Assembly (NCBI GenBank): GCA_015662905.1
Contig: DQTE01000088.1
Location: forward strand, 1-38,700
Reading direction: 5' to 3'
DNA length: 38,700 nt
Source: Crocinitomix sp.
Lineage (GTDB): Bacteria > Bacteroidota > Bacteroidia > Flavobacteriales_D > Crocinitomicaceae
Below, piece after piece: positions 1-38,700 of this stretch. The position numbers and the translations under genes were made by a program. The notes under the pieces are model-generated. The model saw nothing but the letters and a program-made list of their open reading frames with translations, did no database searches and was not told the origin of the DNA. Each line of letters opens with the position of its first letter. Position 1 is the first letter of the stretch.

Positions 1-219
1 CCCACTCTTGTAAACCTGCTATTGTATTTTTTACATTAGGGTACATTCTCACAGCCATGATATAATTAAGTTTTTCACTTTCTAAATAACTCATTTTATC
101 ATTCAAACTAAAATAACTTTTTTACATCAATGACAGTCATCATTAAAAGGGTGTTATCTTTACCAAACTACAATAACATACTATTTCTAAAAGTATTAGC
201 CGAAAAAAACAAAGTAAAT

Positions 220-987
220 TCAAATATATCCTACTAACCAATAGGTTAAGTAACCAATCCACTCATGAATTAGCTTATTCCAATCATTTAAAACCGACTC
301 ATTAGGAATGAAATATTGGTCAAAATAATACCCTCTATTTTTCCCTGTATAATGGTCGGTAGAAAAAACACCGAAATTTTTAAAGCCTACTTTTTCAAAG
401 CAAGCTTTTGAACGTTTCATGTGCAAAGCTGAGGTTACTAACAAAACCTTTTCTTGTTTGGGTGTTTGATCTAAAATCTTTTTTGTTTCTATCGCATTTT
501 GATAGGTGTTTTTAGATTTAGACTCTACTATAATATCATTCTCAGGAATACATTCATCTATTAAAATTTGTTTGAATTGTTCTGCCTCTCTTAAACCTTT
601 ATCAACTAAAAATCCACTGTCACCAGATATTAATATTTTATCTACTTTACCTAAATGATACAAATGGATTGCCTGCCAAATTCTATCCCCACCCCTTCTA
701 ATACTTATTCTTTCTAAATCTGTATTATATTCTGCCATCCCCCCTAAAACAACCGCTACATCATATTTACCTACCTCTTTAATAGGCGTCCCTTTATCTT
801 CCCACAACCTTGTAAACTCTAAAAAAATAACATTATTAGTAAAGAATAAAAGCAAAACAATACCAATTTTAAAAAATCGCTTTTTCCTATTCACATTTTT
901 AGTAACAAATGAAAAAATAAAAAAGAATAAAATCCAATTGAACGGATTTATAAAATAAGAAAGTATTTTGGATAAAATAAAAAACAT
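220..987 (-). CDS. YdcF/SanA/ElyC-like DUF218 family membrane protein
   Basis: Hydrophobic N-terminus, then VAVVLGGM...RIWQAIHLYHLGKVDKILISGDSG...VESKSKNTYQNAIETKKIL, typical of DUF218. The ORF track starts at a TTG (1026); the in-frame ATG at 987 is the more likely start. Confidence 0.85.
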   Translation of the reverse strand: MFFILSKILSYFINPFNWILFFFIFSFVTKNVNRKKRFFKIGIVLLLFFTNNVIFLEFTRLWEDKGTPIKEVGKYDVAVVLGGMAEYNTDLERISIRRGGDRIWQAIHLYHLGKVDKILISGDSGFLVDKGLREAEQFKQILIDECIPENDIIVESKSKNTYQNAIETKKILDQTPKQEKVLLVTSALHMKRSKACFEKVGFKNFGVFSTDHYTGKNRGYYFDQYFIPNESVLNDWNKLIHEWIGYLTYWLVGYI

Positions 988-1033
988 AATTGTTAACTTT
1001 AGCACAATATTAATTAAATAAAACAAAATAATT

Positions 1034-1891
1034 ATGCCTAAAACAACAAAAGATATCGAACAATACTCTTCTAACTATGTTGACTATGCTAATCTTGACT
1101 TCTGGATTGACAAATCCGTAGAATGGGGAACTAAATTACTAATAGCTGCTGCCATATTGGTTATAGGAATGATGATTGCGAATAAAATTGCAAGAATTAT
1201 ACAAAAAGCACTTAATAAAAAGAAATTTGACAAATCACTAACCACTTTTTTATCAAGTTTAGTTACGGTTTCTTTAAAAATTTTGGTTGTCATTACAGCA
1301 TTAGGACAGCTTGGTGTTGAAATGACTTCTTTTATTGCTTTAATAGGTGCTGCGGGATTAGCAATTGGAATGGCTTTTTCTGGTACATTAGGAAATTTTG
1401 CAGGTGGAGTAATGATATTAATTTTTAGACCATACAAAGTAGGCGATTATATTTCTGCTCAAGGTGAAGAAGGAATTGTAAAAGATATACAGATTTTTAA
1501 CACCATTATTTTAACGTTAGACAACAAAACAATTATTGTTCCAAACGGTGCTATGGCAAATGGAAATATGACTAATTTTACAATGCAAGAAAAGAGAAGA
1601 GTTGATTTTACTGTTGGTATTGCTTATGGTGATGACTACGAAAAAGCAAAATCTATTTTAGAAAAATTTATTGCTGAAGATGATAAAATTTTACAAAATG
1701 AAGATAACTTTATTGGTTTAGTGGAGTTGGCTGATAGTTCTGTAAATATTGCACTGAGAGTTTGGTGTAAAACTGATGATTACTGGGATGTTTATTTTAA
1801 AATGAATGAGCGTATTTACAAAGAATTTGAACAAGTAGGTTTGAATATACCATTTCCTCAGCTTGATGTACATATTAATAATAAGAATTAA
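1034..1891 (+). CDS. MscS-family small-conductance mechanosensitive ion channel
   Basis: TM helices, then GAAGLAIGMAFSGTLGNFAGGVMILIFRPYKVGDYI...GIVKDIQIFNTIILTLDNKTIIVPNG, the classic MscS pore and beta domain. Confidence 0.93.
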   Translation: MPKTTKDIEQYSSNYVDYANLDFWIDKSVEWGTKLLIAAAILVIGMMIANKIARIIQKALNKKKFDKSLTTFLSSLVTVSLKILVVITALGQLGVEMTSFIALIGAAGLAIGMAFSGTLGNFAGGVMILIFRPYKVGDYISAQGEEGIVKDIQIFNTIILTLDNKTIIVPNGAMANGNMTNFTMQEKRRVDFTVGIAYGDDYEKAKSILEKFIAEDDKILQNEDNFIGLVELADSSVNIALRVWCKTDDYWDVYFKMNERIYKEFEQVGLNIPFPQLDVHINNKN

Positions 1892-2060
1892 TACGAAACA
1901 AGATTGATGCTCGATAAAAGGCAAAGACCGTTCGTTTTGCTATCTGACATAAGACAGAATACTTGTCAATTTATTATTTTATAAATTCTTTTAACTGAAC
2001 TCTCAAATACAAAAACATAAGTTTTTTTTTCTGAAGGTAGTCATTGTTAATATAGAAAAT

Positions 2061-2744
2061 TTAAACAATTATTTCTCCATTTTCATTAGTGGTAAGTGCT
2101 TCACTCATAAAGTTAAAAAATGGTCGCATTGCTTTAAAAGTATTGTCAATCATTAAAGCAAAATCTTTACTCAAGACTTCTTCATCTGTAAAAGGTTTTA
2201 CGAGTAAAAATTGTTTATATCTTAATAAATCTATATACTTATGATTTTTATCAAAACCTTTGGGTGCTGTTTTTAGTTTTTTTCCTTTTAGTTCTCCAAA
2301 ATTTGTTTTAAATTCTTTTGAGTTGATAATTTGTAATAATTCATCACCAAATTCAAGAATATTTGTTCTAATTTTTTTTAAATCTTTTGAATTAGGGTTC
2401 CAAAAACCTCCACCAACAAAAGAAAGTTTAGGCTCAATATGAAAGTAATACCCACCTCTTAAAAGTTTTGTAGCTCTTTTATAGTATCCTCCCCAATGTA
2501 TTTTATATGGCGTTTTATCTTTAGAAAATCTAACATCTCTATATATTCTATAAACTGATTTTTTACCAGATACAGTTTCAATATTATCGTGTTGGTTAAG
2601 GCGTTTTAAAACGTCATCTGCAAAATGTATGATATCATTTCTATTTTGTTCATACAAATGTTTGTTTGCTGAAAACCAGTCTCGGTTATTGTTTTTTTTT
2701 AAATCTTTTAAAAAAATTAGATTTTGTTTATTGAGGGTGCTCAT
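2061..2744 (-). CDS. DUF2461 (TIGR02453-like) family protein
   Basis: FLKDLKKNNNRDWFSANKHLYEQ... and YRIYRDVRFSKDKTPYKIHWGGYYKR are typical of DUF2461. Confidence 0.85.
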   Translation of the reverse strand: MSTLNKQNLIFLKDLKKNNNRDWFSANKHLYEQNRNDIIHFADDVLKRLNQHDNIETVSGKKSVYRIYRDVRFSKDKTPYKIHWGGYYKRATKLLRGGYYFHIEPKLSFVGGGFWNPNSKDLKKIRTNILEFGDELLQIINSKEFKTNFGELKGKKLKTAPKGFDKNHKYIDLLRYKQFLLVKPFTDEEVLSKDFALMIDNTFKAMRPFFNFMSEALTTNENGEIIV

Positions 2745-3837
2745 CTTTTAATATTATTGTTCTAAACCCTTTAGATTGGTATGTTTCAATTCTCCCTTTA
2801 GTATTATAAAAAATTAAATAGACTTCAATATCATCTATTTTTTTTGATTTGATAAACTTTACAGTTTTTTCTACTCCCATAACCATGAAAGCTGTTGCGA
2901 GTCCGTCTGCTAAGGCACAATTATTGGCAACTACCGTTGCGCTTAATAATGAATGTTTAACTGGATAACCTATTTTTGGATTTAACGTATGTGAATATTT
3001 GATGCCATCTTTTTCATAGAATTTACGGTAAGAACCTGATGTAGCAACAGCTTTGTTGTTCAAAGAGATGATTTCTTGTATTTCTCTTGTTTGTGCATTT
3101 GATTTTTCAATAGGTTTATCAATTCCTATTCGCCAATAATGTCCTTCTGAATTTTTACCTTTAACTCTAATTTCTCCACCAATTTCTACGAAATAATTTT
3201 TTGCATTTCTTTTGTCTAACTCTTCACAAATCACATCTACAGACAAGCCCTGAGCTATGGCGTTAAAATCTAATTTTGCTTGAGGTGTGTTTTTTATAAT
3301 AAAAGAATTTTCAAGGGTGGAATCAGGTTGATAAGGTTTAAACGTAAAATGGTGGCCGTCATTGAACCCTATTAATTTTAACAAAGAATCAACTGTTGAG
3401 GAATCAGGAACATTTTGAATATCTTCCATAAACCCCCAACCTTTTACTAACGGATATACAGTTGGGTCAAAAGCGCCATTGGTTAGTTCATAAATGTATT
3501 GCGATTGTTTAAGACATCTGTTAAAAAAGTTAAGTGAGTCTCTATAGGTAAATGTACCTGCGGGTGCATTGTTTAGTTGGCTCAAAATAGATTGAGGAAT
3601 ATATGAACTCAAAGCCAGGTCAAACTGGTGAAGTAATTGGTCTATTTCATCATGGGTAATTTTAATGTTGTCATTAACAATAATGGAATAGGTTGTACCT
3701 TGTGTGTTTCCGTATAATTGTAGGGGATTTATAGAAGTTTCTTGTGTTTTAATTTGTTCTGTTTGCTTATTTTGATTAGAAGAATTGCAAGCAATCATAA
3801 AAATTATTGTAAGGACTAACCAAATATTTTTTTTCAT
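2728..3837 (-). CDS. apbE: FAD:protein FMN transferase (ApbE family), probable lipoprotein
   Basis: Lipobox-like MIACNSS; GTTYSI, LDFNAIAQGLSVD, VEIGGEIRVKGKN, KAVATSGSYRKFYE, YSHTLNPKIGYPV are ApbE motifs. Confidence 0.9.
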   Translation of the reverse strand: MKKNIWLVLTIIFMIACNSSNQNKQTEQIKTQETSINPLQLYGNTQGTTYSIIVNDNIKITHDEIDQLLHQFDLALSSYIPQSILSQLNNAPAGTFTYRDSLNFFNRCLKQSQYIYELTNGAFDPTVYPLVKGWGFMEDIQNVPDSSTVDSLLKLIGFNDGHHFTFKPYQPDSTLENSFIIKNTPQAKLDFNAIAQGLSVDVICEELDKRNAKNYFVEIGGEIRVKGKNSEGHYWRIGIDKPIEKSNAQTREIQEIISLNNKAVATSGSYRKFYEKDGIKYSHTLNPKIGYPVKHSLLSATVVANNCALADGLATAFMVMGVEKTVKFIKSKKIDDIEVYLIFYNTKGRIETYQSKGFRTIILKDEHPQ

Positions 3838-3892
3838 TTTATTTTGACTGTATTAATTGGACAGAAATTATGTTTTTTTGAAACTTTTATCA

Positions 3893-6800
3893 TTAATTGC
3901 GGACTAAATCAGCATTTTCGGTTTCTTGATTCCATTGAGCTTCCGTTATGGGTTCTCCATCTTTTGTATATGTTGTTGCGTATCTTGTTTTTGTTTTTTC
4001 ATACACAAATCCTTGTCCTTGTATTACAACGATTCGTCTAACGGTAAATGATTGTAACAGTCCTCTACTGTCTTTATCTTGGTATATTTCTTCAGTTACA
4101 CCTTCAGGGTATTTTTTACCAATTTCATTTTTAACATAAACCTTCTCTTTTGGCGTATCAACTTCTTCTTTCATGTGGGTTAAGTAGTTTTCTGTTGCAT
4201 TAACTTTTTCTTGATTTTTTTCTGTTTCAATAGTTTGTTTATCTTTTAAATTTTGTGCAGTTTCATTTACTTTATCTTGATTTTTAACCGTAGATTCATT
4301 TCCTTTTCTATGTTCATCAGCATTTTTATCTTTCATATTTTCCACGTATTCTTTTGTAGAATAAGAATCGTCTTGATTTACACTGTTTAAATCAGATTGT
4401 GTGGTATGTATTTCATCTTGTATTTTTACCACTTCTTCTTCATACCCTTGTCTCTCCTGCTCTTTTTGGGAAAATATTTCTGATTGTTCTTCAATATTAC
4501 TATCAACATGATCTTTGGTCGTATTGGTTGAAGCATCTTGTTCTATCACATAGTTTTCTTGAGTTCTACTTATTTCTTCTTCAATTTGTACTTTTTTAAC
4601 CTCCATTTTTTGGCGTGGCACATCATTAGCCATATTATTTATGACAATTTCATCTTGAATATGGTCTGTGTATGTTTTAGTGTCATAATTGATGTCAAGT
4701 TGTTTATTTTGCATTTCAGTAGAATAAGCGGTGTTGGTTTCTTCAATTTCAATGACTTTATCTTCCATTGATTGTCTATCTAAATCTGCACCTACCATAT
4801 AGTTACGTTGCCCATCTTTCATCACAACAATTTCTGCTTGAGTTTGGTAATTATAATCTTCTTGTTGCCATGCATTTTTAGTGTTTTCATTAAGATTAAG
4901 GATTTTCATATCTATCACATAAACCTCCATATTTTTTCTATCTACATCCATGTTTGGATCGGCTGTTACGTGTTTTTCTTTTTCATTTTCAACATAATTT
5001 TTGGTACTATACACTTGACTGTATTGGGCATTAGAATTTTGCTGATTTTCGGTATTTACCTCTGTTTGAATACTTACTACCTCTGCCTCATATTCTTGCC
5101 GTTCTACTTCTGCGTTGTATTCAACTTCAGATATTTCATCTGTTAGGCTTGTAATAACATCTTTTTGTCTAAATATTACATGCTCATTATAAATTGCTTC
5201 CTCCCTTTGTGTTCCCACATATTCCTCTGTCATGGTAATTACAGCTTTTTCGGATTTTTCACGTCCAATTTCACCTTCGTAAGCTTGTTCTCTTACATCA
5301 ACTTCCATTTGGTCAGTTGTTTCTTTTGCCAAAACAGTGGCATTTTCTTCTTTTTCTGCCCAGTCATGTTTAAAATTCATTACCTCATCTTTGTGTTCTA
5401 CTACTGCATTAGACGAATTATACTCTCTTTGATCTTGGTCATCCATTAGCATTTTTTCCATATCTTGTTCTGACAATCCAACCACTTTTTCGCCTAGGTT
5501 TCTCATCTCTGTTTTTTTAGCTTTAGGGGGATGTAGAATAGCATTAATTTTTGTTATTTGAGCATTTGGGTAAGAATTATCCCAAGTAGGCTGAAATCTT
5601 ATAGCACGTTCATATAATTCTTTTGATTTTTTATAATTAGCTTTGGAAAAGTACTCATCAGCCTTTATTATCATTTTATTATATTGTTCTTTATTAAACC
5701 CACCTAGTTTTGAATCAATTTTTGCAATTTGGTCTTTAGGGTATGCGTCATTTTTGACTTCATAAGCTTTTTGATATATAGGTCTTGCCTCTTTCCATTT
5801 TTGAGTTTCAAATAAGTTATCAGCTTTTTGTATCAGTGTTTGATATTCTTGCTCTAACTTTTGGTCTTTTAAAATCTGTTTAATCTCATCTATTCTTCTA
5901 GGTGGAATTGGATCACTACTATTCATTCCTTTTGCCCTTTCGAATAAACTCAAAGCTTTTTCATAATTTCCTTTGTCAAAATATTCTTGTGCTTTATCAA
6001 TAAGTTTTTGATAAGCGGTATTAATTTCATTACTCGATTCACTTTTCATCTTACTCTCACACAATACTATTCTATCTCTCGGGTGTTGTTCTGACGGAAA
6101 GTATCCTAACGCATCTTCATATTTAGCTTTTGCATCACTCCATTTTTTATTATCAAATAAGGCATCTGCTTCTGCTACTAATTGTTCATATTTTTGTCTT
6201 TTCTCTGCCTTTTGTTTCTCATCAGCCAAAGCTGAATTAATTTCATCAATTTTTTTTATTACGTATTTATCTGTTGGTTTGATGTTTTGTGCTTGTAAGT
6301 ATTTTTCTAAGGCTTGTTTATATGAATTAGCGTAAAATAAATTATCAGCCGATTTAACCAAATCTTTGTAGGCTTGTTCTTTCTTACTCTCCTCATCAAC
6401 TTTTTGATTTTCATTATTTTTAATCTCTTGAATTTCTTTTAACTTGTCTTTTGGATATTGTTCATTTTCTTTTACTGATAAAGCTTTGTTATAGTATTGT
6501 ATGGCTTGGTCATAGGCTTTATTTGTAAAATAGCCATCAGCTTTATCTGTATAGGTTTTATATTCTTCATCTTTTTCTATAGCTTTTAACTCTGCAATTT
6601 TTTGCTGTGCTTTTTTTATTTGTTCATCAGGATAGGTTTTAGAATCATCAATTGATTTAGCTTGATTATAGTATTCAATGGCTTGCAACCAATCTTCACT
6701 GTTAAATTTAGCATCTGCCAACTGTATTTTGGCTTTATAGTTTTCTTCTTTAGATTTTTTTGAATTGATTTCGTCAATTTTTGTTTGTATTTCACCAATT

Positions 6801-9649
6801 TTTTGTTTGATATTTGCCGTTTGTTTTTTGTTGTAGGCTGCTTTATAAGTTTCTAACGCATTTTGCCAATCTTCATTATTTTCATACGCTTTGGCTTTTG
6901 ATATAAGCTCATTATATTCTTTTTCTAACGCTTCTTGCTTTTCAATGTCAGCTATTTTTTTTTGGATATCAATTATTCTCTCTTCAGCGTGTTGAGACGG
7001 CATAATTGATTTGGCGACTTTATACTTTTCTAACGCTTTTTGATATTTATTATCACTATATAATTGGTCTGCTTCTTTAATGGCCGCATCAAATTTTGCT
7101 TTTTGTTCTGCTTGTGATTGACTTTTAGCTATAAGTGCATCAATATCTTTTATTTTTTGTTCTAAAACAGCATCTCCATTTTTTAAGTCAATGGCTTTTT
7201 GGTAATTTATTTTAGCGGTTTGATAGTCTTTTGTATCAAAGGCTGCATTACCTTTCTTAATGTACTCTTCAATTTGTTTTTTGAGTTCTGCAGCTTCTTG
7301 TTCTGCTTTAATCAGAGCATTAACTTCTTCAATTTTAGCTTTTGCTTCCGCATCATCTTCTTTTAAAGACAAGGCTTCATTATAAGCTGAAAGTGCAGAC
7401 ATATAATTTTTATTTGCCTGAAGTTCCTTACCTTCTTTCATTTTTGCTTGATAATCCTTTTCTCTTTGTTCGGCTGATTTTAAATTGGCTAAAATTGTAT
7501 TGATTTCGTTTATTTTGGTTTGAGGTTCTTGTTTGTTGGGATACACACCTAACGCTAAATTATAAGCTTCAATAGCTTCTTGATACTTTTTATTTTGGTA
7601 ATAATTGTCAGCTTTTTGCATAGCCGCTTTATATTCGGCATCTTTTTTCGCTTGCGCCTCTCTTTGGGTGAGAAGATTGTTTATTTCTGATATTTTGTCT
7701 TTTGGTTTATTTTCTGATGGAAATAATATTGATGCTTGAATATATTTAGCTTTAGCTTCTTCAAGCTTGTCGGCTGCAAATAAATTATCTGCTTGCGATA
7801 TCAGGTCATCATACTCTTTTTGTTTAGCCTTTTCAGCCTCTTCTTTAGCTTTTTGTTCAGCTATTTTTGAATTAATGTCTGCTATTCTTTGAGTTGGATG
7901 ACTTTCGCCTGATTTTAATTTTAGGGCTTCATTATATTTTTCAATAGCAGTTTGCCAATTCTCGTTATCGTAGGCTTTATCTGCTGCATCAATGGCTGAT
8001 TGATATTTAGTTTCCAATTCTTTTGCCTTGTTTTCGGCTTCTATTTTTTCTTGTTTTAACCTCTCAGCTTCTGCTTTTTTCTTTTCTACCTCAGCATCAG
8101 CTTTAATATCTAATGCTTTGTTATATTTTATAATAGCATCATCATACAATTTTGCTTGCAAAGCTGTATTACCTTCTTGTACTAAGGTGTTAAATTCTTC
8201 TTCTTTAGCAGCTTGATCTTTTAAAATTTGATTAATTTGCTTAATCTTTGTTTTTGGTTCCTCTGCAGTGGTTTTCATTTCTGCGGCGGTAGTATATAAA
8301 GCGAGTGCTTTATTGTAATCTTTAGCGTCAAAAGCCGTTTTGGCTTCAGTCATTTTTGCTTGATACTCTTCTTCTTTTCTTTTGGCTTCTTCTTCTTTTG
8401 CTTTTTGCTCGGCTAATTTTTGTTCTATTTTATTTAATTGGGCTTTTAGGTGATTATCTTCTGGAAAATATGATTTAGCTTCAAGGTATTTTTCTTTGGC
8501 TTTATTGTACTCTTTGTTATTAAACAGATTATCGGCAGATTCTATTAGGGCATCAAATTTCGCTTTATTTTCTTGTGCTTCTTTTTCGGCTTTTGCTTTT
8601 TCTTCTTTAGCTTTTTTGGCATTATCAAGTTTTGTTTTAACTGTAGCATCATCAAATAAGCCAAGGGCTTCAGTGTATTTAGAAATGGCATCATCAAAAT
8701 TTTGGTTAGACACCGCTTTGTCACCATCAGTTACTAATTGATTAAATTTATCTTGTTCCGCTTTTTGATCTGCTAATATTTTTTGAATTTTGGCTATTTG
8801 ATCTTTTGGTTCTTGTTCCTTGTTTGTTCCCTTAACTATTGTAATTGCTTGGTTGTACAAATCAAGGGCTTTTTGGTAATCTTTGGCATCAAAAGCTGAT
8901 TTGGCTTCAGTCATTTTTGCTTGATACTCTTTTTCTTTTTCAGCTTGAGCCGCCAATTTGTCTAATTCCTTTTGTGCTGCATCTCTTTTAGCTTTAACAT
9001 TAGCATCATCTTTTAGACCTAGTGCCAAATTGTATTGTTCTACCGCAGTTTTATAATTCTTTTTTGAAACGGCGTTATCGCCTGCTTTTACATAAGCGTT
9101 AAAATCTGCTTCTGTTTTGGCTCGTTCTTCCTCTTGTTTTGCTAATTCTTCTTTTTTCTCTTCAATTTGTTTTTTGAGCTCCTCAATCTTTTTCAGCATT
9201 TGCTTTGTGTACGATACATCATATTCAAATTGATAACCATCAGGTGTAAATTGAAAAGCTATCATTGGTGTAGTTTCTAAAAAAGAGAAATCTACACCTT
9301 CTACAGATTCAAAAAGGCTAACTTCCATTGTTTGTCCTGTTACATATTCCAAATCTTCAGGGGTATCATATCTAGCATCAACCTCAGCCATTTTGGTTAC
9401 ATAGCCTTGCTTTTTAAATTTGATTTGATAAACGTGACCTACGGGCACTTCTACATCATTAACCTTTCCTTTTGAATTGGTTGTAGAAGTTTGTATTTTT
9501 TTACCATCTTGATATATTTCAATGGTAACACCTGGTAAACTTTTACGTGTAGCTTCATCTTTAGCTTTTACGTAAAACACCACTACAGGGTCTTGAGCAT
9601 GCAAGTTTCCCGCAATTAAAAGTAATATGATAAATAATAATTTTTTCAT
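3893..9649 (-). CDS. 1918-aa secreted repeat protein: signal peptide, Ig/carboxypeptidase-regulatory-like N-terminus, about 20 TPR-like/coiled-coil repeats, 54-aa repeat array, short C-terminal domain
   Basis: Uninterrupted ORF; Sec-type signal MKKLLFIILLLIAGNLHAQ; repeat structure read directly from the translation (see repeat features). Confidence 0.9.
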   Translation of the reverse strand: MKKLLFIILLLIAGNLHAQDPVVVFYVKAKDEATRKSLPGVTIEIYQDGKKIQTSTTNSKGKVNDVEVPVGHVYQIKFKKQGYVTKMAEVDARYDTPEDLEYVTGQTMEVSLFESVEGVDFSFLETTPMIAFQFTPDGYQFEYDVSYTKQMLKKIEELKKQIEEKKEELAKQEEERAKTEADFNAYVKAGDNAVSKKNYKTAVEQYNLALGLKDDANVKAKRDAAQKELDKLAAQAEKEKEYQAKMTEAKSAFDAKDYQKALDLYNQAITIVKGTNKEQEPKDQIAKIQKILADQKAEQDKFNQLVTDGDKAVSNQNFDDAISKYTEALGLFDDATVKTKLDNAKKAKEEKAKAEKEAQENKAKFDALIESADNLFNNKEYNKAKEKYLEAKSYFPEDNHLKAQLNKIEQKLAEQKAKEEEAKRKEEEYQAKMTEAKTAFDAKDYNKALALYTTAAEMKTTAEEPKTKIKQINQILKDQAAKEEEFNTLVQEGNTALQAKLYDDAIIKYNKALDIKADAEVEKKKAEAERLKQEKIEAENKAKELETKYQSAIDAADKAYDNENWQTAIEKYNEALKLKSGESHPTQRIADINSKIAEQKAKEEAEKAKQKEYDDLISQADNLFAADKLEEAKAKYIQASILFPSENKPKDKISEINNLLTQREAQAKKDAEYKAAMQKADNYYQNKKYQEAIEAYNLALGVYPNKQEPQTKINEINTILANLKSAEQREKDYQAKMKEGKELQANKNYMSALSAYNEALSLKEDDAEAKAKIEEVNALIKAEQEAAELKKQIEEYIKKGNAAFDTKDYQTAKINYQKAIDLKNGDAVLEQKIKDIDALIAKSQSQAEQKAKFDAAIKEADQLYSDNKYQKALEKYKVAKSIMPSQHAEERIIDIQKKIADIEKQEALEKEYNELISKAKAYENNEDWQNALETYKAAYNKKQTANIKQKIGEIQTKIDEINSKKSKEENYKAKIQLADAKFNSEDWLQAIEYYNQAKSIDDSKTYPDEQIKKAQQKIAELKAIEKDEEYKTYTDKADGYFTNKAYDQAIQYYNKALSVKENEQYPKDKLKEIQEIKNNENQKVDEESKKEQAYKDLVKSADNLFYANSYKQALEKYLQAQNIKPTDKYVIKKIDEINSALADEKQKAEKRQKYEQLVAEADALFDNKKWSDAKAKYEDALGYFPSEQHPRDRIVLCESKMKSESSNEINTAYQKLIDKAQEYFDKGNYEKALSLFERAKGMNSSDPIPPRRIDEIKQILKDQKLEQEYQTLIQKADNLFETQKWKEARPIYQKAYEVKNDAYPKDQIAKIDSKLGGFNKEQYNKMIIKADEYFSKANYKKSKELYERAIRFQPTWDNSYPNAQITKINAILHPPKAKKTEMRNLGEKVVGLSEQDMEKMLMDDQDQREYNSSNAVVEHKDEVMNFKHDWAEKEENATVLAKETTDQMEVDVREQAYEGEIGREKSEKAVITMTEEYVGTQREEAIYNEHVIFRQKDVITSLTDEISEVEYNAEVERQEYEAEVVSIQTEVNTENQQNSNAQYSQVYSTKNYVENEKEKHVTADPNMDVDRKNMEVYVIDMKILNLNENTKNAWQQEDYNYQTQAEIVVMKDGQRNYMVGADLDRQSMEDKVIEIEETNTAYSTEMQNKQLDINYDTKTYTDHIQDEIVINNMANDVPRQKMEVKKVQIEEEISRTQENYVIEQDASTNTTKDHVDSNIEEQSEIFSQKEQERQGYEEEVVKIQDEIHTTQSDLNSVNQDDSYSTKEYVENMKDKNADEHRKGNESTVKNQDKVNETAQNLKDKQTIETEKNQEKVNATENYLTHMKEEVDTPKEKVYVKNEIGKKYPEGVTEEIYQDKDSRGLLQSFTVRRIVVIQGQGFVYEKTKTRYATTYTKDGEPITEAQWNQETENADLVRN
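4292..5263 (-). repeat. Six tandem 54-aa (162-bp) repeats in the C-terminal third of the 1918-aa protein
   Basis: Units start at aa 1463, 1517, 1571, 1625, 1679 and 1733 with REKSEKAVITM, RQEYEAEVVSI, RKNMEVYVIDM, RQSMEDKVIEI, RQKMEVKKVQI, RQGYEEEVVKI. Each is exactly 54 residues. A second motif recurs at unit position 31: FRQKDVI, YSTKNYV, YQTQAEI, YDTKTYT, NTTKDHV, YSTKEYV. Confidence 0.85.
5520..9103 (-). repeat. About 20 tandem TPR-like repeats (about 55-65 aa each) in the 1918-aa protein
   Basis: Repeated motif [YF]xxxxxxAdxxfxxxxYxxAixxYxxAlxxk...pxxkixxIxxxl, from FNAYVKAGDNAVSKKNYKTAVEQYNLAL to YNKMIIKADEYFSKANYKKSKELYERAI. Confidence 0.88.
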
Positions 9650-9960
9650 TTATTTCATATACAAGTAAAAACTAACAATGTTCATTTCATTTTTTAGTTA
9701 AAAATCAATCACTTAGTAAAAAACTCAACAAATTAAAATATTCATTTCTGTCTATTCTTACAAATATCTTAAAAAATTATGAGACTAACGCAGTTTTAAG
9801 CGTATAAAATACAAACATAAATCATACCGAATAAAATTATGCTATGAACGGTTAGTCAAATAACTATAATATCTATAAACTAAAACGTGAATAAATAAGA
9901 AATGTTACGAAAAAAAACTCACAAAATAAGTAAGTTATATTTTTTTATTTAATATTTTAT

Positions 9961-9968
9961 TATATTTG
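9961..9968 (+). promoter_or_regulatory. Putative Bacteroidota -7 promoter element (TATATTTG)
   Basis: Matches TAnnTTTG, 22 nt before the ATG at 9991; no clear -33 box seen. Confidence 0.4.
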
Positions 9969-9990
9969 AAGAAATTTTAAATTAAATATT

Positions 9991-10221
9991 ATGAAAAAAG
10001 GATTTATTATTGTAGCTGCAATGGGATTGTTTGTGGCTGTTTCTTGTAAAAAGAATCACACTTGTAGATGTACTTATACCACTTCAGGTCTAACTATTAC
10101 GGCTGATACTGTTTTTACAGATATGAAGAAAAAAGATGCTGAAACTGATTGTGAAGCTATGAGTGTTTCTGCTACGACAGGCGGAACTACAGCATCTGTT
10201 GAGTGCGCATTGGTTGATTAA
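9991..10221 (+). CDS. Small putative lipoprotein (76 aa)
   Basis: MKKGFIIVAAMGLFVAVSCKKN lipoprotein-type signal; Cys-containing short mature part; upstream TATATTTG box and downstream terminator. Confidence 0.75.
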   Translation: MKKGFIIVAAMGLFVAVSCKKNHTCRCTYTTSGLTITADTVFTDMKKKDAETDCEAMSVSATTGGTTASVECALVD

Positions 10222-10242
10222 ACTGTAAGTTTTTTTTACTGT

Positions 10243-10269
10243 AAAGGGAGTTTAACCTCCCTTTTTTTT
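10243..10269 (+). terminator. Rho-independent terminator after the small lipoprotein gene
   Basis: AAAGGGAG-tttaac-CTCCCTTT perfect 8-bp stem followed by a T run. Confidence 0.85.
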
Positions 10270-10277
10270 GTGTTTTC

Positions 10278-13001
10278 TTATTTCTTTTTAGCAAATTCTC
10301 CTTTGCTTTTTCTTATTTTTACCGATACTACTTTATATTCTGGACAATAAGCTTCTGTACAGTGTTCATCAGATGTTATATTATTTACCATAATTTCAGG
10401 AAAATGAAAGGTTGTACTTAATATCCCTGGGTTTACTCCTTCGGTAATAAAAGCCTTTATGTCAACTTTTCCTCTTGGTGATTCCAAGCAAACCATATCT
10501 CCATTTTTAATATGTTTTTCTGTTGCATCTTTAGGATTAATCCATAATACGTCTTCAGTATGTATCTCAACATTACCTGTTCTACGCGTCATTGCGCCAC
10601 AGTTGTAGTGTTCTAAATCTCTATTTGTGGTTAATATATATGGATAGTCCTTTCCATTTTTAAGTATTTCTCTACTTTCAGCAAATTCATTATACTTAAA
10701 CAGACCTTTTCCTCTTTTAAATGTTTCTGTGTGTAGAATTTTTGTGTCAACGCCTTGAGGTGTTACTGGCCATTGCTTTCCTGTTACACCTAATTCTTCC
10801 CATTTAACTCCAGCAAAGAAAGGCACAATTTTAGATATTTCTTCAAGTAATGTTTTTGCATTATAATCCGGTTGATTATACCCCATTTTATTCATAATGT
10901 CAACTATAATCTGCCCATCAACCTTAGCATTTCCAATTGGTTCCACTACCTCTCTAACAGCTTGAATTCGTCTTTCACCATTGGTAAAAGTACCTGATTT
11001 TTCTAAGAAAGATGCTCCTGGTAAAATGACATCAGCATACTTGGCTGTTTCTGTCATAAATAATTCTTGAACAATAACCAAATCAATCTTTTCTAGTGCT
11101 TTTATAACTTTTTGTGTATTTGGGTCAGTTTGAACGACATCCTCTCCTATTATCCATATAGCTTTCAATTTGCCTTCTAATCCTGCTTCGAACATTTCTG
11201 GAATTTTATACCCAATATGTTTAGGAACAGTAACACCATAAAATTCATTGTATTTTTTATTGGCTTCATCATTTGTAACGTCTAAATAGCCCGCTCCTTG
11301 GTGAGGTTGCACACCCATGTCGGCAGAACCCTGTACATTATTTTGTCCTCTTAACGGATTTACCCCAACTCCTTTTCTCCCTATATTTCCTGTTAATAGT
11401 GCTAAATCTGCAATTTGCATTACTGTAAACGTTCCTTGATACTGTTCAGTTACTCCTAAACCATGGAAGCTCATTGCATTGGGTGCAGTTGCGTAGGCTA
11501 TTGCCGCTTCTTTTACAAGATTTTTATCAACTCCCGATACTTCTTCTAACTTATCAATATCGATATTTAGTATTTGATTTTTGAAATCTTCAAAACCTTC
11601 GGTTCTATTGTTTATAAAAGATTGGTCAACTAACCCTTCCTTTATAATGTAATACATCATCATATTAAGCACAGCTACATTTGTTCCTGGTCTTAAAGCC
11701 AAATGGTAAGTAGCGTATTTTGCAATTTCAGTTTTTCTGGGGTCAATAACAATGGTTACATTGTCAGATTTCATGGCAAATTGCTTAATTTTAGCACCAG
11801 TTACTGGGTGTCCTGCTGTTGGATTTGCACCAATAACCATGATACAATTAGTATGGTTAATGTCTTCCACTGAATTTGTAGCTGCTCCAGTTCCAAAAGT
11901 ACGCTGCATGCCTAAGGCTGTAGGTGAATGACAAACCCTTGCGCAGCCATCAATATTGTTTGTTTGTATAACTGCTCTAAAGAATTTCTGCATTAAATAG
12001 TTTTCCTCATTTGTACATCTTGAACTTGAAATTCCTGCTATAGAATCGGGGCCAAATTCTTTTTTGAATGATTGTAGTTTTGAAGTGATAAAATTGTAAG
12101 CTTCATCCCAACTCACTTCAACAAACACACCATTCTTTTTAATTAATGGTTGTTTTAATCTGTCCTCATGGTTATAGAACTTGAATGCATATCTACCTTT
12201 TAAACAAGTGTGTCCTTGGTTAACCTCAGCATCAACAGGTGCTGTAATAGCTTTTATTTCGCCATTTTTGGTGGATACTTCTAGGTTGCATCCTACCCCA
12301 CAGTATGTACAAATGGTTCTTGTTTTATGGTCAAAATTAGTAGATTTTGATTCGAAAACATCACTTATGGCAGATGTTGGACATGCTTGTGCACAAGCGC
12401 CACAACTGACACAATCAGATTCAAAAAAGGATTGTTCTGTTCCTTTAACAATGTGTGCGTCAAAACCTCTACCAGCCATACTCAACACAAACTGCCCTTG
12501 AACTTCATCACAAGCCCGTACACAACGATAGCAATTTATACATTTAGAAAAATCAGAAGTCATATAAGGATGACTTAAATCTTTTTGATAGTGCAAATGA
12601 TTTTCTAGGTCTGTAGGATAACGCACTTCACGGAGTCCTACTTCTCCTACAACATCCTGTAGTTGGCAATTTCCGTTTACTTCACAAGTTAAACATTCTA
12701 AAGGATGGTCTGAAATTACCAATTCAATAATGTTTTTTCTTAATTCTTGAATTGAATCACTACTTGGATAAATATACATTCCATCAGACACTGGTGTATG
12801 ACAGGATGCCATTACTTTTGTTGGTCCATCTTTTTGAAGAGCCACATCTACACTACAAATTCTACAAGAACCAAACGCCTCAAGATTAGGTGCATCACAT
12901 AAGGTCGGGATTATTTTTTCTCCCTCAATACGTTTAACAAAGTTTAAAATGGTTTCTCCTTGTTTAAAATTATATGTTTTGTTGTTAATATATGCCTTCA
13001 T
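10278..13001 (-). CDS. NAD-type formate dehydrogenase alpha subunit (NuoG-like Fe-S N-terminus plus molybdopterin FdhF domain)
   Basis: N-terminal 2Fe-2S/4Fe-4S Cys clusters (CRICSVDV, HPLECLTCEVNGNCQLQ, CINCYRC, CVSCGACAQACP), CTYCGVGC, and active-site-like DGCARVCHSPTALGMQRTFGTGAATNS with Cys rather than Sec. Confidence 0.9.
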   Translation of the reverse strand: MKAYINNKTYNFKQGETILNFVKRIEGEKIIPTLCDAPNLEAFGSCRICSVDVALQKDGPTKVMASCHTPVSDGMYIYPSSDSIQELRKNIIELVISDHPLECLTCEVNGNCQLQDVVGEVGLREVRYPTDLENHLHYQKDLSHPYMTSDFSKCINCYRCVRACDEVQGQFVLSMAGRGFDAHIVKGTEQSFFESDCVSCGACAQACPTSAISDVFESKSTNFDHKTRTICTYCGVGCNLEVSTKNGEIKAITAPVDAEVNQGHTCLKGRYAFKFYNHEDRLKQPLIKKNGVFVEVSWDEAYNFITSKLQSFKKEFGPDSIAGISSSRCTNEENYLMQKFFRAVIQTNNIDGCARVCHSPTALGMQRTFGTGAATNSVEDINHTNCIMVIGANPTAGHPVTGAKIKQFAMKSDNVTIVIDPRKTEIAKYATYHLALRPGTNVAVLNMMMYYIIKEGLVDQSFINNRTEGFEDFKNQILNIDIDKLEEVSGVDKNLVKEAAIAYATAPNAMSFHGLGVTEQYQGTFTVMQIADLALLTGNIGRKGVGVNPLRGQNNVQGSADMGVQPHQGAGYLDVTNDEANKKYNEFYGVTVPKHIGYKIPEMFEAGLEGKLKAIWIIGEDVVQTDPNTQKVIKALEKIDLVIVQELFMTETAKYADVILPGASFLEKSGTFTNGERRIQAVREVVEPIGNAKVDGQIIVDIMNKMGYNQPDYNAKTLLEEISKIVPFFAGVKWEELGVTGKQWPVTPQGVDTKILHTETFKRGKGLFKYNEFAESREILKNGKDYPYILTTNRDLEHYNCGAMTRRTGNVEIHTEDVLWINPKDATEKHIKNGDMVCLESPRGKVDIKAFITEGVNPGILSTTFHFPEIMVNNITSDEHCTEAYCPEYKVVSVKIRKSKGEFAKKK

Positions 13002-13032
13002 AATCTTTTAATTTTTCTTATTCTTTTATGGC

Positions 13033-14259
13033 TCATTTGTCTTGTTCCTCAATATCTTTTAAATAGAACATAAAAGTTGTACTATTGTGTGTCAATTCTT
13101 TTTCATAATAACCTTCAAGTTGTTGTGTCATTATTTCAATCAATTCAATTCCAAAACTGTTTTGAGATTCACTAGGCTGTTTCCAAGTACCATTATCAGA
13201 ATAGAATATTTCAAAATCGTTACCCTTTTTTTGTTTTATCTTGATGGTAATCTCTCCTTCTTGTTCATCATCAAAAGCATGTTTAAAAGTATTAGTAACT
13301 AACTCATTAAACAACAAGCCTAATGGGACAATTGTTTTTAATCCTGCATTATAGTCTGAAGTTATATATACTTTAACATTTTTTGTACCGTAAATTTGCT
13401 TTAAATCTTCAATCAATTCAACTAAGTACTCTTTTAAATTAATTTTAGACAACGATTTATTGCCATATAATTTTTGATGGATAAGAGCCATTACCATTAT
13501 TCTGTTTATGGCTTCATTTAAGTTTTTTTTTGCTTCATCTGATTTTAGGTCGTTAGACTGCAATCTTAGCAAACTAATTATAATCTGTAAATTATTTTTA
13601 ACCCTGTGATGTACTTCTTTTACCAAAGCAACATTCTCTTTATTTTGTGCAGATATATATTCATTCTTTTCTTTAAGTTCATTGTATGTTTTTTTTATTT
13701 CTTGTTCAGAAAACGATTGAAACTCAATAAATTTGTATAATAAATAACCAAAAATAGACAGCGCTACTAAGGTTTCTATTATTTCAGTAGCGATATCTAT
13801 TGAACCTCTTAATTTAATGTTTTTATAATGGTTATTCATTGAGAAAATAATAAATAAAAGCAAATTTATGCTATTAATCATTAAAAATAAAAAGCCTATT
13901 CTTAGGCTGATTCCTACAAAAGCTGTTAAGACAACAACCAGAACCCATATATAATCAACAAAGTGTGTGATGTGAGAAAGAAAAGCCAATGAACCTCCTA
14001 TAATTAATGTACCTGACACACTAAACACCCAGAAAATTGCTTTATATTTTTTTGTCTTAACAATAAAAAAAAGGCAAAAAACACCTATAAAAAAGGTGAT
14101 TAACTGTGGATAAAAAATATCTTTAAAGTACCAAAAGGTTGTAAGGCTTAATACACCAAAGATGAACGAAAACAATAGGCTTATTCTATATACCAACAAA
14201 TACTTTTCTTTATCAAAATAAGAAGTATAAAAATCAGTATTTGGTGTAAAAAAACTCAT
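13033..14259 (-). CDS. Membrane-bound histidine kinase (HisKA_2/LytS-like)
   Basis: Several N-terminal TM helices; H-box VKEVHHRVKNNLQIIISLLRLQS; C-terminal ATPase-like LGLLFNELVTNTFKHAF...DNGTW...FGIELIEIM. Confidence 0.9.
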   Translation of the reverse strand: MSFFTPNTDFYTSYFDKEKYLLVYRISLLFSFIFGVLSLTTFWYFKDIFYPQLITFFIGVFCLFFIVKTKKYKAIFWVFSVSGTLIIGGSLAFLSHITHFVDYIWVLVVVLTAFVGISLRIGFLFLMINSINLLLFIIFSMNNHYKNIKLRGSIDIATEIIETLVALSIFGYLLYKFIEFQSFSEQEIKKTYNELKEKNEYISAQNKENVALVKEVHHRVKNNLQIIISLLRLQSNDLKSDEAKKNLNEAINRIMVMALIHQKLYGNKSLSKINLKEYLVELIEDLKQIYGTKNVKVYITSDYNAGLKTIVPLGLLFNELVTNTFKHAFDDEQEGEITIKIKQKKGNDFEIFYSDNGTWKQPSESQNSFGIELIEIMTQQLEGYYEKELTHNSTTFMFYLKDIEEQDK

Positions 14260-14264
14260 TATAA

Positions 14265-15905
14265 TTATTTTATAAAATATTGTTTTAATTCGCTTTCAAA
14301 ATAAGTTAACGCATTTTTAACAGGTAATGGTATTCCTCCGCCGTGAGCACATAAACTACCTTGTTGTAATGTATTCATTAAATCCATAAACAAATTCATA
14401 TCAATTTTAAATTCAGATGTATTGGCTTTTTGCAATAATTCATGAGCTCGTTTTGTACCCAACCTACAAGGGAAGCATTTCCCACAACTCTCGTACTGAG
14501 CGAAATCCATTAAATGTTCTAAAAAACTCATCATTGAAAAAGATTTAGGAATACATACAATGGACGCATGTCCTAATAAGAACCCCTCTTTAGAAAATGA
14601 TTCAAAATCAATAGTTAAGTTTTCAATTTTTTCAATTGGAACTATTCCTCCGAGAGGCCCTCCAATTTGCATAGCTTTAACCTCTTCTTTAAAACCTCCT
14701 CCAAATTCATAAATAACAGTTGAGAGAGGTGTTCCCATTTCAACCTCATAAATGCCTGGATTTTTGAAAAAAGAATCTAAACATACTAATTTAGTACCTT
14801 TAGATTTTTGAGTTCCAAGTTGAGCATAGGCTTTTCCTCCATTTTTAATAATATGATATACAGCCGCTAAAGTCTCAACATTATTAACAATAGTTGGTTT
14901 ATTGAATAAGCCCTGTTGGGTTGGATAGGGAGGTCTAGTTCTTACTTCTGGTCTTTGTCCTTCTATTGAATTAATTAAAGCCGTTTCTTCTCCGCATATA
15001 TAAGCCCCTTGCGCTTTAATTATTTTAAAATCAAAATTAAAATTAGAGTTTAGGATATTTTTTCCTAACAGATTATTTTCTTTTAATTCATCAATGGCTT
15101 TTTGAACAATTTGTACTGCCTCTGGATATTCTGCTCTAATGTACAATATGCCCCATTCGGCACCTGTTGTATAACCAGCCATTAACATTCCAAACAATAC
15201 TGAATGAGGTCTTTGTTCTAGCAAGTATCTATCAGAATATGCACCTGGGTCTCCTTCATCAGCATTACAAATAATAAATTTTGTATCTCCATCTGTATTT
15301 CGGCAAGATTCTAACTTAAATCCCATGGGAAAACCAGCGCCTCCACGCCCTCTAACGTTTGATATTTTTATTTCATCTAAAATTTCAGAACTATCTTTTT
15401 TTAAAGCATCTTTTAAAATTTGATAATGTTTTTCAAAATTATCATAGGGTTCTGTCAACAACTCAACATTTCCGCCCACATTATAATCATCAGTGTTAGA
15501 GGCTTTATTATCAATTACCTCATCAATTTCTACATTTGAAAAGTTTTTACCTTGATAATGAAACGCACCATTTTCGTGACAACGTCCTAAACAAGTCATG
15601 TGACCAATTTCTGAATCGTCAAAATGCTGTTTTAAATCTTTAATAACCTTACTTTGTTTACCAGAACAAACACAAGCTGTACCATTGCACACGTAAACTT
15701 TTTTACCTTTATTTTCGGGTTTCATAAAGTCATAAAAACTAACCGTTCCGTAAGTAGTTGCCGTTCCTATAAGAAAGTCATCAGCTAATTGTTCTAATTC
15801 TTTTTTGGTTGGTGTTCCATTTTTAGTTGAAGCATCACCTAATGCTTCAAAAAGATTATTTTTAATTCCTTTTCTAAAAGATAACTCACTTAGGTTTTTT
15901 GACAT
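14265..15905 (-). CDS. NuoE-NuoF-like fusion: NADH/FMN-binding beta subunit of the NAD-dependent formate dehydrogenase
   Basis: NuoE-type CNGTAC/CLGRC cysteines; NuoF motifs RGRGGAGFPMGFK, CNADEGDPGAYSDR, GAYICGEETALINSIEG, C-terminal CGKCFPCRLGTKR. Confidence 0.9.
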   Translation of the reverse strand: MSKNLSELSFRKGIKNNLFEALGDASTKNGTPTKKELEQLADDFLIGTATTYGTVSFYDFMKPENKGKKVYVCNGTACVCSGKQSKVIKDLKQHFDDSEIGHMTCLGRCHENGAFHYQGKNFSNVEIDEVIDNKASNTDDYNVGGNVELLTEPYDNFEKHYQILKDALKKDSSEILDEIKISNVRGRGGAGFPMGFKLESCRNTDGDTKFIICNADEGDPGAYSDRYLLEQRPHSVLFGMLMAGYTTGAEWGILYIRAEYPEAVQIVQKAIDELKENNLLGKNILNSNFNFDFKIIKAQGAYICGEETALINSIEGQRPEVRTRPPYPTQQGLFNKPTIVNNVETLAAVYHIIKNGGKAYAQLGTQKSKGTKLVCLDSFFKNPGIYEVEMGTPLSTVIYEFGGGFKEEVKAMQIGGPLGGIVPIEKIENLTIDFESFSKEGFLLGHASIVCIPKSFSMMSFLEHLMDFAQYESCGKCFPCRLGTKRAHELLQKANTSEFKIDMNLFMDLMNTLQQGSLCAHGGGIPLPVKNALTYFESELKQYFIK

Positions 15906-15961
15906 ATTTAAAAATTTGAGTTTGTTTTATTAGCATAAAACAATTGCATTTTATATTGTTT

Positions 15962-15969
15962 CAAATATA
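15962..15969 (-). promoter_or_regulatory. Putative -7 box (TATATTTG) for the formate dehydrogenase/kinase operon
   Basis: Minus-strand TATATTTG about 57 nt upstream of the NuoEF start; motif match only. Confidence 0.4.
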
Positions 15970-16074
15970 TAAAAAATAATTGAATGATTTTTAATTGAAT
16001 TAATTTTCCTTAGGCTCTTTTTTTCATATTTAGGATTTAAGGTGTTATGTTTAAGCTGGAATCCTTAAAAATAT

Positions 16075-16082
16075 TATCTTTG
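16075..16082 (+). promoter_or_regulatory. Putative -7 box (TATCTTTG) upstream of the RidA-family gene
   Basis: TAnnTTTG match 19 nt before the ATG at 16102. Confidence 0.45.
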
Positions 16083-16101
16083 CCAAAAATAATGCATTGC
16101 A

Positions 16102-16539
16102 ATGGCTGAAACAGTTAAAAAATTTGACGTAGAAAAAGCTCCCAAGCCAATGGGGTTGTACCCTCATGCTAAGCGTGTAGGCAACCTTTTGTTTTTATCG
16201 GGGGTAGGACCAAGGGTGGCAGGTTCAGGAAGTGAAGAAGCTAATATACCTGGATTAAAATATGACAAAAATGGAAATTACGAAAATTTTGATTTTGAGG
16301 CACAATGTAAGTCAGTTTTTGAAAATGTGAAATTAATTTTAGAAGAGGCGGGCTCAAAGTGGGAAAATTTAGTTGATGTAACTACTTTTTTAACCGATAT
16401 GAAACGTGATTTTAAAACCTATAATAAAATTTATGCTGACTATTTTAAAGATGTTCAACCTTGTAGAACAACTGTAGAGGTAAATGCGTTGCCATCACCT
16501 ATATCTATTGAATTAAAATGTATTGCAACTATTGATTAA
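16102..16539 (+). CDS. RidA (YjgF/YER057c/UK114) family protein
   Basis: YPHAKRVGNLLFLSGVGPR... VFENVKLILEEAGSKWENLVDVTTFLTDM...RTTVEVNALPSPISIELKCIA. Confidence 0.88.
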   Translation: MAETVKKFDVEKAPKPMGLYPHAKRVGNLLFLSGVGPRVAGSGSEEANIPGLKYDKNGNYENFDFEAQCKSVFENVKLILEEAGSKWENLVDVTTFLTDMKRDFKTYNKIYADYFKDVQPCRTTVEVNALPSPISIELKCIATID

Positions 16540-16545
16540 AAAATT

Positions 16546-17121
16546 ATGATTGGATTAATTATTAAACTTGTATTGTCTTTAGCTTCATTTGTTTCAACTT
16601 TTATGTTGTTTGCAAATGGTTATTGGGGTTGGGGAATTGTAATGATTCTTATAACCGCTATTATTGTATTAACTATTTTTAGAAACGAATGGATTATTTT
16701 AGCTTTTAACCAACTAAGGTTACAAAATGTAGAAAAAGCAGCCAAATACTTAAACAGAATTAAACAACCACAATATTTAGTTAAGGGACAACGTGCTTAT
16801 TATTATTATTTAAAAGCATTAACCGGTAGAGATTCCATGAAAATGCAAGAATCTGAAAAATTATTTAGAAAAGCACTTAACATTGGCTTAAAACAAGACC
16901 ACGATAAAGCCATGGCTAAATTAAATATAGCTGCTGTATGTATAGGGACGGGAAGAAGGCGTGAAGCCGAAACTTTGTTAAGTGAGGCTAAAAAGCTAGA
17001 CAAAAAAGGTATGTTAACCGAACACATTAAAAATCTTAAAAAAAATATGGGCAGGGCTACTTCACGTAACCAAATGAGAATGGCTCAAATGAGTAAAGGT
17101 AAAAGAGGTAAAATGAAATAA
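16546..17121 (+). CDS. Small membrane protein with TPR-like C-terminal region
   Basis: Two N-terminal hydrophobic helices, then SEKLFRKALNIGLKQDHDKAMAKLNIAAVCIGTGRRREAETLLSEAKKLD. Confidence 0.7.
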   Translation: MIGLIIKLVLSLASFVSTFMLFANGYWGWGIVMILITAIIVLTIFRNEWIILAFNQLRLQNVEKAAKYLNRIKQPQYLVKGQRAYYYYLKALTGRDSMKMQESEKLFRKALNIGLKQDHDKAMAKLNIAAVCIGTGRRREAETLLSEAKKLDKKGMLTEHIKNLKKNMGRATSRNQMRMAQMSKGKRGKMK

Positions 17122-17258
17122 TTGTTTACTTTTTATCTTTTGATGACAATCTCAACATATCTTATTAGCTTTTAGATGTTGATAACTTCCTATCAGGCTT
17201 TAAACAACATCTTAATATAACAATTAAATTCGCTAATTAATTAGAACACCAGTGTATT

Positions 17259-17801
17259 ATGTTAGGATTTGCATTACGGAAAAAAATAAATCAACATAAA
17301 TTAGCCAATATTTTTGTAAACTCTTTAATTGAAGTTGTTGAAAATGGTCATCCGGAAATTATAGAAATGATTAATGAAGACCCTGCTTTTGTGTACTCTC
17401 CTAACCTATCTAATAAACATTACCTCAATCAGTTTTTATTAATTGTAATTGTTGGTAACCTTGAATTTTTAAAACAAAGTTTTCAGGATTATGATGTAGA
17501 TGCGATAGAAAATGAGATTATTGAAAAATTTGCATCAGTTTTTGACGTAACACCACAAAAGTTTAAATCATTATTAAAAAACACAAAAGCCTTTATAGAC
17601 CATAATAATTATCCTTCTAAAAATATACTATATGGACTTTCTAAAGCTATTTTCTATAAGTACAAATTAAATAATTATCAAGAGTCTTATTTTAAATCAA
17701 TGAACACACCAAACCCTTTATTTTTAAAGAGATTAGATGAATTATTGATTAATTTTATGTGGGATTGGGATATGTTTTTAAAAAGATTTAAACTAAACTA
17801 A
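17259..17801 (+). CDS. Hypothetical protein (180 aa)
   Basis: Clean ORF with ATG start in an otherwise unexplained interval; no family recognised. Confidence 0.65.
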   Translation: MLGFALRKKINQHKLANIFVNSLIEVVENGHPEIIEMINEDPAFVYSPNLSNKHYLNQFLLIVIVGNLEFLKQSFQDYDVDAIENEIIEKFASVFDVTPQKFKSLLKNTKAFIDHNNYPSKNILYGLSKAIFYKYKLNNYQESYFKSMNTPNPLFLKRLDELLINFMWDWDMFLKRFKLN

Positions 17802-17860
17802 TTTTCAGGGTTTACCACATCAATGAATGCTACAGTTAAACAGGGGCATTTCATTAATTC

Positions 17861-18928
17861 CTATTTAACTACTATTTTTTTAGTCAATACAGCGTTATGA
17901 CTTAATATTTTTATAAAGTAAACTCCGTGCTTTAAGCCTGTTAGACTAACTTTATTATCACTAACGCTTAATTGATTAATATTTTTAACAATTTTTCCGC
18001 TAATGTCTATTACAGAAATTTGGTTTACCAGATTGTAGTCATTAAAACTCAAAAATACAGAGCCATTATGTGTAGGATTAGGATAAATACTAACTTCTAC
18101 ATTTTGTTTATCATTTACACTAAGTCCCCAAGTATTTTCTGCGGTGACACCTCCCCAAATTAAAGTTGCTAAGTAAGGATTATCTATAAAAGGATTTCTG
18201 TTTCCTTGATTACCAAAAATTTTTTCATTTCTATTTTTCTCGTAAGCATTTACAGGATCCTCTGCATTCCAATTTAGTAGTAAATCTACCATGTTTAAAT
18301 CAACTGCCACAGGGTTACCAACACACATATTACCTGGTTTACATTGTGTGTCGTAGCGTAAATACATATACATTAATATTCTAGCAACATCTCCTTTCCA
18401 TTCATCACCTGGATACCAATTGGCGCCAACTACACCACCATTTCCACTACCAGTTGCAAATTTCTTATTCCCTCTTGTTCCGTTATTTTGAACATCAGCA
18501 GGTTTTAAATTATGACAGTCGGTACCTGCACCAGGACTAGTAGTTGTTAAAGCTGGTGTGGCTATAGACTTAGCATACACATGTTCTCTGTTCCATTCGC
18601 CATTATTTCCTCCATTACTGTATTTATCTCTACTTCTATCGTTGGTAACATCACTATCTATTCCACTCTCCCAACCATAAACCAAAAGTACATTAGCTGA
18701 ATTACTGGGATCTAAATCAGACTGTTGTAAAACAGACCAAACTTGTGTATAGGTTGTTGGACTAGTATGGGTAACCGTAATTTTATTTGCTAATTCGGCT
18801 TTTAACGCCATTCCAGTTAATGTTAAATCTACATTATTGTAGTAACTTGGTATTTGTGCATAAATGTTACCAACTGTAAAAACACTTGATAACACAAAGA
18901 TTTTAAATAAGTTTAGTCGTTTTTTCAT
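17861..18928 (-). CDS. Secreted endonuclease I family nuclease with T9SS C-terminal sorting domain
   Basis: NREHVYAKS...GTDCHNLKPADVQNNGTRGNKKF nuclease motif; signal peptide from MKKRLNLFKIFVLSSVF; C-terminus IYPNPTHNGSVFLSF...GVYFIKILSHNAVLTKKIVVK. The ORF-track start at 18949 probably lies upstream of the real ATG at 18928. Confidence 0.88.
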   Translation of the reverse strand: MKKRLNLFKIFVLSSVFTVGNIYAQIPSYYNNVDLTLTGMALKAELANKITVTHTSPTTYTQVWSVLQQSDLDPSNSANVLLVYGWESGIDSDVTNDRSRDKYSNGGNNGEWNREHVYAKSIATPALTTTSPGAGTDCHNLKPADVQNNGTRGNKKFATGSGNGGVVGANWYPGDEWKGDVARILMYMYLRYDTQCKPGNMCVGNPVAVDLNMVDLLLNWNAEDPVNAYEKNRNEKIFGNQGNRNPFIDNPYLATLIWGGVTAENTWGLSVNDKQNVEVSIYPNPTHNGSVFLSFNDYNLVNQISVIDISGKIVKNINQLSVSDNKVSLTGLKHGVYFIKILSHNAVLTKKIVVK

Positions 18929-18971
18929 GTTCTGATTTGTATAAGTCACTTTAAAGATACTATTTTTTTAG

Positions 18972-19802
18972 CTAAAGCATCTCAAATTCTGTACCTTTTT
19001 TTAAATTTCCTTTTAGTTTTGACTCCAAATTTTTAAAATCAAACAAGTCATGGTCTAACATGTGGGTTGGCGATATGTTTTTTAATGCTGCAAACATTAT
19101 TTCTTTTCTTGATGGGTATTTCTCTTCCCACTTATTCAACATTGCCTTTGTTAATTGACGTTGCATATTAGGTTGAGAGCCACATAAATTACATGGAATA
19201 ATTGGATACTCTCTTATTTCGGCCAATCTAATAATGTCTTTTTCTTTTACGTAAGCCAAGGGTCTTAAAACCACAAAACGGTTATCATTTGTTCTATATT
19301 TTGGGGGCATGGTTTCAATTTTACCTGCAAAAAACAAGTTTAGGAAAAAGGTTTCTAAAATATCCTCACGGTGATGACCTAAACATATTTTGTTACATCC
19401 CAAACGTTCTGCAGCAGAATACAAATTACCACGTCTTAATCTTGAACATAAACTACAAGTAGTTTTACCCTCTGGTGTTTTTTCTTTTACAATACTATAG
19501 GTGTCTTCCTCAATGATTTCAAAATCAACACCAATTTTTGTTAAGTATTCTGGTAAAACATGCTCTGGAAAACCTGGTTGCTTTTGGTCTAAATTAACTG
19601 CCACAATATCAAAATTAAAAACACTTGCATTTTGAATTTGCATTAAAATATCTAACATTAAATAACTGTCTTTTCCACCCGACAAACAAACCATTAGTTT
19701 GTCTCCTTCTTCTATCATATTAAACTCGTTAATGACGTTCCATACGGTTTTCTTCATTTTACGGTTTAATTTCTCCTCCTCTTTATCTAATTCTGTTTTC
19801 AA
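18972..19802 (-). CDS. ttcA: tRNA 2-thiocytidine biosynthesis protein TtcA-like
   Basis: [17 protein letters not shown]-loop, [10 protein letters not shown] and CNLCGSQ cysteine motifs. Confidence 0.9.
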
Positions 19803-19935
19803 TTGTTGATTGTTTTTTATACCGCAAAAGTACGATTATAATTTAAAACAAAAATATTTTTTATATCTCAATGTTAAATTATATTTATATTGTAGATTAT
19901 TATTATTTTACGCTTTTGTTTAAATAACACATAAA

Positions 19936-21591
19936 ATGAAATTTCTCTATTTCTTATCACTCCTTTTTTTATTTACTTCTTGTCATTACAAACCTTTTAT
20001 TGGATACCGACTAAATAAAAAAGGATTTAAACACTTTAGTAAAAAAGAAAAATTTACAGGCGACAACTCTAACCCATTAAGAAATTATGATGTAAAAACT
20101 TACCGTTGGGATGTAACTGTTTTTCCTAAATCTAAAAAAATAGGTGGTAAAATGACCATTACTTTTGTACCTACTCAAAATCAGAAGAGCTTTATGTTTG
20201 ATTTACAAAAACGAATGAAAATTAAATCATTTAAGTGTTCCATTAATGAAGCCACTTTAAAGCATAAAAATGATTTATTGTTTTTAGATTTTAAAAAAGA
20301 AGTAAACCCTAATCAAAGAATAGAACTTACAATAAGTTATGAGGGTAAACCTGCAAGTTTAGTAGGTGAAGGGCCTTTACGTTGGGAAGTAGATAAAAAA
20401 AATAGACCATGGATATCAACCACAACAGAGGGGATCGGTCCTCATTTTATTATGCCTTGTAATTTATTACTTAAAGATGAAGCAGATTCTGTTTGGATTA
20501 ACGTTACTGTACCTAAAGGATTAGTGGTGTCGGCAAATGGTAGGCTTAAAAATATTAAAAAAAATAAACACACCTCATCTTACAATTTTGAGGTTACAAA
20601 TACTATGAATATTTACAATATTTCATTTAATGTTGGACATTTTGTAACATTGAAAAAAAACTATACTGATATTAATGGTATTGATAGACTTATTGAATGT
20701 GTAGTTTTAGATTATGATAAAGAAAAAGCAGATAAGTTTTATAATCAAGCACCTATAGTCATGAAAGCGTTTGAAGAAATGTTTGGTGAATTTCCTTGGT
20801 GGAATGATGGTTGTAAGTTTATTCAATCTAATTTTGAGGCCATGGAACATCAGTCTGGTATTGCTTTGGGTAGTGATTACCAATTAGATTGGAAAGATTT
20901 TAATATGACTTTAGTACATGAACTGGCTCATGAATGGTGGGGAAATAACATTACTGCCTACGACTACTGTGACGCATGGATGCACGAAGGATTAGCAACT
21001 TATGCTGAAGCCTTGTTTATTGAAAAAATGTACGGAAAATCAGATTACGAAAAAAAGATTGGGTATTTTATTAACAGCACATATAATCAAATACCTATAC
21101 GTAAAAAATGTAACGTTTTATACAGTAGTTGGATTAATTATTCTGACCAAGACATTTACGACAAAGGTGCATTACTGATGCATTCTTTAAGAGTGCAGGT
21201 TAATAATGACTCTCTTTTCTTTAATGCTATTAAAAGATTTCAAAAAAAATATGCCCAAACAAACATTGATGCACAGCAATTTATTAAAGGCTTTAACAAT
21301 TTATTAGGTGCAGATTATTCAACCCTTTTTGATTTGTATTTGAATGAAACTCTACCTCCCATACTGTTATATTACGTTACAAATGAAGAATTAGAAAATA
21401 GATTCTATTTCAAGTGGTTAAACCCTCCGCCGTTTGAATTAACTAAAGGTATTTCTATTCTAAAAGATGGCAAAAACGAATTGATAACACCAACCAATGA
21501 ATTTCAATTTGTTAGTTTCAACAAAAATTCAAATGTTACTTTTAATTATGGTACATCAATCTTTTTTATAGCTAACAGACTTAAAGTTTAA
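19936..21591 (+). CDS. M1 family metallopeptidase, probable lipoprotein
   Basis: LFTSCHYK lipobox; HELAHEWWGNN...DAWMHEGLATYAEAL zinc site. Confidence 0.92.
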   Translation: MKFLYFLSLLFLFTSCHYKPFIGYRLNKKGFKHFSKKEKFTGDNSNPLRNYDVKTYRWDVTVFPKSKKIGGKMTITFVPTQNQKSFMFDLQKRMKIKSFKCSINEATLKHKNDLLFLDFKKEVNPNQRIELTISYEGKPASLVGEGPLRWEVDKKNRPWISTTTEGIGPHFIMPCNLLLKDEADSVWINVTVPKGLVVSANGRLKNIKKNKHTSSYNFEVTNTMNIYNISFNVGHFVTLKKNYTDINGIDRLIECVVLDYDKEKADKFYNQAPIVMKAFEEMFGEFPWWNDGCKFIQSNFEAMEHQSGIALGSDYQLDWKDFNMTLVHELAHEWWGNNITAYDYCDAWMHEGLATYAEALFIEKMYGKSDYEKKIGYFINSTYNQIPIRKKCNVLYSSWINYSDQDIYDKGALLMHSLRVQVNNDSLFFNAIKRFQKKYAQTNIDAQQFIKGFNNLLGADYSTLFDLYLNETLPPILLYYVTNEELENRFYFKWLNPPPFELTKGISILKDGKNELITPTNEFQFVSFNKNSNVTFNYGTSIFFIANRLKV

Positions 21592-21603
21592 TGAAAATAT
21601 CAA

Positions 21604-23610
21604 TTATTTCTTTAACTTTTGTTGTAAAGCAAACATTTCATCTCTCAACCTTGCAGCCTCTATAAAATCAAGTTGTTTAGCTGCTTTTTCCATATCTTTT
21701 TTAATTTTAGATATAGTTTTTTCAATTTGAGTTTTACTCATATAAGCAATAACTGGGTCCGCGGCAATAGATTGAGTAGTATCAAAATTGTAAGAATTGT
21801 CATTTTCAGACGGTATTGATTGTTTAAAATTATGTTTAATTGACTTTATAATTTGAGTTGGCGTTATGTTGTGTGTTTTATTGTACTGCTCTTGTATTGC
21901 TCTACGTCTATTGGTTTCATCTATGGTTTTTTGCATAGAATCTGTTACTTTATCTGCGTACATTATCACCATCCCGTTAACATTTCTGGCCGCTCTTCCT
22001 ACGGTTTGAACTAAAGCGCGTTCACTGCGTAAAAAACCTTCTTTATCTGCATCAATAATAGCTACTAAAGATACTTCTGGTAAATCTAATCCTTCTCTTA
22101 ATAAGTTAACACCAATCAAAACATCAAATTCTCCAATTCTTAATTGGTGTAAAATTTCAATTCTATCAAGTGTATCCACATCCGAATGTATGTAGTTACA
22201 CTTTATGCCGTTTTTATCCAAATATTTTTGTAATTCTTCTGCCATTCTTTTGGTAAGGGTGGTTACCAAAACACGTTCACTTTTTTCAATTCTCAAATGT
22301 ATTTCTTCCATTAAATCATCAATCTGATTTTCAGAAGGTCTAACTTCAATTTTAGGGTCTAATAAACCTGTGGGTCTAATAATTTGCTCTACCACTACAC
22401 CACCGGCTTTTTCTAACTCATAATCTGCAGGTGTGGCGCTAACATATAGAGTTTGATGTGTTAACGCTTCAAACTCTTCAAATTTAAGAGGTCTATTATC
22501 CATTGCTGCCGGTAGTCTAAACCCAAACTCTACCAAATTTAATTTTCTTGATTTATCACCACCATACATAGCTTTTATCTGAGGTAAAGTAACGTGACTT
22601 TCATCAATCATCATTATAAAATCTTTGGGAAAATAATCTAACAAACAAAACGGTCTGCTACCTGGGGAACGTTGGTCAAAATAACGCGAATAATTTTCTA
22701 TTCCTGAACAGTACCCTAATTCCCTTATCATTTCAAGGTCATACTCTACCCTATCTTTTATTCTTTTGGCTTCAAGTAACTTGCCTTCCTTCTTCAAAAA
22801 TGCAACGTGTTTACCTAAATCTAATTCAATATCTGCGATTGCTTTATTTATGGTATCTTGGGTTGTTACAAAAATATTGGCAGGAAAAATAGCTATTTCA
22901 TCATAGGTATCTAACTTTTTATTATTGAGTGGGTCAAAAGTGTAAATTTCTTCAATTTCATCTCCCCAAAAAACAACTCTCAAAGCATAATCCGCATAAG
23001 CTAAAAAAACATCTACAGTATCTCCTTTTACTCTAAAGTGACCACGTTCAGGACTAACATCATTTCTTGAATATAGATTGTTAACCAATTTCAATAAAAA
23101 CTTATTTCTACTAATTTCATTGCCTACTTTTAATTGAATGATACTTTTTTGAAATTCATTTGGATTACCAATTCCATAAATACAAGATACTGAGGATACT
23201 ATAATTACATCTTTACGTCCAGACAATAAAGCAGAGGTAGCTGATAGTCTTAATTTTTCAATCTCATCATTAATAGATAAATCTTTTTCTATATAAGTAT
23301 CGGTAATCGGCAAATAGGCCTCAGGTTGATAGTAATCATAGTACGATACAAAATATTCCACTCTGTTTTCGGGAAAAAACTCTAAAAATTCCTCATACAA
23401 TTGAGCAGCTAACGTTTTGTTGTGAGATAAAATAAGCGTAGGACGATTTAACTCTTCAATTACATTTGCCATTGTAAACGTCTTGCCCGAACCTGTAACG
23501 CCCAATAAAACTTGAGATGGTATATTAGCGTTAAACCCTTTTACTATCTGTTCTATCGCTTTTGGTTGGTCTCCCGTTGGTTGATATGATGATTTAAGCT
23601 TAAAATCCAT
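21604..23610 (-). CDS. uvrB: Excinuclease ABC subunit B
   Basis: GVTGSGKTFTMANV, YFVSYYDYYQPEAYLP, IMMIDESHVTLPQ, LLREGLDLPEVSLVAIIDADKEGFLRS, C-terminal UVR motif. Confidence 0.98.
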   Translation of the reverse strand: MDFKLKSSYQPTGDQPKAIEQIVKGFNANIPSQVLLGVTGSGKTFTMANVIEELNRPTLILSHNKTLAAQLYEEFLEFFPENRVEYFVSYYDYYQPEAYLPITDTYIEKDLSINDEIEKLRLSATSALLSGRKDVIIVSSVSCIYGIGNPNEFQKSIIQLKVGNEISRNKFLLKLVNNLYSRNDVSPERGHFRVKGDTVDVFLAYADYALRVVFWGDEIEEIYTFDPLNNKKLDTYDEIAIFPANIFVTTQDTINKAIADIELDLGKHVAFLKKEGKLLEAKRIKDRVEYDLEMIRELGYCSGIENYSRYFDQRSPGSRPFCLLDYFPKDFIMMIDESHVTLPQIKAMYGGDKSRKLNLVEFGFRLPAAMDNRPLKFEEFEALTHQTLYVSATPADYELEKAGGVVVEQIIRPTGLLDPKIEVRPSENQIDDLMEEIHLRIEKSERVLVTTLTKRMAEELQKYLDKNGIKCNYIHSDVDTLDRIEILHQLRIGEFDVLIGVNLLREGLDLPEVSLVAIIDADKEGFLRSERALVQTVGRAARNVNGMVIMYADKVTDSMQKTIDETNRRRAIQEQYNKTHNITPTQIIKSIKHNFKQSIPSENDNSYNFDTTQSIAADPVIAYMSKTQIEKTISKIKKDMEKAAKQLDFIEAARLRDEMFALQQKLKK

Positions 23611-23616
23611 TTAGTG

Positions 23617-23624
23617 CAAAGATA
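23617..23624 (-). promoter_or_regulatory. Putative -7 box (TATCTTTG) immediately upstream of uvrB
   Basis: Minus strand reads TATCTTTG-CACTAA-ATG; only 6 nt between box and start codon. Confidence 0.45.
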
Positions 23625-23674
23625 GCGAATCGTTTTTTAGAAATACGTGTAAAAAACAACACTTATTTTGCGGT

Positions 23675-23848
23675 TTAGTTATCATTAAACACTTCATTTC
23701 GTATCAACAAAGAAAAATTTACACAAAGCAAAAAGTTAATGAGATGCATTAAAGTTAACCCCCACCAACTTTCAAAAGATAAATTGATGATATGCACCGA
23801 AACGTACATTAGTACAAACAGTATAGCAATCGTAAAAATGTGTCTCAT
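23675..23848 (-). CDS. Small two-helix membrane protein (about 57 aa)
   Basis: MRHIFTIAILFVLMYVSVHIINLSFESWWGLTLMHLINFLLCVNFSLLIRNEVFNDN; ORF-track start (23863) is TTG, with ATG at 23848. Confidence 0.5.
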   Translation of the reverse strand: MRHIFTIAILFVLMYVSVHIINLSFESWWGLTLMHLINFLLCVNFSLLIRNEVFNDN

Positions 23849-23957
23849 ATAACAAAGATACAAAAAGTATTAAACATAAACAATTTACTTGTATCAATTC
23901 ATTATTTTAAATATAAATGATTATTTTTACTGCCAATTATTGTAAGCACTGTAAAAA

Positions 23958-24392
23958 ATGACCGTAGAAATTATAAATAAATCAAAACATCAATTGCCAA
24001 AATACGAAACAGAACAATCAGCTGGTGTTGATTTACGCGCAAATATAGAATCACCAATTACACTTAAACCACTTGAAAGAACACTTGTTAAAACAGGCCT
24101 TTTTATTGCTTTACCTAAAGGGTATGAGGCACAAGTGAGACCCCGTTCAGGTTTGGCGTACAAAAACGGAATCACCGTATTAAACTCACCGGGCACCATA
24201 GATGCAGATTATAGAGGTGAAATTGGCGTGATTTTGGTTAATCTTTCAAATGAAAATTTTGTAATAAACGATGGCGAACGTATAGCGCAACTGGTTATCG
24301 CCAAACACGAACAACCAAATTTTATTGAAGTGTCTGAACTTAACGAAACAACAAGAGGAAGTGGTGGTTTCGGAAGTACAGGATCAAAATAA
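23958..24392 (+). CDS. dut: dUTP diphosphatase
   Basis: [55 protein letters not shown]. Confidence 0.97.
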
Positions 24393-24410
24393 CAAACTAA
24401 AAATATTAAA

Positions 24411-25412
24411 ATGAAAATAATAGTACCAATGGCTGGAAGAGGTAGCCGATTAAGACCTCACACTTTAACCGTACCCAAACCGTTAGTGCCTGTAGGTGGA
24501 AAACCAATTGTACACCGTTTGGTTGAAGATATTGCTAAAACATCATCCGAAAAAATTGATGAAATTGCTTTTGTAATTGGCGATTTTGGAAAAGAAGTAG
24601 AAGATGAACTTATTAGAGTCGCTGAAAAATTAGGTGCTAAAGGAAAAATATTTTATCAAGATAAAGCCTTAGGAACGGCTCACGCTGTGTTATGTGCAGC
24701 AGAATGTTTAAATGGTTCTGTGGTAGTAGCTTTTGCCGACACCTTATTTAAAGCTGATTTTACCTTAGATGATGATTCAGATGGTAATATATGGGTAAAA
24801 CAAATTGACGACCCTTCAGCTTTTGGTGTGGTAAAATTAGACAATGATGGATACATCACCGATTTTGTTGAAAAACCAGAAACATTTGTGTCTGACCTTG
24901 CAATGATAGGTATTTATTACTTTAAAAAAGCCGAAAAATTAAAGGTTGAATTACAATATTTGATAGATAACGGTATTATAAAAAGTGGTGAATATCAATT
25001 GCCGGATGCTTTGAGAAGATTGACCGAAAAAGGATTAAAATTTACACCAGGTAAAGTAAACGAATGGTTAGATTGCGGCAACAAACAAGTAACTGTTCAC
25101 ACCAACCAAAGGGTATTAGAGTTTGATAAAGATAAAGAACTAATTTCAAAAGATGTTGTGGTTGAAAATGGTGTCATTATACCTCCCTGCTACATTGGTG
25201 AACACGTGGTGATTAAAAACTCTATTGTAGGGCCTCACGTGTCTTTGGGTAGAGGTACAACCGTAAAAAATTCAGTGATTAAAAATACAATTGTACAAAA
25301 AAATGCAACAATTTCTAATACGGTTTTACAAGACTCTATGATTGGAAATTATGCCAAAATTTTAAGCTACGGTAAAGAAATTAGTATTGGTGACTACACC
25401 ACAATTGAATAA
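24411..25412 (+). CDS. Sugar-phosphate nucleotidyltransferase with left-handed beta-helix tail
   Basis: MKIIVPMAGRGSRLRPHTLTVPKPLVPVGGKPIVHRLVEDI; C-terminal hexapeptide-like repeats. Confidence 0.92.
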   Translation: MKIIVPMAGRGSRLRPHTLTVPKPLVPVGGKPIVHRLVEDIAKTSSEKIDEIAFVIGDFGKEVEDELIRVAEKLGAKGKIFYQDKALGTAHAVLCAAECLNGSVVVAFADTLFKADFTLDDDSDGNIWVKQIDDPSAFGVVKLDNDGYITDFVEKPETFVSDLAMIGIYYFKKAEKLKVELQYLIDNGIIKSGEYQLPDALRRLTEKGLKFTPGKVNEWLDCGNKQVTVHTNQRVLEFDKDKELISKDVVVENGVIIPPCYIGEHVVIKNSIVGPHVSLGRGTTVKNSVIKNTIVQKNATISNTVLQDSMIGNYAKILSYGKEISIGDYTTIE

Positions 25413-27143
25413 ATGATAAATATCCTTAAAATATTACCCCTTGTTGCTTTACTAACTTTTTCTGCTTGTAAAAACAGAAAAGATTTGGCTAAAAAAGAAC
25501 GCATTTTACAAGAGGAACGCATCATTGATTTTAAAGAAGTGTTTCATCAAGCCAATAGCGAAAAAATGATTGGTCATCACGAAAAAGCCATAAAGTTATT
25601 TAATGAATGCTTAACACTTAATCCTAAATCAGCAGTTTCTTACTTTGCCTTATCCGAGATTTATTTAAAAGAAAAACAAACTGACAAAGCCATTGAATAC
25701 GCACAAAAAGCATACGGACTTAATCCGTCTAACAAATGGTATGTGGTACACTTGGCAGATATGTTTTACAACGTTGGTAACTACCATCAATCCGCAAAGT
25801 TTTACCAAATTTTAATTAATAAGTTTGAAGAAAGAAATGTTGAGTATAGATATAGATACGCAGAATCTTTAATCTATTCTAACCAAGAACTTAAAGCCAT
25901 TCAACAGTTAAATATCATTGAGTTAGAAGTGGGAAAATCACCCGAACTTACTCTAACAAAACACGATTTATATCAATCAATAGGTAAAACGGATGAAGCC
26001 CAAAAAGAAATTGATAATTTGTTAGATGATTTTCCTAAAAATGAAGCGGTAAGAACAACACTTTTAAATTACTATCTACAAACCAATCAGCTTAAAGAGG
26101 CTGAAAATATGGCAAAACAAATTTTAATTCTAAATCCTAATAACGGTAACGCTTTAATAGGTTTAGCCGATATTGAAATTCGAAATAATAACATTACTAA
26201 ATCTTTTGATTATTTAGACAAAGGATTTCAGTCCGTTGATGTTGATACAGAGAGAAAACTATCTCTTCTTAATGGATTAACTTCTTATGTGTTTAACAAC
26301 AATGAACCTAATTCTGCATTAATAAATGAAAGGTTAGCACCTTTGTATGAAACATTAGAAATAACAGAGGCTAACAACTCCGACTTTTTAAAACTTTACG
26401 CTACATATTTGGAACTGAACCATCAAAATCAAAAAGCAAGAAAATTATATGCAAAATCTTGTCAATTAGCTCCTTCAAACTATAATGTTTGGGACGCATT
26501 ACTTAACATAGATTATAAAATAAAATTATATGATTCTTTATACACAGACGGTCTTAAAGCTTTAGAATATTTCCCCTCTCAACCAATCCTATATCTCCTT
26601 ACAAGTATTGGTGCGTACGAAACCCAAAAATATGATGAAGCGGAAGAATATCTTTTTTTAGGTAAAGATTTAGTAATTAACGACCCTGAATTATTGTCAG
26701 AGTTTCAATACCATATAGGTAAAAACTACTGGAAACAAGGTCAAAAAGATGAGGCTAAAACTTACTTTAACAAAGCGTTAAAAATATACCCAAATAATGC
26801 TAAAATATACAACGGATATGCTTTGTTATTGTTAGAAGATGGCAACTTAGATTTAGCCGAAAATGAAATTATAAAAGCCCTTAACAAAGATTTTAAAAAT
26901 GTAACATTTATAGATACATACGGTAAAATTTTAATAGAAAAAAAACAATATAAAGAGGCTTTAAAACAATATGAAAAAGCGGTGGCTTTTGAATATAACA
27001 ACCCCTTGATATTAGAACACTACGGTGATGCATTATTTTATAATGGCAACATTGACAAAGCTGTTGAAATGTGGAAAGAATCCAAACGGTTAGGAAACAC
27101 CTCTTCCGAAATAAACCAAAAAATTACTAAGAAAAAATTATGA
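25413..27143 (+). CDS. TPR-repeat lipoprotein
   Basis: LLTFSACKNRK lipobox; many TPR units such as AVSYFALSEIYLKEKQTDKAIEYAQKAYGLNP. Confidence 0.88.
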   Translation: MINILKILPLVALLTFSACKNRKDLAKKERILQEERIIDFKEVFHQANSEKMIGHHEKAIKLFNECLTLNPKSAVSYFALSEIYLKEKQTDKAIEYAQKAYGLNPSNKWYVVHLADMFYNVGNYHQSAKFYQILINKFEERNVEYRYRYAESLIYSNQELKAIQQLNIIELEVGKSPELTLTKHDLYQSIGKTDEAQKEIDNLLDDFPKNEAVRTTLLNYYLQTNQLKEAENMAKQILILNPNNGNALIGLADIEIRNNNITKSFDYLDKGFQSVDVDTERKLSLLNGLTSYVFNNNEPNSALINERLAPLYETLEITEANNSDFLKLYATYLELNHQNQKARKLYAKSCQLAPSNYNVWDALLNIDYKIKLYDSLYTDGLKALEYFPSQPILYLLTSIGAYETQKYDEAEEYLFLGKDLVINDPELLSEFQYHIGKNYWKQGQKDEAKTYFNKALKIYPNNAKIYNGYALLLLEDGNLDLAENEIIKALNKDFKNVTFIDTYGKILIEKKQYKEALKQYEKAVAFEYNNPLILEHYGDALFYNGNIDKAVEMWKESKRLGNTSSEINQKITKKKL

Positions 27144-27985
27144 CCAAATATATTAAAATAATTGCATTCTTTTTTAGTGTAAATTTATTGATGATACAAT
27201 TTGCTTGTAGTAATAATAAAAATTTACCCAAACAAATTACCAAAAGAATAAGTGATAAGGAATTGAGAGAAGCGCTGTTTAAAGCCAAAAATATTACTTA
27301 CAAAGATTTTTATTCTAAAATAGCCATTTCCTTTAAAAACACTAAAAAAGAACAATCGTTTAGTTCAACCGTTAAAATGAAAGTTGACTCTGCTTTTTCT
27401 GGTACGTTTAAAAAAGGACCTGTAATATTAGGTACTTATTTAATTGATAAAGATTCGGTTAAAAGTACCAATAAATTAGAAAAATGCTATTTTACTGAGC
27501 CTTTAAGTTACATTTCTTCATTAATAGGTGTGGAATTAGAATACGATTTTTTTCAATCGGTGATTATAGGAAAACCTATTGGTTTAAATATCAATAAAAA
27601 ATACAAGCAAATCAAAGATAAGAAAAAACAATACTATATTTTGTCATCACACAATAAAAGAAAATTTCACAAAATTGAAAAGGAAAAACTTAAAACCGAA
27701 AATGAGAGAAATGACAACATCTATATGCAATATTTTTTCACTCCTGACTCTTTAAATTTAGCAAAAATACACATAGAAATACCTGCTGACACCGTTAGTA
27801 TTTATGTTAACTATTTAGAACAAAAAACAATAAACTCAGTTATAGTACCTGAACTGACAACCATTGCAATTAATAGTCCAAAAGATTCTATTATTTTACA
27901 ATTAGATTATTCTAAAACAAAAGTTAACGTTCCTAAAAATATTCAGTTTTCAGTACCATCAAATTATGAAAATTGTAATCAATAG
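27140..27985 (+). CDS. DUF4292-like lipoprotein
   Basis: IQFACSNNK lipobox; located between a TPR lipoprotein and an EnvC-like gene; ATGA overlap with the upstream gene. Confidence 0.7.
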   Translation: MTKYIKIIAFFFSVNLLMIQFACSNNKNLPKQITKRISDKELREALFKAKNITYKDFYSKIAISFKNTKKEQSFSSTVKMKVDSAFSGTFKKGPVILGTYLIDKDSVKSTNKLEKCYFTEPLSYISSLIGVELEYDFFQSVIIGKPIGLNINKKYKQIKDKKKQYYILSSHNKRKFHKIEKEKLKTENERNDNIYMQYFFTPDSLNLAKIHIEIPADTVSIYVNYLEQKTINSVIVPELTTIAINSPKDSIILQLDYSKTKVNVPKNIQFSVPSNYENCNQ

Positions 27986-29195
27986 ATATATTTTATTTAT
28001 TTTATTTGTTTTGATAAGCACTGTTAGTACTTCTCAAAAAAAAGAAAGTGACCGACTCAAAAAACAACAAGAAGAACTATTAAAGAAAATAGAATTTACA
28101 GAAAATTTACTTCAGTCAACTCAAGCTTCAAAAACTGAAATTTCAAGTACCATAAACTTAATTAACAATAAAATTTCTTACAGAGAGGAATTGGTTAATA
28201 ATATCAATTTACAACTAAAAGTATTAGATGATGAAATTACGATTTTAGAGGAAGACATTCAATCTCTTAGTAAAGAATTAGGGATTTTAATTGAACAATA
28301 CAAACAAATGATTGTGTTAGCATATAAACTTAGGTCAAATACGGCGTCCATTCTATTCATTCTTTCGTCAGAAAGCTTCAATCAAGCCAATAAAAGATTG
28401 GAATATATGGAACAAATCACCAAGTATAGGGCTAATCAAATCAGACGTATCAAACAGACACAAATAGAGCTTCAAGAAAAATTAAACTTAATTCAACAAA
28501 AAAGAGACGAACAACTCCTATTATCTAAACAAAAAGAAAAAGAAAAAGAAAAATACATCAATGACTTACAAAAAAAGAAAAATTATATTAAAGAACTTGA
28601 TAGTAAGCAACAAGAATTAGAACAAGAATTGGCGAAACAAAAACAAAAAGCCCAAGATATTAAAAGAGCGATAGATAAAGCTATTAATAAAGAAATTGCA
28701 GAAGCAAGAGCTAAAGAAAAAGCCAAACCAAAAACACCAGCAGAAACCAAAGAGACCAAACTAACTAACCAAGGTTTTGAAGCCAACAAAGGTAGATTAC
28801 CTTGGCCTGTTGTAAAAGGGGAAGTTACTAAAGGATACGGTAAACAACCCCACCCTTTACATCCTGGTGTTTATACTTATAACAATGGTGTTGATATTAC
28901 TACAGTAAAAGGTGCAACCGTTAGAGCTGTATATAGCGGTGTTGTTAGTAGTGTTATTATTATTCCTGGTGCAGGTAAGGCCGTTATTATTGCCCACGGA
29001 AATTACCGAACAATCTATTCTAACTTGCAACAAGCCTATGTACAAAAAGGTGATAAAGTTGTAGCTAAACAAGAAATTGGTTCATTACTTATTAACCCTG
29101 ATGGTTCTATGTCTGAAGTACATTTTGAAATTAGAAAAATTACATCTGACGGGCAGATTAAGAATTTAAACCCTTCTTATTGGCTATATAAATAA
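27966..29195 (+). CDS. Murein hydrolase activator EnvC-like: coiled coil plus LytM/M23 domain
   Basis: Long N-terminal coiled coil; C-terminal GRLPWPVVKGEVTKGYGKQPHPLHPGVYTYNNGVDITT...GYVHFEIRK-type M23 domain. Confidence 0.92.
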   Translation: MKIVINRYILFILFVLISTVSTSQKKESDRLKKQQEELLKKIEFTENLLQSTQASKTEISSTINLINNKISYREELVNNINLQLKVLDDEITILEEDIQSLSKELGILIEQYKQMIVLAYKLRSNTASILFILSSESFNQANKRLEYMEQITKYRANQIRRIKQTQIELQEKLNLIQQKRDEQLLLSKQKEKEKEKYINDLQKKKNYIKELDSKQQELEQELAKQKQKAQDIKRAIDKAINKEIAEARAKEKAKPKTPAETKETKLTNQGFEANKGRLPWPVVKGEVTKGYGKQPHPLHPGVYTYNNGVDITTVKGATVRAVYSGVVSSVIIIPGAGKAVIIAHGNYRTIYSNLQQAYVQKGDKVVAKQEIGSLLINPDGSMSEVHFEIRKITSDGQIKNLNPSYWLYK

Positions 29196-29209
29196 CATAA
29201 TAGCTTTTT

Positions 29210-30175
29210 TTACAAAGCCGTTAGTAACGGGGTTAATACTCCTAAAATCATTGAAATTTTTAACAAAATAGACGCTATTTTATAATTTTTAATTTGGTTT
29301 CCAATTAAGATGGAAATAACAGCTAACAATAAAAAGATAAAAGATAAGGCTAATACACCATAAAATAACAAATCACTATCAGTTGGGTTTTCGTTATTGA
29401 ATCTCATTAAAGTGTTATAAAAAACTTCTTTCCATGTTTGGTATTTGTAGAGATAAATAATCATTACAAAACTTGTCAAAAAAAATATAAAAACCACCAA
29501 TAATTTAGTTTTTTTAATACCATATTTAATTGGTAAAGTTTGAGCACCCAAACGCATATCTCCTCTAACATCTTGAATATCTTTAACGATTTCCCTTATT
29601 AAGTTAATCAGAAAAGCCAAAGCGGACACTAATGCTACAATGTCAATAAAATACCTTGCATAAATAATGTTTGAGTTATCAGGCAAAATAAAATTTTCAA
29701 TAGGTAAGTTGAAAATTAAAACATAAAGAGGTAGTATTCCTATTAAAAAAGCTACAATTAAATTGCCAATAAATGATTTACGTTTATAGTAAACTGAGTA
29801 AAACCACAATAAATTTATACTTAAAAACGCAATTATAGGCATCCATACATTTTGAAGTTTATACCCAATAAAAAGTGCTATGCACAGACCTAACACATTA
29901 AAAAACCAATGCCACACCATAGCCCAACGCCTTTTTATATACTTTCCAATAATTAATCTTTTGGGCTTATTGATTCGGTCAGCTTTTACGTCAAAATAAT
30001 CATTTATAATATTACCTGCAGATGCAATTAAGACTGTTGAAACTATTAACAAAATAAAATTTATATTTTGAAGAACATCTTGCTTTAAAAAAAGTTGAAT
30101 CACTATCATTACCAATATGATTACCAATAAATTTAGTAATCTAACTAATCTTAAAAAGTGATACAATGTCCTCAT
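29210..30175 (-). CDS. UbiA-family prenyltransferase (geranylgeranylglycerol-phosphate geranylgeranyltransferase-like)
   Basis: NIINDYFDVKADRINKPKR and REIVKDIQDVRGDMRLGAQTLPIKYG prenyltransferase motifs; multiple TM helices. Confidence 0.88.
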   Translation of the reverse strand: MRTLYHFLRLVRLLNLLVIILVMIVIQLFLKQDVLQNINFILLIVSTVLIASAGNIINDYFDVKADRINKPKRLIIGKYIKRRWAMVWHWFFNVLGLCIALFIGYKLQNVWMPIIAFLSINLLWFYSVYYKRKSFIGNLIVAFLIGILPLYVLIFNLPIENFILPDNSNIIYARYFIDIVALVSALAFLINLIREIVKDIQDVRGDMRLGAQTLPIKYGIKKTKLLVVFIFFLTSFVMIIYLYKYQTWKEVFYNTLMRFNNENPTDSDLLFYGVLALSFIFLLLAVISILIGNQIKNYKIASILLKISMILGVLTPLLTAL

Positions 30176-30189
30176 TTCATTTTAAGTCC

Positions 30190-32244
30190 TTATAAAGATT
30201 TTACCACATAAACGGTACGTCTATTTAATTGGTGCATAGTTTTCTTTTCTTTTTCAGTAGATAAACTCTCAATAAAATCTTCTGTTAAAGTAACCTGTTT
30301 TCCGTTAATTGTTACAGTTGCTGGTTTTGTCTCACCATATCCTTCTGCACTTAACCTATCTTTAGAAATATCTTTACTAATCAGATAGTCCATTACCGCC
30401 TTTGCTCTATTTTTTGATAGTTCCATATTGTGAGCGTCATCACCTTGTGCATCTGTATGTCCTTGCAATTCAATTTTCATATTAGGGTTAGCTTTTAAGT
30501 AATTTGCTAAATTATCGAGTTCAACATAAGATTCTTTACGTAAACGGTACGAATCCAAATCAAAAAATACATTTTTCAGAACAATTTCTTTTCCTAAATC
30601 GTTCATTGGGACAAGAGGTACATCCATTTGGTAAGGTTCGTCAGAGTTTTCAGGTACGGTCAAATTAAAGTGAACAGAAAAAGGATTATACCCTTTTTTA
30701 TTAACAATAAGTGCGTACGCTCTATTTGTAGGTAGAGTTACCAAAAATTCTCCTGTTTTATAGTCAGATTTTGAATGTACAACTTCTTTGCCAGTTGCTA
30801 AATCTATTAATGAAAATTCAGCTTCTAATTTTTCGTTTGTTTTAACATTATAAACCAATCCCGCCATATAGATGGTTCTGGTTGGTCTAACAGATTCGGG
30901 TAATTCGAATTGATATAAATCTAAATCTCCAAAACCACCATCTCTATCGCTGGCAAATATGGCCAATTTACCATCTGCAAACACTAATAGTGAGTTTTCA
31001 TCAGCAGAGGTATTTATTGGATAGCCTAAATTCACAGGGTCTGACCAAGTACCATCAGGTTGTAACTGTGTCATATACAAATCATACCCTCCCATTCCAA
31101 CATGCCCATTTGATGCAAAATATAAGGTTCTTCCATCTGGATGAATTAATACTGAAGATTCAGAATAAGGTGTATTGATATTGTCAGGTAATTTTTTAGC
31201 CCCCCCCCAAGAACCATCACTTTGTAGTTTTGACACGTAGATATCGCCATTTCTTTTATTTCTACCACCAGTTCCACGTATTTGTCCTCTAATGAAATAC
31301 AATGTTTTTCCATCTGCTGATAATGAGGGCTGAGTTTCCCAATGTATTGTATTTACATTACCTGGTAAATTGATAGGATCCATCCATTTATTACCATACT
31401 TTTTGGTTACAAAAAAATCGCAACTACCATACCCTCTTCTATTTTCTCCATAACGACCTCTTTCGTCAGCACAACCTACAAAAATAAGTGTTCTACCATC
31501 TGGCGCAAAAGTTGGTGCGCCTTCATTAAACGGGGTGTTAATATTTTTAGGCATAGGCTTACCCACTTGCCAATAATTAGCATCTCCAGTACTGATAAAA
31601 AAATCTTCTTGAGCGCCATATCTACTTCTGCTATCACTTACCCTGCGCGTAAACAACAATTGTTTTTGGTCAACGGTTAAGGTTGGAAAATATTCAGGAT
31701 CCGGTGTATTTACTCCACTACCTACATTAATAGGTTTAAACGGAACGGGATGTTTAATTGCTTCAATAGCAAATTCACTATTTTTAATAATCCAATCCGC
31801 CTCTGCAAAATTATCTTTGTTAGCACCAGGTACAGTTTTAAAGTGTTTAGCGTGTTTTAACGCCTGTTCATATCGTCCTATGCGTTGTTCCATTTGCGCC
31901 AATTCTAAATATATGTATCCTGTTTTAGAAAAATTAGGATTAATTTCTATGGCTTTGTTGTAAGATTCAACTGCCATATTTAATTTACCCATAGATGCTG
32001 CAAAATCGCCTTTCATTAAGTAAGCATCAATAAAATTTGGGTCTTTAGATATAGCTTTATCACACCATTCAATTGCTTCTTTATAATTAGGTCTGCCTGT
32101 ATAGGGGTCTAGCTCTCTTGTTTTTTGCAAAGCAGTCTCAGCGTATTTAATTGCTTTTTTATTTTTAGTGCTCCATTGTCCTGATTGCGCTGTGGCACAA
32201 GACACAAACATAAATAGAATAAGAAAATTTATAATGTATTTCAT
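30190..32244 (-). CDS. PorE-like OmpA-family envelope protein (TPR, PD40/WD40-like beta-propeller, carboxypeptidase-regulatory-like domain, OmpA C-terminus)
   Basis: TPR AIEWCDKAISKDPNFIDAYLMKGDFAASMGK; PD40 repeats such as GAPTFAPDGRTLIFVG; OmpA GHTDAQGDDAHNMELSKNRAKAVMDYLISKDI. Confidence 0.85.
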   Translation of the reverse strand: MKYIINFLILFMFVSCATAQSGQWSTKNKKAIKYAETALQKTRELDPYTGRPNYKEAIEWCDKAISKDPNFIDAYLMKGDFAASMGKLNMAVESYNKAIEINPNFSKTGYIYLELAQMEQRIGRYEQALKHAKHFKTVPGANKDNFAEADWIIKNSEFAIEAIKHPVPFKPINVGSGVNTPDPEYFPTLTVDQKQLLFTRRVSDSRSRYGAQEDFFISTGDANYWQVGKPMPKNINTPFNEGAPTFAPDGRTLIFVGCADERGRYGENRRGYGSCDFFVTKKYGNKWMDPINLPGNVNTIHWETQPSLSADGKTLYFIRGQIRGTGGRNKRNGDIYVSKLQSDGSWGGAKKLPDNINTPYSESSVLIHPDGRTLYFASNGHVGMGGYDLYMTQLQPDGTWSDPVNLGYPINTSADENSLLVFADGKLAIFASDRDGGFGDLDLYQFELPESVRPTRTIYMAGLVYNVKTNEKLEAEFSLIDLATGKEVVHSKSDYKTGEFLVTLPTNRAYALIVNKKGYNPFSVHFNLTVPENSDEPYQMDVPLVPMNDLGKEIVLKNVFFDLDSYRLRKESYVELDNLANYLKANPNMKIELQGHTDAQGDDAHNMELSKNRAKAVMDYLISKDISKDRLSAEGYGETKPATVTINGKQVTLTEDFIESLSTEKEKKTMHQLNRRTVYVVKSL

Positions 32245-32520
32245 ATTGATTTTAAAATTGATTACTTAGAGTTTATCAAATATTATTCCGCTAAATATAA
32301 TGTTTTTTTTTTCGTTAGGGATAGGAATGGTAACTGTTTTTAAGAAAAAAATTAAAATTTGTTGGTTTTAAATTACGACCAACGGAAGTGCATTTAAAAG
32401 TTTACAAATTGTTTGTTTTGTAAAAACACTAAAATGGATAGTTAATTTTAAAATAACGAAAAACACAATTATTCTGTCAAAGCCAAGAGAATTTGCTAAA
32501 AGTTAAGTGTTTTTTACTTT

Positions 32521-33903
32521 TTATTCTTGTATCTTTTCTAGTACTACTGTAAAGTGTCTCATAATAGGGGCTTCCCATAAAATTTTGTACCCTCTTTTTG
32601 CTTCTGTCCTTGATTTGTATATTTTTTTTAACGTTGCTGCAATGTATTCCATGTGGTTATGTGTATATGTTCTACGTGGAATTGCCAATCTTACAAGTTC
32701 TAATTCGGGATAACGGTTTTCACGAGTTTCAGGGTCTCTATCTGCTAAAATTGTTCCTACTTCAACCCCTCTAATACCACCAACAATATAAAGTTCTATT
32801 GCCAAAGATTGCGCTCTATATTCTTCTTTAGGAATAGTTGGTACAAATTTATTAGCATCTAAATATACTGCATGACCACCAATTGGTTTTTGCACTGGCA
32901 CACCAAATTCAGCCATTTTTTCACCTAAATACTGTACTTGTGTTATTCTACTAGTTAAATAATCATAATCAAGGGCTTCATACAAGCCTACAGCCAATGC
33001 CCCCATATCTCTCCCACTCATTCCTCCGTAAGTAATAAAACCTTCATACATAATGTTAAACGTTATTGCAGTTCTATATATTTCTTCATCATTCAGGGCT
33101 ATAATTCCCCCCATATTAACCAAACCATCTTTTTTTGAACTCATTGTCATGCCATCTCCATAACTAAACATTTCAGCTGCTATACTTTTAATAGACCTGT
33201 TTTTATAGGCTTCTTCTCTTTCTTTAATAAAATAGCAGTTTTCTGCGTATCTGGCCGCATCAAAAAAAAGTTTTACATTGTATGCTTTACACAGTTCTGA
33301 CACTGCTTTAATATTTGCCATAGATACAGGTTGTCCTCCTGCAGTATTACAGGTCACGGTAACGATAACAAAGGGTATTTTTTCAATTGGGTTAGATTTA
33401 AATACTTTCTCTAGTTTATTCAAATCTATGTTACCTTTAAAAGGATGAAATAAATCTGTATTTGTCGCTTCATCAATGATACAGTCAACGACCTTACCTT
33501 TTCTATACTCTATGTGTCCTTTTGTCGTGTCAAAATGAGAATTACCAGGAATAATATCGCCCTCTTTTACCATTGCCGAAAACAAAACATTTTCAGCAGC
33601 TCTCCCCTGATGTGTTGGAATAAAAAAGTTGTATCCTGTAATATCTTTTACTGCTTTTTCTAACTTTAGAAAAGAACTAGACCCCGCATAAGACTCATCT
33701 GCAAGCATTACCTCTGCCCATTGTCTATCACTCATAGCTCCTGTACCCGAATCAGTTAACAAATCAATATAAACTTGATCAGATTTTAGATTAAACAGAT
33801 TATACTTAGCTTCTTTAATCCATTGTTTACGTTGCTCAACGGTTGACTTTTTAATAGATTCAACCATTTTTATTCTGTAAGGTTCAGCGTAAGGTAATTC
33901 CAT
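32521..33903 (-). CDS. tnaA: Tryptophanase (beta-eliminating lyase)
   Basis: DLLTDSGTGAMS, IPTHQGRAAENV, GGQPVSMANIKAV, MSSKKDGLVNMGG, RLAIPRRTYTHNHM; C-terminal MRHFT carries His as in tryptophanase rather than the Phe of tyrosine phenol-lyase. Confidence 0.85.
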   Translation of the reverse strand: MELPYAEPYRIKMVESIKKSTVEQRKQWIKEAKYNLFNLKSDQVYIDLLTDSGTGAMSDRQWAEVMLADESYAGSSSFLKLEKAVKDITGYNFFIPTHQGRAAENVLFSAMVKEGDIIPGNSHFDTTKGHIEYRKGKVVDCIIDEATNTDLFHPFKGNIDLNKLEKVFKSNPIEKIPFVIVTVTCNTAGGQPVSMANIKAVSELCKAYNVKLFFDAARYAENCYFIKEREEAYKNRSIKSIAAEMFSYGDGMTMSSKKDGLVNMGGIIALNDEEIYRTAITFNIMYEGFITYGGMSGRDMGALAVGLYEALDYDYLTSRITQVQYLGEKMAEFGVPVQKPIGGHAVYLDANKFVPTIPKEEYRAQSLAIELYIVGGIRGVEVGTILADRDPETRENRYPELELVRLAIPRRTYTHNHMEYIAATLKKIYKSRTEAKRGYKILWEAPIMRHFTVVLEKIQE

Positions 33904-33914
33904 ATTTTTTATTA

Positions 33915-33922
33915 CAAAGCTA
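33915..33922 (-). promoter_or_regulatory. Putative -7 box (TAGCTTTG) upstream of tnaA
   Basis: TAnnTTTG match on the minus strand, 11 nt before the start codon. Confidence 0.4.
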
Positions 33923-33974
33923 ACAATACGTTTTATAAATAAATATGATATAAATCATTAGGGTAATATAAAAT

Positions 33975-34175
33975 GAATTTAATTAACACCTTAAATCCAC
34001 AAGTATCTTCTACTGCAAAGCTAAACTTCACACCATTATTGGGAATGCCTGTCTGCCGACAAAGGCAGGCCTGTTTTTCGACACTCACCACCTGTCTGCG
34101 TTTGTACTGGCAGATGACTAATGCTATGTTTGCGTATCTCAAACCTGCGCTCCCCCCATTACTCACCCTCTTTTT
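33975..34175. repeat. Candidate dispersed intergenic repeat/remnant containing palindromic CCTGTCTGC units
   Basis: Locally GC-richer block; CTGCC-gacaaa-GGCAG hairpin at about 34053-34068; CCTGTCTGC occurs at about 34048 and again at 34091, the second followed by TCTGC...GCAGA. Confidence 0.5.
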
Positions 34176-34313
34176 TGTTTTTTATGGTGTTCGTGATTTT
34201 ACCTAGTAAAGTTCTGACGTACATTTTTACTTTTAGGTACAAATTTTATTTGCTTTTTAAGGTGTTTATGAATGATTCTCATTTCGCTACGAACATACCT
34301 GCAGATTTAAGGT

Positions 34314-34347
34314 AACAAAAAAAGGTTGTCTCTTTCAAAACAACCTT
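34314..34347 (-). terminator. Rho-independent terminator for the zinc metallopeptidase gene
   Basis: Minus strand: AAGGTTGT-loop-ACAACCTT perfect 8-bp stem followed by a T run. Confidence 0.85.
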
Positions 34348-34373
34348 ATTAAAATATAATAACATTTTGTTTA

Positions 34374-35099
34374 CTAATCTCTTCTATTTAACAAAATTAC
34401 AATCCAATATAAAAGGTTTGCTATAGCACCCAACGCTGCCACAACATAAGTCATTGCTGCCCATTTTAAAGCGTCTTTAGCACCGTCGTATTCGTCTGCA
34501 CTGACAATTCCATTGTTTTGAATCCAAGCTAAAGCTCTATTGCTCGCATCAAACTCTACTGGTAAAGTTACCAAAGTAAAAAGTGTAATAACGGCTTGTG
34601 CAGCTATAATGATATAAAGTACATATTCAAAAGGAAAAACATTTGACATAAAGTAGCCTAAAAATATAGAAGCCCCAACCACCATATTCATAATCATACC
34701 ACTGGCGTTTTGAATAGGCACCAATTTAGACCTTAAAGTTAGCATACTATAGGCCGTTGCATGTTGAACAGCATGACCACACTCATGAGTAGCCACCGCT
34801 GTAGCTGCTACTGAAGAGCTTGCATACACTTCATCACTTAAATTAACGGTTTTTTTAATAGGATTATAGTGGTCAGTCAGTTGTCCACGCACATGGATGA
34901 CTCTTACGTCATGAATACCGTAATCTCTCAGCATTTTTTCCGCCACTTCTTTTCCTGTCAATCCAATTTTCAATCTTTCTTTAGAGTATTTAGCAAATTT
35001 TGATTTTAGTCTGCCACTTACAAACATACTTATACCCATAAAGATAAAACCAATAATCATTGGCCCCCAATACATTGTTGCTATACCTCCGTCTTGCAT
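34374..35099 (-). CDS. YugP-like membrane zinc metallopeptidase
   Basis: ATHECGHAVQHATAYSMLTLRSKLVPIQN HExxH motif, TM helices. Confidence 0.92.
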   Translation of the reverse strand: MQDGGIATMYWGPMIIGFIFMGISMFVSGRLKSKFAKYSKERLKIGLTGKEVAEKMLRDYGIHDVRVIHVRGQLTDHYNPIKKTVNLSDEVYASSSVAATAVATHECGHAVQHATAYSMLTLRSKLVPIQNASGMIMNMVVGASIFLGYFMSNVFPFEYVLYIIIAAQAVITLFTLVTLPVEFDASNRALAWIQNNGIVSADEYDGAKDALKWAAMTYVVAALGAIANLLYWIVILLNRRD

Positions 35100-35121
35100 A
35101 ACTTATAAATTTACACCTTTT

Positions 35122-35847
35122 TTAGTTTCTATCTCCCATAAAACGTAATAAGAACAAAAATAAGTTTATAAAGTCTAAGTAAAGACTTAATGCACCCATT
35201 ATTGCAGATTTTTTACCTACTTCACTATACGCATCAACTTGTGCCCCTATGTTTTTAAGTTTTTGAGTGTCATACGCCGTTAAGCCAGTAAAAATTAACA
35301 CCCCTATTCCACTAATAATATAGTCCATAGTAGAAGACCCTAAAAACCAATTTACTACAGAGGCAATTATCAGCCCGATTAAAGCCATATATAAAATAGA
35401 CCCAAATTTTGTTAAATCTGTCCTGGTTGTGTATCCTAATAGCGCCATTATGCCAAATGTACCTGCCGTTACAAAAAATGTAACCGCAATTGAACTCATG
35501 GTATAGGCTAAAAATATAAAACTTAAACTAATTCCTGTTATAACAGAATAGGCTATAAAAGTCATAAATAATGCCGAAAAGGACATTTTTTGAACCCTAA
35601 AACTCATTAGCATCACTAATCCTAAAGGGGCTAACATTACCACCCACCCTAAAATTGTCATGCCACCTGTTTCAAAATTTATCAAGTACCTTAACAACTC
35701 TGGTGTTGTTCCAAATAAGTAAGCGGCTACACCTGACAGGGCTAACGCCACAAACATCCATGAAAATACTTTTGACATAAATGTTTTTGATAACTCTGCA
35801 CTTTCTATAGCTGTGCTGTATTGATTGTCTATTATTTCGTTTCTCAT
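35122..35847 (-). CDS. Bax inhibitor-1/YccA family membrane protein
   Basis: Seven TM pattern; TGLTAYDTQKLKNI...SAIMGALSLYLDFINLFLFLLRFMG. Confidence 0.95.
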   Translation of the reverse strand: MRNEIIDNQYSTAIESAELSKTFMSKVFSWMFVALALSGVAAYLFGTTPELLRYLINFETGGMTILGWVVMLAPLGLVMLMSFRVQKMSFSALFMTFIAYSVITGISLSFIFLAYTMSSIAVTFFVTAGTFGIMALLGYTTRTDLTKFGSILYMALIGLIIASVVNWFLGSSTMDYIISGIGVLIFTGLTAYDTQKLKNIGAQVDAYSEVGKKSAIMGALSLYLDFINLFLFLLRFMGDRN

Positions 35848-35871
35848 CTTTTTTTAATTTTTTGTTTTTAT

Positions 35872-35879
35872 CAAAGTTA
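35872..35879 (-). promoter_or_regulatory. Putative -7 box (TAACTTTG) upstream of the Bax inhibitor-1 gene
   Basis: TAnnTTTG match on the minus strand, 24 nt upstream of the start. Confidence 0.35.
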
Positions 35880-35932
35880 ATAATTCTGTAATAATATTTG
35901 AATTTTAGTTATGCTTTTTTTAGCAAATACCT

Positions 35933-35940
35933 TACCTTTG
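35933..35940 (+). promoter_or_regulatory. Putative -7 box (TACCTTTG) upstream of the epimerase gene
   Basis: TAnnTTTG match 36 nt before the ATG at 35977. Confidence 0.4.
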
Positions 35941-35976
35941 CCTAATAAACTGACATTTTGTCTTAAATTATAAAAA

Positions 35977-36942
35977 ATGATTGTAGTTACAGGTTCGACA
36001 GGATTTATATCGTCTTGTTTGGTTGCAGAGTTAAATCAAAAAGGATTTAGCAACATTGTCGTTGTTGATGATTTTTCAAGAGAAGACAAAAACAAAAATT
36101 TAATAGGTAAATCAATAGTAGCCAAGGTGCCACGAATGGATTTTTTTAAATGGGCAGATGATTTTAAAACTGAAATTGACTTTATTTTTCACTTAGGCGC
36201 CAGAACAGATACCACTGAGTTTGATTATTCTATTTTTGACAAACTAAATGTTCAGTACTCTAAGAATATGTGGCAATTTTGTACAGAACGTCAAATCCCT
36301 TTAGTTTATGCGAGTAGTGCAGCCACTTATGGTATGGGCGAGCACGGATACAATGACGTCCACTCTATTGTTGAAAAGTTAAAACCATTAAACCCTTATG
36401 GGGAATCTAAAAATGATTTTGATAAATGGGTTTTAAAACAAGACCAAACACCTCCCTTTTGGGCAGGATTAAAATTTTTTAATGTATATGGCCCTAACGA
36501 ATTTCATAAAGGAAGAATGGCGTCAGTGATTTTTCATGCATTTAATCAAATTAGTAAAACTGGTGGAATGAAACTTTTTGCATCTCATCATCCCGATTAT
36601 AAAAACGGTGAACAATTGCGTGATTTTGTGTATGTAAAAGATGTTGTTTCTGTTTGTATGTACTTAATGTCAAAACAACCAAATAGTGGGTTATATAATT
36701 TAGGAACAGGCAAGGCACGTACTTTTTTAGACTTAGCCAAAGCCACATTTAAAGCTATGAATAAAAATGAAAGCATTAGCTTTATACCAACGCCTGAAGA
36801 CATTAGAGATAAATATCAATACTTTACTGAAGCTAATATGTCTAAGCTAATTAACAGTGGATACAAGCAACCTTTTTACAGTTTAGAAGATGGCGTTAAT
36901 GATTATGTGAAAAATTACTTGACACCTAATAAGTATCTATAA
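35977..36942 (+). CDS. ADP-L-glycero-D-manno-heptose 6-epimerase-like SDR protein
   Basis: TGSTGFISSCLV Rossmann start, HLGARTDTTE, YASSAATYG, NPYGESKNDFDKWV, FFNVYGPNEFHKGRMASV. Confidence 0.88.
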   Translation: MIVVTGSTGFISSCLVAELNQKGFSNIVVVDDFSREDKNKNLIGKSIVAKVPRMDFFKWADDFKTEIDFIFHLGARTDTTEFDYSIFDKLNVQYSKNMWQFCTERQIPLVYASSAATYGMGEHGYNDVHSIVEKLKPLNPYGESKNDFDKWVLKQDQTPPFWAGLKFFNVYGPNEFHKGRMASVIFHAFNQISKTGGMKLFASHHPDYKNGEQLRDFVYVKDVVSVCMYLMSKQPNSGLYNLGTGKARTFLDLAKATFKAMNKNESISFIPTPEDIRDKYQYFTEANMSKLINSGYKQPFYSLEDGVNDYVKNYLTPNKYL

Positions 36943-37031
36943 AAGAAAAAGTATTTGTTGTCTATTAGACCTGACATTTAGTTTTTAAGCATTGTGCAAA
37001 TTTATAAACTAAACGCTACTGACTTGAGATG

Positions 37032-38589
37032 CTACTCAACAACAATTTTACCAGAATAATGTTTTCCTTCAATTAAGATAGAATAAAAATACACCCCTGG
37101 TTTAACTACATTACCACTCAAATCTTTTCTTTGCCATAATATTTTTTGTTGCCCTTGGCTTAGTTCCCCTTGCCATAAATTATTAATTAATTTACCTTGT
37201 GCGTCATAAATAAATACGCTTGTAAAAGCTGTATTATTTAGATTAAACTCAATAATTGTTGATACATTTAAAGGATTAGGGTACGCCTTTACATTAATAG
37301 TTGAAAATACCTCTTCATTTTGAGCTAAATAAATACTATTTAAACTGTCTATATTGACGTTTTCATCACCTAACTGGTAAGCCATAAAATGAAAATAAAT
37401 CAAAAACATTTCGTCAGTTGTATTTAATCCAGCGCCTATATTAATTGGCGGGTTATTGGGGTTGTGAGGATTATTAACTGTGTTATCATAAATTCCAATA
37501 CCATGAATTTGTGAACCTGCAACTATTTTTTTTGGATATTCAAACCAATAGAAATCCTGCCATTCAAAATCCCAATGAGGAATTTTAATAAAGGGAATAG
37601 TATCGTTTGATGGTGTAGTTGAATACGACTGAATAGACTTACCTATAAGGTGCATGTGAGGAAATACACTTAGTAAAGTAAAATCTGTAGGAATACTAGA
37701 AAAAGTATTTGTAACTGTATCAATTTGATTTGCATTAATTGTAAAACTCCAGTCTTGAATAATTGGAGCGGCGTTAATTTGTCTAAATGGAGAGACATTG
37801 TCGTCATAAAAATAGAAATTTACTGAGGTCTGGTCAAATGTTCCATAGCTACCTTCAGGATAATGCATAGCCAAAACAATATCTGAACCTGCTTCTAAAA
37901 TCATTCCAGCAGAAAAGTTTTGCGAAGACGGGAATATTGTTGGTGTAGCTCCAGGTGTGTATCCCATCATTAAATTACCTGCTACTGGTCCACCACAATT
38001 ACCACCAATAGTGTCTGTTGTATTACTGTTAGTTGCATCTGAATACACTAAACAATGATGAACAGTTGAATAATTTCCAGGTATGACTTCAATGGCTTTT
38101 AACTTTTTTATCTTGAACTAAACCAGATGGAATAACAAAACAAACATAATCATCACTAAAAGGGGTTGCCTTACTCATATAGTTAGGGGCTTGAATCACT
38201 AAATCTGGCACACCAGGCAATTGTTGACTTCCATTATAGATTGGTGGTGGTGGCGCCATTGTTGGATCGCCCTCTAATGCGCCATCATTTACCCAGTTAA
38301 TTAAAATGTTTTTTTCTTGCTGCGTTAAAACCCTCTCCCCTGAATAATGTTGATACGCAGTATCAGCTGTCCATGGAGGCATAATTCCATTAGACACATA
38401 ATTAAGAATTAAAGGGGCGTAATTACTTGCTTGTGTATAAGTCATTAATGAGTTTGGTGCTATTCCATTTGGATTATGACAGCTAGTGCAGTTATTGTAC
38501 AACACCGTTGCCGCGTGTTCTGACCAAGTTGTTTGAGCTACACTTGTAAAACACAAAACATGCAAAGCAAAAAATGATAATAATTTCAT
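37032..38589 (-). pseudogene. Cytochrome c-like domain plus copper type II ascorbate-dependent monooxygenase-like protein with T9SS sorting domain, split by a frameshift
   Basis: ORF 38089..38694 has CTSCH and ends IPSGLVQDKKVKSH*. The other frame reads KVKAIEVIPGNYSTVHHCLVYSDATNS and continues as ORF 37032..38048, which ends in a T9SS tail (YPNPLNVSTIIEF...GVYFYSILIEGKHYSGKIVVE). Start taken at MKLLSFF (38589). Confidence 0.75.
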
Positions 38590-38700
38590 GTTTTTTTGAT
38601 TGTAAATATATGAAAATCTTATAATTAAACCAATAAAACAGTTTTTTAAAAAAAATAAGTGATTTTTATAACCATAAAGATAAAGTTTTAACATATCTGA

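Follow-up and report, generated by a model that had tools for sequence, protein, structure and literature searches.

The window analysed here, a 38,700-nucleotide stretch of a Crocinitomicaceae genome, contains an open reading frame (3893-9649, minus strand) that encodes a protein of 1918 aa. From N- to C-terminus, this protein consists of a signal peptide, a beta-type domain, a TPR array, a rod of 54-aa repeats and a C-terminal domain of ~80 aa, hereafter the tail domain (Table 1). Signal peptides are also present in those relatives whose N-termini are intact, and complete genes of the family encode proteins ranging from 681 aa to >2200 aa. The N-terminal beta-type domain is without a Pfam match. 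Within the TPR array of the window protein, motifs are spaced by 59-64 aa rather than 34 aa, suggesting an extra helical stretch per motif.

Table 1. Layout of the rod protein and its downstream neighbour (positions refer to the window; (-), minus strand)
Feature	Residues (aa)	Position (strand)	Basis or remark
Signal peptide	1-19 (MKKLLFIILLLIAGNLHAQ)	9593..9649 (-)	Sequence; no lipobox Cys
N-terminal beta-type domain, carboxypeptidase-regulatory-like in look	~20-112	9314..9592 (-)	Sequence pattern, by eye
TPR array	~177-1375	5525..9121 (-)	Pfam TPR_2, E = 1.8e-36; motif spacing
Conserved linker, upstream anchor	LGE-type motif at 1384-1389	5426..5524 (-)	Anchor HMM
Repeat unit 0, degenerate, in register	1409-1462	5264..5425 (-)	Leave-one-out profile, 11.8 bits
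Repeat unit 1	1463-1516	5102..5263 (-)	Autocorrelation and leave-one-out profile
Repeat unit 2	1517-1570	4940..5101 (-)	Autocorrelation and leave-one-out profile
Repeat unit 3	1571-1624	4778..4939 (-)	Autocorrelation and leave-one-out profile
Repeat unit 4	1625-1678	4616..4777 (-)	Autocorrelation and leave-one-out profile
Repeat unit 5	1679-1732	4454..4615 (-)	Autocorrelation and leave-one-out profile
Repeat unit 6	1733-1786	4292..4453 (-)	Autocorrelation and leave-one-out profile
Last unit, marginal; helical run-out into tail domain	1787-1834	4148..4291 (-)	4.0 vs 3.3 bits
C-terminal (tail) domain	1838-1918 (YPEGVTEE...RRIVV...W..ET)	3896..4138 (-)	Alignments, AF2, occurrence in the order
ApbE-family gene		2728..3837 (-)	55 bp downstream of the rod gene

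The initial annotation had described six units with an exact 54-residue period, beginning at aa 1463, 1517, 1571, 1625, 1679 and 1733. Comparison of aa 1381-1840 with itself (mean BLOSUM62 score) gave peaks at lags of 54 (0.485), 108 (0.31) and 162 (0.26), and the maximum among 500 shuffled controls, taken over all lags from 20 to 199, was 0.094; the period is thus confirmed, far above the shuffles. We then scored the units with a profile of 82 other rods from which the window protein was left out. The six units score 7.6-33.4 bits in the phase described and lower in all other phases. The further degenerate unit that had been suspected upstream is also present: the scored part of this unit (aa 1416-1462) reaches 11.8 bits, compared with -5.6 bits for the next phase. 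By the same profile, seven units (aa 1409-1786) share one register, and an eighth is marginal, with 4.0 bits against 3.3 for the best other phase. Hence, the repeat is real, and wider than first noted. A second motif reported at unit position ~31 is recognisable by eye in five of the six units, and not in the sixth.

Searches of Pfam with aa 1444-1918 returned no family, and we found no relative of the 54-aa repeat in Pfam, NCBIfam or the PDB, in line with the earlier impression that it does not belong to a named family. The same protein carries a TPR array (Pfam TPR_1/TPR_2/TPR_8) before the rod, but the 54-aa unit itself cannot be assigned to the TPRs, since the 34-aa TPR signature is not seen in it and no TPR model matches aa 1444-1918. 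A profile search of the PDB with the rod retrieved mainly TPRs, together with a handful of chance matches and, at E = 0.012, a myosin coiled-coil chimera. Foldseek comparison of the whole model with the PDB gave nothing at E <= 0.001, and our literature search found no paper on this protein.

The tail domain, which forms the fixed downstream end of the rod, is predicted to fold as alpha-beta4-alpha (helix, four strands, helix); the mean pLDDT of the AF2 model is 87, rising to 92-98 in the core. No significant match to the tail model was detected in the PDB by Foldseek (nothing at E <= 0.001). The second C-terminal domain of extracellular MapZ (PF18708) bears a very weak likeness to the tail domain, matching 4 of 72 tails with a best E value of 0.003. 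Because the score of the window tail, 13.6 bits, is below the curated cut-off of 27.6, and the PDB holds no significant fold match, we treated this likeness as chance.

The protein is near-universal and single-copy in the order. When the window protein alone was used to query genome contigs we obtained no match, but a query built from the tail alignment found 150 relatives, of which 80 were kept, including proteins from Crocinitomix algicola, C. catalasitica, Taishania, Brumimicrobium, Lishizhenia and Fluviicola, which places the window in Crocinitomicaceae or near relatives of that family. Among 39 related genomes, 25 (the window's own counted) contain a relative. Of 299 genomes of the order, 225 carry the tail domain (178 of the 204 good ones), and it occurs in 60 of 66 genera, nearly always as one copy per genome. 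Across the phylum, an earlier and smaller tail profile matched 4 of 395 genomes drawn, the window's own among the four. The initial annotation had proposed a search of UniProt/Bacteroidota proteomes with an HMM of the six units. A two-unit repeat profile matched 18 of 100 genomes drawn from the order and, among 296 drawn from the phylum, the window's own genome only (0 of 295 others), although, being far less sensitive than the tail profile, this profile says little about diverged rods where it finds no match. The repeat-profile matches listed within the order lie in long frames of the tail-carrying kind, as judged by comparing coordinates where a frame was also listed for the tail.

As a measure of rod length we took, in ~100 ORFs, the number of residues separating the LGE-type motif from the tail's EGV motif, located with two HMMs (the anchor HMM matched 102 ORFs and the tail HMM 106). 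Most rods fall at 459-463 aa, with others at 351, 379-380, 405-409, 433, 454-457, 482, 513-514, 564-570 and 619 aa; among non-redundant rods, 47 of 74 measure 457-463 aa. Array length varies across species in half-units of ~27 aa: a Rayleigh test peaks at a period of 26.5-27 (R = 0.89, p ~ 3e-4, ten length classes), with the caveat that this period, being half the repeat, was not picked blind and that the length classes were grouped by hand. MAFFT opened gaps in an alignment of 53 diverse rods; hence, AF2 was run with nine close rods, and the others were handled with a phase-tracking profile. The nine close rods align over 435 columns without a gap at ~31% identity, with invariant arginines at residues 204, 258, 312, 366 and 420 of the first row. 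In most relatives the strongest or leading lag is 54 or 108, and the same holds for many members of the other families sampled from the order, two of which carry near-identical, freshly homogenised 54-aa tandem units (L155, lag-54 score 3.62; L151, 1.03). The fixed unit length and diverged sequence remarked on in the window protein thus extend across species. Taken together, the 54-aa period in several families, the ~27-aa length steps and the ungapped alignment support the proposal, as judged from sequence, that selection acts on the structural register of the rod.

Some relatives depart from this pattern. Three proteins from one family of the order (L157, L158 and L159) have lags such as 66 and 126 before the tail, not 54, which may point to another rod unit of 63 residues on average. 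Members of one genus-level group (L144-L148 and L163) are short versions of ~845-925 aa that have the tail domain and no clear 54-aa period. A second family member in genome G001 (L047:8028-11654) keeps the C-terminal domain with a different rod, made of many copies of a highly charged 31-aa unit (KKLEEERQAALKQAQEAEARKKAEADSIAAA), suggesting that the rod type has been exchanged.

The conservation of length also bears on whether the region has a structure at all. An unstructured low-complexity linker, with repeats left over from a recent tandem duplication, would suit the acidic, Asn/Gln-rich composition of the rod and its low AF2 confidence. Such a linker would not be expected to align gaplessly over 435 columns at ~31% identity or to change length in ~27-aa steps in dozens of species, and the units of the window protein have diverged strongly from one another, indicating that the array is old. 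We consider this explanation very improbable.

The rod is alpha-helical. Hydrophobicity in 63 pooled rods from outside the Crocinitomix group peaks at periods of 3.17, 3.6, 2.25 and 4.15 residues (shuffle level, 1.5), corresponding to 54/17, 54/15, 54/24 and 54/13. A 3.6-residue stripe modulated every 27 residues yields exactly the harmonics 13, 15 and 17. Residue charges are negatively correlated at lags 3 and 4 (-0.09 and -0.07), with correlations near zero at lags 2, 5 and 6. This i,i+3/i+4 charge contrast excludes zero wherever along the unit it was taken: in all four segments, with polar stretches and unit junction covered. Structure prediction, suggested in the initial annotation, modelled the region as long helices, albeit with low confidence (AF2 pLDDT 37-75), and gave no strand. 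In 83 rods, the core stripe runs through unit positions 1-4-8-11-15-22-26-33-37-40-44-51, a regular spacing along the rod of 3.6 per turn rather than heptads. Most residues of the stripe are hydrophobic, and Arg1, Gln26 and Thr/Asn33 within it are conserved; at position 4, most species have Asn and the Crocinitomix group has Tyr.

In the Crocinitomix group, hydrophobicity peaks most strongly at a period of 2.25, which, with alternating motifs such as YEVDVEDI, could be read as the strands of a beta-structured stalk like the fibres of phages or adenovirus. We rejected this reading of the peak, because 2.25 equals 54/24 and is an alias of twice 15/54, that is, of the second harmonic of the 3.6 period. 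The charge correlations, strong at lags 3 and 4 and near zero at lag 2, and the lack of any AF2 strand in the rod also speak against it; neither strand periodicity nor lag-2 coupling, which would mark a beta-fibre stalk, was found. Thus, where the initial annotation had left the choice between a fibre and a coiled rod, the coiled rod is the better fit, and a beta fibre is a long shot.

A closer competitor is an alpha-hairpin solenoid, in which each ~27-residue half-unit is a helix plus a polar loop and two half-units make a hairpin, so that the rod would be a compact stack continuing the TPR solenoid that precedes it. The length step is indeed one half-unit, and the AF2 helices are interrupted at about unit positions 24-36 and 44-50, close to the half-unit ends where proline and glycine cluster. 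Hydrophobic residues are few (VILMFYW ~24-27% of the rod), and the stretches 17-29 and 45-52 are poor in them. Proline makes up 0.3% of the rod and gathers at positions 44-2, around the unit junction, such that the helix may break once per unit. Yet prolines are nearly absent from positions 17-30, charge compensation at i,i+3/i+4 is equally strong in the supposed loops, and the half-units lie in one common 3.6 phase, as indicated by the odd harmonics 13, 15 and 17. Analysis of pair couplings revealed no antiparallel pattern, with low power to tell a continuous helix from hairpins. We therefore favour one long helix in an oligomer over stacked hairpins, which we regard as doubtful.

We propose that copies of the repeat build up an alpha-helical spacer rod, linking the TPR scaffold to the C-terminal domain of an exported, most likely periplasmic structural protein, a reading to which we assign a probability of roughly 0.55. 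At 3.6 residues per turn, the 54 residues of a unit would make 15 helical turns; the stripe would therefore run straight down the rod, where it probably packs against neighbouring helices of an oligomeric coiled coil or bundle. Drift in sequence would be tolerated, as would length changes of about 27 or 54 residues, but single-residue insertions or deletions would be rejected because the stripe would turn. By analogy with coiled-coil spacers, the rod of about 435 residues would thereby hold the TPR scaffold and the alpha/beta tail domain apart at a set distance.

The initial annotation had called the protein secreted. Export by the signal peptide stands; secretion beyond that does not, as the protein appears to lack the C-terminal sorting domain of a type IX secretion substrate, with no Pfam match to Por_Secre_tail in the window protein or in 72 tails, and no NCBIfam match to a gliding-type C-terminal domain in the window protein. 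This makes the periplasm a more likely location than the surface. A cell-surface fibre or adhesin stalk would accord with a large, repetitive, exported protein from a group that uses the type IX system (the window encodes an endonuclease with a Por_Secre_tail), but the lack of any sorting-domain match, the tail being a separate conserved domain, and a near-universal single copy, unusual among adhesins, lead us to think it unlikely. As one continuous helix, the rod would be ~65 nm long (435 x 0.15 nm). A typical periplasm measures ~25-35 nm; hence, the rod may double back on itself, run alongside the wall or lie outside.

Length-conserved helical spacers are already known as a kind. A length conserved despite sequence divergence characterises coiled-coil molecular spacers, as has been stressed for Giantin and Ndc80 (PMC5082667). 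The rod described here shares several features of that class, being alpha-helical, conserved in length with divergent sequence, and regular in its core positions. Giantin, Ndc80 and Spc110 are eukaryotic coiled-coil spacer rods (PMC5082667), as proposed here, whereas the present protein comes from bacteria, is exported and has a unit fixed at 54 aa, a 3.6 period in place of plain heptads, and length steps of ~27 aa. Closer in setting is Omp-alpha of Thermotoga, a periplasmic rod of ~50 nm (PMC5082667). Both would be exported helical rods in the cell envelope, read as spacers across the periplasm; they differ in that we identified no membrane anchor in the window protein, and we claim no relation by sequence. 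To our knowledge, Omp-alpha has neither a 54-aa repeat nor a TPR array. In the libraries searched we found neither the 54-aa repeat nor the ~27-aa length quantum nor the tail domain. The analysis defines an undescribed repeat and C-terminal domain in a protein that nearly all members of one bacterial order carry as a single copy.

More tentatively, the protein could be an order-specific molecular ruler, present once per species in almost all, whose helical rod, built in 27-residue steps, sets a distance in the envelope by its length; we hold this with more doubt than conviction. If it were so, natural length variants (13 to 23 half-units) would correspond to different envelope spacings; because rods already occur naturally in a series of lengths ~27 aa apart, the ruler hypothesis can be tested directly.

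The gene neighbourhood is partly conserved and gives no pointer to function. In 21 of 72 loci the next gene downstream, on the same strand, belongs to the ApbE family, and a divergent gene for what we take to be an FAD oxidoreductase lies upstream in 45 of 72 (loci L054-L133). In these loci, ApbE or a gene for a presumed Mpl ligase is found within three genes downstream. Elsewhere in the window, at 10278-15905, a HisKA_2 histidine kinase gene is flanked by a gene for a NuoF-like protein extended by a thioredoxin-like domain and by a molybdopterin/NuoG-like gene, all on one strand.
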